From Halovulum marinum (GTDB lineage: Bacteria; Pseudomonadota; Alphaproteobacteria; Rhodobacterales; Rhodobacteraceae), in assembly GCF_009697225.1 (NCBI RefSeq), contig NZ_WIND01000002.1, positions 1 to 64,000 on the forward strand: a stretch of DNA of 64,000 bases. The letters run 5' to 3'. Below the pieces are notes generated by a model, which was not told the DNA's origin, did not search any database, and saw only the letters and a list, made by a program, of their open reading frames with translations. The position numbers and the translations under genes were made by a program. The stretch's first letter is position 1; every line of letters begins with the position of its first letter. Below, in pieces: positions 1-64,000 of the stretch.

Positions 1-216
1 ATCGCGATCATCTCGGAATACACCACGCTGCAGCCCGGCGATCTGATCGCCATGGGCACGCCGCCGGGCGTCGGCCATGCGAAGACGCCGCCGCGCTGGC
101 TGAAGCCGGGCGAGACCGTCGAGATCGAGATCGAGGGCATCGGCATCTGCGCCAGCCCGGTGGTGGACGAGGCCGAGCACCGCGCCGCCGCGACCGCGCA
201 GCCCCTGACCGCCTGA
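1..216 (+). CDS. Fumarylacetoacetate hydrolase family protein, C-terminal fragment
   Basis: This gene is cut by the window edge; only the last 71 residues are present. They include the closing element of the FAH fold, with [16 protein letters not shown] near the start followed by [15 protein letters not shown], which is typical of FAH-family hydrolases and decarboxylases acting on 2-keto acids or acylpyruvates. The stop is at 214-216. It converges on the GntR gene that ends at 285. Next to a GST, a cupin and a TRAP transporter it probably belongs to the same catabolic locus. The substrate cannot be inferred from this fragment. Confidence 0.85.
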
Positions 217-284
217 CCGGCACGGCGCGCGCCCGGCCGGGACCGCCCGGCGCGCGGCCGTTCCGGCGAGCCGCCCGGAACACG

Positions 285-1058
285 TCAGTCCGGCACCGCC
301 AGCCGGCTCTCGCCGAAAAGATCCGCAAGGAAGGCGCCGGTCTGGCGGTAGTGCGCCAGCAGCCGCGCCGAGGCCAGGTCGGGATCCCGCGCGATGGTCG
401 CCTGCAGGATGTCGCGGTGCTCGTCGGCGACATTGCGCGTCCTGTAGTTCAGCGACCGCCCCGCAAGGTAGCGGTAGCGGATGTTCAGATCGTAGAGCTG
501 CGAGCAGAGTTTCAGCAGGATGGGCGCGTCGCAGCTGGTCAGCAGCGCCATGTGAAAATCCTTGTGCGCCTCCTCGAAGGCTTCGGGATCGCCCCCGGCG
601 CGGCGCAGCATCCGGTGATGCACCAGCACCAGTTCCTCTTCGTGGTCCTCGGTCATCCGCCCGATGCTCTGGCGCAGGGCCATGTCCTCGAGCGTGCAGC
701 GCAGGCGAAGTATTTCCTCGAAGTTCTTCTGGCTGACCGGGGCCGCGCGAAAGCCGCGCTGGTCGATCCGCTCCACCAGGTTGTCCGAGGTCAGCAGGCT
801 CAGCGCCTCGCGGATCGGCGAGGCGCCCATGCCCAGACGTTTGCGCAGGCCATCGATCTTCAGCTTCTCGCCCGGCTCGATCTCGCCGACGACGATCAGC
901 CGGCGCAGCGCGAGATAGGCGCGTTGCGTCGTGGAGCCGTCGGTTCCGGCAGCGGCGGAGAAGGACGCTAGTACCATCGCCGCAGGATTGTCGATATTCC
1001 GAGCGGGTTCAACAGGGTCGCCGGTCGCGGCCCCGTCGTTCTGGCTGCGCGGGCTCAT
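285..1058 (-). CDS. GntR-family transcriptional regulator, FCD subfamily
   Basis: This is a 257-residue protein with an N-terminal winged helix (about residues 41-108, recognition-helix motif SPIREAL at 80-86) and a C-terminal all-helical FCD domain that includes HKDFHMALL. Such regulators usually bind a carboxylate or sugar-acid effector and repress the neighbouring catabolic genes. It is the last gene of a leftward operon; its start overlaps the stop of the GST gene by 4 bp. It is the likely reader of the AAAATCGA elements between this operon and the divergent TRAP operon. The first 40 residues are poorly ordered, so the true start could be slightly downstream. Confidence 0.92.
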   Translation of the reverse strand: MSPRSQNDGAATGDPVEPARNIDNPAAMVLASFSAAAGTDGSTTQRAYLALRRLIVVGEIEPGEKLKIDGLRKRLGMGASPIREALSLLTSDNLVERIDQRGFRAAPVSQKNFEEILRLRCTLEDMALRQSIGRMTEDHEEELVLVHHRMLRRAGGDPEAFEEAHKDFHMALLTSCDAPILLKLCSQLYDLNIRYRYLAGRSLNYRTRNVADEHRDILQATIARDPDLASARLLAHYRQTGAFLADLFGESRLAVPD

Positions 1059-1831
1059 GCGGTTTCCTGTTCGGCCTCGGCCAGCAGGGCGCGCAGCTGG
1101 TGGGTCTCCGACAAACGCGCCCCCGGATACATCGCCTTCGCGTATGCCGGGCGCTGCTGGAGCCGGTCGAACCAGCCGGCGACGAGGGGATAGTCCTCGT
1201 CCCAGATCCAGGACATTCCCAGGTCGTGAGTGCGGTCGATCAGCGGCGCGGCGACCACGTCGGCAAGCGAGAAGGACTCGCCCGCCAGCCAGGGCCCCTT
1301 TTCCAGCGCGCGCTGCATCCGCTGGCAGGTGAGTGTCAGCTGGTCGACGGATTCCTGCACCGCGTCCTTGTCGAAGCCCTTTTCCGACATCTTCAGATAG
1401 AAGTGCTTGCGCAGCGGACGCGGACCGGCCTGCTGCTGCACGAACTCTTCGCTGGACAGCCCGTCGAACCGGTTCAGGAATGCACGGTTGAACGAAGGCA
1501 CCCGCACCGCATAGGTCGGCACCTCTTCGAGAAAGCGCATCCAGGCGCGGACCCTGGCGCGGGACACCGCATCGCGCCCCGACAGCGGCGGCTCCGGACA
1601 GACCTCGTCGAGATACTCGCAGATGACGCTGGAATCGATGATCGGCTGGCCGTCATGCACCAGCGTCGGCACGACGCCGTTGGGGTTGATCTTCAGATAC
1701 TCGGGCTCCAGCTGACCCTTGCTGGCAAGGTCCACCAGCTTGCTTTCGAACTCCAGCCCCTTCTCGGCCAGGGCGATGCGCACCTTCTGGCTGCAGGTGG
1801 AGTGGTGGGCGTGGTAGAGGGTGATCATCAT
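1055..1831 (-). CDS. Glutathione S-transferase family protein
   Basis: This 258-residue protein opens with a thioredoxin-fold domain (residues 1-85). It has an N-terminal HHSTCSQKVRIAL segment where the catalytic Ser/Cys lies, NPNGVVPTLVHDG (the cis-Pro loop) and IIDSSVICEYLDE (gamma-glutamyl recognition). A helical C-terminal domain follows. It is somewhat longer than the usual 200-230 residues because of an insertion around 110-150. It overlaps the cupin gene by 4 bp, so translational coupling is likely. With an FAH-family hydrolase nearby, an isomerase role like maleylacetoacetate isomerase is possible but not shown. Confidence 0.9.
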   Translation of the reverse strand: MMITLYHAHHSTCSQKVRIALAEKGLEFESKLVDLASKGQLEPEYLKINPNGVVPTLVHDGQPIIDSSVICEYLDEVCPEPPLSGRDAVSRARVRAWMRFLEEVPTYAVRVPSFNRAFLNRFDGLSSEEFVQQQAGPRPLRKHFYLKMSEKGFDKDAVQESVDQLTLTCQRMQRALEKGPWLAGESFSLADVVAAPLIDRTHDLGMSWIWDEDYPLVAGWFDRLQQRPAYAKAMYPGARLSETHQLRALLAEAEQETA

Positions 1832-2385
1832 CCCTGTCCTTTGGCGGGCGTGCCCTTGCCGTCGATCAGGACGAAGGCGATCGTGCAGGGCGCGTCATAG
1901 CAGTTCGACCAGGCGTGGTTGGTGCCGCGCTGGACGACGACATCGCCGGCGGACAGTTCCACGTCGTCGGCCTCCTCGTCCATCAGCATCTTGATGCGGC
2001 CCGAGACGATCACCGCGTAGTCCACCGAATCGGTGCGGTGCATGAACGGGTGGCGGTCGTTGGCCTGGATGTTGTGCGCGGCGCCCATCTCGGCGAACGC
2101 GGCCTTGCCATCGAGCGACGCCAGCACCTCGGGATCCTCGGGCTCGAAGGTCACGAAGCGGAACACCGATCCGCCCTTGGGCGGGTGCAGGACCAGCGGC
2201 CCGTCCACGGTCTCCTCGGGGCCGTCGAACGGGGCCGGGGTCTCGAACGTCTGCCAGAAATTCGTCAGCGTCACGCCGGGCCGGTTGGGGCGTTGCAGGA
2301 TGCACTCCGCCGGACCGTCCGCGACGATGATCGCCTTGCCACTCGCATCATGTCCGGTGACCACGCGACGTACACTGTTTGTCAT
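1828..2385 (-). CDS. Cupin-domain protein, first gene of the GST/GntR operon
   Basis: This is a 185-residue single-cupin protein. The conserved barrel lies at about residues 90-175, with MHRTDSVDYAVIVSGRIKM followed by LSAGDVVVQRGTNHAWSN, the two cupin motifs carrying likely metal ligands. The start is supported by the purine-rich AAGGAAAG just upstream on the minus strand. It heads a three-gene operon with 4-bp overlaps to the GST and regulator genes. It could be a dioxygenase, isomerase or ligand-binding protein; the sequence does not decide between them. Confidence 0.88.
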   Translation of the reverse strand: MTNSVRRVVTGHDASGKAIIVADGPAECILQRPNRPGVTLTNFWQTFETPAPFDGPEETVDGPLVLHPPKGGSVFRFVTFEPEDPEVLASLDGKAAFAEMGAAHNIQANDRHPFMHRTDSVDYAVIVSGRIKMLMDEEADDVELSAGDVVVQRGTNHAWSNCYDAPCTIAFVLIDGKGTPAKGQG

Positions 2386-2446
2386 TGGCTTTCCTTTCGT
2401 AAGGATGTCGAGGGGATCCTACCGTGGAAATCCGCGGGCGCAACAC

Positions 2447-2518
2447 AAAATCGATTTTTGTAGTTTTGGGTAGGAAAATCGATATTACTGTTGACTTGCC
2501 TCGCAAAATCGAGAACAT
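2447..2518 (+). promoter_or_regulatory. Divergent control region with three AAAATCGA elements and a TRAP-operon promoter
   Basis: Three copies of AAAATCGA start at 2447, 2475 and 2505, about 28-30 bp apart. The first forms a perfect 12-bp palindrome, AAAATCGATTTT (2447-2458); the second, AAAATCGATATT, is nearly one. A promoter for the TRAP operon is plausible: TTGACT at 2491-2496 and GAACAT at 2513-2518 (16-bp spacer). The third element lies inside the spacer, where a repressor would block polymerase. The adjacent GntR-FCD regulator is the obvious candidate to bind here. The binding itself is inference. Confidence 0.6.
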
Positions 2519-2565
2519 GGAAGGCCAAGCTGCAAAGAACAAGCTGTAACGCAAGGGAGGATTCC

Positions 2566-3498
2566 ATGGGACCCATCAAACGCATCGCTGCAGGCGCAGC
2601 CGTGTGCCTGACCGTGCTCGGCACCGCCCTGCCGGCCGCCGCGGAAGAACTGCGCATCGGCACCGCCAGCCTCGGCGGTGCGTTCTACCCGGTGGGACAG
2701 GCGATCTCGAACCTCGTCAACAAGCATGCCGACGGGCTGACCATGGTTCCCGTGGTGACCCAGGGCGGGACCGAGAACCCGCGGCTGATCGGCAACGGCG
2801 AGGTCGATGTCGCGATCGGGAACGCGAACACCTCGTTCTATGCCTTCAAGGGGCAGGAACCCTATGCCGACGCGATCGACCTGCGTGCCCTCGGAACGCT
2901 GCACTCCAGCATCCTGCACATCGCCACATTGGCGGGTTCGGACATCCAGAGCATTCCCGACCTCAAGGGCAAGCGCGTGGCCGTCGGGCCTGCCGGAGGC
3001 GGCACCATCAACCTGCTGCGCAACGTGCTCGAGGCCTACGACATGGAGTTCTCCGACATCGAGCCCAGCTTCCTGTCCTATTCCGACGGCTTCAGCCAGC
3101 TGGCGGATGGCTCGGTCGACGCCAGCATCGCGCTTGCCGGCTATCCCACGGCGGCGGTGATCCAGACCAGCACGACCAACGATCTGGCCTTTGTTCCGAT
3201 CGACGCCGACGCGATGAAGCGTATCCTGGAAGCGCACTCGTACTATTCCGCCATAGACGTGCCCGAGGGGACCTATGCCTCCGAGATCGAGGGCCAGGCC
3301 CTGGGCACGCGCAACATCCTGATCGTTCGCGCGGACATGAGCGACGAACGCGCGTACGCCCTGACCGCGGCGGTTTACGGAAATCTCGAGGAGTTCGGCG
3401 CCGAGAACGCGATCGCGAAGCAGATCGTCGCCGAAGACGCCTACGGAATCGCCGTCCCCCTGCACCCCGGCGCCAAGAAGTTCTTCGACGAGCGCTGA
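2566..3498 (+). CDS. TRAP transporter solute-binding protein, TAXI family
   Basis: This 310-residue periplasmic protein has a Sec signal peptide of about 25 residues (hydrophobic core AAVCLTVLGTAL, cleavage near AAA-EE). The mature part begins RIGTASLGGAFYPVG, the TAXI-family signature, and continues with TQGGTENPRLIGNGEVDVAIGN. The ATG at 2566 is preceded by AAGGGAGG at 2553-2560, which fixes the start. It captures a solute for the fused permease encoded next. The TAXI class handles carboxylates such as glutamate or 2-oxoglutarate in studied cases; this substrate is unknown. Confidence 0.95.
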   Translation: MGPIKRIAAGAAVCLTVLGTALPAAAEELRIGTASLGGAFYPVGQAISNLVNKHADGLTMVPVVTQGGTENPRLIGNGEVDVAIGNANTSFYAFKGQEPYADAIDLRALGTLHSSILHIATLAGSDIQSIPDLKGKRVAVGPAGGGTINLLRNVLEAYDMEFSDIEPSFLSYSDGFSQLADGSVDASIALAGYPTAAVIQTSTTNDLAFVPIDADAMKRILEAHSYYSAIDVPEGTYASEIEGQALGTRNILIVRADMSDERAYALTAAVYGNLEEFGAENAIAKQIVAEDAYGIAVPLHPGAKKFFDER

Positions 3499-3597
3499 CT
3501 TCGTGGCGGGCGGCCGGCCCCCGACCTTCGGCCGCCCACAACCGGTATCGGGCGGCCTTTGGCGTTTCGGGCGCCGCCCCTCGAGGGTCTGAACCAC

Positions 3598-5499
3598 ATG
3601 GGCACCGCCATCTCCACACTCGGTTTCGCCATCCGCTGGCTGGCCATCCTGCTCGGCGCCTGGCATCTGGCCCTGGTTTCCGGCTGGATATCGCTGTCCA
3701 CGCTGGAAATGCGCATCGTGCACCTTGCGGTCATGCTGGTGCTGGTCTTCCTGAGCCTGACCAAGACCAGCGTGGAGCGGTTCCACGACAAGATTGCCGC
3801 GAAGGCGGGGCTGGTGCTGAACCTGGGATTTGCGGCAGCCGCGGCGGGCACCGGGTACTATCTTTACGACCGCTGGATGGACATCGCGCTTTCGGGCGGG
3901 CTGACGACGTCGACCGACGCGCTGGTCGGAATGGTGGTCATCGCGCTGGTGATGATCGCCGCCGTCCGCAAGATCGGCTGGTTCCTGGCAATCATTGTCG
4001 CCGTCTTCCTGGTCTATCCGCTGGTCAGCCCCTGGCTGCCGGGCGTGTTCAATGCCCGCGGCTATTCGGCCGAGCGGCTGGCCGGGTTCCTCACCACGTC
4101 GTCCGAAGGGGTCTACGGCATTCCGCTGGGGGTTTCCGCGACCTACATCATCATGTTCTCGATCTTCGGAGCCTTCCTGTCGAGCTTCGGGGCCGGAGAC
4201 TTCTTCTTTCAGCTGTCGCGCAAGGTCACCGGCACGGCCCGGGCGTCCTCGGCAAAGACGGCGGTCATCTTCAGCACGTTGCTGGGCATGATCTCGGGCT
4301 CTGCCGCGGGCAATGTCGCGGTCACCGGGACGATGACGATCCCGATGATGAAGCGCGAGGGCTACAAGCCGCACCAGGCCGGCGCGATCGAGGCGGTGGT
4401 CTCGACCGGCGGACAGATCATGCCGCCGGTGATGGGCGCGGCCGCGTTCATCATGGCCGAGATCATCGGCGTCGCCTATTCCTCGATCATGGCGGCGGCA
4501 TTGATCCCGGCCCTGCTGTTCTTCGCCTCGATCTTCTTCGTGGTACACCTGCAGGCGCTGCGCATCGGCATAGGCCACGCCGCCGACACCAGCGAGCCGC
4601 AGAGCCTGCGGCAGATCCTGGTGCCCGGGCTGCGCTTCATCGTGCCGTTCTTCCTGCTGGTCGCGATGATGGTGCAGGGCTACTCGCCGTTCCGCGCCTC
4701 GTTCGTCGCGCTCGGCGTGCTGCTGGCCGGCTGCGCGGTCTACGAGTTGCGCGACCTGGCCAGCGCGAAAAGCTTTCTCAAGCGGGTCCTGGATGCGCTG
4801 GAGTCGGGGACCCTGTCGGTGATGTCGATCGCCGTCGCCTGTGCGGCCGCGGGCATCATCGCCGGGGTGCTTGCGATGACCGGACTGGGATCCAAGATCT
4901 CGGGGCTGATCGTGCTGGCCTCGGGCGGGATCCCGGTCGCGGCGCTGCTGCTGACGATGCTGACTTCGATCATCCTCGGCATGGGGCTGCCGACCACTGC
5001 CGCCTACCTGATCCTGGCGACGGTGGTCGCGCCGGCGCTGGTGAACATGGGCGTGCCGATCATGACCGCGCATCTGTTCGTGTTCTTCTACGGCTGCATC
5101 TCGACGATCACGCCGCCGGTGGCGCTGGCCTCGTATGTCGCGGCGGGAATCGCCGGGGCCGAGATCAACAAGACCAGCTGGACCGCCTTCGCCTTCGGGA
5201 TCACCAGCTTCATCCTGCCGTTCATGTTCTTCTTCGGCCCGGGGCTGCTGATGCAGGGGTCGGTCCTGGAGATCGCGGTGGCGGCGATGACGGGCCTGGC
5301 GGCGGTATTCTGCTTCGCCGTGGCGGTGACTGGCTATCTCTACCGGCCGCTGGGCACGGGGTTGCGGGTACTGTTCGTGCTGGCCGGAGGACTGCTGATG
5401 TATCAGTCGCTGCCGACCGACGTGCTGGGCATCCTGGCGCTGGCCGGGGTGAGCCTGGCCCTGCGCGCGCAGAGCCTGCGTCCCGCGTTGAACGGATAG
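3598..5499 (+). CDS. TRAP transporter fused permease subunit (4TM + 12TM)
   Basis: This 633-residue polytopic membrane protein fuses the small (DctQ-like) and large (DctM-like) subunits, the usual arrangement for TAXI systems. The large-subunit signatures are visible: MISGSAAGNVAVTGTMTIPMM around residue 235, GGQIMPPVMGAAAFIMAE, and ILGMGLPTTAAYLIL near residue 465. The ATG at 3598 follows GAGGG at 3583-3587; an upstream in-frame ATG (3559) lacks such a site. It is the second gene of the TRAP operon and is followed 4 bp later by a TauE-type exporter gene. Confidence 0.95.
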   Translation: MGTAISTLGFAIRWLAILLGAWHLALVSGWISLSTLEMRIVHLAVMLVLVFLSLTKTSVERFHDKIAAKAGLVLNLGFAAAAAGTGYYLYDRWMDIALSGGLTTSTDALVGMVVIALVMIAAVRKIGWFLAIIVAVFLVYPLVSPWLPGVFNARGYSAERLAGFLTTSSEGVYGIPLGVSATYIIMFSIFGAFLSSFGAGDFFFQLSRKVTGTARASSAKTAVIFSTLLGMISGSAAGNVAVTGTMTIPMMKREGYKPHQAGAIEAVVSTGGQIMPPVMGAAAFIMAEIIGVAYSSIMAAALIPALLFFASIFFVVHLQALRIGIGHAADTSEPQSLRQILVPGLRFIVPFFLLVAMMVQGYSPFRASFVALGVLLAGCAVYELRDLASAKSFLKRVLDALESGTLSVMSIAVACAAAGIIAGVLAMTGLGSKISGLIVLASGGIPVAALLLTMLTSIILGMGLPTTAAYLILATVVAPALVNMGVPIMTAHLFVFFYGCISTITPPVALASYVAAGIAGAEINKTSWTAFAFGITSFILPFMFFFGPGLLMQGSVLEIAVAAMTGLAAVFCFAVAVTGYLYRPLGTGLRVLFVLAGGLLMYQSLPTDVLGILALAGVSLALRAQSLRPALNG

Positions 5500-5503
5500 C
5501 TGG

Positions 5504-6262
5504 ATGCCCGAACTATCGCTGGCGGACCCGGCCGGGCTGGCCGCCGTCTTCGTCGCCCTGTTCCTGGGCGGCATCCTGAAGGGGGCCACCGGCGCGGGGC
5601 TGCCGGTAATCGCGATCCCGGTGATCAGCGCGGTCTACGACGTGCGCGTCGCCGTCGCGCTGATGGTGATGCCGAACCTGGTCACCAATCTCTGGCAGGT
5701 CTGGAGGCACCGAAGCGATCAGGTCGAGGGCGGGTTCGGCTGGATCTTCGCCGGTTGGGGCGCGCTCGGGGCGGCGGCGGGCACCTTCCTTCTGATCTGG
5801 CTGCCGGTCTCGGTGATGCAGCTGGCGATGGTGGCGATCATCCTCGGCTACATCACGCTGCGACTGCTGCGGCCCGATGTGTCGATCGGCGCCGAGGCCG
5901 CCCGCGGCATGGTCGGCCCGGTCGGTTTCGCCGGCGGGATCCTGCAAGGCGCGACGGGCATCTCGTCGCCGGTTTCGGTCACCTTCCTGAACGCCATGCG
6001 CCTGCCGAGGCTGGCTTTCATCCACACGATCTCCTGCTTCTTCGCGGTGATGTGCGCGGGGCAGGCGATCGTGCAGCTGCACTACGGCCTGCTGACGCTG
6101 CAGCTTGCCGCGCTCGGACTGGCGGCACTGGTGCCGATGTTCCTGGCTCTGCCGCTGGGCGAGTGGATCGGCCGGCGGATCAGCGCACGGACCTTCGACA
6201 TGGTCATGGTCGCGTTCCTGGCACTCCTGTCCCTGCGGCTGGTCTGGGTGGAGTTCGTCTGA
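5504..6262 (+). CDS. TauE/SafE-family sulfite/organic anion permease-like protein
   Basis: This is a 252-residue membrane protein with about eight hydrophobic segments and two internally similar halves, each with a glycine-rich motif: GGILKGATGAGLPVIAIP in the first and GGILQGATGISSPVSVTF in the second. This is the TauE/SafE architecture. Known members export sulfite or sulfoacetate or carry other small anions. The gene follows the TRAP permease by 4 bp, so it is part of the same transcript. It may export a by-product of the imported compound, perhaps sulfite if the substrate is a sulfonate; this is speculation. Confidence 0.9.
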   Translation: MPELSLADPAGLAAVFVALFLGGILKGATGAGLPVIAIPVISAVYDVRVAVALMVMPNLVTNLWQVWRHRSDQVEGGFGWIFAGWGALGAAAGTFLLIWLPVSVMQLAMVAIILGYITLRLLRPDVSIGAEAARGMVGPVGFAGGILQGATGISSPVSVTFLNAMRLPRLAFIHTISCFFAVMCAGQAIVQLHYGLLTLQLAALGLAALVPMFLALPLGEWIGRRISARTFDMVMVAFLALLSLRLVWVEFV

Positions 6263-6331
6263 GGGCAGTGTCACCGCAATCTGCCATGGCGCGTTGCCGT
6301 GAACCTGCCAGGCGACTGACCTCCCTTGAAA

Positions 6332-6353
6332 GGGCTTGTGTTGGAGCAAGCCC
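6332..6353 (+). terminator. Stem-loop, probable terminator of the TRAP-TauE operon
   Basis: A perfect 7-bp inverted repeat, GGGCTTG / CAAGCCC, with an 8-nt loop lies about 70 bp after the TauE-type gene and before the LacI-type gene. No strong T-run follows, so the assignment rests on the stem and its position. Nothing else is obvious in the 283-bp gap apart from the operator region near its end. Confidence 0.45.
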
Positions 6354-6483
6354 GGCAGTTTCTGCTTCAGATCACTCTACCAGAGTCTGAACTGCGCTTC
6401 CGCCTCCGATCACGGCGATTCACCCCCTCGAAGCCGGGTGCAGGCAGCTGCGCCCGAAAATCCTTTGCACAACCGACCGATTC

Positions 6484-6525
6484 GGCTTACCGATATTGTA
6501 TACCGATTTACTGAACCGGTTTACC
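6484..6525 (+). promoter_or_regulatory. Probable LacI-type operator region upstream of the ABC catabolic operon
   Basis: This AT-richer stretch just before the LacI-type gene contains TGAACCGGTTTA (6512-6523), a near-palindrome centred on CCGG as expected for LacI-family operators. Two direct TACCGAT repeats lie just upstream. It ends about 22 bp before the regulator ATG, so it probably controls both the regulator and the transporter genes behind it. No confident -35/-10 pair was assigned. Confidence 0.5.
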
Positions 6526-6545
6526 TTGGCGGGTCGCGGAACTGC

Positions 6546-7562
6546 ATGGCGAATTTGCAAGACGTTGCGCAACGGGCGAACGTGTCGAAGACCACGGTCT
6601 CTCGATACCTGAACGGCTCGCTTGAACTGCCGAAGCGGACCGCCGAAGCGATCGACGCGGCGATCCGCGAACTCGCCTACGTTCCCAACGCCCACGCCCG
6701 CCGCCTGAGCCTCGGGCGGTCCGAGACCATCGCGCTGATGGTGCCCGACATCGCGACGCCGTTCTTCTCCACCTTCGTCGCCGCCGTCGAGGCCGAGGCT
6801 GATCGACGCAACCTCTCGCTGTCGCTCCACGCCACGCTGAACCGCCGCGAGCGCGAGATCTCCTATCTCGACCACATCCGCCAGGGGCGCGCCGACGGAT
6901 TGATCTTCATCACCAACCATTTCGGCGACGCGGCGCTGGCGGAGAAGATCAACACCGCCGGCCCGTGCGTGGTCGTCGACGAGGACGTGCCGGCGGCGCG
7001 GGTGCCCAAGCTGTTCTGCGACAACGAGGCGGGCGGCCACGCGGCAGGCCGGCATCTGGCAGAGAGCGGACACAGGCACTTTCTCTTCATCGGCGGCGTC
7101 GACGAGATGATCAGCGGCGCGCGGCGCTACGCGGGCTTTCTGCGCGGGATCCGAGAGGTTGCCGGCGCGGGCGCACGGGTCGAACGCGCTGCCGGGCCCT
7201 ATACGATCGCGGCCGGCCGGATCGCGGCCCGGGATTTCGTGGCCCGCGGCGCCGAGCGGCCGACGGCGATCTTCGCCACCTCCGACGAGCTACTGATCGG
7301 GCTCTGCGAGGTGCTGCACGAATCCGGCCTCAATGTCCCGCGCGACGTCTCCGTCGTCGGCTTCGACGATGTCGGCCCCCTTCACCTTTTCGCACCGGCA
7401 GTGACAGCGGTGCGGCAGCCGGTCCGGGAGCTGGGCAAGCGCGCGCTTGAACTGCTGCTCGGCCACAAGCCGGATGAACACGGCACGCTCCCGCCAGAGG
7501 AGCTGCTGCCTGTCACTCTGATCGAGCGGAACTCCGTTGCGCCGCCGACCGGATCTGCCTGA
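6546..7562 (+). CDS. LacI-family transcriptional regulator
   Basis: This 338-residue protein starts with MANLQDVAQRANVSKTTVSR, the classic LacI helix-turn-helix, then a hinge helix (NAHARRLSLGRSETIALMVP) and a periplasmic-binding-protein-like effector domain (about 60-335). The open frame extends 70 codons upstream, but the LacI family begins here and the upstream part is non-coding in character. It is the first gene of a rightward operon, with 28 bp before the sugar-binding-protein gene. It is expected to sense the imported compound or a product and to autoregulate through the CCGG-centred site upstream. Confidence 0.94.
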   Translation: MANLQDVAQRANVSKTTVSRYLNGSLELPKRTAEAIDAAIRELAYVPNAHARRLSLGRSETIALMVPDIATPFFSTFVAAVEAEADRRNLSLSLHATLNRREREISYLDHIRQGRADGLIFITNHFGDAALAEKINTAGPCVVVDEDVPAARVPKLFCDNEAGGHAAGRHLAESGHRHFLFIGGVDEMISGARRYAGFLRGIREVAGAGARVERAAGPYTIAAGRIAARDFVARGAERPTAIFATSDELLIGLCEVLHESGLNVPRDVSVVGFDDVGPLHLFAPAVTAVRQPVRELGKRALELLLGHKPDEHGTLPPEELLPVTLIERNSVAPPTGSA

Positions 7563-7590
7563 GCAACTTCAACAGCGAGGAAACGGAAAA

Positions 7591-8523
7591 ATGGCCCATC
7601 CCACCCGCAGGCACCTTGGCGTGCTCCTGAACTCCACCATGATTGGCGCGGCGGCGCTCCCGGCCCTGGCGCAGGAGGAAAAGACCTTCGCCCTGGTCCA
7701 GATCAACCAGCAGGCCCTGTTCTTCAACGAGATGAACCGGGGCGCCGAGGAGGCGGCCGCGGATGCCGGCGTCAGGCTGGTCATCTTCAATGCGAACAAC
7801 GACTCCGCGGCCCAGAACAGCGCCATCGAGACCTACATCCAGGAAGGTGTCGACGGTCTGGCCGTGGTCGCCATCGACGTCAACGGCATCATGCCGGCGG
7901 TCGAGCAGGCCGCCGCGGCCGGCATCCCGGTTGTGGCCATCGATGCGATCCTGCCGGACGGCCCGCAAGCGGCGCAGATCGGCGTCGACAACGCCAAGGC
8001 CGGTGCAGATCTCGCGGCGCATTTCAACGAGACCATGAGCGGCGAGTCCAAGCTCGGCATCGTCGGAGCGTTGAATTCCTACATCCAGAACGTGCGCAAG
8101 GACGGTTTCGAAGGCGCGCTCGACGCGGGCATGGTCACCGTGGCCGGTACGGTCGACGGGCAGAACATCCAGGACGTGGCGCTCGGTGCCGCCGAGAACC
8201 TGATCACTGCCAACCCCGACCTGACCGCGATCTACGCGACCGGGGAGCCGGCGCTCATGGGGGCCGTCGCCGCCGTGGAAAGCCAGGGCAAGCAGGAGGA
8301 CGTCGCGATATTCGGCTGGGACCTGACCGCGCAGGTGATCGACGGGATCGACGCCGGCTACGTCAAGGCGGTGATCCAGCAGGATCCCTCGCTGATGGGC
8401 GCGGCCGCGGTCGAGACGCTGATGACGCTTTCCGACGGCGGCGAAGTCGAGAAGGAGATCTCGGTGCCGGTGACGATCGTCACGAGCGAGAATGTCGATG
8501 ATTTCCGGTCGCTCTTCGAATGA
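7591..8523 (+). CDS. Ribose-class ABC transporter substrate-binding protein
   Basis: This 310-residue RbsB-like periplasmic protein has an N-terminal leader (TRRHLGVLLNSTMIGAAAL, cleavage near ALA-QE). The TRRHL pair could make it a Tat-type leader. The mature domain has the two-lobed type I fold, with FNANNDSAAQNSAIETYIQ and GVDGLAVVAID in the first lobe and ATGEPALMGAVAAV in the second. The ATG at 7591 follows GAGG at 7577-7580. The stop overlaps the ATPase start by 4 bp. It defines substrate capture for the cluster; ligands of this class are pentoses, hexoses, inositol or nucleoside-like compounds. Confidence 0.95.
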   Translation: MAHPTRRHLGVLLNSTMIGAAALPALAQEEKTFALVQINQQALFFNEMNRGAEEAAADAGVRLVIFNANNDSAAQNSAIETYIQEGVDGLAVVAIDVNGIMPAVEQAAAAGIPVVAIDAILPDGPQAAQIGVDNAKAGADLAAHFNETMSGESKLGIVGALNSYIQNVRKDGFEGALDAGMVTVAGTVDGQNIQDVALGAAENLITANPDLTAIYATGEPALMGAVAAVESQGKQEDVAIFGWDLTAQVIDGIDAGYVKAVIQQDPSLMGAAAVETLMTLSDGGEVEKEISVPVTIVTSENVDDFRSLFE

Positions 8524-9305
8524 TGGCGGCTGAGGCACAAGCAACCAGGGGGAGGGGGGATGCCCCCCTCCCGCCCGAGCCGATCCTGCGGCTTCGAAAC
8601 ATCCACAAGTCCTTCGGCTCGCACGAGGCGCTGCGCGGGGTCGATCTCGATATCCGCCCGGGCGAATGCCTGGGGCTGATCGGCGACAACGCGGCCGGCA
8701 AATCCACCCTCTCCAAGGTGATCTCCGGCACCTACATTCCCGATGTGGGCGAGATCGAGCTCAATGGCCGCGCGGTGCGTTTCTCGACGCCGTCCGAGGC
8801 GCGCGACCTGAACATCGAGATGGTCTATCAGGATCTCTCGCTCTGCGACCATGTGGATGTGGTCGGGAACCTGTTTCTCGGGCGCGAGCTGAAACGCGGC
8901 CCCTTCCTCGACCAGAAACGGATGCTGGCACAGGCCGAAACGATGCTCGCCGCACTGGAGATCAGGATCCCGCGGCTGACCGCCAAGGTCGAGAAGCTTT
9001 CCGGCGGCCAGCGGCAGGCCATCGCCATCGCCCGCGCCGCGAGCTTCGAGCCGAAGATCCTGCTGATGGACGAGCCGACCTCGGCGCTCGCCGTGGCAGA
9101 GGTCGAGGCGGTGCTCGGGCTCATCAACCGGGTCAAGGCGCGCGGCGTGGCGGTTGTGCTCGTCACCCACCGGATGCAGGACCTGTTCCGCGTCTGCGAC
9201 CGGGTGGCGGTGATGTACGAAGGCACCAAGGTGGCCGAGCGCGCCATCGGCGAAACCGATCTTCAGGAACTCGTGGACCTCATCGTCGGCAAGGGAGGCC
9301 ATTGA
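8520..9305 (+). CDS. Sugar ABC transporter ATP-binding protein, single-domain type
   Basis: This 261-residue ATPase has a Walker A motif, GDNAAGKST (55-63), a signature motif in KLSGGQRQAIAIARA (about 158-172) and a Walker B motif in ILLMDEPTSAL. It carries one nucleotide-binding domain, as in FrcA-type systems, rather than the tandem domains of RbsA (about 500 residues), so it must act as a homodimer. It overlaps the preceding gene by 4 bp and shares a base with the permease start. The first 20 residues are a non-conserved extension. Confidence 0.95.
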   Translation: MMAAEAQATRGRGDAPLPPEPILRLRNIHKSFGSHEALRGVDLDIRPGECLGLIGDNAAGKSTLSKVISGTYIPDVGEIELNGRAVRFSTPSEARDLNIEMVYQDLSLCDHVDVVGNLFLGRELKRGPFLDQKRMLAQAETMLAALEIRIPRLTAKVEKLSGGQRQAIAIARAASFEPKILLMDEPTSALAVAEVEAVLGLINRVKARGVAVVLVTHRMQDLFRVCDRVAVMYEGTKVAERAIGETDLQELVDLIVGKGGH

Positions 9306-10309
9306 TGGCCAGCTACACCGAGCGGCAGGCTGGCTCGCGGCTGGCCGACTACCTGTCCGAGCGCGCGCAGGTGCTCTCGATTGCGCTGTTCTTCGCGATC
9401 TGCATCCTGTTCTTCAGCGCCACCACCACGACCTTCCTGACCACCGGCAACCTGCTGAACGTGGTGCGGCAGGCCGCGCCGATCCTGATCGTCGCGGTGG
9501 CGATGACACTGGTCATCACCACTGCGGGGATCGATCTGTCGGTAGGCTCGCTGGTGGCGCTGATCAACGCGCTCGCGGCAATCCTGATGGCCGCCGGCCT
9601 GCCGTGGCCGGTGGTGGTCGTGCTGATGCTTGTCGCCGGCGGTCTGATCGGCGGCGTGCAGGGCTGGTTCATCTCCTACCAGGGGATTCCGGCCTTCATC
9701 GTCACCTTGGCGGGGCTGTCGATCCTGCGCGGTTTCGCGCTGCTGCTGACCGAGGGCTATTCGATCCCGATCCGGGACGCCGCGGGCTTCTTCTGGCTCG
9801 GGCGCGGCGAGGTCCTCGGCTTTCCGGTGCCGGCGCTGCTGGCCATTCTGGTCGCGATCCTCGGTTTCATCGTCATGCTGCACACGCAGTACGGCCGGCA
9901 GGTCGTCGCGGTCGGCTCCAACATGGAGGCGGCGCGTCGCGTGGGCATGCCGGCCAAGCGCGTGCTCGCCTCGGTCTATGTCGTCTCGGGCGTGGCCAGC
10001 GCCATTGCGGGAATGCTGATCGCGGCCCGCCTCGGCTCGGGATCGTCCAACGCTGCGCAGGGGTTCGAACTGCAGGTGATCGCGGCCGTGGTTCTGGGCG
10101 GCACCTCGCTGATGGGCGGACGGGCCTCGATGACGGGCACGGTGCTGGGCACGATGACGATCGCGGTGATCGGCAACGGGCTGATCCTGATGCACATCTC
10201 GCCCTTCTTCACCCAGATCGTGACGGGCACGATCATCCTGGTCGCGATCTGGATGAACACCCGGCTGTTCGACCGCAACTGGCGCTTTGCAAGAAGGAAA
10301 CCGTCATGA
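9305..10309 (+). CDS. Sugar ABC transporter permease, RbsC/FrcC type
   Basis: This 334-residue integral membrane protein has 8-10 hydrophobic segments. It carries the family signatures TTAGIDLSVGSLVALINALAA (family motif near residue 80) and QVIAAVVLGGTSLMGGRASMTGT near residue 258. The start codon overlaps the ATPase stop (TGATG). Its own stop overlaps the next gene by 4 bp, so the hydrolase downstream is translationally coupled to the transporter. This ties the hydrolase to the imported compound. Confidence 0.95.
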   Translation: MASYTERQAGSRLADYLSERAQVLSIALFFAICILFFSATTTTFLTTGNLLNVVRQAAPILIVAVAMTLVITTAGIDLSVGSLVALINALAAILMAAGLPWPVVVVLMLVAGGLIGGVQGWFISYQGIPAFIVTLAGLSILRGFALLLTEGYSIPIRDAAGFFWLGRGEVLGFPVPALLAILVAILGFIVMLHTQYGRQVVAVGSNMEAARRVGMPAKRVLASVYVVSGVASAIAGMLIAARLGSGSSNAAQGFELQVIAAVVLGGTSLMGGRASMTGTVLGTMTIAVIGNGLILMHISPFFTQIVTGTIILVAIWMNTRLFDRNWRFARRKPS

Positions 10310-11370
10310 GCGAGCTGTCGCAATGCCACATCCGCTCCGGCCGGGTGATGACCGTCGACGGACCGATCCCGTCGGCGGACCTGGGCCACACGCTGATGCA
10401 CGAGCATCTGCAGAACGACTGCTCCTGCTGGTGGAATCCCCCGCGCGAGCCGGAGCGCCGGTACCTGGCCGAGGCCCCCGTCTCGATCGAGATCCTGTCG
10501 GAGTTGCGCCAGGATCCTTTCGTCAACAAGCACAACATCGCGCTGGACGAGCCTGAGCTTGCCGTCGAGGAGGTGAAGCAGTTCGCCGCCGCCGGCGGGC
10601 GCAGCATCGTGGACCCGACCTGCCGGGGCATCGGGCGCGACCCGGTCAAGCTGCGGCGGATCGCGGCGCAGGCGGGCGTGCAGATCGTCATGGGGGCGGG
10701 GTACTACCTCGCCTCGTCGATGCCGGGGGGTGTCGCCCGTCTCTCGGCAGATGACATCGCCGACGAGATCGTCGCCGAGGCGCTGGAGGGCGTCGACGGG
10801 ACCGACGCGAAGATCGGATTGATCGGCGAGATCGGCGTCTCTGCGGAGTTCACCGCCGAGGAGGAGAAATCCCTGCGCGGCGCGGCGCGGGCGCAGGTTC
10901 GCACCGGGCTTCCGCTGATGGTCCACCTGCCGGGCTGGTTCCGGCTGGCGCACAAGGTGCTCGATATCGTCGAGCAGGAAGGCGCGGACCTGCGCCACAC
11001 CGTGCTGTGCCACATGAACCCCTCGCACGCGGACCCGGTCTACCAGGCGACGCTGGCCGCGCGCGGCGCCTTCGTCGAGTTCGACATGATCGGGATGGAT
11101 TACTTCTATGCCGACCAGGGCGTGCAGTGCCCCTCGGACGACGAGGTGGCACGCGCGATCATGGCGCTTGTCGAGCATGGGTATCTCGACCGGCTGCTGC
11201 TCTCGCAGGACGTCTTCATCAAGATGATGCTGACCCGCTATGGCGGCAACGGCTACGCCTTCGTCACCCGGCACTTCCTGCCGCGCCTGCTGCGCCACGG
11301 TGCCACGCCGGACCAGATCGACACGCTTATGGTGACCAATCCCCGCCGCGTCTTCGACGCGACGGTTTGA
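10306..11370 (+). CDS. Phosphotriesterase-related amidohydrolase-superfamily protein
   Basis: This 354-residue TIM-barrel metal-dependent hydrolase has HEH metal ligands at residues 32-34 (in GHTLMHEH), GEIGVSAEFT supplying the bridging Glu, VHLPGW and LCHMNPSHAD for the further His ligands, and LLSQDVFIKMM for the catalytic Asp. PTE-like barrels hydrolyse phosphoesters, lactones or N-acyl bonds; bacterial PHP members include sugar-lactonases. Coupling to the ABC permease suggests action on the imported substrate or its lactone. The exact reaction cannot be read from the sequence. Confidence 0.92.
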   Translation: MSELSQCHIRSGRVMTVDGPIPSADLGHTLMHEHLQNDCSCWWNPPREPERRYLAEAPVSIEILSELRQDPFVNKHNIALDEPELAVEEVKQFAAAGGRSIVDPTCRGIGRDPVKLRRIAAQAGVQIVMGAGYYLASSMPGGVARLSADDIADEIVAEALEGVDGTDAKIGLIGEIGVSAEFTAEEEKSLRGAARAQVRTGLPLMVHLPGWFRLAHKVLDIVEQEGADLRHTVLCHMNPSHADPVYQATLAARGAFVEFDMIGMDYFYADQGVQCPSDDEVARAIMALVEHGYLDRLLLSQDVFIKMMLTRYGGNGYAFVTRHFLPRLLRHGATPDQIDTLMVTNPRRVFDATV

Positions 11371-11387
11371 GACAACAGGAGATATCC

Positions 11388-12152
11388 ATGAGCACCAGAG
11401 TGCTGCTGGTTGGCGAAAGCTGGACCACGTCCGAGACGCATTACAAGGGCTTCGACCAGTTCGGGTCGGTCCACTTCCACACCGGCGCCGACCCGTTGCT
11501 GAAGGCCATGAACGGCAGCGGCTTCGAGATCGACTACATGACCGCGCACGCGGCGGCCGAAGGTTTCCCCTTCGAGGCCGAGGGGCTGGAGACATACGAT
11601 ATCGTCATTCTGTCCGATATCGGCGCGAACACCTTCCTTCTGCCGCCAGACGTCTGGCTGCGGTCGAAATGCGTGCCGAACCGGCTGCGGATGCTGAAGC
11701 AATGGGTCGGCGACGGCGGCAACCTGATCATGATGGGGGGCTACTTCTCCTTCCAGGGCATCGACGGCAAGGCGCGCTGGCGGAACACGCCGGTCGAGGA
11801 TGTGCTGCCGGTGACCTGCCATCCCTGGGACGACCGGGTGGAGATACCCGAAGGTGCGGTGGCCGAGATCGTGAAGCCGGAGCATGCCACGGTTGCGGGC
11901 CTCACCGGTTCCGCCTGGCCGCCGATCCTGGGGGTCAACGAGGTTGAGCTGCGCGAGGGCGCCGAAGTCGTGGCGCGCCTGCCCGAGGACCAGGGCGGCC
12001 ATCCGCTGCTCGTGGTCGGCGGCTTCGGCAAGGGCCGGACGGCGGTCTGGACCTCCGACATCGGCCCGCACTGGCTCTCGCCGGCGTTCTGCGAATGGGA
12101 GGGATACAGCACGCTGTGGAAGAATGTATTCGGCTGGCTTGTCGCGCGCTGA
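11388..12152 (+). CDS. Class I glutamine-amidotransferase-like (ThuA/COG5426-type) protein
   Basis: This is a 254-residue cytoplasmic protein. Its flavodoxin-like GATase1 fold is suggested by STRVLLVGESW at the start, TYDIVILSDIGANTF in the middle and LKQWVGDGGNLIMMGGYFSF, which is typical of the 'putative glutamine amidotransferase' family with SWTT...HYKGFDQF near the N-terminus. No GATase nucleophile Cys in a GXCXG elbow is visible, so it is probably not an amidotransferase; related ThuA proteins act in sugar catabolism. It is fifth in the operon, 17 bp after the hydrolase, with an AGGAGAT site before the ATG. Confidence 0.85.
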   Translation: MSTRVLLVGESWTTSETHYKGFDQFGSVHFHTGADPLLKAMNGSGFEIDYMTAHAAAEGFPFEAEGLETYDIVILSDIGANTFLLPPDVWLRSKCVPNRLRMLKQWVGDGGNLIMMGGYFSFQGIDGKARWRNTPVEDVLPVTCHPWDDRVEIPEGAVAEIVKPEHATVAGLTGSAWPPILGVNEVELREGAEVVARLPEDQGGHPLLVVGGFGKGRTAVWTSDIGPHWLSPAFCEWEGYSTLWKNVFGWLVAR

Positions 12153-12174
12153 GACGCGCGCCCGGTCGGGGGGA

Positions 12175-13053
12175 TCAGGTGGAGAGCAGGCTCGCCATCG
12201 TCGCCCGGTCCGGGAAGGCGCTGACGGTGCCGGCGCGCGCGACGGTGTACGCGGCGGCGCGCGCGGCATGGCCAAGGGCGCGCGCATCGAGGCCGCTGCC
12301 CCGCAACGCCGCCGACGCCAGCGCGACGGCCATGAAACAGTCCCCCGCGCCGGTCGTATCGAGCACCGTGCAGGGCTCGGCCGTCACCTCGATGCGGCCG
12401 CCCAGCCGGATCAGCGCCGCGCCCTGCGCGCCAAGCGTGAGCACCACATCGGTCACCCCCGCGGCAAGGATCGCCTCGACCCCGCCGAGCGCCTTCGCCT
12501 CGCCCTCGTTGACGAACGCGCAATCGACGAGCGGCCAGAGATCGGCGAAATACGACTGCAGCGGCGAAGGATTGAGCACCGTGCGCATGCCGCGCGCGCG
12601 GCCGGCGGCCAGCGCGGCGCGGGTCGTTTCGGCGCCGAGGTTGCCCTGCATCACCAGCGGGTCGCCGGCCTGCGCTCCGTCCAGCGCGCCGCGCGCCATC
12701 TCCGGCGTCATCGCGGCGGCCGCCTCGCGGGTGGTGATGACGGCGTTCTCGCCCTGCTCCGCCATCAGGATGATCGAGAAATCGGTCGCGGTGCCGGCGA
12801 TCTCGATCAGCCGCGCCTCCAGCGCCTCGGCCTCCAGCCGGCGGGCGATCTCCTGCCCGCGGCCGTCGCGCCCGACCGCCGCGGCAAAGCGGCACTCCAG
12901 CCCCGTGCGCGCCATGACGATCGCCTGGTTCGCGCCCTTGCCGCCCAGATCGCGCGACAGCGCCGCGCCGAAGATCGACGCCCCGGGGCGGGGAAAATCC
13001 TCGATGGAGAGTGTCTCGTCCAGAGCCACGTTGCCGATGACAAAGGCCTTCAT
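12175..13053 (-). CDS. PfkB-family carbohydrate/nucleoside kinase
   Basis: This is a 292-residue ribokinase-like protein. The N-terminal PfkB signature GGKGANQAIVMARTG is at about residues 37-51 and the C-terminal signature with the catalytic base, DTTGAGDCFM, is near residue 235. It should phosphorylate a hydroxymethyl group of a sugar, nucleoside or similar alcohol. It is the only leftward gene inside an otherwise rightward cluster: it converges on the GATase-like gene (22-bp gap) and its start faces the SgcQ gene across 32 bp. It may have its own promoter inside the sgcQ-like gene. Confidence 0.93.
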   Translation of the reverse strand: MKAFVIGNVALDETLSIEDFPRPGASIFGAALSRDLGGKGANQAIVMARTGLECRFAAAVGRDGRGQEIARRLEAEALEARLIEIAGTATDFSIILMAEQGENAVITTREAAAAMTPEMARGALDGAQAGDPLVMQGNLGAETTRAALAAGRARGMRTVLNPSPLQSYFADLWPLVDCAFVNEGEAKALGGVEAILAAGVTDVVLTLGAQGAALIRLGGRIEVTAEPCTVLDTTGAGDCFMAVALASAALRGSGLDARALGHAARAAAYTVARAGTVSAFPDRATMASLLST

Positions 13054-13085
13054 CTACAGATCCATCCATACCGAGAGGTCATGAC

Positions 13086-13928
13086 ATGCAGCTCATATCC
13101 GACCGGACTTCCGGTGCGATAAGAGATATCTTCGGGCGCGACAAGGCACTGATCGGAATGATCCATTGTCCGCCGTTTCCGGGTGCGCCCAGATACCGCG
13201 GCGAGTCCCTCGACCAGATCTACGACGCCTGCATGCGCGATGCCGAGCGACTCGTCGCAGGGGGGCTGCACGGGCTGATCGTCGAGAACCATGGCGACAT
13301 CCCGTTCTCCAAGCCCGCGGATATCGGTCCCGAGACCCCCGCCTTCCTGTCGGTCGTCACCGACCGGATCCGGCGCGAGTTCGGCGTGCCGATGGGGATC
13401 AACGTGCTTGCCAACGCGCCGCTGCCGGCGCTGGCCACTGCCATTGCCGGCGGCGCGGATTTCATCCGGGTGAACCAGTGGGCCAACGCCTATGTCGCCA
13501 ACGAGGGCTTCATGGAGGGCCGCGCCGCCGAGGCGCTTCGCTACCGCGCCCTGCTGCGTGCGGAGAGGGTCAGGATCTTCACCGACGCCCATGTGAAGCA
13601 CGGCAGTCACGCCATCGTCGCCGACCGCCCGATCCCGGAACTGGCCCGCGACCTCGCGTTCTTCGACAGCGACTGCATCATTGCCACCGGCCAGCGCACC
13701 GGCAACAGCGCCACGATGGACGAGATCGAGGAGATCGGCAGCGCAACGCACCTGCCGCTGCTGGTCGGCTCCGGCGTGACCGAGGCGAACGTTCACGAGA
13801 TCCTGAAGCGCACCAACGGCGTGATCGTCGCCTCCTCGCTCAAGGAAGGCGGCGTCTGGTGGAACCCGGTCGATGCGGCGCGGGTGCGCAGCTTCGTTGC
13901 CGCCGCCGGCGAGGGCTTGGATGCCTGA
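13086..13928 (+). CDS. BtpA/SgcQ-family TIM-barrel protein
   Basis: This is a 280-residue protein of the BtpA/SgcQ family. MIHCPPFPGAPRY occurs near residue 25, followed by GLIVENHGDIPF, PMGINVLANAP, GADFIRVN, VKHGSH and a C-terminal phosphate-site-like VASSLKEGG. BtpA was linked to photosystem I stability in cyanobacteria and SgcQ lies in a cryptic sugar operon of E. coli, but no enzyme activity is established for either. The C-terminal glycine-rich loop resembles phosphate-binding (beta/alpha)8 enzymes, so a phosphorylated substrate made by the neighbouring PfkB kinase is plausible. It overlaps the TenA-like gene by 8 bp. Confidence 0.9.
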   Translation: MQLISDRTSGAIRDIFGRDKALIGMIHCPPFPGAPRYRGESLDQIYDACMRDAERLVAGGLHGLIVENHGDIPFSKPADIGPETPAFLSVVTDRIRREFGVPMGINVLANAPLPALATAIAGGADFIRVNQWANAYVANEGFMEGRAAEALRYRALLRAERVRIFTDAHVKHGSHAIVADRPIPELARDLAFFDSDCIIATGQRTGNSATMDEIEEIGSATHLPLLVGSGVTEANVHEILKRTNGVIVASSLKEGGVWWNPVDAARVRSFVAAAGEGLDA

Positions 13929-14586
13929 GCCGCTGACCGATCGCATCCTCGCGGAAAACGCGGAGGTCTTTGCCGCGATGGTGAACCATCGGTTCGTGCA
14001 GGACATCGCCGCGGACGCCTTGCCTGCGCAGGCTTTCGACCGCTACCTGCTGATCGAGGGCGGGTTCGTCGAAACGGCGATCGCGATCTTCGGCTATGCC
14101 GTCGCGAAAGCCTCCGATCTCGGGGACAGGCGCAAGATGATCGACACGCTGAACGCGCTCGCGAACGAGCAGATGGCCTACTTCGAGCGCGCCTATGCGC
14201 AGCGCGCCATCTCGCCCGACCCCGAGTTGCAGTCCGACCCGCGCGTGGCGACCTTTCGCGACGGGATGCTGGCGATCGCCCGCGACGGGGATTTCGGCGC
14301 CATCGTCACGGCGATGTTCGCCGCGGAGTGGATGTACTGGACGTGGTGCACGAGGCTCGCCGAGGCGCCGATCAGCGATCCGATGCTGCGAGACTGGGTG
14401 GACATGCACGCGGCGCCGGGGTTCACGGCGCAGGCCCGCTGGCTGCGCGACCGGCTCGACGCTCTCGGCGAGGAGATGACCGAAGTGGCGCGATCGGAAG
14501 CGGTGCGCGTCTTCGGCCATGTCCAGCAACTCGAGATCGCCTTCCACTCGGCCATCTACGCGGATGCGTCGATCCGCGAAGCATAG
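13921..14586 (+). CDS. TenA-like (thiaminase II / heme-oxygenase-fold) protein
   Basis: This 221-residue all-helical protein resembles the TenA family: NHRFVQDIAADALPAQAFDRYL at the start (a TenA hallmark), YLLIEGGFVETAI, and AEWMYWTWC near residue 140 with a Cys in the position of the thiaminase nucleophile. The ATG at 13921 lies inside the preceding gene (8-bp overlap). TenA proteins hydrolyse thiamine breakdown products, and relatives act on other aminopyrimidine or amine compounds. There are no thiamine biosynthesis genes here, so it probably has a role specific to this pathway. Confidence 0.85.
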   Translation: MPEPLTDRILAENAEVFAAMVNHRFVQDIAADALPAQAFDRYLLIEGGFVETAIAIFGYAVAKASDLGDRRKMIDTLNALANEQMAYFERAYAQRAISPDPELQSDPRVATFRDGMLAIARDGDFGAIVTAMFAAEWMYWTWCTRLAEAPISDPMLRDWVDMHAAPGFTAQARWLRDRLDALGEEMTEVARSEAVRVFGHVQQLEIAFHSAIYADASIREA

Positions 14587-14957
14587 ATCTCGGCCGTCTC
14601 GACCCGCCGCACGACGGTAACGTGTCCGGGGTCCGGCACATCCGGGCCCGACCATCGCCAGCATTCGCGCGCCGACGTGAATATGAGTGGCTCTGCTCGC
14701 GCGACTTCAAGTTCCGAAAGCGTCGTGTGGTAGGAATGACGGCATCTCGAACCCTCGGTCGTGCCCAAGGGTCGCGGCCCGATCCCGGGCGATGATGGCC
14801 ACGCGGTTCGCCTCCGTCATCGTCTGCCCGTCCGGCGATGAAATGCGGTCTGCGCGGGCGAGTTTCGCGTTTCCTGATTTTTTTCGACCGGTGCTGAAAC
14901 TTTACCGAGCCCCCTTCGTGACTAAGGGACGAGAATCCGAAAACATGAGGGAATATC
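14587..14957. other. Non-coding gap before the RTX gene
   Basis: No gene or RNA is recognised in these 371 bp. Short open frames on both strands lack a plausible start and have no family resemblance. The last 100 bp become less GC-rich, with a TTTCCTGATTTTTTTCGACC stretch near 14870, and probably hold the promoter of the RTX gene. A GAGG at 14947-14950 precedes its ATG. Confidence 0.5.
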
Positions 14958-16259
14958 ATGGCTCATCTGGCTTCAAGTTACGACTCCTTCGACACATTCC
15001 TGCGTGGCGCTGACGCGTTCTGGTCGGTTGACCTGGCTGCAATGAACAATTCCGGCGTCACTGGTTCCGCGGTGATCGCGGTGAACACCGAAGATGACGG
15101 AACCCGCTATCTGAATGTCTCGATAGCGGCCGAAGGGCTGACCCCGGACGTGCAGCATGCCCAGCATGTGCATGGCACCTTCGACGACGACGGAAACCCG
15201 TCGGACGCCCGTGTGCCGAACCTTGGCGACGATGCTGACAAGGATGGCTTTGTCGAGGTGCTGGAAGGGCTCGGCGCTTATGGCGACATCCTGTTGCCGC
15301 TGATCGGCAGCGATGGTGAATTCCCGCTGACGGACAGCAACGGGCAGCTGACGTTCATCCAGAACTTCCGGCTGGACGACGACAGCAACTTCTTCAGCCC
15401 CGTCTCCGGAAACGACTACACCGCCGACGACCTGATGCCGCTGGAATTCCGCGAGATCGTTCTGCATGGGCAGAATGTCGGCTCCGGTTTCGGTGTCGGC
15501 ACGGATGGTGAAGTCGACGGCAGCCAGAACGGATTCGTCGGCCTTCTGCCGGTTGCCGCCGGTGAAATCGAGGCGACAAACCGTGCGCAGGCTCTGGATA
15601 TTCTTGAAGACCAGTTTGAAATCGCCTCGGACGAATTCCGCCTGGGCGATGGCGACGATGACCTGAGCACCGGACTGGGTGACGACATCGTATTCGGCGG
15701 CGGCGGCGCCGACAGACTGGATGGCGGAGCCGGCAACGATGACCTGACAGGCGGTAGCGGCAACGATGTGGTGCGGGGCGGCGACGGCAACGACTTCGTG
15801 AAAGGCACCCGCGGCAACGACTGGCTGTCCGGCGAAAACGGCAACGACAGGGTGAATGGCGGTGCAGGCGACGATATCGCCTATGGTGATGCCGGCAACG
15901 ACGTGCTGCGGGGGCGTGCCGGTGATGATGCGTTGTTTGGCGGTGCCAGGAACGATGATCTCATGGGTGATGATGGCAATGATTTCCTGACCGGCGGAAA
16001 TGGCCGTGACAGGCTGGACGGCGGCGCCGGCTGGGACGAGTTCATCTACAACGACCTGAACGAAGGGCGTGATATCATCAGCGGCTTCGAAGACGGCATG
16101 GACCTGATAAATCTCAGCAACCTTGGCCTGGGGTTCGAGGATATCAGCGTGGCAGAGATCCGCGGAGGCTCGTCGAGCAGGATCGAGTTCGGCAACACCA
16201 AAATCGTGCTGCTGGACGTCGGGAGCGATATGGTGGATTCCAGCGACTTCGTTTTCTGA
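14958..16259 (+). CDS. CHRD-domain protein with RTX calcium-binding repeats, probably secreted
   Basis: This is a 433-residue acidic protein. Residues about 18-200 form a CHRD-like domain (EGLTPDVQHAQHVHG near residue 61, then LEFREIVLHGQNVG). Residues about 225-375 carry roughly 14 RTX nonapeptides of the GGxGxDxLx type, such as GGAGNDDLTGG and GDAGNDVLRGR. The C-terminus (FIYNDLNEGRDIISGFEDG...) matches the usual end of type I secreted RTX proteins. There is no Sec signal, which is consistent with type I export, but no exporter genes are adjacent. It stands alone beside an IS6 remnant, in less GC-rich DNA than its surroundings. Confidence 0.9.
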   Translation: MAHLASSYDSFDTFLRGADAFWSVDLAAMNNSGVTGSAVIAVNTEDDGTRYLNVSIAAEGLTPDVQHAQHVHGTFDDDGNPSDARVPNLGDDADKDGFVEVLEGLGAYGDILLPLIGSDGEFPLTDSNGQLTFIQNFRLDDDSNFFSPVSGNDYTADDLMPLEFREIVLHGQNVGSGFGVGTDGEVDGSQNGFVGLLPVAAGEIEATNRAQALDILEDQFEIASDEFRLGDGDDDLSTGLGDDIVFGGGGADRLDGGAGNDDLTGGSGNDVVRGGDGNDFVKGTRGNDWLSGENGNDRVNGGAGDDIAYGDAGNDVLRGRAGDDALFGGARNDDLMGDDGNDFLTGGNGRDRLDGGAGWDEFIYNDLNEGRDIISGFEDGMDLINLSNLGLGFEDISVAEIRGGSSSRIEFGNTKIVLLDVGSDMVDSSDFVF

Positions 16260-16489
16260 CGGTTCGACCGTAACTGCGTCGGGCGGTTTCAGAGGGGTTG
16301 TTTCTGTTCGGTTGCCACACCAAGCGGAAATGAATGCCCCGACCGAAGCCGCCCGGCGGGCATCACACGCCGCCGATGTGCTCTGTCTGTGCAACTCGGC
16401 TTGATGCGGGGCAGGGGCGCCGCCCGCGTCCGGGAGTTGTCTGAGAAACCCGGCTTGAGGCTGGGCACGGCGCTGGGTAAGGTTCCGCC
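16260..16489. other. Gap between the RTX gene and the IS remnant
   Basis: No gene is recognised. The segment from about 16430 (TTGTCTGAGAAACCCGGC) to 16489 may be the left end of the IS6-type element whose transposase start follows, because such elements have a short leader before the transposase ATG. No matching opposite terminal repeat was found. Confidence 0.3.
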
Positions 16490-16590
16490 ATGACGAAACC
16501 CAGCCCGTTCAAGTGGCACAAGACCAGCCCGGGTTATCATTCGACTGGCGGTGATGCTCTGCATGCGTTTCCCAATGTCGCTCCGGCGGA
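16490..16590 (+). pseudogene. IS6-family transposase, N-terminal remnant with frameshift
   Basis: Reading from the ATG at 16490 gives MTKPSPFKWHKTSP. The frame then shifts at about 16533 to VIIRLAVMLCMRFPMSLRR. Together these are the recognisable N-terminus of IS6-family DDE transposases of alphaproteobacteria (pattern FKWxxxxPEVIxLAVxxYxRFPLSLRxVEDLL). Homology stops at about 16590, after roughly 33 codons, so nearly all of the catalytic domain (DDE) is missing. This is a dead fragment, and evidence that the surrounding gap has taken in mobile DNA. Confidence 0.8.
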
Positions 16591-17106
16591 ATGTCCTGCG
16601 GCGCCGGATTGAAAGAAAGCGGCTGTGACCGTCGCGTAACGGGCCGCTGGGCAAACAGCAGGGCAGAGAATCCGCAGCTTCCATTCCGACGACGAAAACG
16701 GGCGATGTTCCGGCTCAGGCGGAACGAGGTCTGCAGATGTTCGCCGCCGCCCACGGTTCCGTCCCCAGCCACTTCAACCGGGAACGCAGCCTTTCCGATC
16801 GAGACGATTTCAAGGCTCAGCGACCCGCCGCTCTCGACGAGTGGCGGACACTTTTGTTCCGGGTAAAGTTCGGTTACAGGGCGGCAAGCCGAGACGAGTT
16901 CGTCTGACAGCACCTTTTTCAAGCCCGCCGAACGGCGATCCGGGCGAGCGGCGCGGCAGAGCCGTCTTTGCGCTTTCGTCTGTTGATGGCACCCATGGGG
17001 TTAAAATATGAGGCGAAAGTTACAACATCGGTTGCAAGGCGCACCGAAAATGGGTGCGAACTACAACATATGAGAGACAGGAACGTGCTTTAAGACCGGG
17101 CAACAA
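16591..17106. other. Unassigned sequence between IS remnant and dusA
   Basis: This is about 500 bp with no gene I can support. A minus-strand open frame (16509-16922) is rich in Arg, Ser and Pro and crosses the IS breakpoint, so it is probably not a protein; it may be a repeat shared with other genomes. The final 100 bp before dusA are AT-richer (GGGGTTAAAATATGAGG near 16997) and probably hold its promoter. Confidence 0.4.
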
Positions 17107-18120
<1,014 letters not shown>

Positions 18121-18151
18121 GCCCGGGCGGTCGCCCGCGGGGCAGGGGCCG

Positions 18152-18172
18152 GATGCCTCCGGCGGGGATATT
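18152..18172 (+). repeat. Dispersed intergenic motif, copy 1
   Basis: The 20-mer ATGCCTCCGGCGGGGATATT occurs here and again in inverse orientation at 35031-35050. Here it lies just past the dusA stop. An exact 20-bp match between two non-coding gaps 17 kb apart indicates a conserved or repeated element, probably active at the level of RNA 3' ends. Confidence 0.6.
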
Positions 18173-18219
18173 TCGGGAAGTTGGAAGGCGGGCGGCCGGG
18201 GCCGGACGCCCGCCGTTCG

Positions 18220-20523
18220 TCATTCGGCGGCGAGACCCGCTGCGGCGGCTTCCTGCAGCCGGCGCCACATGCTCAGCGGCGTCAGCGGCATGTCGACCCG
18301 GCGCACGCCCCGCGACCAGACCGCGTCCAGCGCGGCGTTTGTGACCGAGGCCATCGCGCCCACGGTGCCGGCCTCGCCGCAGCCCTTCATGCCGATCTCG
18401 TTGGTCGAGCTCGGCACCAGTTCGGTGTTGAAGCTGATCATCGGGAAGTCGGCGGCGCGCGGCATCGCGTAGTCCATGAAGCTGGCGGTCAGCAGCTGGC
18501 CGCTGGCGTCGTAGACGCAGTTCTCGACCAGCGCCTGGCCGGCGCCCTGGGCGACGCCGCCGTGGACCTGGCCCTCGACCACCTTCGGGTTGATCAGCAC
18601 GCCGAAATCGTCGACCACCGTGTAGCGCACGCATCTGGTCACCCCGGTGTCGGGATCCACCTCGACCTCGGCGATGTGCGCACCGTAGGGGAAGGCGCCG
18701 GCCTTGAGCGTGTGCTCGTGCTCGGTGCGCAGCAGGTCTTTCCGGCCGCGGGCGCGGGCGCTCTGCGCCAGTTCCATCAGCGTGACCGACTTGTCGGTGC
18801 CGGCGACCGAGAAGGCGCCGTCCTCGAACACGATGTCGGGGCGCGCGACCTCCAGCTCCTCCTCGGCCAGGTCCTTGAACCGGTCGATCATCAGATCCGA
18901 TGTGGCGTTGATCGAGTTGCCCTGCGCCGTGCCCGAGCGCGAGCCGCCGGTGCCGCCGCCGGTCCTGATGCGGTCGCTGTCGCCCTGGACGTAGCGGATC
19001 CTGTCGAACGGGATGCCGGTGCGGGCGTGCAGCATCTGCGCGAACACGGTCTCGTGGCCCTGGCCGTTGGACTGGGTGCCGGCGTAGAGGTTCACGAACC
19101 CGTCCTCGGCGAACTCGATGGTCGTGGTCTCGTTCTTCGCGCCGAGAATCGACTCGATGTAGTAGCTCAGGCCGATGCCGCGCAGCTTGCCCTGCGCCTC
19201 GGACTCGGCGCGGCGGGCGGCGAAGCCGTCGACGTCGGCCTCGTTCATCGCGCGGTCCATCACGCGGCTGAAATCGCCCACGTCATAGGTCTGCTTCGAG
19301 AACGTGAGGTAGGGAAACTTCTCTTTCGGGATCCAGTTCTTGCGGTGCAGGGTGAAGGTGTCGGTGCCCAGCTGCTTGGCGGCGGTGTCGATCAGCCGCT
19401 CGATGGTGTAGATCGCCTCGGGACGGCCGGCGCCGCGATAGGCATCGACCGGCACGGTGTTGGTGTAGACCCCCTTCACCCCGAAATAACCCACCTGCAC
19501 GTCGTAGATCCCGGTCAGCACCTTCAGCGACAGCTCGGACTGGATGAACTGCGCGTAGTTCGAGTTGTGCGCGCCGAGGTTGCTGACCGAGTTGATGCGG
19601 ATCGCCTGCAACCTGTGGTCGGCGTCGAACGCCGCCTCGGCCACCGTCACCAGGTCGCGGCCGCCGTTGTCGCTCATCATCGCCTCGCCGCGGTCCGACA
19701 TCCAGCGCACCGGGCGGTCCAGCTCCTTCGCGGCGAGGCTGACCAGGAACTGCTCGGGGTAGTCCTGGCCCTTCATCCCGAAGCCGCCGCCGACATCGGG
19801 GGTGGTCACCCGCACGTCGGCGCGGTCCATGCCCAGCTTGTCGGCCAGGGCGTCGCGGACGCCCCAGACGCCCTGGCCGTTGACGGCGTGGTGCAGCCGG
19901 CCGTCGACCATCTCGGAAAAGCAGCCGCGCGGCTCCATCGCGTTGCAGATGATGCGGTTGTCGACGATCTCCATCTTCACCGTGTGCGCGGCCTGCGCGA
20001 ACGCCTTGTCGGTGGCCTCGGCGTCGCCGTACCACCAGTCGAAGGCCAGGTTGTCGGGCGCCTCGTCGTGGATCGCCTCGCCGCCCACGGCGGTGTCGAC
20101 ATGCACCGGCAGGTCGTCGTAGTCGGCCTCGATCAGCTCCAGCGCGTCGTGCGCCTGGGCCTTGGTCTCGGCGACCACGGCGGCGACGATCTCGCCGACG
20201 AAGCGCACGCGATCCTCGGCGATCACCGGCCGGCGCGGGCTGGTGACGATGCCGCCCTCGGGCACCGACAGCACCGAGTAGTTCATGCTGTTGTCCAGCT
20301 TGCCGGCGATGTCGGCGGCGGTGATCACCGCCAGCACGCCGGGCGCCTGGCGCGCCGCCTCGACGTCAAGCGCGGCGATCCGCGCATGCGCCACCGCCGA
20401 GCGGAAGAACACCATGTGTGCCGCGCCCTCGGGCGCGATGTCGTCGATGTAGCGGCCCGTGCCGGTCAGGAACCTCACGTCTTCGGTGCGGGGCGGGGAC
20501 TGGTGGATACCAAACTTCGACAT
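18220..20523 (-). CDS. Xanthine dehydrogenase / CO dehydrogenase family molybdopterin-binding large subunit
   Basis: This 767-residue molybdenum hydroxylase large subunit starts FGIHQSPPRTEDVRFLTGTGRY and contains the Moco-binding GGGFGMKGQ motif. Its active-site loop is AYRGAGRPE, the 'form II' loop, not the CO-oxidising AYRCSFR. The catalytic Glu lies in GMKGCGEAGTVG near the end. Such subunits normally work with an FAD subunit and a 2Fe-2S subunit, but neither gene is adjacent. The partners must lie elsewhere, or the gene has been separated from them. The substrate is unknown; the form II loop argues against CO. Confidence 0.93.
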   Translation of the reverse strand: MSKFGIHQSPPRTEDVRFLTGTGRYIDDIAPEGAAHMVFFRSAVAHARIAALDVEAARQAPGVLAVITAADIAGKLDNSMNYSVLSVPEGGIVTSPRRPVIAEDRVRFVGEIVAAVVAETKAQAHDALELIEADYDDLPVHVDTAVGGEAIHDEAPDNLAFDWWYGDAEATDKAFAQAAHTVKMEIVDNRIICNAMEPRGCFSEMVDGRLHHAVNGQGVWGVRDALADKLGMDRADVRVTTPDVGGGFGMKGQDYPEQFLVSLAAKELDRPVRWMSDRGEAMMSDNGGRDLVTVAEAAFDADHRLQAIRINSVSNLGAHNSNYAQFIQSELSLKVLTGIYDVQVGYFGVKGVYTNTVPVDAYRGAGRPEAIYTIERLIDTAAKQLGTDTFTLHRKNWIPKEKFPYLTFSKQTYDVGDFSRVMDRAMNEADVDGFAARRAESEAQGKLRGIGLSYYIESILGAKNETTTIEFAEDGFVNLYAGTQSNGQGHETVFAQMLHARTGIPFDRIRYVQGDSDRIRTGGGTGGSRSGTAQGNSINATSDLMIDRFKDLAEEELEVARPDIVFEDGAFSVAGTDKSVTLMELAQSARARGRKDLLRTEHEHTLKAGAFPYGAHIAEVEVDPDTGVTRCVRYTVVDDFGVLINPKVVEGQVHGGVAQGAGQALVENCVYDASGQLLTASFMDYAMPRAADFPMISFNTELVPSSTNEIGMKGCGEAGTVGAMASVTNAALDAVWSRGVRRVDMPLTPLSMWRRLQEAAAAGLAAE

Positions 20524-20641
20524 CGTGGAATTCCTCGGACCAAAGGGGTGGGTTTGGCGTCACCATAGGCGCTGACGCCGCAAGGTAAAGTGCCTTGGCG
20601 GGTCCGGTCGGCCCCCGGGTCGGTGTCCGTTCGCGGGCCGG

Positions 20642-21406
20642 TCAGCCGCGGCGCACCGCGCCATGCGCCGCGGCGGCGCGCGCCGCGCCCACGTCGCGAT
20701 CCCAGACCGCGGGCAGGCGGCCCGCGGGATCGGCATAGACGGTCAGCTCGGCGCCCTCGGGCCAGTCGTGCAGCCGCTTGCGCGGCAGGTGCCAGGACCG
20801 GCCCTGGGCCCCGGTCTCGTCGCGCCACAGCAGCCGGTACTGCCGGACCTTGTTGACGCTGACCCCGGTGTCGAGATGCCCGATCACCGTCGCCCGCCGC
20901 CGCACGCCGCGGTCGCGCACCCGCAGCGCGCGCCGCGCCCGCCGCCAGCAGCGCTGGATCCAGAACAGCCCGGCGGCCAGCGCCAGCGCCGAGGCGATCT
21001 TGGTCACCCAGACCGTCCTGGTGGTCGCGCCCGGCTCGATCTCGTTCACCGCCGGGTCGGGCCGCCAGTAGCGCAGCGCGGTCGTCTCGCCGACCTGCAG
21101 CCGGTTGTAGAACCCGCGGCCCACGGTCGTGCTCATGCGGAAATCGCGCCGCTCGGCGGCGAATGCGAAGTCCAGGTGATAGCGCGTGGTCTCGTCGCCG
21201 TCGCTGTCCGTGGTCACGGTGATCCGCTTGTCGGTGATCGTCGCCACCGCCACCGCGCCGTCGCCGGCCAGCCGCGCCGCCTTGCGCCCCTCGGACATGG
21301 CGATGCCGCCGGTCACCGCGGCGATCAGCAGCGGGATCAGCGCGATCCAGCCCGCAAGCTTCAGGAACAGGCGAAGGGTGCTCTTGGGCGTCGGGGCGCG
21401 ATCCAT
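20642..21406 (-). CDS. DUF3592-like membrane protein
   Basis: This 254-residue protein has a transmembrane helix at about 12-35 ([21 protein letters not shown]) and another near 137-150 ([11 protein letters not shown]). Between and after them lie beta-rich segments with the pattern [17 protein letters not shown] and [19 protein letters not shown], as in DUF3592 proteins. The start at 21406 is fixed by AGGAGG just upstream. The open frame runs further upstream into the divergent valS region, but that part is spurious. The function is not known. Confidence 0.8.
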
Positions 21407-21545
21407 CCGGGGGCCTCCTGCGGCGATGGCCCCCGTTTTCGCCAACGCTTGTGGCCAAGACAAGGCGGGGCGGGCTTTCCCTTGGCCCGCGCGCGGGTTA
21501 ATCAGGCCTCCGAACAGACCGATCAAACCGGCAGGACCGCTTCGC

Positions 21546-24500
21546 ATGGCCATGACCAAGACTTTCGACGCCGCCGCCTCCGAGGCTGCCATCGCAGCCG
21601 CCTGGGAGCAGGCGGGCGCCTTCCGCGCCGGGGCCAACGCCTCGCGGGACGAGACCTTCTCCATCATGATCCCGCCGCCGAACGTGACCGGCTCGCTGCA
21701 CATGGGGCACGCGTTCAACAACACGCTGCAGGACATCCTGACCCGGTGGCACCGGATGCGCGGCTTCGACACGCTTTGGCAGCCGGGGCAGGACCATGCG
21801 GGCATCGCCACGCAGATGGTCGTCGAGCGGGAACTGGCCAGGGCCGGCGAGCCCTCGCGCCGCGAGATGGGCCGCGAGAAGTTCGTCGAGAAGGTCTGGG
21901 AATGGAAGGAGCAGTCCGGCGGGCGCATCGTCGAGCAGCTCAAGCGCCTCGGCGCCTCCTGCGACTGGTCGCGCAATGCCTTCACCATGGCCGGCGCTGC
22001 GGGCGACACCCGGACCGGGCACGAGAACAGCGCGAATTTCCACGACGCCGTTCTGAAGGTCTTTGTCGACCTTTACGACAAGGGGCTGATCTATCGCGGC
22101 AAGCGGCTGGTCAACTGGGACCCGCATTTCGAGACGGCGATTTCCGATCTGGAGGTCGAGAACATCGACGTCGACGGCCACATGTGGCACTTCAAGTACC
22201 CGCTGGCGGGCGGCGAGACCTATGAATACGTCGAGAAGGACGCGGACGGGACCATCACCCTGCGCGAGACGCGGGATTACATCTCGATCGCCACGACCCG
22301 GCCCGAGACGATGCTGGGCGACGGCGCGGTCGCGGTTCACCCCACGGACGAGCGTTATGCGCCAATCGTCGGGAAACTCTGCGAAATTCCCGTCGGCCCG
22401 AAAGAACATCGGCGCCTGATCCCGATCATCACCGACGAGTATCCGGACAAGGATTTCGGCTCGGGCGCGGTGAAGATCACCGGCGCGCACGACTTCAACG
22501 ACTACCAGGTCGCCAAGCGCGGCGGCATCCCGATGTACCGGCTGATGGACACGCGCGGGAACATGCGCGACGACGGCGCGCCCTATGCCGAGTGCGCCGC
22601 GCGCGCGCAGGCGATTGCCGAGGGCGCCGCGTTCACCGAGGCCGAGGTCGACACGCTGAACCTGGTGCCCGACGAATTGCGCGGGCTTGACCGGTTCGAG
22701 GCGCGCAAGCTGGTCATCCAGCAGATCACCGGCGAGGGGCTGGCGGTCACCCACGAGGTCACCCGCACCGACAAGGAAACCGGCGAAGAGGTCACCGAGA
22801 CCGTGCCCTTCGTCGAGAACAAGAAGATCACCCAGCCCTTCGGCGACCGCTCCAAGGTGGTCATCGAGCCGATGCTGACCGACCAGTGGTTCGTCGACAC
22901 CGCGAAGATCGTTCAGCCCGCCATCGACGCCGTGCGCGACGGAAGGACCGAGATCCTGCCCGAGCAGCACAGACGCGTCTATTTCAACTGGCTGGAGAAC
23001 ATCGAGCCCTGGTGCATCAGCCGCCAGCTCTGGTGGGGGCATCAGATCCCGGTTTGGTATGCCCGGATTCCGGACAATCTCGCAGCCTATATCAAGTGGC
23101 TAGATTGGATGGGAGATCAGGAAAACGTAGTTGTTCAGTCGGACCCGCCGACTGATGCCGTTTTTGAATGGCTCGATATTCAAGTGTGCGCTCCTACTGA
23201 AGAGCTCGCTGTAGAGGAATTACGAAAGAGGATTCCGTATCCTGCTGAAATTGCACTTGAGGATACAATAGGGTTCGATAGGGACGCTCCGATCAACGTC
23301 GGACCTTTGATCGCCGATGACGATTCTGTGCCCATGGTCATGGCAATTCGCGACCCCGACGTCCTCGACACCTGGTTCTCCTCCGGCCTCTGGCCCATCG
23401 GCACGCTGGGCTGGCCCGAGCAGACCGAGGAGCTGAAGAAGTACTTCCCCACGAACGTGCTGATCACCGGTTTCGACATCATCTTCTTCTGGGTCGCCCG
23501 GATGATGATGATGCAGCTTGAAGTCGTGAAGGAGGTGCCCTTCCACACCGTCTATGTTCACGCGTTGGTCCGGGACGAGAAGGGCAAGAAGATGTCCAAG
23601 TCGCTGGGCAACGTGCTCGACCCGCTGGAACTGATCGACGAATACGGCGCCGACGCGGTGCGCTTCACGCTGACCGCGATGGCGGCGATGGGGCGCGACC
23701 TGAAGCTGTCGACCAGCCGCATCCAGGGCTATCGCAACTTCGGCACCAAGCTGTGGAACGCGGCCCGCTTCGCCGAGATGAACGACTGCAAGCCGGACCC
23801 GGAGTTCGATCCCGGCGCGCTGACCCAGACCGCCAACCGCTGGATCGTGGGCGAGACGGCGCGGGCGCGCGAGGCCGTCGATGCGGCGCTGAACGCTTAT
23901 CGGTTCAACGACGCGGCGAACGCGCTCTACGCCCATGTCTGGGGCAAGGTCTGCGACTGGTATGTCGAGTTCGCCAAGCCGCTGCTGGCCGACGAGGCCA
24001 CCGCCGCCGAGACCCGCGCCACCATGGCCTGGGCCATCGACCAGTGCCTGATCCTGCTGCACCCGATCATGCCGTTCATCACCGAACAGCTGTGGGGCGA
24101 CATTGCCGAGCGGCCGAAGATGCTGGTCCACACCGACTGGCCCGAGTACACCGAGGCCGATCTGGCCAACGCCGAGGCCGACGCCGAGATGGGCTGGGTG
24201 ATCGGGTTGATCGAGGACATCCGCTCGGTCCGCGCCGAGACGCATGTGCCGGTCGGCGCCAGGATCCCGCTGATCCGGCTGGAACTGGACGCGGCCGGGC
24301 AGGCGGCGCTGGAGCGCAACCGCGCCCTGATCGAACGCCTGGCCCGCGTGTCGCAGTTCCAGACCGCCGAGGCCGCGCCGAAAGGCGCCGTGACCCTGCC
24401 GGTGCCGGGCGGCACCTTCTGCCTGCCGCTGGCCGACGTGATCGATCTGGACGAGGAACGCGCCCGGCTGGAAAAGGCCGTCGGCAAGCTGCAGAAGGAA

Positions 24501-24653
24501 ATGGGCGGGCTGAAGGGCAAGCTGAACAACGCAAAGTTCATCGCCAACGCCCCCGAGGAGATCGTCGACGAGGCCCGCGCCCGTCTGGAGGATCTCGAGG
24601 CCGAGGCCGCCAAGCTGGCCGCCGCGCAGAAGCGACTGGCCGAGATGGTGTGA
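21546..24653 (+). CDS. valS: Valyl-tRNA synthetase with an AT-richer in-frame insert
   Basis: This 1035-residue class I aminoacyl-tRNA synthetase has the HIGH motif as HMGH (52-55, in [12 protein letters not shown]), [14 protein letters not shown], the editing domain, [10 protein letters not shown] near 500, [13 protein letters not shown] near 600, KMSKS (about 681-685) and a C-terminal coiled coil. Residues about 511-598 (nt 23080-23345), between the [10 protein letters not shown] and DVLDTWFSS landmarks, are about 50% GC by hand count (119 of 240 for 23101-23340), against visibly GC-richer flanks. They are also longer than the usual linker and have different codon use. The frame is intact, so the enzyme is presumably active. 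ATG at 21546 is in a MAM start; 21552 is an alternative. Confidence 0.95.
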
Positions 24654-24657
24654 GAGA

Positions 24658-25227
24658 ATGAAGGTTGTTGAAGTCGAATACGGACGATACCTGCTAAAAG
24701 CGGGAGTCCAGAAAAACGGCGCTTTGGGGCGTGCTTTTATTCGTGCGAAACAGGGGGCGGGGATCCTTTGCGAGGTGAAAGCGAAGACACCTGACTTGGC
24801 CATAGAAGCCTTGAAGCAGGCATTGGACGAAACGGATCGTGCTGCTCGGAAGAACAGAAGACGCGATGAGAAGCTTGAGTTTGATGTTCCAACGGTAGCG
24901 GAGTATCAGCTGGCGCTTTCGAAGATTTCGCCGGATGGTAGCTATAGAAGCATGCTTGAAGCCCATGCCAGGGCAGGGCGTGAGGGACTAACTGCCGGAC
25001 AGCTCGCCGAGGCTGCTGGGTACGCTAACTTCAACGCCGCAAATCTCCATTATGGCAAGTTGGGGCGAGAGGTAGCAGATTTTCTTGGTGTTGCGCTGCC
25101 AGCAAGTACGGCGCGCCCGGGCGAGGACGTCGCGACGGGTGTGCTCGCTGGGATAGGTCCCGAAGAGGGCATCTTTGTATGGGTTATGCGTCCCGAATTG
25201 AGGGCTGCGTTGGGCTATCCTGAATGA
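24658..25227 (+). CDS. Unrecognised AT-richer protein downstream of valS
   Basis: This 189-residue soluble protein is not assigned to a named family. The C-terminal half has LEAHARAGREGLTAGQLAEAAGY followed by NFNAANLHYGKLGREVADFLG. This looks like a small helical module seen at the C-terminus of some HNH or restriction-related and hypothetical proteins. The N-terminal half is Lys/Arg-rich. Base composition is near 50% GC in its first 60 bases, unlike its neighbours and like the block inside valS. It sits 4 bp after valS and its stop overlaps the aminotransferase start. Recent acquisition is likely. Confidence 0.75.
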   Translation: MKVVEVEYGRYLLKAGVQKNGALGRAFIRAKQGAGILCEVKAKTPDLAIEALKQALDETDRAARKNRRRDEKLEFDVPTVAEYQLALSKISPDGSYRSMLEAHARAGREGLTAGQLAEAAGYANFNAANLHYGKLGREVADFLGVALPASTARPGEDVATGVLAGIGPEEGIFVWVMRPELRAALGYPE

Positions 25228-26333
25228 CCGACCGCGCCCCCCGCCTGACCCCGCTCGTGGCCAGCCTGCCCGCGACCGTGCCCTTCGTCGGGCCGGAAAC
25301 GCAGGAGCGGGCGATGGGCAGGCCGTTCCTCGCCCGGCTCGGCGCGAACGAAAGCGTCTTCGGCCCCGCGCCCGAGGCCATCGAGGCGATGCGCAGGGCG
25401 GCCGCCGCGGTCTGGAAATACGGCGACGCGCAGAACCACGAGCTGCGTGCGGCGCTGGCCGGGAAGCACGGGCTCGCGATGGAGAACATCCTCGTCGGCA
25501 CCGGCATCGACGGGCTGCTCGGCAATCTCGTGCGCCTGCTGGTGACCGAGGGCACGCCGGTGGTCACCTCGGACGGGGCCTATCCGACGTTCAACTACCA
25601 TGTCGGGGGCTTCGGCGGGGTGCTGCACAAGGTACCGTACCGCGACGACGCCGAGGACCCGCAGGCGCTGGTCGCCAGGGCGGCCGAGGTCGATGCGCCG
25701 CTGATCTACCTCTCGAACCCCGACAACCCGATGGGCAGCTGGCACGATGCCGGAACGATCCGGGCGATGATCGCCAGCCTGCCGTCGGGCGCGGTGCTCT
25801 GCCTCGACGAGGCTTACGGCGAGTTCGCGCCCGAGGGTACGCTGGCGAAGATCGACGTGGGCAACCCGCAGGTGATCCACATGCGGACCTTCTCGAAGGC
25901 CTACGGCATGGCCGGGGCGCGGATCGGCTATGCCATCGGCCATGCCGACCTGATCGCCGCCTTCGACCGGGTGCGCGACCATTTCGGCGTCAACCGCATC
26001 GCGCAGGAGGGGGCGCTGGCCGCGCTTGGTGCGACCGGCTGGCTGGCGCATGTGCTGGAGCAGGTGGCGCATGCGCGCGCGCGGATCGCGCGGATCGCGC
26101 GGGACCACGGGCTGACGCCGCTGCCCTCGGCGACGAACTTCGTGACCATCGACTGCGGGCGGGACGGGGACTACGCCCGCGCGGTACTAAAGGAACTGGT
26201 CGCACGCGGCATCTTCGTGCGCATGCCGTTCGTCGCGCCGCAGGACCGCTGCATCCGCATCAGCGCCGGCACCGGGCCGGAACTGGACGCGTTCGAGGCG
26301 GCGCTGGGTCCGGCCCTGGGGGCGGCTCAGTAG
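25224..26333 (+). CDS. Class I/II PLP-dependent aminotransferase, histidinol-phosphate aminotransferase-like
   Basis: This 369-residue fold-type I aminotransferase has [19 protein letters not shown] near residue 38 (typical of HisC-like enzymes), [12 protein letters not shown] with the PLP-contacting Asn, CLDEAYGEF, and the PLP Lys in [16 protein letters not shown]. The C-terminal Arg (CIRISAGT) binds the carboxylate. HisC-like proteins also include amino acid transaminases outside histidine biosynthesis; no his genes are nearby. Its start overlaps the stop of the preceding AT-rich gene by 4 bp. Confidence 0.9.
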
Positions 26334-27967
26334 CCAAGTCCCACCGGCTCCACCCGGTGCACGCCGCGCGGCCGCCAGGGCAGCGCGTCCGACTGGCCCA
26401 GCAGGTCGGCGGCCAGCCACACCGTCGACAGCCACATCTCGGTGCCCTGCAGGCTTGGGGGCTGTCCATCGGCGAAGGCGAAGCCGCGTCCCGGCACCCA
26501 GCGCCCGGGCGCGCGGGCGATCAGCGCGCGGGCGATGGCCTCGGCCTCGGCGCGGCGGTGATCGGTCTGCTGCAGGCACAGCCACAGCGGATGGATCGTG
26601 TCGAGCAGGTTGCACGCGGTATAGGTCGGCCCCTCGAACCCCTGCGCCCTGTGGTTGGCCAATACCGAGCCGATCGCCGCCTCGGGCCGCGGCACCGGCA
26701 GGCCGAACTGCGCATAGGTGCCCCGCGTCAGCCGGTAGAACCCGTTGACCGGCAGCAGCAGCCCCTGCTCGGCGGTGGGCCTGCCCCACAGTCCGGTGCC
26801 CCGATCCTGCGCCAGCGCCAGCCAGCCGAACAGCACCTCGCGGCTGCGGCCCGTCTCGTGATAGCGTGCGTTGAAGCAAAGCGCCGTGCCGATCGCGTCG
26901 ACCGCCGCGCCCGCGCCCCAGGCGTTGGTCGCCCACGGCAGGCCCTCCAGCCAGTCGCAGAGCGCGCGCGGGTCAGGCTCCTCGACCGCCGCGACCGGAT
27001 GCGGCAGGTGGCTGTCCAGCAACTCCAGCGCGTAACCGACCGACAGCACGTTATAAAGCGCGTTGCCGTCGTCGCGCAGCGGCGTCTCGGGATCGGAAGA
27101 CAGGTAGGGATCGGGGACCAGCCCGGTCGCCGGATCCTGCAGCGCCTGCAGCTGCGCCACGGCGGCGTCGCGGTCCAGCCCCTCGGGCCGCGCGCCGAAG
27201 GCGGCGGCGATCTCGATGGCGTCGCTCAGGTGCCGGATGCGGGCGACGTCGTTGCCCCGGGCGTCCGGGCCGCGATAGCGCCCGCCGGGCCGGTTCGCGG
27301 CCAGCACCCCGGGCCAGTCCCGGCGCGCCACCTCTCCCAGCCGGACCAGCGCGTCCGCGCCCGGCTCCGCCGCGGCCCCGGGCGTGCGCCAGCGGATCAC
27401 CCTTGCGGGCACGCCGCCGGCGATCGCCATCGCCGGGATGTCGCGGCTGACCACCGCGCCGCCGGCGATGATCGCGCCGTCGCCGATGCTCACCCCGTCC
27501 AGGATCACCGCGTTGGCGCCGATCCAGACGTCGTCGCCGACGGTGATGCCCCTGGCCTCGACCGGCTGCGCATGGATCGGCCGGTCCGGTGCGGTGCCGT
27601 GGTTGAAGCCGACGATCGAGGCGTGCGAGGCGATGCGCACCCCGTCGCCGAAGCGCACCGTGCCCGAGATGCAGGCATAGGGGTTCACCGTGCAGTGCGC
27701 GCCGAAGCGCACGTCGCCGCGCACCAGCGCGTGACCGGCGATCCAGGACCGCGCGCCCAGCTGCAGCCGCTCGGTGTGCACCGCGGCCTCGTCGGCGACA
27801 TAGGCGGTGTCGTCGATCGTCGCACCGGCGGTCTCGGCCAGGCGGGCGCGGCGCGCGCGCTGTTCGGGGGCGGAAAGGTCAGCCTCGGTCCGCAGCCACG
27901 GCATGAAGCGCAGCCGGGCGCGGCGTTCCGGGTCGGTCAGCGGGGGCTGGGGGGCGTGGGCGGTCAT
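26327..27967 (-). CDS. Hexapeptide-repeat acyltransferase fused to a C-terminal alpha/alpha-barrel-like domain
   Basis: This is a 546-residue two-part protein. Residues about 40-200 form a left-handed beta-helix acyltransferase of the WbbJ/maltose-acetyltransferase type ([12 protein letters not shown] with the catalytic-site His, [33 protein letters not shown]). The remaining 340 residues are helical, with repeated Trp/Leu-rich segments ([37 protein letters not shown]) like terpene-cyclase/prenyltransferase or glycoside-hydrolase alpha/alpha barrels. The pairing is unusual. It converges with the HisC-like gene (7-bp overlap) and lies 40 bp after a class V aminotransferase gene. The acceptor is unknown. 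Confidence 0.85.
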
Positions 27968-28007
27968 CGGTCCTCGGGGTGTCGTTCGCCCGTCCGGTCG
28001 CACCGGT

Positions 28008-29246
28008 TTATTCGGCCGCCGCGGCGCCGGTGCCGGCGGCGGGCAGCGCGTCGGCCAGCGTTTCGGCGGCCAGGCGCAGCGCGCCGTCGCCGTGGGCGAT
28101 GCCCAGCGCCTTCAGGCCGGCGTCGACCGTGGCCAGCGCGCCCAGCAGCATCGGCGGGTTCAGGTGACCCATGTGTCCGATGCGGAACACGCCGTCGCCG
28201 TGCGCCATCCCGGCGCCCAGCGGCAGGCCCGCGCCCAGCGTCAGCCCGGCCTCGTCCTCGCACCAGCGCCGCAGACGGGCGCCGTCGCCGGGGCCGGTCA
28301 GCAGCGTCGTCACCGCGACCGAGCGCTGCGCCCGCGCGGCGACGTTCAGGCGCAAGCCGCCGGCACCGGCGCCCCCGGCCCAGGCCTCGGCGGCGGCCCA
28401 CACGCAGCGCGCCAGAACCGCGTGCCGGGCCAGCACGTTGTCGATCCCCTCCTCGAGGATCATGTCCAGCGCCGCGCGCAGGCCGAACAGGTGGTGCGTC
28501 GGCGCGGTGCCGTGGAAGTTCTGGTAGTACAGCTGCGGGTCGAACCGCGGCAGCCAGTCGAAATAGGGCGACACCCGCTGCAGCCGCCGCCGCGCCTGCC
28601 GCGCGCGCGGCCCGGCGAAGGTGAAGCTGATCCCCGGCGGCGTCATCAGCCCCTTCTGGCAGGCGGTCAGCAGCACGTCGATGCCCCAAGCGTCCATCCG
28701 CATCGGCGCGCAGCAGAAGCTGGCGATGCTGTCGACCATGTACAGCGCCGGGTGCCCGGCGGCGCGCAGCGCCGCGCCCAGCGCCTCGACGTCGTTGTTG
28801 ACCGAGGTCGCGGTGTCGGTCTGCACCGTCAGCACGGCGCGCAGCGCGTGGCCGCGGTCGGCGCGCAGCCGCGCCTCCAGCCGCGCCGGGTCGGCGGCGC
28901 GGTCGGTGCCGAAGTCCATCGTCGCGACATCCAGCCCGAGGTCGCGCGCGGTCTGCGCCCAGCCATGGCCGAAGCGCCCGGTGACCAGCGCCAGCACCCT
29001 GTCGCCAGGGGCGAGGGTGTTGACCAGCGCCGCCTCCCAGGCGGCGTGACCGTTGGCGATGTACATCGCCAGCGCGCCGTCGGTGCCGGCCAGCGCGCAC
29101 AGGTCGCGGCGGATGGTGTCGGTGATGCCGACCAGTTCGCCCTCGTAGATGTTGGGCGCCTCGCGGTGCATGGCGTTCAGCACCCGGTCGGGAAGGTGGG
29201 ACGGGCCGGGCATCACCCGGATCGGACGTCCGAAGGCAAGGGACAT
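28008..29246 (-). CDS. Class V PLP-dependent aminotransferase (alanine/serine-glyoxylate aminotransferase family)
   Basis: This 412-residue enzyme starts [19 protein letters not shown], typical of the AGXT/SgaA family, followed by [19 protein letters not shown] and YMVDSIASF. The PLP Lys is in [14 protein letters not shown]. The last 150 residues contain [18 protein letters not shown], the C-terminal substrate domain. The start at 29246 is chosen because the family begins here; the frame runs 19 codons further without homology. It could make glycine from glyoxylate using serine or alanine, or act in another amino-donor role. It is probably cotranscribed with the acyltransferase fusion. Confidence 0.9.
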
Positions 29247-29490
29247 GGCGGGGCTCCGTAATCGCGGACGCGGCCACCTTAGCCCTTTCCGCGGCGCTGC
29301 CAATCCCTGTCGGGCGCGCGTCCCGGCCGCCGCGATGCCGTCGTCCGCCGCCGCCCGGCGGCCCGGCGAGCAGTCGCGCGCGCCGCCTTGGGCACTGTCA
29401 TCATGTCGTCGCCCGCGCCGCCGTCCGCCGGCGTTCGGCGCGGCGACCAGGATCGCGACCGGGGCGGGGTGGGCAATCGCGGGCGACGCT
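29247..29490. other. Non-coding gap upstream of ygfZ
   Basis: This is GC-rich sequence between divergent genes, presumably holding promoters for the class V aminotransferase (left) and ygfZ (right). No motif was assigned. Confidence 0.4.
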
Positions 29491-29579
29491 GCAAATGACG
29501 GGGCGGCAAGAGATGGGGCGGCAAACGATGGGGCGGCAAATGATGGGGCGGCAAGTGACGGGGCGGCAAATGGTGGGGG
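29491..29579 (+). repeat. 15-bp tandem repeat, six units
   Basis: Six head-to-tail units of consensus GCAAATGATGGGGCG start at 29491, 29506, 29521, 29536, 29551 and 29566. They differ at two or three positions, mainly within AATGA and the following base. The array lies about 50 bp before the ygfZ ATG, so it is in the promoter or 5' UTR. The unit length is a multiple of three, and in the ygfZ frame it would read Ala-Ala-Asn-Asp-Gly, but the SD and family start place it outside the protein. Confidence 0.85.
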
Positions 29580-29631
29580 TGACAGCGGGCCGGCCCGCGC
29601 TTATCTCGGCACTGAGCAGAAGGAGATGCCG

Positions 29632-30444
29632 ATGACACGAGCGTTCCAGGCCACCGACCGCGCGGTGTTCCGCATTTCCGGCGCCGATCACCGCAGGTTC
29701 CTGCAGGATCTGGTGACCAACTCGCTCGACGGGCTGGGGCAGGGCGCGGTCTATGCCGCGCTGCTGACGCCGCAGGGCAAGTACCTGGCCGATTTCTTCC
29801 TGATCGGCGACGGCGACGGCGTGCTGCTCGACGCAGACGCCGCGCAGGCGCCCGACCTGGTGCAGCGGCTGGGCATGTACAAGCTGCGCGCCCAGGTCGC
29901 GATCGCGCCCGCGGACCTGTCGGTGGTGCAGGGCTGGGACGGCGGCCACGTGCCCGCCGGCGCGCTGGCCGATCCGCGCGACCCGGCGCTGGGCTGGCGG
30001 CTTTACACCGACGCGCCCGGGGCCGCGCTCGAGGCGCTGGAGCCGGCCGATCCCGCCGACTGGCACGCGCTGCGCGTGGCGCTGGCGGTGCCGCAGGCGG
30101 GGGTCGAGCTGATCCCGAACGACAGCTTCATCCTCGAGGCCGGCTTCGACCGCCTGCACGGTGTCGATTTCCGCAAGGGCTGCTATGTCGGTCAGGAGGT
30201 GACCGCCCGCATGCGCCACAAGACCGAGCTGCGCAAGGGCCTGGTGCGGGTCGAGCTTGCCGGCGATCCGCCGCCGCCCGGAACCCCGATCGAGACCGCC
30301 GAGGGCAAGTCGGCCGGCACGCTCTATTCCGTCGCCGGCGGGTTCGGCCTGGCGCATCTGCGCTTCGACCGCGCCACCGGGCCGCTGACCGCCGCCGGCG
30401 TGCCGGTGCTGTGGCCCGGCGCGGCCGACGCGTCCGACGCCTGA
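29632..30444 (+). CDS. ygfZ: Folate-binding YgfZ/GcvT-like protein
   Basis: This 270-residue protein has the hallmark KGCYVGQEVTARMRHK (about residues 182-197) and N-terminal RAVFRISGADHRRFLQDLVTN, both diagnostic of YgfZ/IBA57-like proteins. These use tetrahydrofolate to support iron-sulfur enzymes such as MiaB. The start at 29632 is preferred over 29626 because AGGAG (29621-29625) is then correctly spaced. It is followed by a chorismate mutase gene after 41 bp. Confidence 0.93.
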   Translation: MTRAFQATDRAVFRISGADHRRFLQDLVTNSLDGLGQGAVYAALLTPQGKYLADFFLIGDGDGVLLDADAAQAPDLVQRLGMYKLRAQVAIAPADLSVVQGWDGGHVPAGALADPRDPALGWRLYTDAPGAALEALEPADPADWHALRVALAVPQAGVELIPNDSFILEAGFDRLHGVDFRKGCYVGQEVTARMRHKTELRKGLVRVELAGDPPPPGTPIETAEGKSAGTLYSVAGGFGLAHLRFDRATGPLTAAGVPVLWPGAADASDA

Positions 30445-30485
30445 AGGCCCGCCGCATGACTTCCCGACAAAAGGACCGCCGCCCC

Positions 30486-30797
30486 ATGCCCGACCGGATG
30501 CCGCAGGACTGCGCCTCGATGGCCGAGCTGCGCCGGCAGATCGACGCGCTCGACGCCGAGCTGGTGTCGCTGCTCGCGCTGCGCAGCCGCTACATCGACC
30601 GCGCCGTGGACCTGAAACGTGCCGAGGGCCTGCCCGCCAACATCCCCGCCCGCGTCGAGCAGGTCGTGGCCCGCGTGCGCGACAGCGCCGATGCGCAGGC
30701 GCTGGATCCCGACCTGGTCGAACGCCTGTGGCGCACCCTGATCGACTGGTCGATCGAGCGCGAGCGCCGGAACCTGGACGACGCGGCGCGCGGCTGA
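30486..30797 (+). CDS. Chorismate mutase, AroQ class
   Basis: This is a 103-residue all-helical protein with MAELRRQIDALDAELVSLLALR, then RSRYIDRAVDLKRAEGL and a C-terminal DWSIERE, the pattern of AroQ-type (chorismate mutase II) domains. It converts chorismate to prephenate for Phe and Tyr. An in-frame ATG at 30456 would add ten residues; 30486 follows AAGGA at 30471-30475 and fits the family length. It probably forms the usual intertwined dimer. It is likely cotranscribed with ygfZ. Confidence 0.88.
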   Translation: MPDRMPQDCASMAELRRQIDALDAELVSLLALRSRYIDRAVDLKRAEGLPANIPARVEQVVARVRDSADAQALDPDLVERLWRTLIDWSIERERRNLDDAARG

Positions 30798-31063
30798 TCC
30801 CGCGGCCGTTCCGGGCCGGCGCGGACTGCGCCCCGTCGCTGAGGCGGCACGCTGACGCTCCGCTCGTGTCACGGTGAGCGGCCCGCCGGCTGCCGCCGCA
30901 CCGGTTGGCAGCGCAGGAAAGGCTGCGTCGCCCGGGTTCGGCCGGACCCGGCGATGCGGGCAAGCGGTTCCGGACAGCAGATCGTTTCGCCGCGGCGGAC
31001 CGGGGTCCGGTTGCCGGGCAGGGCGCCTGCGCTGTCGAAGGCGCCGGCGTCAGACGGGGGGCC

Positions 31064-31858
31064 TCATGCCTCGCGCACCACGCCCGCGAACTTGTCGAAC
31101 ACCTCCATGCCCGAGGCGACCAGTCCCTGGCCGCCGCCCAGCAGATCGCCGCCGGGCGCCATGGTGTCGACGTTGCCGCCGGCCTCGCGCACGATCAGGA
31201 TGCCGGCGGCGATGTCCCAGGCGTTCAGCCCCATCTCCCAGTAGCCGTCGTAGCGGCCGGCGGCGACATAGGCCAGGTCCAGCGCCGCCGCGCCCCAGCG
31301 CCGGATGCCGGCGCACTGCGGCGCCAGCCGCGCCACCTGCTTCAGGAACTGCGGCAGCGCCGGATTGGCGGCGAACGGCACGCCGGTGGCGAACACCATG
31401 TTGATCAGGTCGCGCCGGTCCGACACCCGCAGCCGGCGGTCGTTCAGCCACGCGCCCGAGCCCTTCTCGGCGGTGAACATCTCGTCCTTGACCGGATCGT
31501 AGATCACCGCCGAGACGATCTCGCCCTTGTGCTCCAGCGCGATCGAGATCGCCCAGTGCGGCATGCCGTGCAGGAAGTTGGTGGTGCCGTCCAGCGGGTC
31601 GACGATCCAGCGGCGGGTCGGATCCTCGCCCTTGACCTCCTCGCTTTCCTCGCCCAGCCAGCCGTAGTTCGGCCGCGCGGTGGTCAGCTCTTCGCGGATG
31701 ATCTCCTCGGCGCGGATGTCGGCGCGGCTGACGAAATCGCCGGCGCTTTTCGAGGTGACCTGAAGGTTCTCGACCTCGCCGAAATCGCGGATCAGGCTGC
31801 GGCCCGCGCGGCGGGCGGCCTTGATCATGATGTTGAGGTTTGCCGTTGCGGTTGCCAT
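31064..31858 (-). CDS. Inositol monophosphatase family protein
   Basis: This 264-residue Mg-dependent phosphatase has metal-site motifs GEESEE (about residue 68), WIVDPLDGTTNFLHG (about 83-98) and LNAWDIAAGILIVREAGG (about 212-229). These are all the ligands expected of IMPase/SuhB proteins. The ATG at 31858 gives the normal length; longer upstream frames are antisense to the phosphodiesterase gene. It may dephosphorylate inositol phosphate and, like SuhB, have a role in rRNA transcription. It is divergent from the cyclic-nucleotide phosphodiesterase gene. Confidence 0.95.
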   Translation of the reverse strand: MATATANLNIMIKAARRAGRSLIRDFGEVENLQVTSKSAGDFVSRADIRAEEIIREELTTARPNYGWLGEESEEVKGEDPTRRWIVDPLDGTTNFLHGMPHWAISIALEHKGEIVSAVIYDPVKDEMFTAEKGSGAWLNDRRLRVSDRRDLINMVFATGVPFAANPALPQFLKQVARLAPQCAGIRRWGAAALDLAYVAAGRYDGYWEMGLNAWDIAAGILIVREAGGNVDTMAPGGDLLGGGQGLVASGMEVFDKFAGVVREA

Positions 31859-31954
31859 GGTGATCCTGCTTGCCGGGGAATGCGCGCCCCTCTTAGGCAA
31901 ATCCGTGCGAAAGGCCAAGCATTGACGACCGAATACCCGCCCTGCGCGCGGATC

Positions 31955-33799
31955 ATGCTGAGGGTGCTGGCCACCACCGACCTGCACATGCAGGTGCGCG
32001 GCTGGGACTACACCGCCGACCGCGCGGCGCCGGGCATGGGGCTGGCGCGTCTGGCCAGCCTGATCGGCGCGGCGCGGGCCGAGTCGCCGAACAGCCTGAC
32101 CGTCGACTGCGGCGACCATCTGCAGGGCAACCCGATGGGCGATCTTTTTGCCGGCGGGCCGGGCCCGCACCCGATGTTCGCGGCGATGGCCGCGGCCGGG
32201 ATCGAGGTCACGACACTTGGCAATCACGACTTCAACTACGGCGTCGAGGCGCTTGAAAACGCGCTGGAAACTGCGCCGTTCCCGGTGGTCTGCGCGAATG
32301 TCGCGCGCGGCGCGCTGGCCGCCGGGGCGCAGGACGATCCGCTGCTGCTGCCGGCCTGGACGATCCTTGATCGGCGCGTGACCGACGCCGAGGGGCGCGC
32401 CCATGCGCTGCGGATCGGGCTGATCGGCCTGTGCCCGCCGCAGATCCTGAACTGGGACGCGCGGCTGCTGGCCGGCCGGGTCGGCGCCCGCGACATGATC
32501 GACGCCGCCGCCGCGCATGTGCCCCGGCTGCGCGCCGCCGGCGCCGACATCGTCATCGCGCTCAGCCATTCCGGGATCCAGCCGGGGCCGCGCCGGCCGT
32601 TGCAGGAACAGGCCAGCCTGCAGCTCGGCCGGGTGCCCGGCATCGACGCGATCGTCGCCGGCCACCAGCACCGGCTGTTCCCGGGGCCGGAGTTCGCGCC
32701 CGGCGGCGGCATCGACCCGCGGGCCGGCACGCTGCACGGCGTGCCGGCGGTGATGCCCGGGTTCTGGGGCACGCACCTGGGCGTGCTGGACCTGGCGCTG
32801 CAGCGCGGGCCGCAGGGCTGGCGCGTCGATGGCCACACAAGCGCGCTGCGGCCGGTGGCCGAACGCGGCGCCGACGGCGCGCTGGTGCCGCTGGTGCCCG
32901 AATCCCCCGCGGTGCTGCGCGCGACCGCCGCCGCCCACGCCCGCACCCTGACCCATATCCACGAGCCGATCGGCCGCGTCACCGCGCCCGTCACCTCGCA
33001 TTTCGCCCTGGTGGCGGACGATCCGGCGGTGCAGCTGGTCGCCCGCGCCCAGGCCTGGGCGGTGGCCCGGGCGCTGCGCGGCAGCGCGCAGGCGGAGCTG
33101 CCGCTGGTTTCGATCACCTCTCCGTTCAAGGCCGGGGGCCGCGCCGGGCCGGATCACTATCACGACATCGCCGCCGGGCCGCTGCGGCTGCGCGATGCCG
33201 CCGATCTCTACCTGTTCCCGAACGCCGCCTGCGCGCTGCTGCTGAACGGGGCGCAGCTTGCCGACTGGCTGGAGCGGTCGGCCAGCCTGTTCCGCCAGGC
33301 GGTGCCGGGGGCGCGGGACGTGCCGCTGCTGGCGCCCGGCGTCGCGACCTACAATTTCGACATCGCGCACGGCCTGCGCTATGCCATCGACCTGTCGCAG
33401 CCGGCCCGCTTCGACGCCGACGGGCAGCGCGTCGCGCCGGCGGCCAGCCGCATCCGCGGGCTGTGCCACCGGGGCCGGCCGGTGGCCCCGGACGACCGGT
33501 TCGTCGTCGCCAGCAACAGCTACCGCGTGGGCGGCGGCGGCGATTTTCCGATCCCCGCCGACGCGCCGCGGCTGCTGGAGACCGAGGAGACCAACCGCGA
33601 CATGCTGGTGCGGTGGATCCGCGCGCAGCCCGCGGTCGACCCGACGCCGGCGCCGGGGTGGGACTTTACCCCCGTCGCCGGCGCAAGCGTCGTGTTCGAC
33701 AGCGCGCCGGAGGCGGATCCGGCGACGGCGCCGCGCCGCCGGATCGAGCGCGCCGGCGCCGCGCCCGGCGGCTTCGCGCGGTTTCGCCTGCATCTGTGA
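31955..33799 (+). CDS. 2',3'-cyclic-nucleotide 2'-phosphodiesterase/3'-nucleotidase-like protein
   Basis: This 614-residue calcineurin-type metallophosphoesterase has an N-terminal catalytic domain containing TTDLHM (residues 7-12), DCGDHLQGNPMGD, TLGNHDFNYG, IALSHSG and AGHQHRLF as the five metal-ligand blocks. A C-terminal 5'-nucleotidase substrate domain follows (PNAACALLLNGAQLADWLE, ASNSYRVGGGGDF). No Sec signal peptide is visible, although CpdB itself is periplasmic; a TTG at 31922 would add 11 residues without creating one. It probably hydrolyses cyclic nucleotides from RNA decay. Confidence 0.9.
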   Translation: MLRVLATTDLHMQVRGWDYTADRAAPGMGLARLASLIGAARAESPNSLTVDCGDHLQGNPMGDLFAGGPGPHPMFAAMAAAGIEVTTLGNHDFNYGVEALENALETAPFPVVCANVARGALAAGAQDDPLLLPAWTILDRRVTDAEGRAHALRIGLIGLCPPQILNWDARLLAGRVGARDMIDAAAAHVPRLRAAGADIVIALSHSGIQPGPRRPLQEQASLQLGRVPGIDAIVAGHQHRLFPGPEFAPGGGIDPRAGTLHGVPAVMPGFWGTHLGVLDLALQRGPQGWRVDGHTSALRPVAERGADGALVPLVPESPAVLRATAAAHARTLTHIHEPIGRVTAPVTSHFALVADDPAVQLVARAQAWAVARALRGSAQAELPLVSITSPFKAGGRAGPDHYHDIAAGPLRLRDAADLYLFPNAACALLLNGAQLADWLERSASLFRQAVPGARDVPLLAPGVATYNFDIAHGLRYAIDLSQPARFDADGQRVAPAASRIRGLCHRGRPVAPDDRFVVASNSYRVGGGGDFPIPADAPRLLETEETNRDMLVRWIRAQPAVDPTPAPGWDFTPVAGASVVFDSAPEADPATAPRRRIERAGAAPGGFARFRLHL

Positions 33800-33868
33800 A
33801 ACGCGCTGACGCGGCCGCGGCGGGCTGTGCTATCCTGCGCCCCGCGCGTGACTTTCTCGGGGGAGACG

Positions 33869-34942
33869 ATGGCCGTGCATCTGCTGCTGGGCACCAACAA
33901 GGGCGCCTTCATCCTCGACGGCGGCGCGGACCGCGACGGCTGGCGGCTGCGCGGCCCGTTCTGCGAGACCTGGCCGATCAACCATGTCGTCGGCGAGCCG
34001 GAAAGCGGCGCGATCCTCGCCGGCGGCGGCACCCGCTGGCACGGCGTCGGCGTCTGGCGCAGCGACGATCTGGGCGAAAGCTGGCGCTGCTCGGGCGCCG
34101 GGCTGAGCTATCCGGAAGAGGACGACGAGGAGGTCGAGACGGTCTGGTCGCTGGGCGGCGCCGACGGGCGGCTGCTGGCCGGGGTGAAGCCCGCCGGCCT
34201 GTTCGAAAGCCGCGACGGCGGCGCGACCTGGTCCGAGGTCACCGGCCTGCGCGGCCACCCCAGCCGCCAGGACTGGATGCCCGGCGGGGCGGGGCTGATC
34301 CTGCACTCGATCGTGCCGCAGCCGGACGATCCGGCGCGGCTGTGGGTCGGGATCTCGGCCGCCGGCGTGTTCGCCACCGAGGACGGCGGGCAAAGCTGGG
34401 AGCCGCGCAACGCTGGCACCCGCTGCGACTTCCTGCCCGAGGGGCAGCGCCACCCCGAGGTCGGGCAATGCGTGCACAACCTGGTGCACGCCGCCGGGCC
34501 CGGCGAGGTGCTGTACCAGCAGAATCACTGCGGCATGTACCGCAGCGACGACGGCGGCCGGACCTGGGTATCGATCGAGAACGGGCTGCCGTCCAGCTTC
34601 GGCTTCCCGGTCGCGGCGCACCCGCGCGATCCGCGCACGGTCTGGCTGATGCCGATGAACGGCGACGACGCCGGCCGCTACCCGCCCGAGGGCCGTGCCG
34701 CGGTCTGGCGCTCCCGCGACGGCGGCGAAATCTGGCAGGACCTGCGCGACGGGCTGCCGCAGGACACCGCCTATTTCACCGTGCTGCGCCAGGCGATGGC
34801 GGTGGACGCGCGCGCGCCGGCCGGGGTCTATTTCGGCACCTCCTCGGGCTCGGTCTTCGCCAGCCGCGACGAGGGCGAGTCCTGGGACGAGATCGCCCGC
34901 CACCTGCCGCTGATCCTGTCGGTCGAGGTTCTGGACCGCTGA
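33869..34942 (+). CDS. BNR/Asp-box beta-propeller protein (sialidase-like fold)
   Basis: This 357-residue protein has six Asp-box repeats: VWRSDDLGESW, LFESRDGGATW, VFATEDGGQSW, MYRSDDGGRTW, VWRSRDGGEIW and VFASRDEGESW. This is the pattern of a six- or seven-bladed propeller as in sialidases or Ycf48-like proteins. No signal peptide is visible, so it is probably cytoplasmic. Sialidase catalytic residues (Arg triad, Tyr/Glu) cannot be confirmed. It is usually annotated simply as a glycosyl hydrolase; a binding or scaffold role is equally possible. Its 3' end runs into an intergenic repeat. Confidence 0.85.
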   Translation: MAVHLLLGTNKGAFILDGGADRDGWRLRGPFCETWPINHVVGEPESGAILAGGGTRWHGVGVWRSDDLGESWRCSGAGLSYPEEDDEEVETVWSLGGADGRLLAGVKPAGLFESRDGGATWSEVTGLRGHPSRQDWMPGGAGLILHSIVPQPDDPARLWVGISAAGVFATEDGGQSWEPRNAGTRCDFLPEGQRHPEVGQCVHNLVHAAGPGEVLYQQNHCGMYRSDDGGRTWVSIENGLPSSFGFPVAAHPRDPRTVWLMPMNGDDAGRYPPEGRAAVWRSRDGGEIWQDLRDGLPQDTAYFTVLRQAMAVDARAPAGVYFGTSSGSVFASRDEGESWDEIARHLPLILSVEVLDR

Positions 34943-34947
34943 GCATG

Positions 34948-35008
34948 CGGAGGCGCTGACGCGCCAGGTCTATGACCCCGGTTCCGCCTGCGGCGGACCC
35001 GGGCCGCC
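34948..35008 (+). repeat. Two-hairpin intergenic repeat, copy A
   Basis: This copy has the unit GCGGAGGCGCTGACGCGCC followed by AGGTC, a short spacer, then CCCCGGTTCCGCC. It is one of three related copies in the window (others at 43637 and 50841). It lies right after the propeller gene and before the convergent efp gene. The first part can fold as GGCGC-TGAC-GCGCC. The second hairpin is degenerate here (CCCGGTTCCGCCTGCGGCGGACCCGGG). Confidence 0.7.
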
Positions 35009-35030
35009 ACCCGGTCTTCCACCGTCCCGC

Positions 35031-35050
35031 AATATCCCCGCCGGAGGCAT
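35031..35050 (-). repeat. Dispersed intergenic motif, copy 2
   Basis: This is the perfect reverse complement of the 20-mer at 18152-18171 (ATGCCTCCGGCGGGGATATT). It lies in the convergent gap between the propeller gene and efp, next to repeat copy A. Confidence 0.6.
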
Positions 35051-35124
35051 GCGGCGCCGCCGCCGGGGCGACGCCGTTAACGAAGTGTCAGGATTCCGTT
35101 GCGGTTCAATTGCAATGGCTTGAG

Positions 35125-35147
35125 GGGGTTTTCACGGTGAAAACCCC
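35125..35147 (-). terminator. Strong palindromic hairpin downstream of efp
   Basis: GGGGTTTTC - ACGGT - GAAAACCCC forms a perfect 9-bp stem with a 5-nt loop, 12 bp after the efp stop on the minus strand. No long T-run follows on either strand. The position still favours a transcription terminator or a 3'-end stabiliser for efp. Confidence 0.6.
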
Positions 35148-35159
35148 GCCTTTCGCGGC

Positions 35160-35723
35160 TCAGGCGCGCTCGGCGTATTCCATCGTTTCGGTGTTGACGA
35201 TCACGTCCTCGTCCTGGCTGACGAAGGGCGGGACCATGATCCGCACGCCGTTGTCCAGCACCGCCGGCTTGAAGCTGTTGGCCGCGGTCTGGCCCTTCAC
35301 CGCCGGTTCGGTCTCGACGATCCGGCAGGTGACCTTCTGCGGCAGCGTCGCCGACAGCGCCTCGTTCTCGTAGTATTCCATGGTCACGGTCATGCCGTCC
35401 TGCAGGAACGGGCGCCGCTCGCCCAGGATGTCCGCCGGCAGCTCGATCTGCTCGAACGTCTCCTGGTCCATGAACACCAGCATGCCGTCGGCCTCGTAGA
35501 GGAACTGCTGGTCCTTCTGTTCCAGCCGCACCCGCTCGACCTTGTCGGCGGCGCGGAAGCGCTCGTTCAGCTTGGAGCCGTTGCGCAGGTTCTTCATCTC
35601 GACCTGGGCGAAGGCGCCGCCCTTGCCGGGCTTGACGTGCGACACCTTCACCGCGACCCACAGCCCGTCATTGTGCTCGAGCACGTTGCCGGGGCGGATC
35701 TCGTTACCGTTGATCTTGGGCAT
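35160..35723 (-). CDS. efp: Elongation factor P
   Basis: This 187-residue three-domain protein (KOW-like N-domain, then two OB-like domains) relieves ribosome stalling at polyproline stretches. [21 protein letters not shown] at the start and the domain I tip loop [13 protein letters not shown] carry the Lys normally modified by beta-lysylation or similar. The ATG at 35723 follows GAGG at the right spacing. It is monocistronic. No lysyl-modification genes (epmA, epmB) are visible in this window. Confidence 0.97.
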
Positions 35724-35765
35724 TGGGGAACCTCGGAAAAGCAATCTGCCTGCATCGGCGCTTCC

Positions 35766-37037
35766 CTAGCCGCCCTCGGGCGCGCTGGCAAGCGGGGACG
35801 CCAGCAGCACCGCGAAGCAGATCGCCACCGCCAGCAGCGTCTCGGCGTTGTAGAGCGCGCCGTCGATCATCGCCGTGGCCAGCAGCGCGTTCAGCGCCAT
35901 CAGCGCCCCGGTCCGCCCCGCGCCGGGCTCGCGCCGCGCCGCGCCGATCGCCCGCAGCCACAGCAAGAGCAGCAGCAGCGCCAGCGCCAGCCCGCCGATC
36001 AGCCCGAAGTCGAACAGGAACTGCAGCGGCGCCGAGTGCGGGTGGATCACTTCCAGTTCGGGCGGCATCGGCCGGGCATAGCGGAACTGGTCGTGGCCCC
36101 AGCCCAGCCAGGGCCGCTCGCCGATCAGCGCGATCGTGTCCGACCACAGCGACAGCCGTCCGCCGGAGCGGGTCTCGGCGTCGGCGGCGGTGGTTTCGGC
36201 CAGACCGTTGATCAGCCCCCAGTGCCGGGTCGGCGGCGTCGGCAGCAGCGACAGCGCGCCGCCCGCGGCCATCGCCAGCGCCAGCACCGGCAGCCGGCGC
36301 AGCGCCCCGGGCAGCAGGACCGCGCCCAGGGCAATGCCGGCGAGCGCGCCGAGCAGCCCCGAGCGCGTGCCCGAGAACGCCAGCAGCCCGGCCAGCAGCG
36401 CCAGGATCACCGCCCAGGCCAGGTGCCCCGCGACCGCGGGCCGCGCCCGCACGTAGAGGCCGAAGCCCGCCGCCAGCGCGGCCGCCAGCAGCATGCCCCA
36501 GGCGCGCACGTGCCAGTAGCCCACCGGCCCGCCCAGCCAGTTGTGCGCCGGATCGTCGAGGTACAGCAGGTAGAGCGCCACCAGCACCGGCAGATGCACC
36601 AGCGGCTGCGCCGCCAGCGCCCCGACCAGCGCCCGTCCCGCCGCCGGCGCGGCCCGCGACAGCAGCCAGCACAGCGAGATCCCGGCGAACACGTGCAGCA
36701 GCCGCGGCGCCGCGCGCTCCAGCGCCGCCAGCGGCTCGATCGCGACCGCCGAGGTCCAGACGAACACCGCCGCGAACAGCGCCAGCGCCAGCCGCTCGGG
36801 CCGCGTCATCGCCGACAGCCACTCGGTGCGCATCCCGGTGCGCAGCGCCATCAGGATCGCGACCAGCTCGAAGATCGGCAGGAAATCCACCGGGGCGCGG
36901 TTCCTCAGCGGATCGCTGTCGCCCAGCGCCAGCCACAGCAGCGCCCCCAGCGCCGGCCAGCTGGCGTAGAACAGCGCAAGGCGCCGGAGGCCCGTCGTCT
37001 GCGTGGCCGATCCGGTGCCGGCGGCGGCGGTGCTCAT
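35766..37037 (-). CDS. O-antigen ligase-like (Wzy_C family) membrane protein
   Basis: This 423-residue protein has about ten or eleven hydrophobic segments and a large loop before the last helices, with HPHSAPLQFLFDFGLIGGLALALLL. The His-rich PHS motif and the preceding RPWLGWGHDQF are typical of WaaL/Wzy_C-type ligases and polymerases, which move lipid-linked glycans or polymerise repeats. No other O-antigen genes are adjacent; a large glycosyltransferase lies 8 kb away. It ends 43 bp before the efp start on the same strand. Confidence 0.85.
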   Translation of the reverse strand: MSTAAAGTGSATQTTGLRRLALFYASWPALGALLWLALGDSDPLRNRAPVDFLPIFELVAILMALRTGMRTEWLSAMTRPERLALALFAAVFVWTSAVAIEPLAALERAAPRLLHVFAGISLCWLLSRAAPAAGRALVGALAAQPLVHLPVLVALYLLYLDDPAHNWLGGPVGYWHVRAWGMLLAAALAAGFGLYVRARPAVAGHLAWAVILALLAGLLAFSGTRSGLLGALAGIALGAVLLPGALRRLPVLALAMAAGGALSLLPTPPTRHWGLINGLAETTAADAETRSGGRLSLWSDTIALIGERPWLGWGHDQFRYARPMPPELEVIHPHSAPLQFLFDFGLIGGLALALLLLLLWLRAIGAARREPGAGRTGALMALNALLATAMIDGALYNAETLLAVAICFAVLLASPLASAPEGG

Positions 37038-37179
37038 CCTGCTCCTGCCCTCCTGGTTTTGCCCCGTTATGCCAAGCGATTGCCGCGCAAGTCATGCCAA
37101 AACGACATCCGCCCGTCGGTTTCGTCCTTGCCGTGTCCCGCCCGGCAGGGTTTCCTGCCCGCAGGGTCGGGGAGAGCGG

Positions 37180-38430
37180 ATGCGGTATTCGGGCTGGCAG
37201 GTGATCGCCAAGGGATTGCGCGGCCAGCGCGGCTGGCAGCCGGCCTGGCGCGACCCGGCACCGAAACTCGCCTATCAGGTCATCATCATCGGCGCCGGCG
37301 GGCACGGGCTGGCGACCGCCTACTACCTGGCGAAGAACCACGGCATCACCGATGTCGCGGTGCTGGAGCGCGGCTGGCTGGGCGGCGGCAACGTCGGGCG
37401 CAACACCACCATCGTGCGCGCCAACTACCACCTCGACGGCAACACCGAGTTCTATTCCCACTCGCTGAAGCTGTGGGAGGGGCTGGAGCAGGAGCTGAAC
37501 TACAACGTGATGATGTCCCAGCGCGGGATCATCAACCTGGCGCATTCCGACGGGCAGATGGACTTCTATGCCCGGCGCGGCAACGCGATGCGGATGCAGG
37601 GCGACGATGCCGAACTGCTGGACCGCGACCGCGTGCGCCGGGCGTATCCCGGCCTGAACCACGACAACCCGCGTTTTCCGATCCTCGGCGGGCTGCGCCA
37701 GCGACGGGCCGGGACCGCGCGCCATGACGCCGTTGCCTGGGGCTTCGCGCGCGGCGCGGACCGGCGCGGCGTGGACCTGGTCCAGAATTGCGAGGTGACC
37801 GGGTTCCGGATCGAACGCGGCCGGGTGACAGGGGTCGAGACGACGCGCGGTTTCATCGGCGCGGGCAAGGTCGGCATGGCCGTCGCCGGGCGGACCAGCC
37901 AGGTCGCGCAGATGGCCGGGCTGCGTTTGCCGATCGAAAGCCATGTGCTGCAGGCCTTCGTCACCGAGGGGCTGAAGCCGGTGCTGCCGGGGGTCGTCAC
38001 CTTCGGCATGGGGCATTTCTACATCAGCCAGTCGGACAAGGGCGGGCTGGTCTACGGCGGCGATCTGGACTTCTACAACTCCTACGCCGCGCGGGGCAAC
38101 CTGCCGATGATCGAGCATGTGCACGAGGCCGGCATGGCGCTGATGCCGATGCTGGGCCGGGCGCGGATGCTGCGGCACTGGGGCGGGATCATGGACATGA
38201 GCATGGACGGCTCGCCGATCATCGACCGCACGCCCATCGACGGGCTCTACCTGAACGGCGGCTGGTGCTATGGCGGCTTCAAGGCGACGCCGGCCAGCGG
38301 CTGGTGCTTCGCGCACCTGATCGCCACCGACCGCCCCTCGCCGCACGCGATGCGGCTGCGGCTGGACCGGTTCGAGACCGGCCATGTCCTGGACGAGGAG
38401 GGGACCGGTGCCCAGCCCAACAAGCACTAG
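37180..38430 (+). CDS. soxB: Sarcosine oxidase, beta subunit
   Basis: This 416-residue FAD/FMN flavoprotein of the DAO family has the Rossmann dinucleotide motif GAGGHGLATAYYLAKNHG (about residues 34-51), then GGGNVGRNTTIVRANYH, which is highly conserved in heterotetrameric sarcosine oxidase beta chains. It oxidatively demethylates sarcosine together with the alpha, gamma and delta chains. The start follows GGGGAGAG. It is the first gene of soxBDAG, with the delta gene 9 bp downstream. GWCYGGFKATPASGW near the C-terminus is the substrate/FAD closing segment. Confidence 0.97.
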   Translation: MRYSGWQVIAKGLRGQRGWQPAWRDPAPKLAYQVIIIGAGGHGLATAYYLAKNHGITDVAVLERGWLGGGNVGRNTTIVRANYHLDGNTEFYSHSLKLWEGLEQELNYNVMMSQRGIINLAHSDGQMDFYARRGNAMRMQGDDAELLDRDRVRRAYPGLNHDNPRFPILGGLRQRRAGTARHDAVAWGFARGADRRGVDLVQNCEVTGFRIERGRVTGVETTRGFIGAGKVGMAVAGRTSQVAQMAGLRLPIESHVLQAFVTEGLKPVLPGVVTFGMGHFYISQSDKGGLVYGGDLDFYNSYAARGNLPMIEHVHEAGMALMPMLGRARMLRHWGGIMDMSMDGSPIIDRTPIDGLYLNGGWCYGGFKATPASGWCFAHLIATDRPSPHAMRLRLDRFETGHVLDEEGTGAQPNKH

Positions 38431-38439
38431 GCGGCGGAC

Positions 38440-38700
38440 ATGCGCCTGACCTGCCCGCTCTGCGGCGACCGCGACAGCCGGGAGTTCAGCTATCTCGGCT
38501 CGGCGACGCTGTCGGACCGGCCCGCCGATGATGCGCCGTTCGACGCCTGGCACGAATATGTGCACCTGCGCGACAACCCCGCGGGGCCGAACGCCGAGCT
38601 TTGGCATCACGTCTCGGGCTGCTCGGCCTGGCTGCATGTCGTGCGGGATACGCGAAATCACCAGGTGCTCTCGATCCGGCTGGCGGAGGAGGGTGCATGA
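38440..38700 (+). CDS. soxD: Sarcosine oxidase, delta subunit
   Basis: This 86-residue zinc-binding subunit has ligand positions CPLCG (residues 5-9) and HHVSGCSAW near residue 57, with WHEYVHLRDNPAGPNAELW between them. This matches the small SoxD chain, which stabilises the complex. It overlaps soxA by 4 bp (ATGA), indicating coupled translation. Confidence 0.97.
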   Translation: MRLTCPLCGDRDSREFSYLGSATLSDRPADDAPFDAWHEYVHLRDNPAGPNAELWHHVSGCSAWLHVVRDTRNHQVLSIRLAEEGA

Positions 38701-41627
38701 GGCTGGAAACCGGTGGCCTGATCGACCGCGCCGCGCCGCTGGGCTTCCGCTTCGACGGGCGGGAATACTCCGGGTTTCAGGGCGACACGCTGGCCTCGGC
38801 GCTGCTGGCCGGCGGAGTGCGGCTGATGGGCCGCAGCTTCAAGTACCACCGGCCGCGCGGCGTGCTGAGCGCCGGCTCGGACGAGCCGAACGCGCTGATG
38901 GAGGTCGGTACCGGCGCGCGCCGCCGGCCGAACACCCGCGCCACGGTGCAGGAGCTTTACGAGGGGCTGGAGGCGCGCAGCCAGAACCGCTGGCCCTCGC
39001 TGGCGTGGGATGCGGGGCAGGTGAGCGACCTGTTGGCACCGTTCCTCGGCGCCGGGTTCTACTACAAGACCTTCATGTGGCCCGCCGCCTTCTGGGAGAG
39101 GGTCTACGAGCCGCTCATCCGCCGCGCCGCCGGGCTGGGGCGGCTGTCGGGGAAGCGCGACCCGGACGCCTGCGACAAGGCCTTCGCGCATTGCGACCTG
39201 CTGGTGATCGGCGCCGGACCCGCCGGGTTGATGGCGGCGCTGATGGCGGCGGAAGCCGGGGCGCGGGTGATCCTTGCCGACGAGGATTGCCGCCCCGGCG
39301 GCCGTCTGCTGGCCGAGCGGGAGCAGGTGGACGGCGCGCCCGGACACGCATGGGCGGCGGAGCTGTGGGACGCGCTGGCGCAGATGCCCAACGTCACGCC
39401 GATGCCGCGCACCACGGTCACCGGGGCCTATGACGGCGGCACCTTCGGTGCGCTGGAGCGGGTGGCCGAGCACATGGCCCGGCCGCCCGAGGCGGCGCCG
39501 CGCCTGACCTTCTGGCGGATCGCGGCGCGGCGGGCGATCCTGGCCGCGGGTGCGCTGGAGCGTCCGGTCGCCTTCCCGCACAACGACCGGCCCGGGGTGA
39601 TGCTTGCGGGTGCGGCGCGGGCCTATGCCAACCGCTGGGCCGTCGCGCCGGGCCGGCGGGTAGCAGTGTTCACCAACAATGACGACGGTTGGCGGACGGC
39701 GCGGGACCTTTCGGCGCAGGGTATCGAGGTCGCGGCACTGATCGACTCGCGCGCGGGCGTCACCCCGCCCGAGGGGCCGTGGCAGCTGATGACCGGCACG
39801 CATGTGACCGACACGCGCGGGCGGCTGGGGCTGCGTGCCGTGCAGACCCGTGACGGCGGCGGGCGGCACCGCTGGCTGGAAGTGGACACGCTGGCGGTCT
39901 CGGGCGGGTGGAACCCGGCGCTGCACCTGACTTGCCACATGAACGGGCGGCCGCGGTGGAACCCCGCGATTCACGCCTTCGTGCCCGCGTCCGATGCGGT
40001 GCCGGGGCTGGACGTGGCGGGTGCGGCGCTGGGCCAGTTCTCGACCCGCGGCGCGATGAAATCCGGGCAGTACCGCGCCCGCAAGGCGCTGGAGGCGCTG
40101 GGCTTCGAGCCGCCCTCGATCCCCGTGCCCAACGCAGAGGATACGCCGCCGCGCCTGTCGCCGCTGTGGCAGGTGCCGCGCACCAGGGGGCGCGCATGGC
40201 TGGATTTCCAGAACGACGTGACGGTTAAGGACGTGGCGCTGGCCCATGCCGAGAATTTCCGCTCGGTCGAGCACATGAAACGCTATACCACGCTGGGGAT
40301 GGCGACCGATCAGGGCAAGTCGGCGAATGTCGGGGCGCTGGGCGTGATGGCGGATCTGGCGGGGCGCGAGATCGCGCAGATCGGCACCACGACCTTCCGC
40401 CCGCCGTACACGCCGATCGATATCGCCGCGCTGGGGGCGGGGGCCGACGGGCGGGGCTTCGCGCCGCACCGGCTGCCGCCCAGCCATGCCTACGGGCTCG
40501 AACGGGGCGCACCCACGGTCGAGGCGGGGCTATGGCACCGGGCCGCCTATTACCCGCGGGAGGGCGAGACGCACTGGCGCGAAAGCTGCGACCGCGAGGC
40601 GCGGATGGTGCGGCAGGCGGTGGGCGTCTGCGACGTCACCTCGCTTGGCAAGATCGACGTGCAAGGCACTGATGCGGCGGCGTTTCTGGATCGCGTCTAT
40701 GCCAATACCATGTCCACGCTGAAGCCGGGGCGCGTGCGCTACGGGCTGATGTTGCGCGACGATGGCTTCGTGATGGACGACGGCACTTGCGCGCGGCTGG
40801 GGCCGGAGCATTTCGTGGTGACCACGACCACCGCCGCCGCCGGTCAGGTGATGGCGCACCTGGAGTTCTGCGCACAATGCCTGTGGCCGCAATTGGACGT
40901 GGCACTGGTCTCGGTCACCGAGGCGTGGGCGCAATGCGCCATCGCCGGACCGAAGTCGCGGGACCTGGTCGACGGGCTGCTCGACGCCCCCTTGGGCGCG
41001 TTTCCCTTCATGGCCTGCGGCGAGGTTTCGGTCCGGGGTGTCGGCGCGCGGCTGTTCCGGATCTCGTTCTCGGGCGAGCATGCCTACGAACTGGCCGTGC
41101 CCGCGCGGTACGGCGACGCGCTGTTCCGGCGGCTGGTCGACCGCGCCGAGACGCTGGGCGGCGGACCCTACGGGATGGAGGCGCTGAACGTGCTGCGGAT
41201 CGAGAAGGGCCTGCTGACCCATGCCGAACTGCACGGACGCACCACGGCGGACGACCTGGGGCTGGGACGGATGGTGAAGCCGGGCAGCATCGGCCACCGG
41301 ATGAGGGAACGCGCGGGCCTGTCGGGGCGCTGGCGCGAGCAGCTGGTGGGGCTTGAGGCAGTGGAGCCGGGCGCGCGGCTGAACGGCGGTGCGCGGCTGG
41401 TGGCGGCCGGCGCGGCGCAGGTCCGGCAGATGGACCAGGGATATGTGACCTCGGTCTGCTGGTCGCCGCAGCTGGACCGCTATATCGCGCTGGGCTTCCT
41501 GCGCGACGGGCGCAACCGGACCGGAGAGGTGCTGGACATCGTCGACCACATGCGCAGCGGCGCGGCGCAGGCGCAGGTCGTGCCGCTGCCGTTCTTCGAT
41601 CCGGAAGGAGGCCGCCTGCGTGCCTGA
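38697..41627 (+). CDS. soxA: Sarcosine oxidase, alpha subunit
   Basis: This 976-residue chain combines an N-terminal 2Fe-2S-ferredoxin-like segment (FRFDGREYSGFQGDTLASAL) with no cluster cysteines, an NAD/FAD domain (LLVIGAGPAGLMAALMAAEAG, about 170-190, and RPGGRLL), and a C-terminal GcvT-like folate-binding domain from about residue 600 to the end (RQAVGVCDVTSLGKIDVQG). The GcvT part accepts the methylene group from sarcosine to form 5,10-methylene-THF. No glyA, folD or purU gene is adjacent. The SoxG start lies within its end. Confidence 0.97.
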   Translation: MRLETGGLIDRAAPLGFRFDGREYSGFQGDTLASALLAGGVRLMGRSFKYHRPRGVLSAGSDEPNALMEVGTGARRRPNTRATVQELYEGLEARSQNRWPSLAWDAGQVSDLLAPFLGAGFYYKTFMWPAAFWERVYEPLIRRAAGLGRLSGKRDPDACDKAFAHCDLLVIGAGPAGLMAALMAAEAGARVILADEDCRPGGRLLAEREQVDGAPGHAWAAELWDALAQMPNVTPMPRTTVTGAYDGGTFGALERVAEHMARPPEAAPRLTFWRIAARRAILAAGALERPVAFPHNDRPGVMLAGAARAYANRWAVAPGRRVAVFTNNDDGWRTARDLSAQGIEVAALIDSRAGVTPPEGPWQLMTGTHVTDTRGRLGLRAVQTRDGGGRHRWLEVDTLAVSGGWNPALHLTCHMNGRPRWNPAIHAFVPASDAVPGLDVAGAALGQFSTRGAMKSGQYRARKALEALGFEPPSIPVPNAEDTPPRLSPLWQVPRTRGRAWLDFQNDVTVKDVALAHAENFRSVEHMKRYTTLGMATDQGKSANVGALGVMADLAGREIAQIGTTTFRPPYTPIDIAALGAGADGRGFAPHRLPPSHAYGLERGAPTVEAGLWHRAAYYPREGETHWRESCDREARMVRQAVGVCDVTSLGKIDVQGTDAAAFLDRVYANTMSTLKPGRVRYGLMLRDDGFVMDDGTCARLGPEHFVVTTTTAAAGQVMAHLEFCAQCLWPQLDVALVSVTEAWAQCAIAGPKSRDLVDGLLDAPLGAFPFMACGEVSVRGVGARLFRISFSGEHAYELAVPARYGDALFRRLVDRAETLGGGPYGMEALNVLRIEKGLLTHAELHGRTTADDLGLGRMVKPGSIGHRMRERAGLSGRWREQLVGLEAVEPGARLNGGARLVAAGAAQVRQMDQGYVTSVCWSPQLDRYIALGFLRDGRNRTGEVLDIVDHMRSGAAQAQVVPLPFFDPEGGRLRA

Positions 41628-42126
41628 GCTTGACGCGACCCCGCCGGTCGGATTCGCGCCGTGCCGCTACGGACAGGCTGCGCTTGCGCCGATGCCGTGG
41701 GTTCGGATCACGTCCGCGGTTCCGCTGGCGAGCGCCGGCCACGACCTTCCGCCGCCGGGGATGAGTGCGATCCTGGGCGGGGCGCGGGTGCTGTGGATGG
41801 GCCGTGCGCTGTGGTTCGTGCTGGGCGCGGCGCCCGACCTGCCGGGCATGGCGCTCAGCGATCAGTCCGACGGCTGGGCCGGGTTCCGGCTGACCGGGGC
41901 GGGGACACGGGCGGTGCTGGCGCGGCTGTGCCCGCTGGACCTGCACCCTGCGGTCTTCCCCGAAGGCGCCACCGCGCGCAGTGAACTGGCGCACATGGCC
42001 GCCTCGATCACCGCCGAGGCGGACGGCTACCTGATCCTGGTGATGCGCTCGTTCGCCGGCACGGCGCTGGACGAGCTTGAGACCGCGATGCGATCGGTCG
42101 CGGCGCAGGATGCGATCGGAGGCTGA
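41620..42126 (+). CDS. soxG: Sarcosine oxidase, gamma subunit
   Basis: This 168-residue subunit begins with a GTG at 41620 inside the soxA end (8-bp overlap), preceded by GGAAGGAGG. The C-terminal part reads SITAEADGYLILVMRSFAGTALDELE, the usual end of SoxG. It holds the structural GcvT-like fold paired with SoxA. It is the last gene of the operon; after it the sequence abruptly becomes an AT-rich, tRNA-flanked block. Confidence 0.93.
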   Translation: MPELDATPPVGFAPCRYGQAALAPMPWVRITSAVPLASAGHDLPPPGMSAILGGARVLWMGRALWFVLGAAPDLPGMALSDQSDGWAGFRLTGAGTRAVLARLCPLDLHPAVFPEGATARSELAHMAASITAEADGYLILVMRSFAGTALDELETAMRSVAAQDAIGG

Positions 42127-42136
42127 AGAGGATTTA

Positions 42137-42174
42137 TGGTACCGACTCCCCGGATTGAGCGGGGGACCTCTAGA
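42137..42174 (-). pseudogene. Decayed copy of the tRNA-His 3' half
   Basis: Read on the minus strand this shows TAGAGGTC, then a T-arm CCCCG-CTCAATC-CGGGG with a perfect 5-bp stem, then AGTCGGT-A-CCA. The last 11 nt and the eight before the T-arm are identical to the tRNA-His gene at 42754-42830, while the T-arm stem differs. The 5' half is not recognisable. This looks like a second copy of a tRNA 3' end, as left by site-specific integration into a tRNA gene, or a degraded tandem duplicate. Confidence 0.6.
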
Positions 42175-42753
42175 GCTTGAAGAATTGAGCGACCGGGCCC
42201 GACCTGCTGTTAGGCCGAAGAAGTGAACTTCTGACGACGGGCATACCTAGGGGCTTCCTGTCTGATATTGTGGTGATGACGGCAGCTGTAGGGCGCGAAC
42301 GCGAATTCTTCCCGACCGAGCTTCAGTACTTCGCATTTTGCGTGTGTCCGTCCGAATATATATTAAATTTATTCTAAACTATTTAGACAATCTGAGTATT
42401 CATCCGCGAAAATGAGTACATTTTCCATGTATTCCTTGTAGTACATTTCACACTTTACAGATTGGCCGTTTACGAATGAATTCATTTGGTCCTGCAAGCT
42501 GATCCCTACCTGCGGTTTATAATTTACCAAATCGACAATTGACCTCGTCATCTTCACGATAATATTCCCGCGGTATTGGCTGATATGATGGAGCGCAGTA
42601 TGTCGGAATATTCCCTTCAATTCAAAGTGCAAGTTGTTTGCCACGATCCTGAGTACATTTAGGCAGGGCGCGCCTACACGATGCCTACACAAGCCGAGTG
42701 GGCCCCGCCGTGACGTCGTTAACCGCATAACGCTCTGAGTTTTTGGGTTTTTT
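42175..42753. mobile_element. AT-rich block between tRNA-His and its partial copy (putative integrated-element scar)
   Basis: About 580 bp, AT-rich in the middle (42340-42660), bounded on one side by the 3' end of tRNA-His and on the other by a partial repeat of that 3' end. No integrase or other mobility gene is left. One AT-rich open frame is present (42369-42728). Position, composition and flanking repeats together suggest a genomic island reduced to a remnant. Confidence 0.5.
42369..42728 (-). CDS. Possible AT-rich hypothetical protein in the tRNA-flanked block
   Basis: The minus-strand frame encodes up to 119 residues from an ATG at 42728. The C-terminal 85 residues (from LRIVANNLHFELKG through FADEYSDCLNSLE) have ordinary protein-like composition with no Arg/Pro artefacts, unlike shadow frames elsewhere. 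The N-terminal 35 residues are Arg-rich and doubtful; the real start may be further in. No family was recognised. It could be a truncated gene of the integrated element. Confidence 0.4.
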   Translation of the reverse strand: MRLTTSRRGPLGLCRHRVGAPCLNVLRIVANNLHFELKGIFRHTALHHISQYRGNIIVKMTRSIVDLVNYKPQVGISLQDQMNSFVNGQSVKCEMYYKEYMENVLIFADEYSDCLNSLE

Positions 42754-42830
42754 TGGTACCGACTGCTGGAATCGAACCAGCGACCTCTAGATCCACAATC
42801 TAGCGCTCTAACCAACTGAGCTAAGTCGGC
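42754..42830 (-). tRNA. tRNA-His (anticodon GTG)
   Basis: The minus strand folds into a 77-nt tRNA including encoded CCA: acceptor GCCGACT/AGTCGGT, D-arm GCTCAGTTGGTTAGAGC, anticodon arm CTAGA-TTGTGGA-TCTAG with GTG, and T-arm GCTGG-TTCGATT-CCAGC. Position 73 is A, and the base preceding G1 is T, so the usual tRNA-His G-1:C73 pair is not encoded. Atypical tRNA-His of this kind is known from a group of alphaproteobacteria, whose histidyl-tRNA synthetase is adapted to it. Confidence 0.95.
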
Positions 42831-42941
42831 ACCGTGGCGCGCGTGGTACCTCCAGCCGGGGCGGATTGCAAGACCCTCCGCCTTGCATTTGCGCGCGCCC
42901 GGGCTTAGGTCAGCCGCCGTTGCAAGCGAAGGGGCGGCGCC

Positions 42942-43139
42942 ATGGGCATCAACACCGAATCCGATACCGAGGCCGGTCTGCAGATCGGCCCGACCGACCA
43001 TGGAATGGTGCGGCTCTACGTCTTCGGCGATGCCGTGGACCTGCCGCTGGATTTCGACCCGGACGAGGCCGACGAGATCGCCGAGGAACTGCGCATCGCC
43101 GCGGCCCAGGCGCGCAAGGTCAAGACCCGCAGGAAGTGA
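42942..43139 (+). CDS. Small conserved protein, DUF6324-like
   Basis: This is a 65-residue acidic protein with NTESDTEAGLQIGPTDHGMV and LPLDFDPDEADEIAEELR, the pattern of a small family conserved in Rhodobacterales. An AAGGGG precedes the ATG. It has no membrane segment and no known role. It is convergent with mmcB. Confidence 0.8.
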   Translation: MGINTESDTEAGLQIGPTDHGMVRLYVFGDAVDLPLDFDPDEADEIAEELRIAAAQARKVKTRRK

Positions 43140-43155
43140 GGCGCGGCACGCGCGC

Positions 43156-43587
43156 TCAGAACGCGGCGTCCTCGAGCCGGCGCAGGCGTTCGGCGGCGGT
43201 GCGCGCCAGCTTCAGCGTCACTGCCTTGCGCCGGGCCGGGGCGAGCCGCGACTCGGGCCCTTCGCGCAGGATCTCGGCGTCCCAGGCGTCGGCCAGGATC
43301 AGCCCGGTGCCGTCCGGCAGCAACTCCTGCGGGAAGTCGGCGTCGACCGCCCAGAAGAAGCGGTCGCACCACGGCAGATAGCCGTCCCACTTGTGATCGG
43401 CCATGAAGTCGGCGCGGCAGGACTTGCATTCGACCACCCAGATCTCCCCGCTGCGGCCTATGGCGGCGATATCGACGCGCAGGCCGCGCGTCGGCACGAA
43501 CTCCGGCACGCAGGCGAAGCCGAGACTTTCGAGATGGCGGCTGACGCCGCGGGTCAGGCGCTGGCCGGGTAACAGGTCGTAGTCCAT
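43156..43587 (-). CDS. mmcB: MmcB-family DNA repair protein
   Basis: This 143-residue protein has a PD-(D/E)XK-like nuclease fold: VDIAAIGRSGEIWVVECKSCRADF contains the D...E-x-K pattern (GLRVDI, VVECK). MmcB was identified as an SOS-induced mitomycin-C resistance protein in Caulobacter. The ATG at 43587 is chosen over a TTG at 43623. The SOS promoter (LexA box 43600-43614) ends just upstream and fits a leaderless transcript beginning at this ATG. No SD sequence is present, as expected for that. Confidence 0.88.
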   Translation of the reverse strand: MDYDLLPGQRLTRGVSRHLESLGFACVPEFVPTRGLRVDIAAIGRSGEIWVVECKSCRADFMADHKWDGYLPWCDRFFWAVDADFPQELLPDGTGLILADAWDAEILREGPESRLAPARRKAVTLKLARTAAERLRRLEDAAF

Positions 43588-43594
43588 GTGCACG

Positions 43595-43623
43595 AATATG
43601 AACAATAGGTGAACATGTCGCAA
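43595..43623 (-). promoter_or_regulatory. SOS promoter of mmcB with a LexA box
   Basis: On the minus strand: -35 TTGCGA (43618-43623), 17-bp spacer, -10 CATATT (43595-43600), then 7 nt to the ATG, so transcription would start at the A of the start codon. The spacer contains GTTC-N7-GTTC (43600-43614; GAAC-AATAGGT-GAAC on the plus strand), the exact alphaproteobacterial LexA site. LexA bound there would cover the -10 and the spacer. Confidence 0.85.
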
Positions 43624-43636
43624 GGCTTCGTCCGGT

Positions 43637-43708
43637 GATCCGGCGGAGGCGCTGGCGCGCCGCGGTTCTTTCCCCCCAGTTCCGCCTTGCGGCGCAACCG
43701 GGGCCCCG
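43637..43708 (+). repeat. Two-hairpin intergenic repeat, copy B
   Basis: This copy has GATCCGGCGGAGGCGCTGGCGCGCC, a spacer, then CCCCCAGTTCCGCCTTGCGGCGCAACCGGGG. The stem of the second hairpin is imperfect on its left side. It lies between the mmcB promoter and the 3' end of the glycosyltransferase gene. Confidence 0.75.
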
Positions 43709-43723
43709 TCGGATGCCGCGCTG

Positions 43724-46021
43724 TCAGGCCCGGATTTCCGCCGGTGCGTCCTGCGGCAGGCCTGCCGCGCGGGCGATCGGCGCGGCGGGCTCCAGCACCC
43801 CCAGATGCGACAGCCGGTCGGCGTAGCGCGCGGCCTGTGCGGCCAGCGAATAGTCGCTTTCGATCACCAGCCGACCGGCCGCGGCCTGGCGGCGGGCTGC
43901 GGCGGGATCGCCCGCGACGCGGCGCAGGGCGGCGGTCAGCGCGTCGGGCTCGACCTCGGCCCAGCGCGCGCCCGGACAAGGCCAGATCGCCTGGCTGCGG
44001 GGCACCGGGACCAGCCGCGCCGCGACCGGCTCGGCGGTCAGCGGGGTGCAGAAGTCGCGGCTGCCCGAATGATCCGTCGCCACCACCGGGACCCCCAGCG
44101 CCAGCGCCCAGGCCGGCAGGTAGCCAAAGCCCTCGGCCCGGTGCGGCGAGACCAGCGCGTCGGCCGAGGCGATCAGGCCGAGAAGTTCGGGGAAGGGCAG
44201 CATCCGCCGGTCGATGCGGATCCGCGGATCGACCGCCGCGGCCCGCGCGATCGCCGCCATCTGCCCCTCGGGATCGCCCCAGTGCGCCGGCGGCGCGGGG
44301 GTGGTCTTGACCACCAGTTCCACGTCGGTGCGCCCGGCGAACGCGGCCTGGAAGGCGCGGACGCCGGCCAGCGGGTTCTTGCGCGCGACCGAGGAGCGGG
44401 CGTCGAAGCAGATCAGGAACCGCGACACGCCCGCCGGCGGCCCGGCGACCGGCGCCGGCGGCGGCAGCGCGATCCCCTTGCGCACCACCGTCACCGGCCG
44501 GTCGAAACATCGCTGGTAGACCCGCTTCAGGAACACCGTCGGCACCCAGATCTCGTCCAGCATCTGCAGCGCGAGCCGGTGCGTGGCGGGAAGCCGGTCC
44601 AGCTCCCACAGCAGAAAGCCGATCTGCGGCCCGTCGCCCGCCCGCGCGCCGCGGGCCAGCATCTGCTGCGGGATCCGGTCGGCGTTGAGATGGTAGAGCG
44701 TGGCGCTGCGGACCAGCCGCCGCCCGCACCCGTCCGGCGGGGCGGGCAGCGCCGCGACCGCGGCGGCGCCGGCGTCCACCGGTTCGAGCCGGGGGCTGAT
44801 GCCCGCCTCGCGCAGGGCCGCGGCGCTCATCCAGAAATTCTGCGCCAGCCCGGTGGCGTTGCCGGCGATGCCGACCAGGTGCAGCGCCGGCGGCCGCGGC
44901 GCGCGCCGGGCTGGTGCGGTGCCTGTGTCGGTGCCTGCGCCTGTGTCGGTGCCTGTGTCCGGATCCGGGCGCACCGTGGCGAGCGTCGCGGCCAGGAACG
45001 GGCAGGCCCATGGCGCGGACAGGCTGTCGTGGCGCTCGGCGGGCAGGCGCAGGGCCAGCATCAGCAGCCAGTCGCCGCGGCTGAGCGTGAGTCCCGGGCC
45101 CAGCGGCCGGTCGAGCGCCGCGAGCGTTTCGGCGTCGTCCGGCGCCGTGCGCCCGGCCAGTGCGCGCAGCAGCACCCCCTCGGGGCCGGGCAGGTCCATC
45201 TCGGGGGGCGGCGGGCCGGGCAGGAACCGCCGCCAGTGCCGCCGGCGCTTGCCGGCGTGGCGCAGGTGCACCGCGATGCGCGGGGTCGGCGCGTAGTCGG
45301 GGTCGGGCCCCAGCGCAATTCGCAGCGCCCGCGGCAATGCGGGGCCGGGGCGCAGCCTGCCGTGGCGGGCGGCGGCCTCCACCGTGCGCGCGGACAGTCG
45401 CCGGGCGGCGCGCGCCAGCTCGAGGATATCGTGCCGCGCGTGTTCGGGCAGGGCCCGGCCCGCCGGACCGGCAAGCGCCCGGGCCACGTGCTGCTCGGTC
45501 AGACGCAGCTCGGCACCGGCGGTGGCCAGCAGGTTGAAGCAGGTCGCCTCGGCGCGGTCGGGGGCAAGCGTCGGCGCGGGCAGCCCCAGGCAACGCGACA
45601 GGATCGCCGCCGCCGGTGTCGCGAGGTCGGCGAGAACGACGCCGCGCCCCAGGAGCAGGCGCAGCACCAGGCGATGCGCCGCGGGCGGGCGGCGCTCGGA
45701 GATCGCGACCACCCGGCGCGCCGCCCGGACCTGTCGGCGGAGCGCGAGCAGCCGGACCAGCCAGCCGCGCAGGCGCCGCGATTCGGGCGGTCGGCGCAGG
45801 ACCTTGAGATAGATGATGCCGTCGGCGCCGGCATCGGGTGGCTGCGCGCCGATCACCGCGTGCCCGAACGCGCCGGGCTGCGGCACCAGCGCGGTGACCG
45901 CCGCGCCGGCCTCGGCTGCGCCGGCGACGCAGGCGGCGGCGTGGCACGGAACCGCCCCGCCGGTCAGCGCGAAGCTGCCCAGCACCCACAGTCGCGCGGA
46001 GGCCATGCTGCCCGGTTCCAT
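43724..46021 (-). CDS. Large glycosyltransferase with a C-terminal GT4 domain
   Basis: This is a 765-residue protein. The C-terminal 390 residues form a GT-B/GT4 glycosyltransferase: LIGFLLWELDRLP-like helix, VPTVFLKRVYQRCFDRPVTVV, LICFDARSSVARKNPLAGVRAF (typical of mannosyl- and related transferases), and HRAEGFGYLPAWALALGVPVVATD, the sugar-nucleotide loop with the E-x7-E-like Glu. The N-terminal 330 residues (LVRLLALRRQVRAARR..., APDDAETLAALDRPLG) do not match a known domain to me. A short Pro/Asp/Thr/Gly-rich linker with PDTGTDTGAGTDTGT joins the halves. Probably in capsular or lipopolysaccharide synthesis. Confidence 0.85.
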   Translation of the reverse strand: MEPGSMASARLWVLGSFALTGGAVPCHAAACVAGAAEAGAAVTALVPQPGAFGHAVIGAQPPDAGADGIIYLKVLRRPPESRRLRGWLVRLLALRRQVRAARRVVAISERRPPAAHRLVLRLLLGRGVVLADLATPAAAILSRCLGLPAPTLAPDRAEATCFNLLATAGAELRLTEQHVARALAGPAGRALPEHARHDILELARAARRLSARTVEAAARHGRLRPGPALPRALRIALGPDPDYAPTPRIAVHLRHAGKRRRHWRRFLPGPPPPEMDLPGPEGVLLRALAGRTAPDDAETLAALDRPLGPGLTLSRGDWLLMLALRLPAERHDSLSAPWACPFLAATLATVRPDPDTGTDTGAGTDTGTAPARRAPRPPALHLVGIAGNATGLAQNFWMSAAALREAGISPRLEPVDAGAAAVAALPAPPDGCGRRLVRSATLYHLNADRIPQQMLARGARAGDGPQIGFLLWELDRLPATHRLALQMLDEIWVPTVFLKRVYQRCFDRPVTVVRKGIALPPPAPVAGPPAGVSRFLICFDARSSVARKNPLAGVRAFQAAFAGRTDVELVVKTTPAPPAHWGDPEGQMAAIARAAAVDPRIRIDRRMLPFPELLGLIASADALVSPHRAEGFGYLPAWALALGVPVVATDHSGSRDFCTPLTAEPVAARLVPVPRSQAIWPCPGARWAEVEPDALTAALRRVAGDPAAARRQAAAGRLVIESDYSLAAQAARYADRLSHLGVLEPAAPIARAAGLPQDAPAEIRA

Positions 46022-46044
46022 GCCGGCATGCTGCGGCCGGCATG

Positions 46045-46061
46045 GTTAACGGAACGTTAAC
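46045..46061. promoter_or_regulatory. Inverted repeat GTTAACG-GAA-CGTTAAC
   Basis: A perfect 7-bp inverted repeat with a 3-nt centre lies 24 bp upstream of the glycosyltransferase start, where an operator or promoter would be expected. Nearby CCGGCATG is repeated. The regulator is unknown. Confidence 0.4.
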
Positions 46062-46236
46062 AGAGCGTCGCCGGCGCGGCTGGGCCGGCGATGGCTCGCG
46101 GCTGGCGGTGCGTATCTTCGTGCCGGAGAATTTGCATCCGGCCCCTTCTCAAGCGCCCATCGCCGCCCTATGTTTCGCGGTGGCGGGTGCTGCTCTTCTC
46201 GTGCAAGGCCTTCATCCTAGTGGCCTTAAATATTCT

Positions 46237-46366
46237 TGAGGGAGCTGGCTCTGTGCTCGACCCTGGTCTTGCGCACCCGGTGCCCACCTGGTTCTCCAGG
46301 CTCTCAAGGATCCAGCGCCTTCACGGTCGCTGCGGGCCCGCCGCTCTCGTTACCGTCCCTCTTCCT
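46237..46366 (+). ncRNA. ssrS: Possible 6S RNA upstream of 5-formyltetrahydrofolate cyclo-ligase
   Basis: The 375-bp gap before the 5-FCL gene is the conserved position of 6S RNA in proteobacteria. The segment from 46237 to 46366 has complementary ends (GAGGGA near 46239 with TCCCTC near 46355), and internal hairpins CCTGG-TTCT-CCAGG and CAGCG-CCTTCACGGT-CGCTG. An AT-rich TTAAATATT at 46226-46234 could be a -10 region. The 3' and 5' limits are uncertain, and the closing stem is short. It could also be a leader RNA for the downstream gene. Confidence 0.4.
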
Positions 46367-46396
46367 TTCGCCGCGCCCGCGTGGCACTTCCCGAAC

Positions 46397-46975
46397 ATGA
46401 CCGCAGCACCATTGCAGGACCCCAAGGGCGACGCCCGCCGGCGCGCCCGTGCCGCGCGCGCCGCAGCGCATGCCAGCGCCGACCCGGCGCCGGCGCTGGC
46501 CTTGCTGGAGCGGGAGATCGGCCGCCGGTGCCGCCCCGGCGGCTGCATTGCCGGATATGCCGCGATCCGCAGCGAACTGGACCCGCGCCCGGCGCTGGAG
46601 CGGCTGCACGAGCGGGGTTTTCGCATCTGCCTGCCGGTGGTCGAGGGCCCGGCCCGCCCGCTGCACTTCCGGCTCTGGGAGCCGGCGTCGCCGCTGGTGG
46701 CGGGGGCGTTCGGGGCGATGGTCCCGGACACCGGTTCCGCGGCCGAGCCCGATCTGCTGATCGTGCCGCTGCTGGCGTTCGACGCGCTCGGCTTCCGGCT
46801 GGGCTATGGCGGCGGCTACTACGACCGCACGCTGGAGACGCTGCGCGCGCGGCGCGCGCTGACGGCGCTGGGGCTTGCCTATTCCGGGCAGGCCGCGGCG
46901 GCGGTGCCGGTCGAGCCGACCGATCAGAAGCTGGACGCGATCGTCACCGAGACCGGGCTGGTGCTGCCGCGCTGA
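46397..46975 (+). CDS. 5-formyltetrahydrofolate cyclo-ligase
   Basis: This 192-residue ATP-dependent enzyme converts 5-formyl-THF to 5,10-methenyl-THF. It has the N-terminal KGDARRRARAARAA (nucleotide/phosphate contact), LIVPLLAFDALGFRLGYGGGYYDR (about residues 122-145, the family signature) and the C-terminal PVEPTDQKLDAIVTETG. No SD was seen. Its location next to a potential 6S RNA and a YmdB-like gene is typical of alphaproteobacteria. Confidence 0.93.
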   Translation: MTAAPLQDPKGDARRRARAARAAAHASADPAPALALLEREIGRRCRPGGCIAGYAAIRSELDPRPALERLHERGFRICLPVVEGPARPLHFRLWEPASPLVAGAFGAMVPDTGSAAEPDLLIVPLLAFDALGFRLGYGGGYYDRTLETLRARRALTALGLAYSGQAAAAVPVEPTDQKLDAIVTETGLVLPR

Positions 46976-47017
46976 GCGCGGCTTGCGTTCCGCGCGCGCT
47001 GGCTCTAGGTGCAGCGC

Positions 47018-47836
47018 ATGAGGCTGCTTTTTCTTGGCGATATCGTCGGCCGCACCGGCCGCAACGGGATTCTGGACCGGATCGCGCGGCTGCGCGCCGA
47101 CTGGAAGCTGGATTTCATCGTGGTCAACGGCGAGAACGCCTCGTCCGGGACCGGGCTGACCGGCGGCAACGCGACCGAACTGCTGGAGGCCGGCGTCGAC
47201 TGCCTGACGCTGGGCGACCATGCGTTCGACCAGCGCGACATGCTGGGGTTCATCGACAGCGAGCCGCGGATCATCCGGCCGATCAATTTCGCCAAGGCCG
47301 CGCCCGGCAAGGGATTTCGGCTGTTCACCGCGCCGAACGGACGCAAGGTGCTGGTGATCCAGGTTCTGGGCCAGGTGTTCATGAAGCGCCCGTTCGACGA
47401 TCCGTTCTCGGCGGTGGACGCGGCGCTGAAGACCGCCCCGATGGGCGGGCTGGCGCAGGCGGTGATCGTCGAGATGCACGCCGAAGCGACCTCGGAGAAG
47501 ATGGCGATGGGCCACTGGTGCGACGGCCGCGCCTCGCTGGTGGTAGGCACGCACACCCATGTGCCGACCGGCGACGCGCAGATCCTGCCGAAGGGCACCG
47601 CCTACATGACGGATGCTGGCATGTGCGGCGACTACGATTCTGTCATCGGCATGGACAAGACCGAGCCGCTGAACCGCTTCATCACCGGCATGAGCAAGGG
47701 CCGCTTCACGCCCGCCGCGGGCGAGGCGACGCTGTCGGGCGTGGTGGTCGAGACCGACGACCGCACCGGGCGGGCGGTGAACCTGGCCGCGGTGCGTGTC
47801 GGCGGCCGTCTGGCGCAGGCCGGACCGGACTTCTAG
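47018..47836 (+). CDS. YmdB-like (TIGR00282) metallophosphoesterase
   Basis: This 272-residue protein has LLFLGDIVGRTGR at the start, NGENASSGTGLTGGNA, TLGDHAFDQRD, EMHAEATSEK, and VVGTHTHVPTGDAQILP, all the metal-binding blocks of the family. In Bacillus YmdB cleaves 2',3'-cAMP and affects biofilm formation; no such role is established here. The ATG at 47018 is preferred to a GTG at 47009. It lies 42 bp after the 5-FCL gene, presumably in one transcript. Confidence 0.92.
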   Translation: MRLLFLGDIVGRTGRNGILDRIARLRADWKLDFIVVNGENASSGTGLTGGNATELLEAGVDCLTLGDHAFDQRDMLGFIDSEPRIIRPINFAKAAPGKGFRLFTAPNGRKVLVIQVLGQVFMKRPFDDPFSAVDAALKTAPMGGLAQAVIVEMHAEATSEKMAMGHWCDGRASLVVGTHTHVPTGDAQILPKGTAYMTDAGMCGDYDSVIGMDKTEPLNRFITGMSKGRFTPAAGEATLSGVVVETDDRTGRAVNLAAVRVGGRLAQAGPDF

Positions 47837-47934
47837 GCGCCCGGTCCCCGCTGCCCGAGGCAGCGGTTGCCCGGGCACGGCGCAGCGGGCATGAAAGGGC
47901 GGACCACGACCGGAGCGGGACCACGGAGGCGCGG

Positions 47935-48924
47935 ATGGGAGCCTGGGGCACGGGGCTTTACGATGACGACACCGCCTGCGACGTGCGCGCGCGGTTCCGC
48001 GAGATCGCCCGGCTGCCGGTGCCGCCCGCCGAGGTCGCGGCGCGGATGGCGCGGGAATTCGGCATGGGCGAGGCGCCCCACGCCGAGGAGGAGGTCGATT
48101 TCTGGCTGGCGCTGGCCGACCGGTTCCATCGCTACGGCATCGATCACCCGCCGGTGATGGCGACGGCGCGCGGCATCATCGACAGCGGCGCCGATCTGGC
48201 GGCGAAACAGGCGCTGGACATGACGGCCGCCGATCTTGCGCGCCGCGCGGCCGCGCTGGCGGCGTTGCGTGCGGCATGGGATGCGCCGCATCCGAAACCG
48301 CGCGCCCGGCGCATGCTGAAGGGCCCCGAGCGGCTGGTGCTGACGCCGGGCGAGATCTGGGCCTATCCGACGATGGACCACGCGGCGCTGCCGTTCCACT
48401 GGCACCTGTACGATTCCAGGACCATCGGCGAGCATTTCCGCCCCGACGGCTGGGGTGCATTCGCGGTGCCGGACACCTGGCATCACGAAGGGTTCTACGC
48501 GCGCTACCTGATCGCGCTGGCGCATCTGCCCAAGGGCGGCGGACGACCGACGGCCGAGCAGATCGTCGCTGCCCCGCTGCAGGTGATCCGCGAGCAGGTC
48601 GCCGATCTCGACCCGGAGGGCGCGCTGATCTACCGGCCGCAGGATCTGCGAGCGATCTGGGGCGTTCACATGCTGAAGCCCGGCAAGGCGCTGCGGCTGT
48701 GGCAGGCCGAGCGGGTGGGACGCCGGGCGCCGGACCCGGACAGGGCGCGGACGGCGGTCACCGGACCGCTGCGGCAGGCGATTCTGCGGCCGGACGGGCT
48801 GGCCTCGATGGAGCATCTGCTGACGCTGACCTCGTTCTTCCACCAGCAGGCGCTGTGCCCGGAACCCGCCAGCGTCGGACGTCCGGACCCCGATCTGCGG
48901 ATGTCCGACCTGCTGCCCGGCTGA
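47935..48924 (+). CDS. Protein of unknown function with DUF4259-type N-terminus
   Basis: This 329-residue soluble protein begins GAWGTGLYDDDTACDVRARF, resembling the start of DUF4259 proteins. A further 300 residues include LVLTPGEIWAYPTMDHAALPFHWHLY, a beta-rich segment of unclear relationship. No catalytic signature, membrane segment or signal peptide is visible. It is 98 bp after the YmdB-like gene and 83 bp before the SLC13 permease. Codon use is like its neighbours. Confidence 0.75.
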   Translation: MGAWGTGLYDDDTACDVRARFREIARLPVPPAEVAARMAREFGMGEAPHAEEEVDFWLALADRFHRYGIDHPPVMATARGIIDSGADLAAKQALDMTAADLARRAAALAALRAAWDAPHPKPRARRMLKGPERLVLTPGEIWAYPTMDHAALPFHWHLYDSRTIGEHFRPDGWGAFAVPDTWHHEGFYARYLIALAHLPKGGGRPTAEQIVAAPLQVIREQVADLDPEGALIYRPQDLRAIWGVHMLKPGKALRLWQAERVGRRAPDPDRARTAVTGPLRQAILRPDGLASMEHLLTLTSFFHQQALCPEPASVGRPDPDLRMSDLLPG

Positions 48925-49007
48925 GCCGGCGCATTGCGCTTGAGCGCCGGGGCCTTCTCGGCCAAGCTGCGCCACCGTACGCACCCCAACAGGAACGACC
49001 GCGGCAA

Positions 49008-50786
49008 GTGACCGACCTGATCCCAGCGGGCCTTGAGGCCCAGTTCACCCTCGGCGTGCTGCTGGCGATGTTCGTGCTGTTCGTCCGCGAGACCTATCCG
49101 ACCGAGGTCGTGGCGCTGTTCGGCGCGACGGTGATGCTGGTGACCGGGGTGCTGGACACCGACCGGCTGCTGGCGGTGTTCTCGAACCCCGCGCCGTGGA
49201 CCATCGGCGCGATGTTCGTGATCTCGGGGGCGCTGGTGCGCACCGGCGCGCTGACCGCGCTGACCAACTCGATCGGGGCGCATGCCGAGACGCGGCCGCG
49301 CGCGGTGCTGTGGGGGTTCGGGGTGGCGACGCTGTTCGCCTCGGCGTTCATGAACAACACGCCGGTGGTGGTGATGCTGATCCCGGTGGCGGTGTCGCTG
49401 GCGCAGACCATGAAGCTGGCGCCGTCCAAGCTGCTGATCCCGCTCAGCTACTGCGCGATCCTGGGCGGGATCTGCACGCTGATCGGCACCTCGACCAACC
49501 TGCTGGTGGACGGTGTGGCGCGCGCCAACGGGCTGGCGCCGTTCACCCTGTTCGAGATCACCCCGCTGGGAGTGATCCTGGCGGCGTGGGGCCTGTTCTA
49601 CCTGCGGGTGGCGGGGCCCAGGCTGCTGCCGGTGCGCGACAGCATGGCGGACCTGCTGACCGACCGGAAGTCGATGAAATACTTCACCGAGATCGCGATT
49701 CCCGAGGGCTCGCCGCTGGTCGGCGAGACGGTGTTCAACGTGCCGCTGTTCCAGCGCACCGGCACGCGGGTGATCGACGTGCTCCGGGCCGACGAGTCGC
49801 TGCGGCGGCGGTTTCCGGACGTGACGCTGGAAAAGGGCGACCGGGTGATCCTGCGCACCGCGGTGGGCGAGCTGCTGGGGCTGAAGGAGCGCGGCGACGT
49901 GCACATGGTCGACGAGCTGGGCTCGAAGTCGACCAAGACCGTCGAGGCGCTGATCTCGCCGGGCTGCGCGCTGATCGGGCGCACGCTGGGCGAGCTGCGC
50001 CTGCGCCGCCGCTACGGCGTCTACCCGCTGGCGGTGCACCGGCGGAACCAGAACATCGGCCGGCAGCTGGACGACGTGACCGTGCGCGTCGGCGACACGC
50101 TGCTGCTGGAGGGCGCGCCCGACGACATCCGGCGGCTGGCGCTGGACCAGGGGCTGGTGGACATCTCGCAGCCGACCGCGCGCTCGTACCGGCGCAGCCA
50201 CATGCCGCTGGTGCTGATGGTGCTGGCGGGGATCGTGGTGCTGGCGGCGCTGGACGTGGCGCCGATCTTCGCGCTGGCGATCACCGGCGTCGCGCTGGTG
50301 CTGGCCGCGCGCTGCATCGACGCCGACGAGGCGTTCGGCTTCATCGAGGGACGGCTGCTGATCCTGATCTTCTCGATGCTGGCGGTGGGGCAGGCGCTGG
50401 ACGCATCGGGGGCGGTGCGGCTGATCGCCGATACCCTGGCGCCGGCGCTGATGCAGCTGCCCGGCCCGCTGCTGATCTGGGGCATCTTCCTGATGACCTC
50501 GGTGCTGACCGAGATGATGTCGAACAACGCGGTGGCAGTGGTGGTCACGCCGGTCGCCATCGGGCTGGCCGACGCGCTGGGGGTGGATCCGCGGCCGCTG
50601 GTCGTCGCGGTGATGGTCGCGGCCTCGGCCAGTTTCGCGACCCCGATCGGCTATCAGACCAACACCCTGGTCTACGGGCCCGGCGGCTACCGGTTCTCGG
50701 ACTTCCTGAAGATCGGCGCGCCGCTGAACCTGAGCCTGGGGCTGGTGTCGAGCCTGGCGATCCCGCTGCTGTGGCCGCTGAACTGA
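49008..50786 (+). CDS. SLC13/DASS-family anion permease with central TrkA-C domains
   Basis: This 592-residue membrane protein has two sets of helices flanking two RCK/TrkA-C-like domains (about residues 205-390): YFTEIAIPEGSPLVGETV and STKTVEALISPGCALIGRTL. The first membrane part contains SAFMNNTPVVVMLIPVAV and GTSTNLLVDGVARANG, and the second has TEMMSNNAVAVVVTPVAIG and SFATPIGYQTNTLVYGPGGY, as in SLC13 (sulfate/dicarboxylate) transporters. A GTG start is used with a weak upstream AGGA; internal ATGs are less likely. The 3' end carries tandem repeats. Confidence 0.88.
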   Translation: MTDLIPAGLEAQFTLGVLLAMFVLFVRETYPTEVVALFGATVMLVTGVLDTDRLLAVFSNPAPWTIGAMFVISGALVRTGALTALTNSIGAHAETRPRAVLWGFGVATLFASAFMNNTPVVVMLIPVAVSLAQTMKLAPSKLLIPLSYCAILGGICTLIGTSTNLLVDGVARANGLAPFTLFEITPLGVILAAWGLFYLRVAGPRLLPVRDSMADLLTDRKSMKYFTEIAIPEGSPLVGETVFNVPLFQRTGTRVIDVLRADESLRRRFPDVTLEKGDRVILRTAVGELLGLKERGDVHMVDELGSKSTKTVEALISPGCALIGRTLGELRLRRRYGVYPLAVHRRNQNIGRQLDDVTVRVGDTLLLEGAPDDIRRLALDQGLVDISQPTARSYRRSHMPLVLMVLAGIVVLAALDVAPIFALAITGVALVLAARCIDADEAFGFIEGRLLILIFSMLAVGQALDASGAVRLIADTLAPALMQLPGPLLIWGIFLMTSVLTEMMSNNAVAVVVTPVAIGLADALGVDPRPLVVAVMVAASASFATPIGYQTNTLVYGPGGYRFSDFLKIGAPLNLSLGLVSSLAIPLLWPLN

Positions 50787-50840
50787 TCCGGCAGGTCTGA
50801 TCCGGCAGGTCTGATCCGGCAGGTCTGATCCGGCAGGTCT
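50785..50840 (+). repeat. 14-bp tandem repeat, four units
   Basis: Four exact copies of GATCCGGCAGGTCT begin at 50785, 50799, 50813 and 50827. They start inside the SLC13 stop codon and run straight into repeat copy C, whose first eight bases are also GATCCGGC. The unit equals the ends of the repeat's first block (GATCCGGC...AGGTC) with the 17-bp middle removed. They therefore look like internally deleted, amplified derivatives of that repeat. Confidence 0.85.
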
Positions 50841-50912
50841 GATCCGGCGGAGGCGCTGACGCGCCAGGTCCCTTCTCCCCGGTTCCGCCTTGCGGCACAA
50901 CCGGGGCCCGTG
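50841..50912 (+). repeat. Two-hairpin intergenic repeat, copy C
   Basis: This is the best-preserved copy. The first block is GATCCGGCGGAGGCGCTGACGCGCC followed by AGGTC. The second is CCCCGGTT-CCGC-CTT-GCGG-CAC-AACCGGGG, a nested hairpin with 8-bp outer and 4-bp inner stems. It lies in the convergent gap after the SLC13 gene. Copies A and B share its core. Confidence 0.8.
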
Positions 50913-50949
50913 GCGCGTAGATGTGGCCGGCGGCGTCAGCGGCCACGGG

Positions 50950-51384
50950 TCAGAGCGAGAATTCCTCGAGCTTGACCTCGATTTGCGGCGGTGTCTCGGC
51001 CCAGGCGTCGTTCCAGGGCACCTCGGTGACGACGCAGGTTGCCGGCGTGCCTTCGGCCACGCTGCCGGTGCGGGTGAAATAGGCCAGGCCGGGGGCGATC
51101 TCGGTCTCGCCCGAGGCCAGCCTCGTGTTGTTCAGGATCTGCGGCTCGAGCGTCGTCACCGCCGCCGAGCCCTCGGAGGCGATCGCGCCGCACAGTTCGG
51201 TCCGCCCGCCGTTGTCCCGCAGCGCATAGGCGATTCGGGTGGTCGCTTCGCTGTCCGCCCAGGCGATCGTCGAGACCTGGAATCCGGGGCCGACCGGCAG
51301 GGTCGGCGCCTGCGGCTGCGCGGTCTCGCAGGCGGCCAGCGCGCCGGCGCTCAGGACCAGCGCGGCGAGGGAGGTTCTGTGCAT
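50950..51384 (-). CDS. Putative lipoprotein
   Basis: This is a 144-residue protein with a lipoprotein signal: hydrophobic SLAALVLSAGALAA followed by C19 in an LAAC lipobox. The rest is short and beta-rich, with two further Cys (LCGAIASEG, TCVVTEVPW) that may form a disulfide. No family was recognised. It is oriented away from the 5'-nucleotidase gene, and its transcript converges on the SLC13 gene. Confidence 0.75.
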   Translation of the reverse strand: MHRTSLAALVLSAGALAACETAQPQAPTLPVGPGFQVSTIAWADSEATTRIAYALRDNGGRTELCGAIASEGSAAVTTLEPQILNNTRLASGETEIAPGLAYFTRTGSVAEGTPATCVVTEVPWNDAWAETPPQIEVKLEEFSL

Positions 51385-51546
51385 GGATGGCCTCGTCTTT
51401 CAGCGTGGATCGGGTTGGCTCGTGCTGCGGATGCGGGGCGGCGCCGGGCCGCCCGCGCCAACTCAAGCCGATGGCGCGAAGGTTGTAAACAGATTGTCAA
51501 AATGCTCCTGTATTCAGCGGCAATCATCAATCGAACGGAGTACCCG

Positions 51547-53124
51547 ATGACCCTGCGCGCATTCCTTCTGGCCGGTGCCGGCGTCACGGTCAGCGCCTTC
51601 CCGGCGATGGCGGAGTTCAAGCTGACGATTCTGCACACGAACGATTTCCATTCGCGGTTCGAACCGATCAGCAAGTACGACAGCGGCTGCTCGGCCGAGG
51701 ACAACGCCGCGGGCGAGTGTTTCGGCGGCTCGGCGCGGCTGGTCACCGCGGTCGAGGAGGCCAAGGGCCGCGCCGAGAACTGGCTGCTGGTGGACGGCGG
51801 CGACCAGTTCCAGGGCACGCTGTTCTACACCTACTACAAGGGCAAGGCCGCGGCCGAGATGATGAACAAGATGGGCTACGACGCGATGACCGTGGGCAAC
51901 CACGAGTTCGACGACGGCCCCGAGGTGCTGCGCGGCTTCATGGATGCCGTGGACTTCCCGGTGCTGATGTCGAACGCCGACGTCTCGGGCGAGCCGCTGC
52001 TGGCGGACGTGCTGACGAAGTCGACCGTGATCGAGAAGGGCGGCGAGCAGATCGGCCTGATCGGGCTGACGCCGGTGAACACGCCCGAGCTGGCCAGCCC
52101 CGGGCGGAACATCGTCTTCACCGACCCGTCGGACGCTGTCGCCGGAGAAGTCGCCAGGCTGCAGGAGCAGGGGGTCGACAAGATCGTCGTGCTCAGCCAT
52201 TCGGGCTACGGCGTCGACCAGACCGTGGCGGCGAACGTGCCCGAGGTGGACGTGATCGTCGGCGGGCACACCAACACCTACCTGTCGAACACCGCCGACA
52301 ACGCCGAGGGGCCGTACCCGACCATGGTCGGCAACACCGCCATCGTCTCGGCCTATGCCTACGGCAAGTTCCTGGGCGAGCTGAACCTGACCTTCGACGA
52401 CGACGGCAACATCACCGAGGCGACCGGCGAGCCGCTGATCATGGATGGCGCGGTCGCCGAGGACGAGGCGACCGTCGCCCGCATCGCCGAGCTGGCGCAA
52501 CCGCTGGACGAAATCCGCAACAAGGTCGTCGCCGAAAGCGCCGCACCGATCGAGGGCGACCGCGCGGTCTGCCGCGCCGAGGAATGCGAGATGGGCAACC
52601 TGGTTGCCGATGCGATGCTGGCGCGGGTCAAGGACCAGGGCATCCAGATCGCGATCGCCAACTCGGGTGGCCTGCGCGCCTCGATCGACGCCGGCGCGGT
52701 GACGATGGGCGAGGTGCTGACGGTGCTGCCGTTCCAGAACACGCTGTCGACCTTCGAGGTCAGTGGCGCCACGCTGCTGGAGGCGCTGGAGAACGGCGTC
52801 AGCCAAGTCGAGGACGGCGCCGGGCGATTCCCGCAGGTCGCGGGCATGAAGTTCACCTGGGATCCCGCGGCCGCGCCCGGCAGCCGCATAGTCGACGCGC
52901 TGGTCGAGGTCGGCGGCAGCTTCGAGCCGGTCGACCCGGAGCAGACCTACGGCGTGGTGTCGAACAACTTCGTGCGCGGCGGCGGCGACGGCTACGCCAT
53001 GTTTACCGATGCGCAGAACGTCTACGATTTCGGCCCGGATCTTGCGGATGTCACTGCCGAATACCTGGCGGCAAATGCGCCCTACACGCCGATCATCACC
53101 GGGCGGATCGCCAGGGCCGAATGA
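51547..53124 (+). CDS. Periplasmic 5'-nucleotidase/metallophosphatase
   Basis: This 525-residue protein has a Sec signal (LRAFLLAGAGVTVSAFPAMA). It contains the metal-site blocks LHTNDFHSRFE (residues 29-39), VDGGDQFQG, VGNHEFDDG, LSHSGYG and GGHTNTYL, and a C-terminal substrate domain (GNLVADAM, NSGGLRASID, VSNNFVRGGGDGY). It should hydrolyse nucleoside 5'-phosphates or related compounds outside the cytoplasm and feed phosphate and nucleosides to the cell. This is the second member of the family in the window, the other lacking a signal peptide. Confidence 0.93.
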   Translation: MTLRAFLLAGAGVTVSAFPAMAEFKLTILHTNDFHSRFEPISKYDSGCSAEDNAAGECFGGSARLVTAVEEAKGRAENWLLVDGGDQFQGTLFYTYYKGKAAAEMMNKMGYDAMTVGNHEFDDGPEVLRGFMDAVDFPVLMSNADVSGEPLLADVLTKSTVIEKGGEQIGLIGLTPVNTPELASPGRNIVFTDPSDAVAGEVARLQEQGVDKIVVLSHSGYGVDQTVAANVPEVDVIVGGHTNTYLSNTADNAEGPYPTMVGNTAIVSAYAYGKFLGELNLTFDDDGNITEATGEPLIMDGAVAEDEATVARIAELAQPLDEIRNKVVAESAAPIEGDRAVCRAEECEMGNLVADAMLARVKDQGIQIAIANSGGLRASIDAGAVTMGEVLTVLPFQNTLSTFEVSGATLLEALENGVSQVEDGAGRFPQVAGMKFTWDPAAAPGSRIVDALVEVGGSFEPVDPEQTYGVVSNNFVRGGGDGYAMFTDAQNVYDFGPDLADVTAEYLAANAPYTPIITGRIARAE

Positions 53125-53207
53125 CCGTGCCAACGCGGGTCCCGGACTGCCGGGATCCGCATCCGGGGCGCTTTCCCCGGGCCCGCGCAGCGGCTACCGT
53201 GCGGCGC

Positions 53208-53897
53208 ATGTGCGGCCGTTTCACCCTGACCCTGACCGACGAGGATCTCGAGCGCCTGTTCGACGCCGAGGCGCCTGCGCCGCTGCCGCCGGTGCCGCGG
53301 CTGAACATCTGTCCGACGCAGGACATCGCGGTGGTCGCGGCCCGGGGCGAGGAGGGGCGCAAGCGTTCCCGGCTGCTGCAGCCGATGCGCTGGGGGTTCC
53401 TTCCGCACTGGTACAAGGCGCCGAACGACGGCCCGCTGCTGATCAACGCCCGCGCCGAGGGCGTGGCCGAGAAGCCCGCGTTCCGCGCCGCCTGCCGCGG
53501 TCGCCGCTGCCTGGTGCCGGCCAGCGGGTTCTACGAGTGGACCCGGGCGGCGGACGGTGGCAAGGACCCGTGGTACATCTATCCGGCCGAGCAGGGGGCG
53601 GTGCTGGCGCTGGCGGCGATCTGGCAGGAGTGGACCGCGCCCGAGGGCGGCGAGACGCTGAGCACGGTCGCGATCGTGACCACCGCGGCCAATGACGCGC
53701 TGAAGCCGGTGCATCACCGCATGCCGGTCATCATTTCGCCACCGGACTGGCCGCTCTGGCTGGGCGAGGCCGGCAAGGGCGCCGCGCCGCTGATGCGACC
53801 CGCGGCCGATGATGCGTTGGCGATGCATCGCGTCAGCCGCAGAGTCAACGTGATGAAAGCCGACGGCCCGGATCTGACGGCTCCGATAAACCCCTGA
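53208..53897 (+). CDS. SRAP domain protein (YedK/HMCES family)
   Basis: This 229-residue protein has Met removed to expose catalytic Cys2 (MCGRF), then NARAEG, ASGFYEW and KPVHHRMP, which give the Asn, Glu and His of the SRAP active site. It forms a covalent bond with abasic sites in single-stranded DNA and shields them. It lies 83 bp after the 5'-nucleotidase gene. No LexA site is visible in this gap. Confidence 0.95.
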   Translation: MCGRFTLTLTDEDLERLFDAEAPAPLPPVPRLNICPTQDIAVVAARGEEGRKRSRLLQPMRWGFLPHWYKAPNDGPLLINARAEGVAEKPAFRAACRGRRCLVPASGFYEWTRAADGGKDPWYIYPAEQGAVLALAAIWQEWTAPEGGETLSTVAIVTTAANDALKPVHHRMPVIISPPDWPLWLGEAGKGAAPLMRPAADDALAMHRVSRRVNVMKADGPDLTAPINP

Positions 53898-53914
53898 TTA
53901 ACCCTTGATTAACC

Positions 53915-54043
53915 TTACGGAATCTTAGCGGAATGTGACCTGAATTGGATCACGCCCGCACCATATTTCGCGGCCAGTGTCGGACCGTGCATGGGGGCGG
54001 GTTCGTGTAGGGTGACCCCCGCGTGAGTAACGAGTTCCTCCAT
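53915..54043 (-). CDS. Possible 42-residue protein
   Basis: A 42-codon frame on the minus strand, from ATG at 54043 to the TAA at 53915, lies 26 bp past the zinc-ribbon gene stop. It reads with a sensible composition (MEELVTHAGVTLHEPAP... to ...FRSHSAKIP) and no Arg/Ala artefacts. No SD sequence was seen and no family was recognised, so this may be chance. Confidence 0.3.
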   Translation of the reverse strand: MEELVTHAGVTLHEPAPMHGPTLAAKYGAGVIQFRSHSAKIP

Positions 54044-54069
54044 GCGCCACCGCCCGCCCGCCTTCCGGT

Positions 54070-55182
54070 TCAGCCGTTCTGCGCCAGCAGGTAGCCGACG
54101 CCGGCCGCCAGGAGCAGGCCCGCGACGACGGCCAGCGCGATCTTCCACCGCGACCAGGGCCGTTCGCCCTGCACCGCGCCGGTGCGGCCGTTGACGACGA
54201 AGCGAAAGGTCTGTCCGCCGTACTTGTAGGCGGCCAGCCAGATCGGCAGCAGCACATGCTTGAAGGTGACGTCCGAGACCTCGGTCTCGACCTGTTCGAT
54301 GCGCTGGCGGTCGCCGCCGATGTCGAACTTGATGTCGCGGCGGATCGTGGCGTCGATGATCGCCCGCGCCTCGTCGAACCCGTCGGCCAGCTCGACCTGG
54401 TACGCCTCGGCCCGGAAGCCCGCCAGGTATTGCGGCTGATACGGCTCCAGCGCGGTCAGGTCCCACGGCGACAGCCGGTCGGTATACTTCTTCGGCAGGC
54501 TGCGCGAGGCCAGCACCAGCACATCGTCGAAGGCCCGCGCCACCCGGCCCGAAACCCGGGTCCAGCGGACCTTCTGCACCCGCTCGCTGCGGTTCTGGCT
54601 CTGGCCGTTGACGGTCACCCGGCGGGTGCGGGTCTCGTGGTAGACGGTGCCGCGCTGGCCGCGGTACTGGCTGCGGGTGTCGGCGTCGTAGGTCCAGTAC
54701 GGAACGTAGATCCCCTGCATCCGCCTGCCCTTGCGGGCGTATTGCTGCAAGCCCCCGGGGGCGAACCACAGCCGCCCCAGCCAGTCGGTCATCGCCTTGC
54801 GGGCCTGGTCCTCGGACAGGGCGAACGGCAGGACCGCCGCCGGCTTGATACCCCGGTGCGTGCCGGTGTCGGTGACCAGCGGCGAGGCGCAGAACGGGCA
54901 TTCGGTGGCGTGGGTGTCGGGGTCGAACTCGACCAGCGCGCCGCAGTTCTGGCATTGCAGGACGCGGGTTTCCTCGATGTCGGCCTCGGGGATGCGCGCC
55001 TCGAGCGCGGCGCGGAAGTCGCGCTCGCGGATCGCCCGCGCGCCGGCCCATGGGCCGTCGCCCTCGATCACCTCCTCGTTGCCGCAATGGTCGCAGTGCA
55101 GCCGGTCGGTGCCCGGCAGGTAGCGCAGGTCGGAGCCGCAGTTGCCGCAGGGAAAGCGGTGCTGCTCGACGGTGGGGGTCAT
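54070..55182 (-). CDS. Zinc-ribbon membrane protein of the SPFH-linked stress cluster
   Basis: This 370-residue protein has two zinc ribbons, CGNCGS...CDHCGN (about residues 12-34) and CQNCGA...CPFCAS (about 77-100). A beta-rich middle part (YVPYWTYDADTRSQYRGQRG) follows. Near the C-terminus (after FVVNGRTGAVQGE) one transmembrane helix (IALAVVAGLLLAAGVGYLLA) ends the protein. Related genes are sometimes mislabelled as helicase subunits; nothing of a helicase is visible. It lies 56 bp after the SPFH gene. Confidence 0.85.
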   Translation of the reverse strand: MTPTVEQHRFPCGNCGSDLRYLPGTDRLHCDHCGNEEVIEGDGPWAGARAIRERDFRAALEARIPEADIEETRVLQCQNCGALVEFDPDTHATECPFCASPLVTDTGTHRGIKPAAVLPFALSEDQARKAMTDWLGRLWFAPGGLQQYARKGRRMQGIYVPYWTYDADTRSQYRGQRGTVYHETRTRRVTVNGQSQNRSERVQKVRWTRVSGRVARAFDDVLVLASRSLPKKYTDRLSPWDLTALEPYQPQYLAGFRAEAYQVELADGFDEARAIIDATIRRDIKFDIGGDRQRIEQVETEVSDVTFKHVLLPIWLAAYKYGGQTFRFVVNGRTGAVQGERPWSRWKIALAVVAGLLLAAGVGYLLAQNG

Positions 55183-55238
55183 GGGATGCTCCGGGGGGCC
55201 GGTGGTCTGGGGGGGGGGCCGGTGGTCTGGGTGCGGGA

Positions 55239-56357
55239 TCAGTCGGCCGGCGGCGGCGGCGGCGGCATCACCGTGAACAGCTGCGCCAGCTCGTCGATCT
55301 CGCCGGCGCGGGTCCAGCCGTCGATGCCGGGGGTCCAGACGAAGGTCTCGCGGGTCAGCGTGCCCTGCGCCGCCAGCTTGCCCAGATCGGCGCGGCTGAA
55401 CGGCCCCGAGGATTGCCCGCCGCTGGCGGTGTGCCAGACCTTCTCGACCGGTGGCGGGGGCGGCGCCGATGTCGCCGGCCGGGCGGGGGCCGCGCCCCAC
55501 GGCCCCATCTGCGTGCCCATCGCCATTCCCATGCCGGCACCCATCCCGGCACCCATCCCGGCGGCCATGCCGCCGCCGGCCGGGTTCGACGCGGCCTCGG
55601 TCATCGCCTCGGCGGCCGAGAACCGGGTGTAGGCGCCCAGGTCGCCGACGATCCCCATCGAGGTGCGCTTGTCGAGCGCCTTCTCGACCGCCTCCGGCAG
55701 GCTGATGTTCTCGATGAAGAAGGCCGGCATCGCGATGCCGTACTCGGCCAGCTGCGGCGAGACCCTGGCGGCGATCAGCTTGCCCAGCTCGCCGGTGTTG
55801 GCCGCCATGTCCAGCACCGGGATGCCGCTGGCGGCGATCGCCTGGCTGAACCTGGCGACGATGATGTTGCGGATCTGGTAGCTGATCTCGTCGGTGGTGA
55901 ACTCGCCGTCGGTGCCGACGATCTCGCGCAGGAACAGCGCCGGGTCGGTGACGCGGATCGTGTAGGTGCCGAAGGCGCGGATGCGCACCGGGCCGAACTC
56001 GGGATCGCGGCACATCACCGGGTTCTTGGTGCCCCATTTCAGGTCCTGGAAGCGGGTCGTGTTGACGAAGTAGATCTCGGACTTGAACGGCGACCGGAAG
56101 CCGTGATCCCAGTGCTGCAGCGTGGTCAGGATCGGCATGTTGTTGGTCTCGAGCATGTAGAGACCGGGGGTGAACACGTCCGCCAGCTGGCCCTCGTGCA
56201 CGAACACCGCCGCCTGGCCCTCGCGCACCGTCAGCTTGGCGCCGTACTTGATGGCGTGGCCCTGCCGCTCGAACCGCCAGACCAGCGTGTCGCGGGTGTC
56301 GTCGGTCCATTCGATGACGTCGATGAACTCGCCGGAGAGAAAATCGAAGATGGCCAT
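55239..56357 (-). CDS. SPFH-domain protein with C-terminal GYF-like domain
   Basis: This 372-residue protein has an N-terminal SPFH/band-7-type domain (about 30-250, with VREGQAAVFVHEGQLADVFTP and FFIENISLPEAVEKAL), a Gly/Met-rich linker (AAGMGAGMGAGMGMAMG), and a C-terminal GYF/DUF4339 domain (WHTASGGQSSGPFSRADLGKL). This is the YdjI-like arrangement, thought to form membrane-associated scaffolds. The GYF part should bind proline-rich partners. The ATG at 56357 is chosen because the family starts at MAIFDFLSGEFIDVI. It is 77 bp after the DUF2927 gene. Confidence 0.88.
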   Translation of the reverse strand: MAIFDFLSGEFIDVIEWTDDTRDTLVWRFERQGHAIKYGAKLTVREGQAAVFVHEGQLADVFTPGLYMLETNNMPILTTLQHWDHGFRSPFKSEIYFVNTTRFQDLKWGTKNPVMCRDPEFGPVRIRAFGTYTIRVTDPALFLREIVGTDGEFTTDEISYQIRNIIVARFSQAIAASGIPVLDMAANTGELGKLIAARVSPQLAEYGIAMPAFFIENISLPEAVEKALDKRTSMGIVGDLGAYTRFSAAEAMTEAASNPAGGGMAAGMGAGMGAGMGMAMGTQMGPWGAAPARPATSAPPPPPVEKVWHTASGGQSSGPFSRADLGKLAAQGTLTRETFVWTPGIDGWTRAGEIDELAQLFTVMPPPPPPAD

Positions 56358-56434
56358 GGGTCCGGGCCCTTTCTGAAACCGCCTGCGCGGCTTGTTGTAG
56401 TGCATCGCCGGGCGCCGGGCAAAACCCGGCGTGG

Positions 56435-57346
56435 CTAGCGGATCACCGCGCCGCTGGCGCGCGCGGCGTCGGTGGCGATCTGGCGCAGCATCGGCCGCGC
56501 CTCGTCGGCGCTCATGCCGACGCGCAGGCGCGGATCGTACAGCATCCGCAGCAGGATCTCGTCGTGCAGCGTCAGCAGCGCGAACTCCTCGTCGTCGTTG
56601 AAGATCGACGGGCGCACGCTCTTGCTGTCGTTGAGCAGCCCCAGGGCCTGGGTCATTTCCTCGTGGAAACACGAGGTGCGCATCAGCCCGCGATGCTCGG
56701 CCTTGACCAGCGCCACGGCGATGGCGATGCCGCCGGTGTCCTCGCCGGGCCCGAACAGCGACGCCGAGCACAGCAGGCTGGGTCGCGATTCCCACAGATC
56801 CTGCGCCAGCGCCGCCGGGAAATTGCCCTGGTCGATGATCGCGCTGGCCAGCGCGCGCTGCTCGGCGCGCTCCAGCACCAGCACGATGAAGTTGACGTCG
56901 CCCGAGGGCAGGTAGCGCATGTCGAGACCGGTCAGATCGCGATAGCGCGCCAGAAGCGCCTTGATCTCGGCAAGGTCCGCGTCGCGCTGCGCCGCCGGGA
57001 CGCTGTCGCCGAAGATCACGCCGACGCGCACCGGCTGGGTCCAGCGGATCAGGCGGATCCTCCGGGTGCCGCGCAGCCGGCCGCTGCCCTTGCGGCTGAA
57101 TTCGGTGAAGAAGGCGATCTCCTCGAAGTTCCGCGCCAGGGCGTCCACGCTCAGCGGGGCATCGGGCGGGGTCGTGTCGGTGCGCAGCCCGCCGTCCTTG
57201 CGAATCGCGTAGGCGGTCTGCGCATAAAGCAGTTCCAGCGCCGGGCCGCTGAGGTCGGGCTCACTGCGGGGCGACGGCGCGCATGCCGCCAGCCCCGACA
57301 GCGCGACGGCCGCGAGGGCGCGGCGCAGGGGGGGGAAACGCGACAT
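56435..57346 (-). CDS. DUF2927 putative lipoprotein
   Basis: This 303-residue protein has a lipoprotein signal (RALAAVALSGLAAC, lipobox LAAC with C22). The DUF2927 domain includes TSCFHEEMTQALGLLNDSKSV; the HEE sequence is like the zinc-binding HExxH motif but lacks the second His, so the metalloprotease role of the family is uncertain here. It follows telA directly with no gap, so it is part of the same transcript. It may act in the envelope. Confidence 0.88.
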   Translation of the reverse strand: MSRFPPLRRALAAVALSGLAACAPSPRSEPDLSGPALELLYAQTAYAIRKDGGLRTDTTPPDAPLSVDALARNFEEIAFFTEFSRKGSGRLRGTRRIRLIRWTQPVRVGVIFGDSVPAAQRDADLAEIKALLARYRDLTGLDMRYLPSGDVNFIVLVLERAEQRALASAIIDQGNFPAALAQDLWESRPSLLCSASLFGPGEDTGGIAIAVALVKAEHRGLMRTSCFHEEMTQALGLLNDSKSVRPSIFNDDEEFALLTLHDEILLRMLYDPRLRVGMSADEARPMLRQIATDAARASGAVIR

Positions 57347-58540
57347 TCAGGCGTCGGGCACGGTCTCGCCGACGGTGACGCCGGCCTTGTCCTTCCTGGC
57401 CTTGGCGGCGGCCAGGGTCTCTTTCAGTTCCTGCTCCATCTTGATCAGCTCCTTCTCGGCATCGGCGCGCGCGGCCTTGCCCGCATCGGCGATCGAGAGG
57501 CTTTCCTGGATCGTGGCGATCAGGTCGGCATTGGCCTGCTTGATCGCCTCGATGTCGAACACGCCGCGCTCCATCTCGCGGCGGATCTCGGCGTTGGCTT
57601 CCTTCAGGTTTGAAGCGTTCGACTTCAGCAACTCGTTGGTCAGGTCGGTCGCCTCCTTGACCGCGCCGGCGGCTTCGCGCGAGCGGTGGATGGTCACCGC
57701 CTGCGCCAGCTGCGTCTCCCACAGGGGCACGGTGTTCACCAGGGTCGAGTTGATCTTGGTGACCAGCGACTTGTCGTTCTCCTGCACCAGCCGGATCGAG
57801 GGCAGGGATTGCATCGTGACCTGGCGCGTCAGTTTCAGGTCGTGCACCCGGCGCTCGAGGTCGTCGCGGGCGGCGCGCAAATCGCGCAGCTCCTGCGCCT
57901 TGATCACCGCCTGGTCCTCGGGCGCGTCCTGCACCGCCTGGTCGAGGCGCGGAATGTCCTCGGTGTCCAGCTGCCGGATCCTGGCCTCGCCGGCGGCGAT
58001 GTAGAGCGCCAGCTCGTCGTAGAAATCCAGTGTCTTCTCGTACAGCTTGTCCAGCGACTTGATGTCCTTGAGCAGGACATGTTCGTGGGTCAGCAGGTTC
58101 TCGGTGACCTTGTCGATCTGGTCCTGCACCTCCTCGTAGCGCGACAGGAACATCGACACCGGCTTGGCCCGGCCCAGCAGCTTTTCCCACCAGGACAGCT
58201 GCCGGTTCGGGTCCAGCTCGTCGACCGAGAAGCCGCGGATCGAGCTGACGATCTCGCGCAGGGCGGTGCCGGCGGGGCCGGTGTCCTTGTTCTTGACGCC
58301 GGACAGCATCTCCTGGCTGATCGTCTGCAGTTCGGACTGCGCGCGCGAGCCGAACCGGATGATCGACTGGCTGTTGCCCATGTCCAGTTCCTGCATGCGG
58401 CTCTGGATCTCGGCCTTCTGCGCCTCGTCGGCCTGCTCGACCACGATCAGCTCTCCCTTCGGTTCCGGCAGCGGGGTCTGCGCCACGTTCTCGACCTCGC
58501 TGGCCGCGCTTTCGGCCTTGGTGCGGACTTCGGTGGACAT
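57347..58540 (-). CDS. TelA-family protein (toxic anion resistance)
   Basis: This is a 397-residue coiled-coil-rich protein with LDMGNSQSIIRFGSRAQSELQTIS, the TelA/KlaA signature, then LREIVSSIRGFSVDEL and a highly charged C-terminus. TelA proteins are tied to tellurite resistance and resistance to some membrane-active agents. The start at 58540 has GAGAGG 6 nt upstream. It lies 30 bp after the XpaC-like gene, the usual partner of TelA. Confidence 0.92.
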   Translation of the reverse strand: MSTEVRTKAESAASEVENVAQTPLPEPKGELIVVEQADEAQKAEIQSRMQELDMGNSQSIIRFGSRAQSELQTISQEMLSGVKNKDTGPAGTALREIVSSIRGFSVDELDPNRQLSWWEKLLGRAKPVSMFLSRYEEVQDQIDKVTENLLTHEHVLLKDIKSLDKLYEKTLDFYDELALYIAAGEARIRQLDTEDIPRLDQAVQDAPEDQAVIKAQELRDLRAARDDLERRVHDLKLTRQVTMQSLPSIRLVQENDKSLVTKINSTLVNTVPLWETQLAQAVTIHRSREAAGAVKEATDLTNELLKSNASNLKEANAEIRREMERGVFDIEAIKQANADLIATIQESLSIADAGKAARADAEKELIKMEQELKETLAAAKARKDKAGVTVGETVPDA

Positions 58541-58570
58541 GTTCAACCTCTCAGTTGGGAAGTGCGGCGT

Positions 58571-59461
58571 TCAGACGCCCTCTCGGTGCAGACGTTCGCG
58601 CAGGACCTCGATCTCGACATCCAGCGCGACGCGGTCGTCCTTCAGCAGGTCCTGGCGGTGCTGACGGAAGCTGGTCTCGAGGTCGCCCAGCAGCGCCTCG
58701 TACTCGGCGCGGGCGTCCTCGTCGCGGCGGCGCGTGTAGAGGTCGGCGAACTTCCGGGTCGCGTCGCGTGCGCCGACGAGGTAGACGCCCAGGAACCGGC
58801 GCGCGCGCGTCAGGTCGCGCGGATCGGCCTCGACGGTGCGGAACACCTCGCGGACATGGGTCATCAGCATCTCGACCCGCGCCTCGAGCCGGCGGTCGCC
58901 GATCCGGCGCACGGCGTCCATGATTTCGGTGACGGTTTCTTCTGCGCGGTCGATGGCGCGGGCGACGCGCTCGGCCTCGAAATCGTCGCCGCCGGCGCCG
59001 CCCTTGGCCTTCATCGGATCGAAGCCGAAGGCCAGCAGCTGGGCGCACGCCGCAGCGGCGCCGAAGATGATGCCGGAGGCCAGGTTGAAGCCCGGTGCGA
59101 TGCCGGCCGCAAGGAAAACGCCGATCCCGGTCATCACCGAGGCCAGCAGCTTGCGTGGCACCGCCGGCGGCTTGGCGATCGCGCGCGATGCATAGGCTGC
59201 GTCGGCCTTCAGCCCCTCGTTCAACGTCACCGCCGAACCGATCAGCACGCCGAAGGCAACGAGTTCCACGACCATGCCCAGCGCGTCGCCCGAGATGATC
59301 TCGCCGATGCCGGAGAACAGCAGCGGCAGCGGCACGAGAAACATCGCCCGCGCGGCGATGTTCACCCGCGAGGCCTGCCGGCCGCGGAAGCGCGCGCCGG
59401 GTGCGGCCGAATCGTCGGGGGCGGGATCCGGGCTGAAGCGCCCGCCGTAGCGCCGCGACAT
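58571..59461 (-). CDS. XpaC-like (5-bromo-4-chloroindolyl phosphate hydrolase family) protein
   Basis: This 296-residue membrane protein has about four hydrophobic segments (LVPLPLLFSGIGEII, ALGMVVELVAFGVLIGS, LLASVMTGIGVFLAAG, FGAAAACAQLLAFG) in the first 130 residues. A helical cytoplasmic part follows with RRIGDRRLEARVEMLMTHVREVF. XpaC proteins pair with TelA; despite the name, no hydrolase motif is apparent. Its start shares a base with the stop of the small TM protein gene. Confidence 0.85.
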   Translation of the reverse strand: MSRRYGGRFSPDPAPDDSAAPGARFRGRQASRVNIAARAMFLVPLPLLFSGIGEIISGDALGMVVELVAFGVLIGSAVTLNEGLKADAAYASRAIAKPPAVPRKLLASVMTGIGVFLAAGIAPGFNLASGIIFGAAAACAQLLAFGFDPMKAKGGAGGDDFEAERVARAIDRAEETVTEIMDAVRRIGDRRLEARVEMLMTHVREVFRTVEADPRDLTRARRFLGVYLVGARDATRKFADLYTRRRDEDARAEYEALLGDLETSFRQHRQDLLKDDRVALDVEIEVLRERLHREGV

Positions 59462-59559
59462 CAGAATGCTCCTGCAGCGCCCCAGGCGCGCAGTGCCGAG
59501 AACAGGACAACGGCCAGAAGCACGATCGCGGCGAAACCCCGCAAGGTGCGGTCCCTCAT
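59461..59559 (-). CDS. Small single-TM protein, first gene of the TelA cluster
   Basis: This is a 32-residue protein, MRDRTLRGFAAIVLLAVVLF and 12 more residues, which is a single membrane helix with a positively charged N-terminus. A GGGGGAT lies 6-12 bp upstream of the ATG, and its stop overlaps the XpaC start, so it is very likely translated. It may be an accessory subunit of the XpaC/TelA complex. Confidence 0.6.
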   Translation of the reverse strand: MRDRTLRGFAAIVLLAVVLFSALRAWGAAGAF

Positions 59560-60085
59560 GCGAAATCCCCCTTGTTGCGGCGGACCGTAGCACGCCGCGC
59601 GAGGATCACATAGACCCTGAAAAGCCGTGCGTGCGGACCGCGAGCGATTGCCTATGCGCGCGCGCCGCGGCCCCTTTTCCGCCGGTGCCCTCACCGGATG
59701 ACCGCGGGCCCCGAACGGCAGCGCGGTTCAGATGCCGAATGGCTACGTCGCCATCGGCCCGGCCGCGAAGCCGGGCTGCGGGCGATGCGCCGGGACGCCG
59801 GGATCACAGACGTGAAAAAGGTCGGACATGTGTTTGAAAAGCCGATCGGCCTTGGCGTCCAATTCCGGCCCGTGGCAGGTGTGTTCCGGCGTTTGCGGCG
59901 CCGTCGGGTGCGCGCCGTCACATGCTCCGATTGAGCGACTCGGTCTCTTCGGGTAAGGATTCCGGCACGGGATCGCCTTTGGGGGAAGGCGCGGAGCCCC
60001 GGTTCCGGTCGGTTCGACCCTCGATCAGCGGTACGATCGAAGAGACGACGCATGTCGCGTCGGGGAACTATGAATGGACTCCAGC
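59560..60085. other. Non-coding gap before the cold-shock gene
   Basis: No gene is recognised over 526 bp. Open frames on the + strand are Arg-rich shadows. The 3' part (59920-60085) is a less GC-rich segment with CTCCGATTGAGCGACTCGG and should hold the promoter and the 5' leader of the cold-shock mRNA, which in this family is often long and structured. Confidence 0.4.
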
Positions 60086-60289
60086 ATGGCTAAAGGCACC
60101 GTCAAGTGGTTCAACACCGAGAAGGGCTACGGTTTCATCCAGCCCGAGGGTGGCGGCAAGGACGTCTTCGTGCACATAACCGCCGTCCAGGCCGCCGGCT
60201 TGACGACTCTCAGCGAACAGCAGCCCATCGAGTACGAGCTGCAGCAGGGGCGGGACGGCCGGCAGATCGCCGGCGAGCTGAAGGTCTGA
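60086..60289 (+). CDS. Cold shock protein, CspA family
   Basis: This 67-residue single cold-shock domain has RNA-binding motifs RNP1 KGYGFI (13-18) and RNP2 VFVHI (27-31), and begins AKGTVKWFNTEKGYGFI. The upstream in-frame ATG at 60074 would add four residues but lacks family support. The protein binds single-stranded RNA or DNA and acts as an RNA chaperone. Confidence 0.96.
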   Translation: MAKGTVKWFNTEKGYGFIQPEGGGKDVFVHITAVQAAGLTTLSEQQPIEYELQQGRDGRQIAGELKV

Positions 60290-60313
60290 GCCCCGACCGA
60301 CCCGCACGCCGCC

Positions 60314-61096
60314 CTAGAAATTGAGCCGGCGGTATTTCTCCGGGTCGAAGTCGCAGGCAAATCCGTCGCCGTCCGGGTCCAGGTTGTACCGGTCGGTGTT
60401 GGGGCCGCCGTTGGCCAGGAACTGGCGCTGCGCTTCCTCGTTCGACTCGAAGCGGCGGCAGACCGAAGCCGACTGCCTCCGGTCGCGGAACACCGGCCGG
60501 TTGTAGACCTTGGTGCCCAGCGGATGCGTCGTCTCGCGCGCGAAGGCGACGACGTTGGCGTTGACGTCCACCTGCGGCACCGGCTCCGGCTCGACGATGA
60601 CAAGCTGGCTCTGCGCGGCCTGGCGGCGCCGCTCGGCGGCCTCGCGCTGGCGCTTCTGTTCTTCCTGCGTCGACAGCGACAGGTTGATGCTTTCGTCGTT
60701 CGGATTGATGCCGATGTCCTCGGTGCCGGGCATCGCCGCGGCGCTGCCCGGGGCGGCTTGCACGCCGGCCGCGGGACCGGGCAGCGGCGGCTGCGCCGTC
60801 GCCGCGCCGCTCGGCGCGGTCGCGCGCAGCGTGTCGGTGACGTCGCGTGCCAGCTGGCTGTTCGGGTCCGGATCGACCGCAACGCTGCTGCGCGGCGCCC
60901 CGGCGACTGCCGTCCCGGGCTGCGACTGCGGCGCGTTCGTGCCCGCCTGCGGTGCCGGATAGTCCGGGTAGGCCGGAAAACCGGGCAACGGTGCGGGCGG
61001 CGGCGGGTCGAAGTAACCCTGGCCCCCGGCGGGTACGGTCGAATTACAGGCCGACAGCACGGCCGCGCCGGCCACCAGCAGCATCAGATGTTTCAT
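60314..61096 (-). CDS. Lipoprotein with C-terminal excalibur domain
   Basis: This 260-residue protein has a lipoprotein signal (LMLLVAGAAVLSAC, lipobox LSAC with C17), a long Pro/Ala-rich disordered region, a charged coiled coil (TQEEQKRQREAAERRRQAA), and a C-terminal excalibur-like module: CRRFESNEEAQRQFLANGG followed by the calcium-binding LDPDGDGFACD. This resembles envelope proteins of unknown function. It ends 25 bp after the cold-shock gene in convergent orientation. Confidence 0.85.
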   Translation of the reverse strand: MKHLMLLVAGAAVLSACNSTVPAGGQGYFDPPPPAPLPGFPAYPDYPAPQAGTNAPQSQPGTAVAGAPRSSVAVDPDPNSQLARDVTDTLRATAPSGAATAQPPLPGPAAGVQAAPGSAAAMPGTEDIGINPNDESINLSLSTQEEQKRQREAAERRRQAAQSQLVIVEPEPVPQVDVNANVVAFARETTHPLGTKVYNRPVFRDRRQSASVCRRFESNEEAQRQFLANGGPNTDRYNLDPDGDGFACDFDPEKYRRLNF

Positions 61097-61123
61097 TGCT
61101 CGTCTCGCCTCGCTATGCGGCGT

Positions 61124-62619
<1,496 letters not shown>

Positions 62620-62620
<1 letters not shown>

Positions 62621-62907
62621 TACTCCACGACCTTGGGGACGGCGAAAAAGCCTTCGCGCGCGTCCGGTGCGTTCTTCAGGATATCGTCCTGCCGGTTGCC
62701 GTCGGTGATCACGTCGTCGCGGCGCTTCAGCTCCATCGGCGTGACCGAGGTCATCGGCTCGACCCCGTCGGTGTCGACCTGCGACAGCTCGTCCATGAAG
62801 TCCAGGATGCGGCTGAGGTCCCTGGCCAGCGGCTCCAGCGCCTCTTCGGCAACCTCGATGCGCGCCAGGTGCGCGACACGTCGGGCGGTGTCCTTGTCGA
62901 TCGACAT
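62620..62907 (-). CDS. gatC: Aspartyl/glutamyl-tRNA amidotransferase subunit C
   Basis: This is a 95-residue protein with [20 protein letters not shown] at the start and [21 protein letters not shown] in the rest, typical of GatC. It bridges GatA and GatB in the complex. It is the first gene of gatCA, with an AGGAGAG before the ATG. Confidence 0.97.
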
Positions 62908-62972
62908 CGGCTCTCCTCAGGGATGGATCGGGTGCGGTTTAGCGATGCGCCCGGGCGCGTGCAAGAGCGCCT

Positions 62973-63632
62973 TCAGCCCGCGCGCCGTTCCGCGGGCAGA
63001 TGGGTGTGCAGCACCAGGATCATCCAGCCCAGCATCAGCGCGTTCAGGCTGTGCCACAGGAAATGCGTGCCGATCGGCAGGACGCCGCAGACCGCGGCAT
63101 CGACGGTGCGGAAGAACAGCGACAGGATCAGGATGCCCGCGCCGATCGCCAGGCCGCGGGCGGTCAGCGGCGCGGCGCGCCAAACGACTGCGGCGTAGAC
63201 CAGGATCAGGATCGGAACCGGCAGGTAGGACAGCGAGCCGTTCAGCGGCCCGGTGATGCTGCCGATGCCCTGGGTCACGGCCCAGGAAAAGGGAAAGAAC
63301 AGCAGCACCGCGGCCCCCGACAGGATCACCCCCGCGCCGAGAAAGCGACGCGTGGCCAGGTAGACGTAGGCCAGGATGAACAGCAGGATCGGCAGCACGT
63401 CCGCCAATCCCGCCCAGCGGGTCGCGTAGGTGTGAAACAGGAACGAGCCGACGCCGATCGCGAACAGGATCGCCGCCAGCACCCGCGCCCCCGGATCGCG
63501 CTTGCCGCCCAGGATTGCCCAGACCACCAGCGCGGCGATGACGAAGGCGGCGTTGGTCGCCGCGTTCAGCGGTTCCGCCCAGAAGCCGGGACCCAGACGC
63601 TCGCAGTAATTGTCGACTTGCGTCCAGTCCAT
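62973..63632 (-). CDS. Ceramidase (CREST superfamily)-like membrane protein
   Basis: This 219-residue integral membrane protein has seven hydrophobic segments. It has CERLGPGFWAEPLNAATNAAF at the start, SFLFHTYATRWAGLADVLPI with a conserved His and Asp, and GTHFLWHSLNALMLGWMI with two His near the end. These match the ceramidase/CREST metal-binding His and Asp. It probably hydrolyses a lipid amide or similar. The first hydrophobic segment follows a short N-terminus. Confidence 0.88.
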   Translation of the reverse strand: MDWTQVDNYCERLGPGFWAEPLNAATNAAFVIAALVVWAILGGKRDPGARVLAAILFAIGVGSFLFHTYATRWAGLADVLPILLFILAYVYLATRRFLGAGVILSGAAVLLFFPFSWAVTQGIGSITGPLNGSLSYLPVPILILVYAAVVWRAAPLTARGLAIGAGILILSLFFRTVDAAVCGVLPIGTHFLWHSLNALMLGWMILVLHTHLPAERRAG

Positions 63633-63696
63633 GCCCGCCCCTTTGATCCCGGCCGTCCGCGGCTAGGTTGTACTTCTCGAACATAGGGAGATTCTT

Positions 63697-64000
63697 ATGA
63701 AAATCACGTGGCTTGGACATTCGGGATTCCGCATCGAGATGGCCGGGCAGGTGCTGCTGGTCGACCCCTGGCTGACCGGCAATCCGGCCTTCGAGGGGCA
63801 GGATCGCGCGACCGCCATTCGCGGCGCGACGCATGTGCTGCTGAGCCATGGGCACGGCGATCATGCCGGCGACGCCGAAAGCATCGCGGCGGAGCTGGGC
63901 ATTCCCGTCGCCTGCATCCATGAGCTTGCCAGCTGGCTGGGTGAAAAGCAGGGGGTCGAGACCCTGGGTTTCGGCAAGGGCGGGACGATCGCGCTTGGCG
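63697..64000 (+). CDS. UPF0173-type metal-dependent hydrolase, N-terminal fragment
   Basis: Cut by the window end; 101 residues are visible. KITWLGHSGFRIEM and LVDPWLTGNP open a metallo-beta-lactamase fold. The metal-binding motif HGHGDHAGD is at residues 51-59. A TAGGGAG lies 7-13 bp before the ATG. It should be a zinc-dependent hydrolase of unknown substrate. It is divergent from the ceramidase-family gene. Confidence 0.93.
   Translation, partial: MKITWLGHSGFRIEMAGQVLLVDPWLTGNPAFEGQDRATAIRGATHVLLSHGHGDHAGDAESIAAELGIPVACIHELASWLGEKQGVETLGFGKGGTIALG

Follow-up and report, generated by a model that had tools for sequence, protein, structure and literature searches.

The window analysed here, a 64,000-nt stretch of Halovulum marinum DNA, carries six genes on the minus strand at 54070-59559. 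All of the open reading frames translate cleanly, and both the translations and the Pfam assignments agree with an earlier sequence-only reading, which had described six leftward genes with small gaps. From upstream to downstream, the features are the following:

59461..59559, minus strand: microprotein, 32 aa, with a single transmembrane (TM) segment (hydrophobic residues 4-32), conserved
58571..59461, minus strand: XpaC-type protein, 296 aa (PF10112 "Halogen_Hydrol", 5e-26), with four hydrophobic segments and then a soluble-looking C-terminal domain
57347..58540, minus strand: TelA, 397 aa (PF05816, 9e-107), soluble, helical
56435..57346, minus strand: DUF2927 lipoprotein, 303 aa (PF11150, 3e-52), with lipobox Cys22 and a predicted MMP/metzincin-like fold
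56627..56662, minus strand: degenerate zinc-site motif of DUF2927, E229-E230-x-x-Q233-x-x-G236-L-x-N239-D240, counterpart of HExxHxxGxxH
55239..56357, minus strand: SPFH protein with GYF_2 domain, 372 aa (Band_7_1, PF13421, 4.4e-103)
55287..55436, minus strand: GYF_2 domain of the SPFH protein, residues 308-357 (PF14237, 8.5e-19)
55248..55265, minus strand: C-terminal poly-proline tail of the SPFH protein (PPPPPP), which may serve as ligand of the protein's own GYF domain
54070..55182, minus strand: zinc-ribbon protein (ZnR), 370 aa, tail-anchored and YdjG-like, with two CxxC...CxxC ribbons and a C-terminal TM segment

The microprotein and XpaC genes share one nucleotide, at the stop codon of the former and the start of the latter, and the spacings that follow, from XpaC through TelA, DUF2927, and SPFH to ZnR, are 30, 0, 77, and 56 nt. 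The ribbon cysteines of ZnR lie at residues 12/15/30/33 and 77/80/95/98 and its TM segment at 345-369, and a Pfam search of this protein returned no family above cut-off. TelA is present as a single copy in the window genome. Judging from its conservation, the 32-aa frame is a real microprotein, previously unannotated, because a short hydrophobic frame ends at the XpaC start in 62 of 72 loci, against near-zero controls (upstream of TelA 0/74, of DUF2927 0/70, and of SPFH 0/79; 8/4000 at random positions).

Of 101 Rhodobacteraceae genomes, 100 carry TelA and 98 the SPFH protein. The linkage of the two is far from chance, and the association is well supported, because they lie within 4.1 kb of each other in 97 of the 98 genomes carrying both and because the five large genes keep identical order and strand in 68 of 80 SPFH-centred loci. 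Conservation across relatives, which the sequence-only reading had proposed to check, thus reveals a co-conserved unit in Rhodobacteraceae, within which the refuting condition of that reading, independent occurrence of the genes, is not borne out. Outside this family, the unit is made of two modules, XpaC–TelA and SPFH–ZnR: six genomes from four other alphaproteobacterial families carry XpaC–TelA–SPFH–ZnR without DUF2927, and elsewhere either SPFH–ZnR or TelA is found alone. DUF2927 is an addition of Rhodobacteraceae, so that the single six-gene unit initially proposed stands as a co-conserved set within the family but is divisible beyond it. This distribution also bears on the possibility that the locus is a stable neighbourhood of separately acting housekeeping proteins, whose adjacency would result from slow rearrangement only. 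Synteny is generally high here, since many loci also have in common gatCA-type genes on the upstream side and, further downstream, a D-Tyr-tRNA deacylase gene. However, the unit without DUF2927 also stays together in four other families, and the modules occur alone elsewhere, which indicates that more than inherited position underlies the association; moreover, gene order stays constant when intervening and flanking genes vary, and the microprotein and XpaC genes share a stop–start overlap, which together make the neighbourhood explanation unlikely.

The unit was at first regarded as undescribed, a view that has to be given up for its modules, each of which is separately known: SPFH–ZnR matches the YdjI/YdjG part of a PSP operon of Bacillus subtilis (PMC8581546, PMC11237479), and XpaC–TelA is a recognized pair (PMC12791056, PMC3139573). 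As for their Rhodobacteraceae combination, it places next to each other two protein pairs that are induced separately elsewhere upon damage to the cell envelope, and is in all likelihood a membrane-protection system not yet characterised; in a literature search that covered few subscription journals, no paper treated TelA, XpaC, and SPFH together, and none treated DUF2927.

In B. subtilis, YdjI brings PspA to the membrane with YdjG/H (PMC8581546), and the YdjI–YdjG–YdjH gene content has been described (PMC11237479). The window locus resembles this pspA-ydjGHI operon (YdjI SPFH, YdjG zinc ribbon, YdjH TPM, and PspA) in that a Band_7_1 SPFH protein adjoins a two-zinc-ribbon, single-TM protein, a link that runs through the Pfam family (PF13421, also found in B. 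subtilis, used as control) and through the Enterococcus SPFH–ZnR–TPM set. In that set, the protein encoded between SPFH and TPM is homologous to ZnR over the full length (26% identity, E 1e-38). The two systems differ in that the window SPFH protein ends in a GYF domain and a proline tail, whereas its B. subtilis counterpart has a C-terminal zinc ribbon, and in that XpaC, TelA, DUF2927, and the microprotein are added. In addition, the window genome, rated 100% complete, has no match to PspA/IM30 (PF04012) or to the TPM domain of YdjH type (PF04536), the controls being positive. Among the relatives, 37 of 101 have a PspA-like gene, never beside the cluster, and the unit occurs in all 37 of these as well as in 61 of the 64 PspA-lacking genomes; a replacement of PspA by TelA in the sense of strict exclusion is thereby rejected. 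An ESCRT-III-like or ClyA-like fold was also considered for TelA, whose predicted model is helical but of low confidence (pLDDT 70, pTM 0.52) and whose fold matches do not stand out from those of unrelated helical bundles; no solved structure was found among sequence relatives of TelA or DUF2927. On the whole, we regard the locus as an SPFH/zinc-ribbon envelope-stress platform of a PspA-independent kind, in which, by analogy, XpaC–TelA perhaps hold the role of YdjH–PspA.

TelA and XpaC are present across bacteria, and the two modules need not act together because B. subtilis has members of the families of both modules, at separate loci. The PF10112 and PF05816 genes adjoin in the window and in the colinear loci, in the same order as in the pairs of Gram-positives (B. 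subtilis xpaC-yaaN, Listeria lmo1966-1967, and L. lactis llmg_1115-1116), which are described without SPFH, ZnR, or DUF2927. LiaSR regulates the XpaC–TelA genes, and in Listeria a telA mutation raises the sensitivity to nisin and, twofold, that to tellurite, the nisin effect being the larger of the two (PMC12791056), while both xpaC and telA rise in the CesSR-regulated envelope-stress response of L. lactis (PMC3139573). The literature therefore bears out the proposed tie with envelope stress, insofar as both modules belong to families linked to it in Gram-positives. A chromosomal toxic-oxyanion resistance locus, in which TelA and XpaC would detoxify or exclude tellurite with the other genes as accessories, is suggested by the family names, by plasmid klaB/TelA relatives, by a co-oriented TerC-family gene as the immediate upstream neighbour in about 20 of the 80 loci, and by the twofold sensitivity of the Listeria mutant. 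However, the locus is a near-universal single copy in a whole family most of which has, to our knowledge, no tellurite exposure, we know of no tellurite link for SPFH–ZnR, and the Gram-positive pair answers envelope stress, with nisin mattering more than tellurite; we thus give tellurite resistance little credence as the function of the locus.

With regard to the SPFH protein, the sequence-only reading envisioned that its GYF domain recruits a proline-rich partner. No second protein is required for this, since a conserved poly-proline tail belongs to the SPFH protein itself: a PPP tail ends all 79 SPFH orthologues and none of the other large cluster proteins, it is present wherever the SPFH protein has GYF, and it is missing where GYF is missing. 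The GPF/GPY core of the GYF_2 domain is visible in the SPFH orthologues, and the ligand of the domain may be the protein's own tail. Matches of the SPFH protein to PPR proteins were rejected as spurious and of low-complexity type.

The predicted model of the DUF2927 lipoprotein (pLDDT 89.7) is metzincin-like (Foldseek E 7.5e-4, prob 1.00) and aligns with MMP-7 over 148 residues (Z 12.0, rmsd 2.7). This likeness to metzincin peptidases (matrixins, MMPs, and karilysin) concerns the predicted fold, whereas DUF2927 is a lipoprotein with about 14% identity to them and has EExxQxxGxxN in place of HExxHxxGxxH, the three zinc histidines being Glu, Gln, and Asn. E229, E230, Q233, G236, N239, and D240 are invariant in an alignment of 37 DUF2927 sequences, and distant DUF2927 relatives retain HExxHxxGxxH, those with HELAHGFGFAH fixing the register of the motif. 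The "HEE" from which the active site was first doubted had been read in the wrong register, since the ligand positions are E229, Q233, and N239 and not H228; modelling and alignment make the window protein look like a pseudo-metzincin that has lost its zinc ligands. A window copy that would be an intruder, with the C16 DUF2927 copy as the "true" orthologue, was also considered and rejected: the two copies show equal identity, about 41%, to the orthologues next to TelA, and a copy of the window type (58% identity) is present at the sister locus L003, which rules against the intruder reading. It is very unlikely that DUF2927 is an active periplasmic hydrolase with a non-histidine metal site (E229, Q233, and N239, with E230 catalytic) through which the unit would act by periplasmic proteolysis: the substituted positions are invariant in the 37 sequences, with no drift, the general-base Glu is retained, and the fold is metzincin-like, but none of the three zinc-site histidines is left, whereas distant relatives retain them, and the units of other families do without DUF2927.

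An element CTTCCCCCTAGC-N17-CCTA is found upstream of the putative operon in part of Rhodobacteraceae, and its exact form has no other occurrence in 61 genomes. Known stress promoters (RpoE, RpoH, sigma-70, CtrA, and LexA) are not enriched there, EcfG-like sites are too few to use (5/73 vs 1.0 expected), a consensus scan of the 64,000-nt window gave nothing usable, and the main text of the CenR regulon paper does not name TelA or SPFH. Anti-phage defence is rejected on the near-universal chromosomal conservation of the unit and on the lack of any match of five proteins to PADLOC models at E up to 1.

Overall, the locus is probably an operon whose products build a scaffold at the inner membrane, for protection or repair of the cell envelope, joining an SPFH/zinc-ribbon platform of YdjI/YdjG type with XpaC–TelA. 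We infer that the genes, given their near-zero spacing and the stop–start overlap, are transcribed together and that their products form a complex, in which the tail-anchored ZnR and the polytopic XpaC would bring the SPFH protein, itself soluble, to the membrane, where it would oligomerise, each GYF domain binding a proline tail, its own or a neighbour's. TelA, long and helical, would dock there as a peripheral effector, where PspA sits in B. subtilis, XpaC would take the place of YdjH, and the small microprotein could partner XpaC in the membrane or regulate it. The DUF2927 lipoprotein would provide a periplasmic or outer-membrane arm that binds, and does not cut, a peptide. More tentatively, and at present rather doubtfully, Rhodobacteraceae may possess a PSP-like envelope repair system in which TelA–XpaC stand in for the PspA–YdjH dyad on an SPFH/zinc-ribbon platform, with a self-ligated GYF/poly-proline SPFH lattice, a microprotein, and a pseudo-metzincin lipoprotein linking it to the periplasm. 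DUF2927, a formerly unknown domain, becomes a family of predicted metzincin fold with both zinc-site and lost-zinc-site members, and the evolutionary tie to a characterised SPFH/zinc-ribbon platform gives TelA and XpaC a concrete, testable context. If TelA–XpaC do replace PspA–YdjH, TelA would match the ESCRT-III-like PspA in function, and the long-unclear role of TelA would be explained. Since the unit is near-universal and single-copy in this large family, a basic envelope function has probably been missed in Rhodobacteraceae.

The leftward run of six genes that the sequence-only reading had grouped into one unit is present on the minus strand of the window:

59559 to 54070, minus strand: six-gene cluster for a 32-aa microprotein, XpaC, TelA, a DUF2927 lipoprotein, an SPFH-GYF protein and a zinc-ribbon protein (ZnR)

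Four large proteins of the cluster obtained strong Pfam scores (XpaC-type PF10112, TelA, DUF2927, and SPFH Band_7_1 with GYF_2), and ZnR matched no Pfam family above cut-off; it carries two CxxC-CxxC ribbons and a single C-terminal hydrophobic segment. XpaC has four hydrophobic segments, and TelA and the SPFH protein have none. This gene unit is genuine and close to universal in Rhodobacteraceae. Of 101 genomes sampled from the order, which the tool labels all place in one family, 100 encode TelA and 98 an SPFH protein above cut-off, both almost always in single copy, and the two genes lie on the same contig, at most 4.1 kb apart, in 97 of the 98 genomes encoding both. The order XpaC-TelA-DUF2927-SPFH-ZnR is kept on one strand in 68 of 80 loci retrieved using the SPFH protein, several of the remainder being cut by contig ends. 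Within the family, the genes therefore do not occur independently of one another, and the proposed grouping holds. As for its being an undescribed unit, the parts are of known kinds, and it is their combination that appears undescribed in the literature searched, the coverage of which is incomplete.

Loci without the full unit are rare in the family (L091 in genome G081, L092 in G085 and L095 in G011): one has xpaC-telA-DUF2927 without SPFH, one a diverged TelA only and one DUF2927 only. Other loci carry additional genes. A TerC-family membrane protein gene lies directly upstream on the same strand in about 20 of the 80 loci (e.g., L061:3817-4749), and a cytochrome b561-type gene (PF01292) separates the SPFH and ZnR genes in about 17-19 (e.g., L003:8998-9648 and L064:9091-9723); the window has neither at these places. 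At L002, DUF2927 is missing and a second XpaC-domain gene without transmembrane segment (5984-6733) stands between xpaC and telA.

The microprotein recurs as well, since 62 of 72 loci have a hydrophobic ORF of 22-75 aa whose end falls within a few bases of the XpaC start, compared with 0/223 upstream of TelA, DUF2927, and SPFH and 8/4000 at random positions; its core is approximately LQKxAyxxLlxLlxxVxxGxxGG. The short hydrophobic ORFs found upstream of ZnR (11/77) may be ends of cytochrome b561-type genes. Further upstream, the element CTTCCCCCTAGC-N17-CCTA(A/C)(G/C)TT reaches a good score in 16 of 73 loci versus 1 of 219 shuffles:

Loci L017, L029, L031, L039, L040, L046, L051, and L066: element, ~150 nt ahead of xpaC and upstream of the microprotein
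L137:1501-1533 and L138:1501-1533: element, upstream of the microprotein

Its exact form, CTTCCCCCTAGC-N17-CCTAAGTT, is present at two sites in 61 whole genomes, each some 1.2 kb ahead of telA, and nowhere else in them, which suggests a putative dedicated promoter or operator; the window holds no good copy of the CTTCCCCCTAGC-N17 element.

Outside the family, the cluster comes apart. Of 289 genomes sampled from the class, 28 have a TelA match above the Pfam cut-off and 38 a Band_7_1 match (many of the Band_7_1 matches being weak); six genomes from four other families encode XpaC-TelA-SPFH-ZnR without DUF2927, three further ones SPFH-ZnR without adjoining TelA, and others TelA by itself or with XpaC far away. 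Plasmid records of Vibrio, Comamonas, and Tsukamurella contain SPFH-ZnR pairs, and those of Enterococcus an SPFH-ZnR-TPM trio. The ZnR protein of this trio aligns end to end with the window ZnR (26% identity, E 1e-38), and its SPFH protein has a double zinc ribbon at the C-terminal end, matching the description of the B. subtilis operon (PMC11237479). On this basis, the cluster is made of two modules that can occur apart, XpaC-TelA and SPFH-ZnR; some Alphaproteobacteria have them joined, and in Rhodobacteraceae DUF2927 is an addition to them. At L102:8112-14224 and L104:5463-10506, the genes after SPFH-ZnR encode a ~650-aa protein with a trypsin-like domain and another ~650-aa protein (without Pfam match in L102, where this was checked), possibly a further module variant. 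On a Vibrio plasmid (L135:1-4001), the pair adjoins divergent genes for TIR-domain and TRAFs-binding-domain proteins, which may mark a defence neighbourhood.

The added lipoprotein, DUF2927, carries Leu19...Cys22 as an invariant lipobox-type motif, and the window protein has Ala at +2. Its predicted structure (pLDDT 89.7) resembles matrix metalloproteinase catalytic domains (Foldseek E 7.5e-4, probability 1.00; versus MMP-7, Z 12.0 and rmsd 2.7 over 148 residues), and its active-site helix is closed by E229-E230-x-x-Q233-x-x-G236-L-x-N239-D240, invariant in 37 sequences. Three other-family relatives above the DUF2927 cut-off have HELAHGFGFAH, HELMHALGFPGH, and HELLHAVGFFNH as motifs; in a profile alignment with the first of these, which settles the register, E229, Q233, and N239 fall at the three zinc-histidine positions and E230 at the catalytic Glu. 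The HEE earlier pointed to is therefore not the zinc site, and some copies have Gln in place of H228. That the motif is strictly invariant argues for a retained binding function, the simplest reading being a pseudo-enzyme; use of a different metal is possible. Of the three DUF2927 genes in the window genome, the two read have the Glu/Gln/Asn set in common. A longer paralogue (about 465 aa) is encoded elsewhere in Rhodobacteraceae genomes (L130, L131, and G000:C55:126103-126684), and both copies read (L130 and L131) show the same motif.

The GYF domain had been proposed to recruit a proline-rich partner. A poly-Pro tail ends 79 of 79 near-complete SPFH orthologues, a few residues past the GYF domain, and a Pro-rich linker also precedes the domain in most; no other large cluster protein has a comparable tail. 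GYF-bearing SPFH members of Actinobacteria and Vibrio also have a PPPLP-like tail, and it is missing from SPFH members whose C-terminal part is a zinc ribbon, an HTH, or a SHOCT-like segment instead. Given this co-occurrence, the tail of the protein itself would be the leading candidate ligand, ahead of an external proline-rich partner.

With regard to envelope stress, the XpaC-TelA genes of Listeria are members of the LiaSR regulon, and mutation of telA raises sensitivity fourfold to nisin and twofold to tellurite (PMC12791056); in the L. lactis response to membrane-protein stress, xpaC-like and telA1 rise 10.3-fold and 3.4-fold (PMC3139573). In B. subtilis, where PspA is encoded with YdjG (zinc ribbon), YdjH (TPM), and YdjI (SPFH), membrane targeting of YdjI depends on YdjG and YdjH, and that of PspA on YdjI (PMC8581546). 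Searches of the window genome (4.63 Mb, 74 contigs) found neither PspA nor a TPM protein, with positive controls. Across the family sample, PspA is above cut-off in 37 of 101 genomes, never adjoining the cluster, which is present both with and without it. By analogy with the B. subtilis operon, TelA and XpaC would occupy the places of PspA and YdjH in the Rhodobacteraceae unit.
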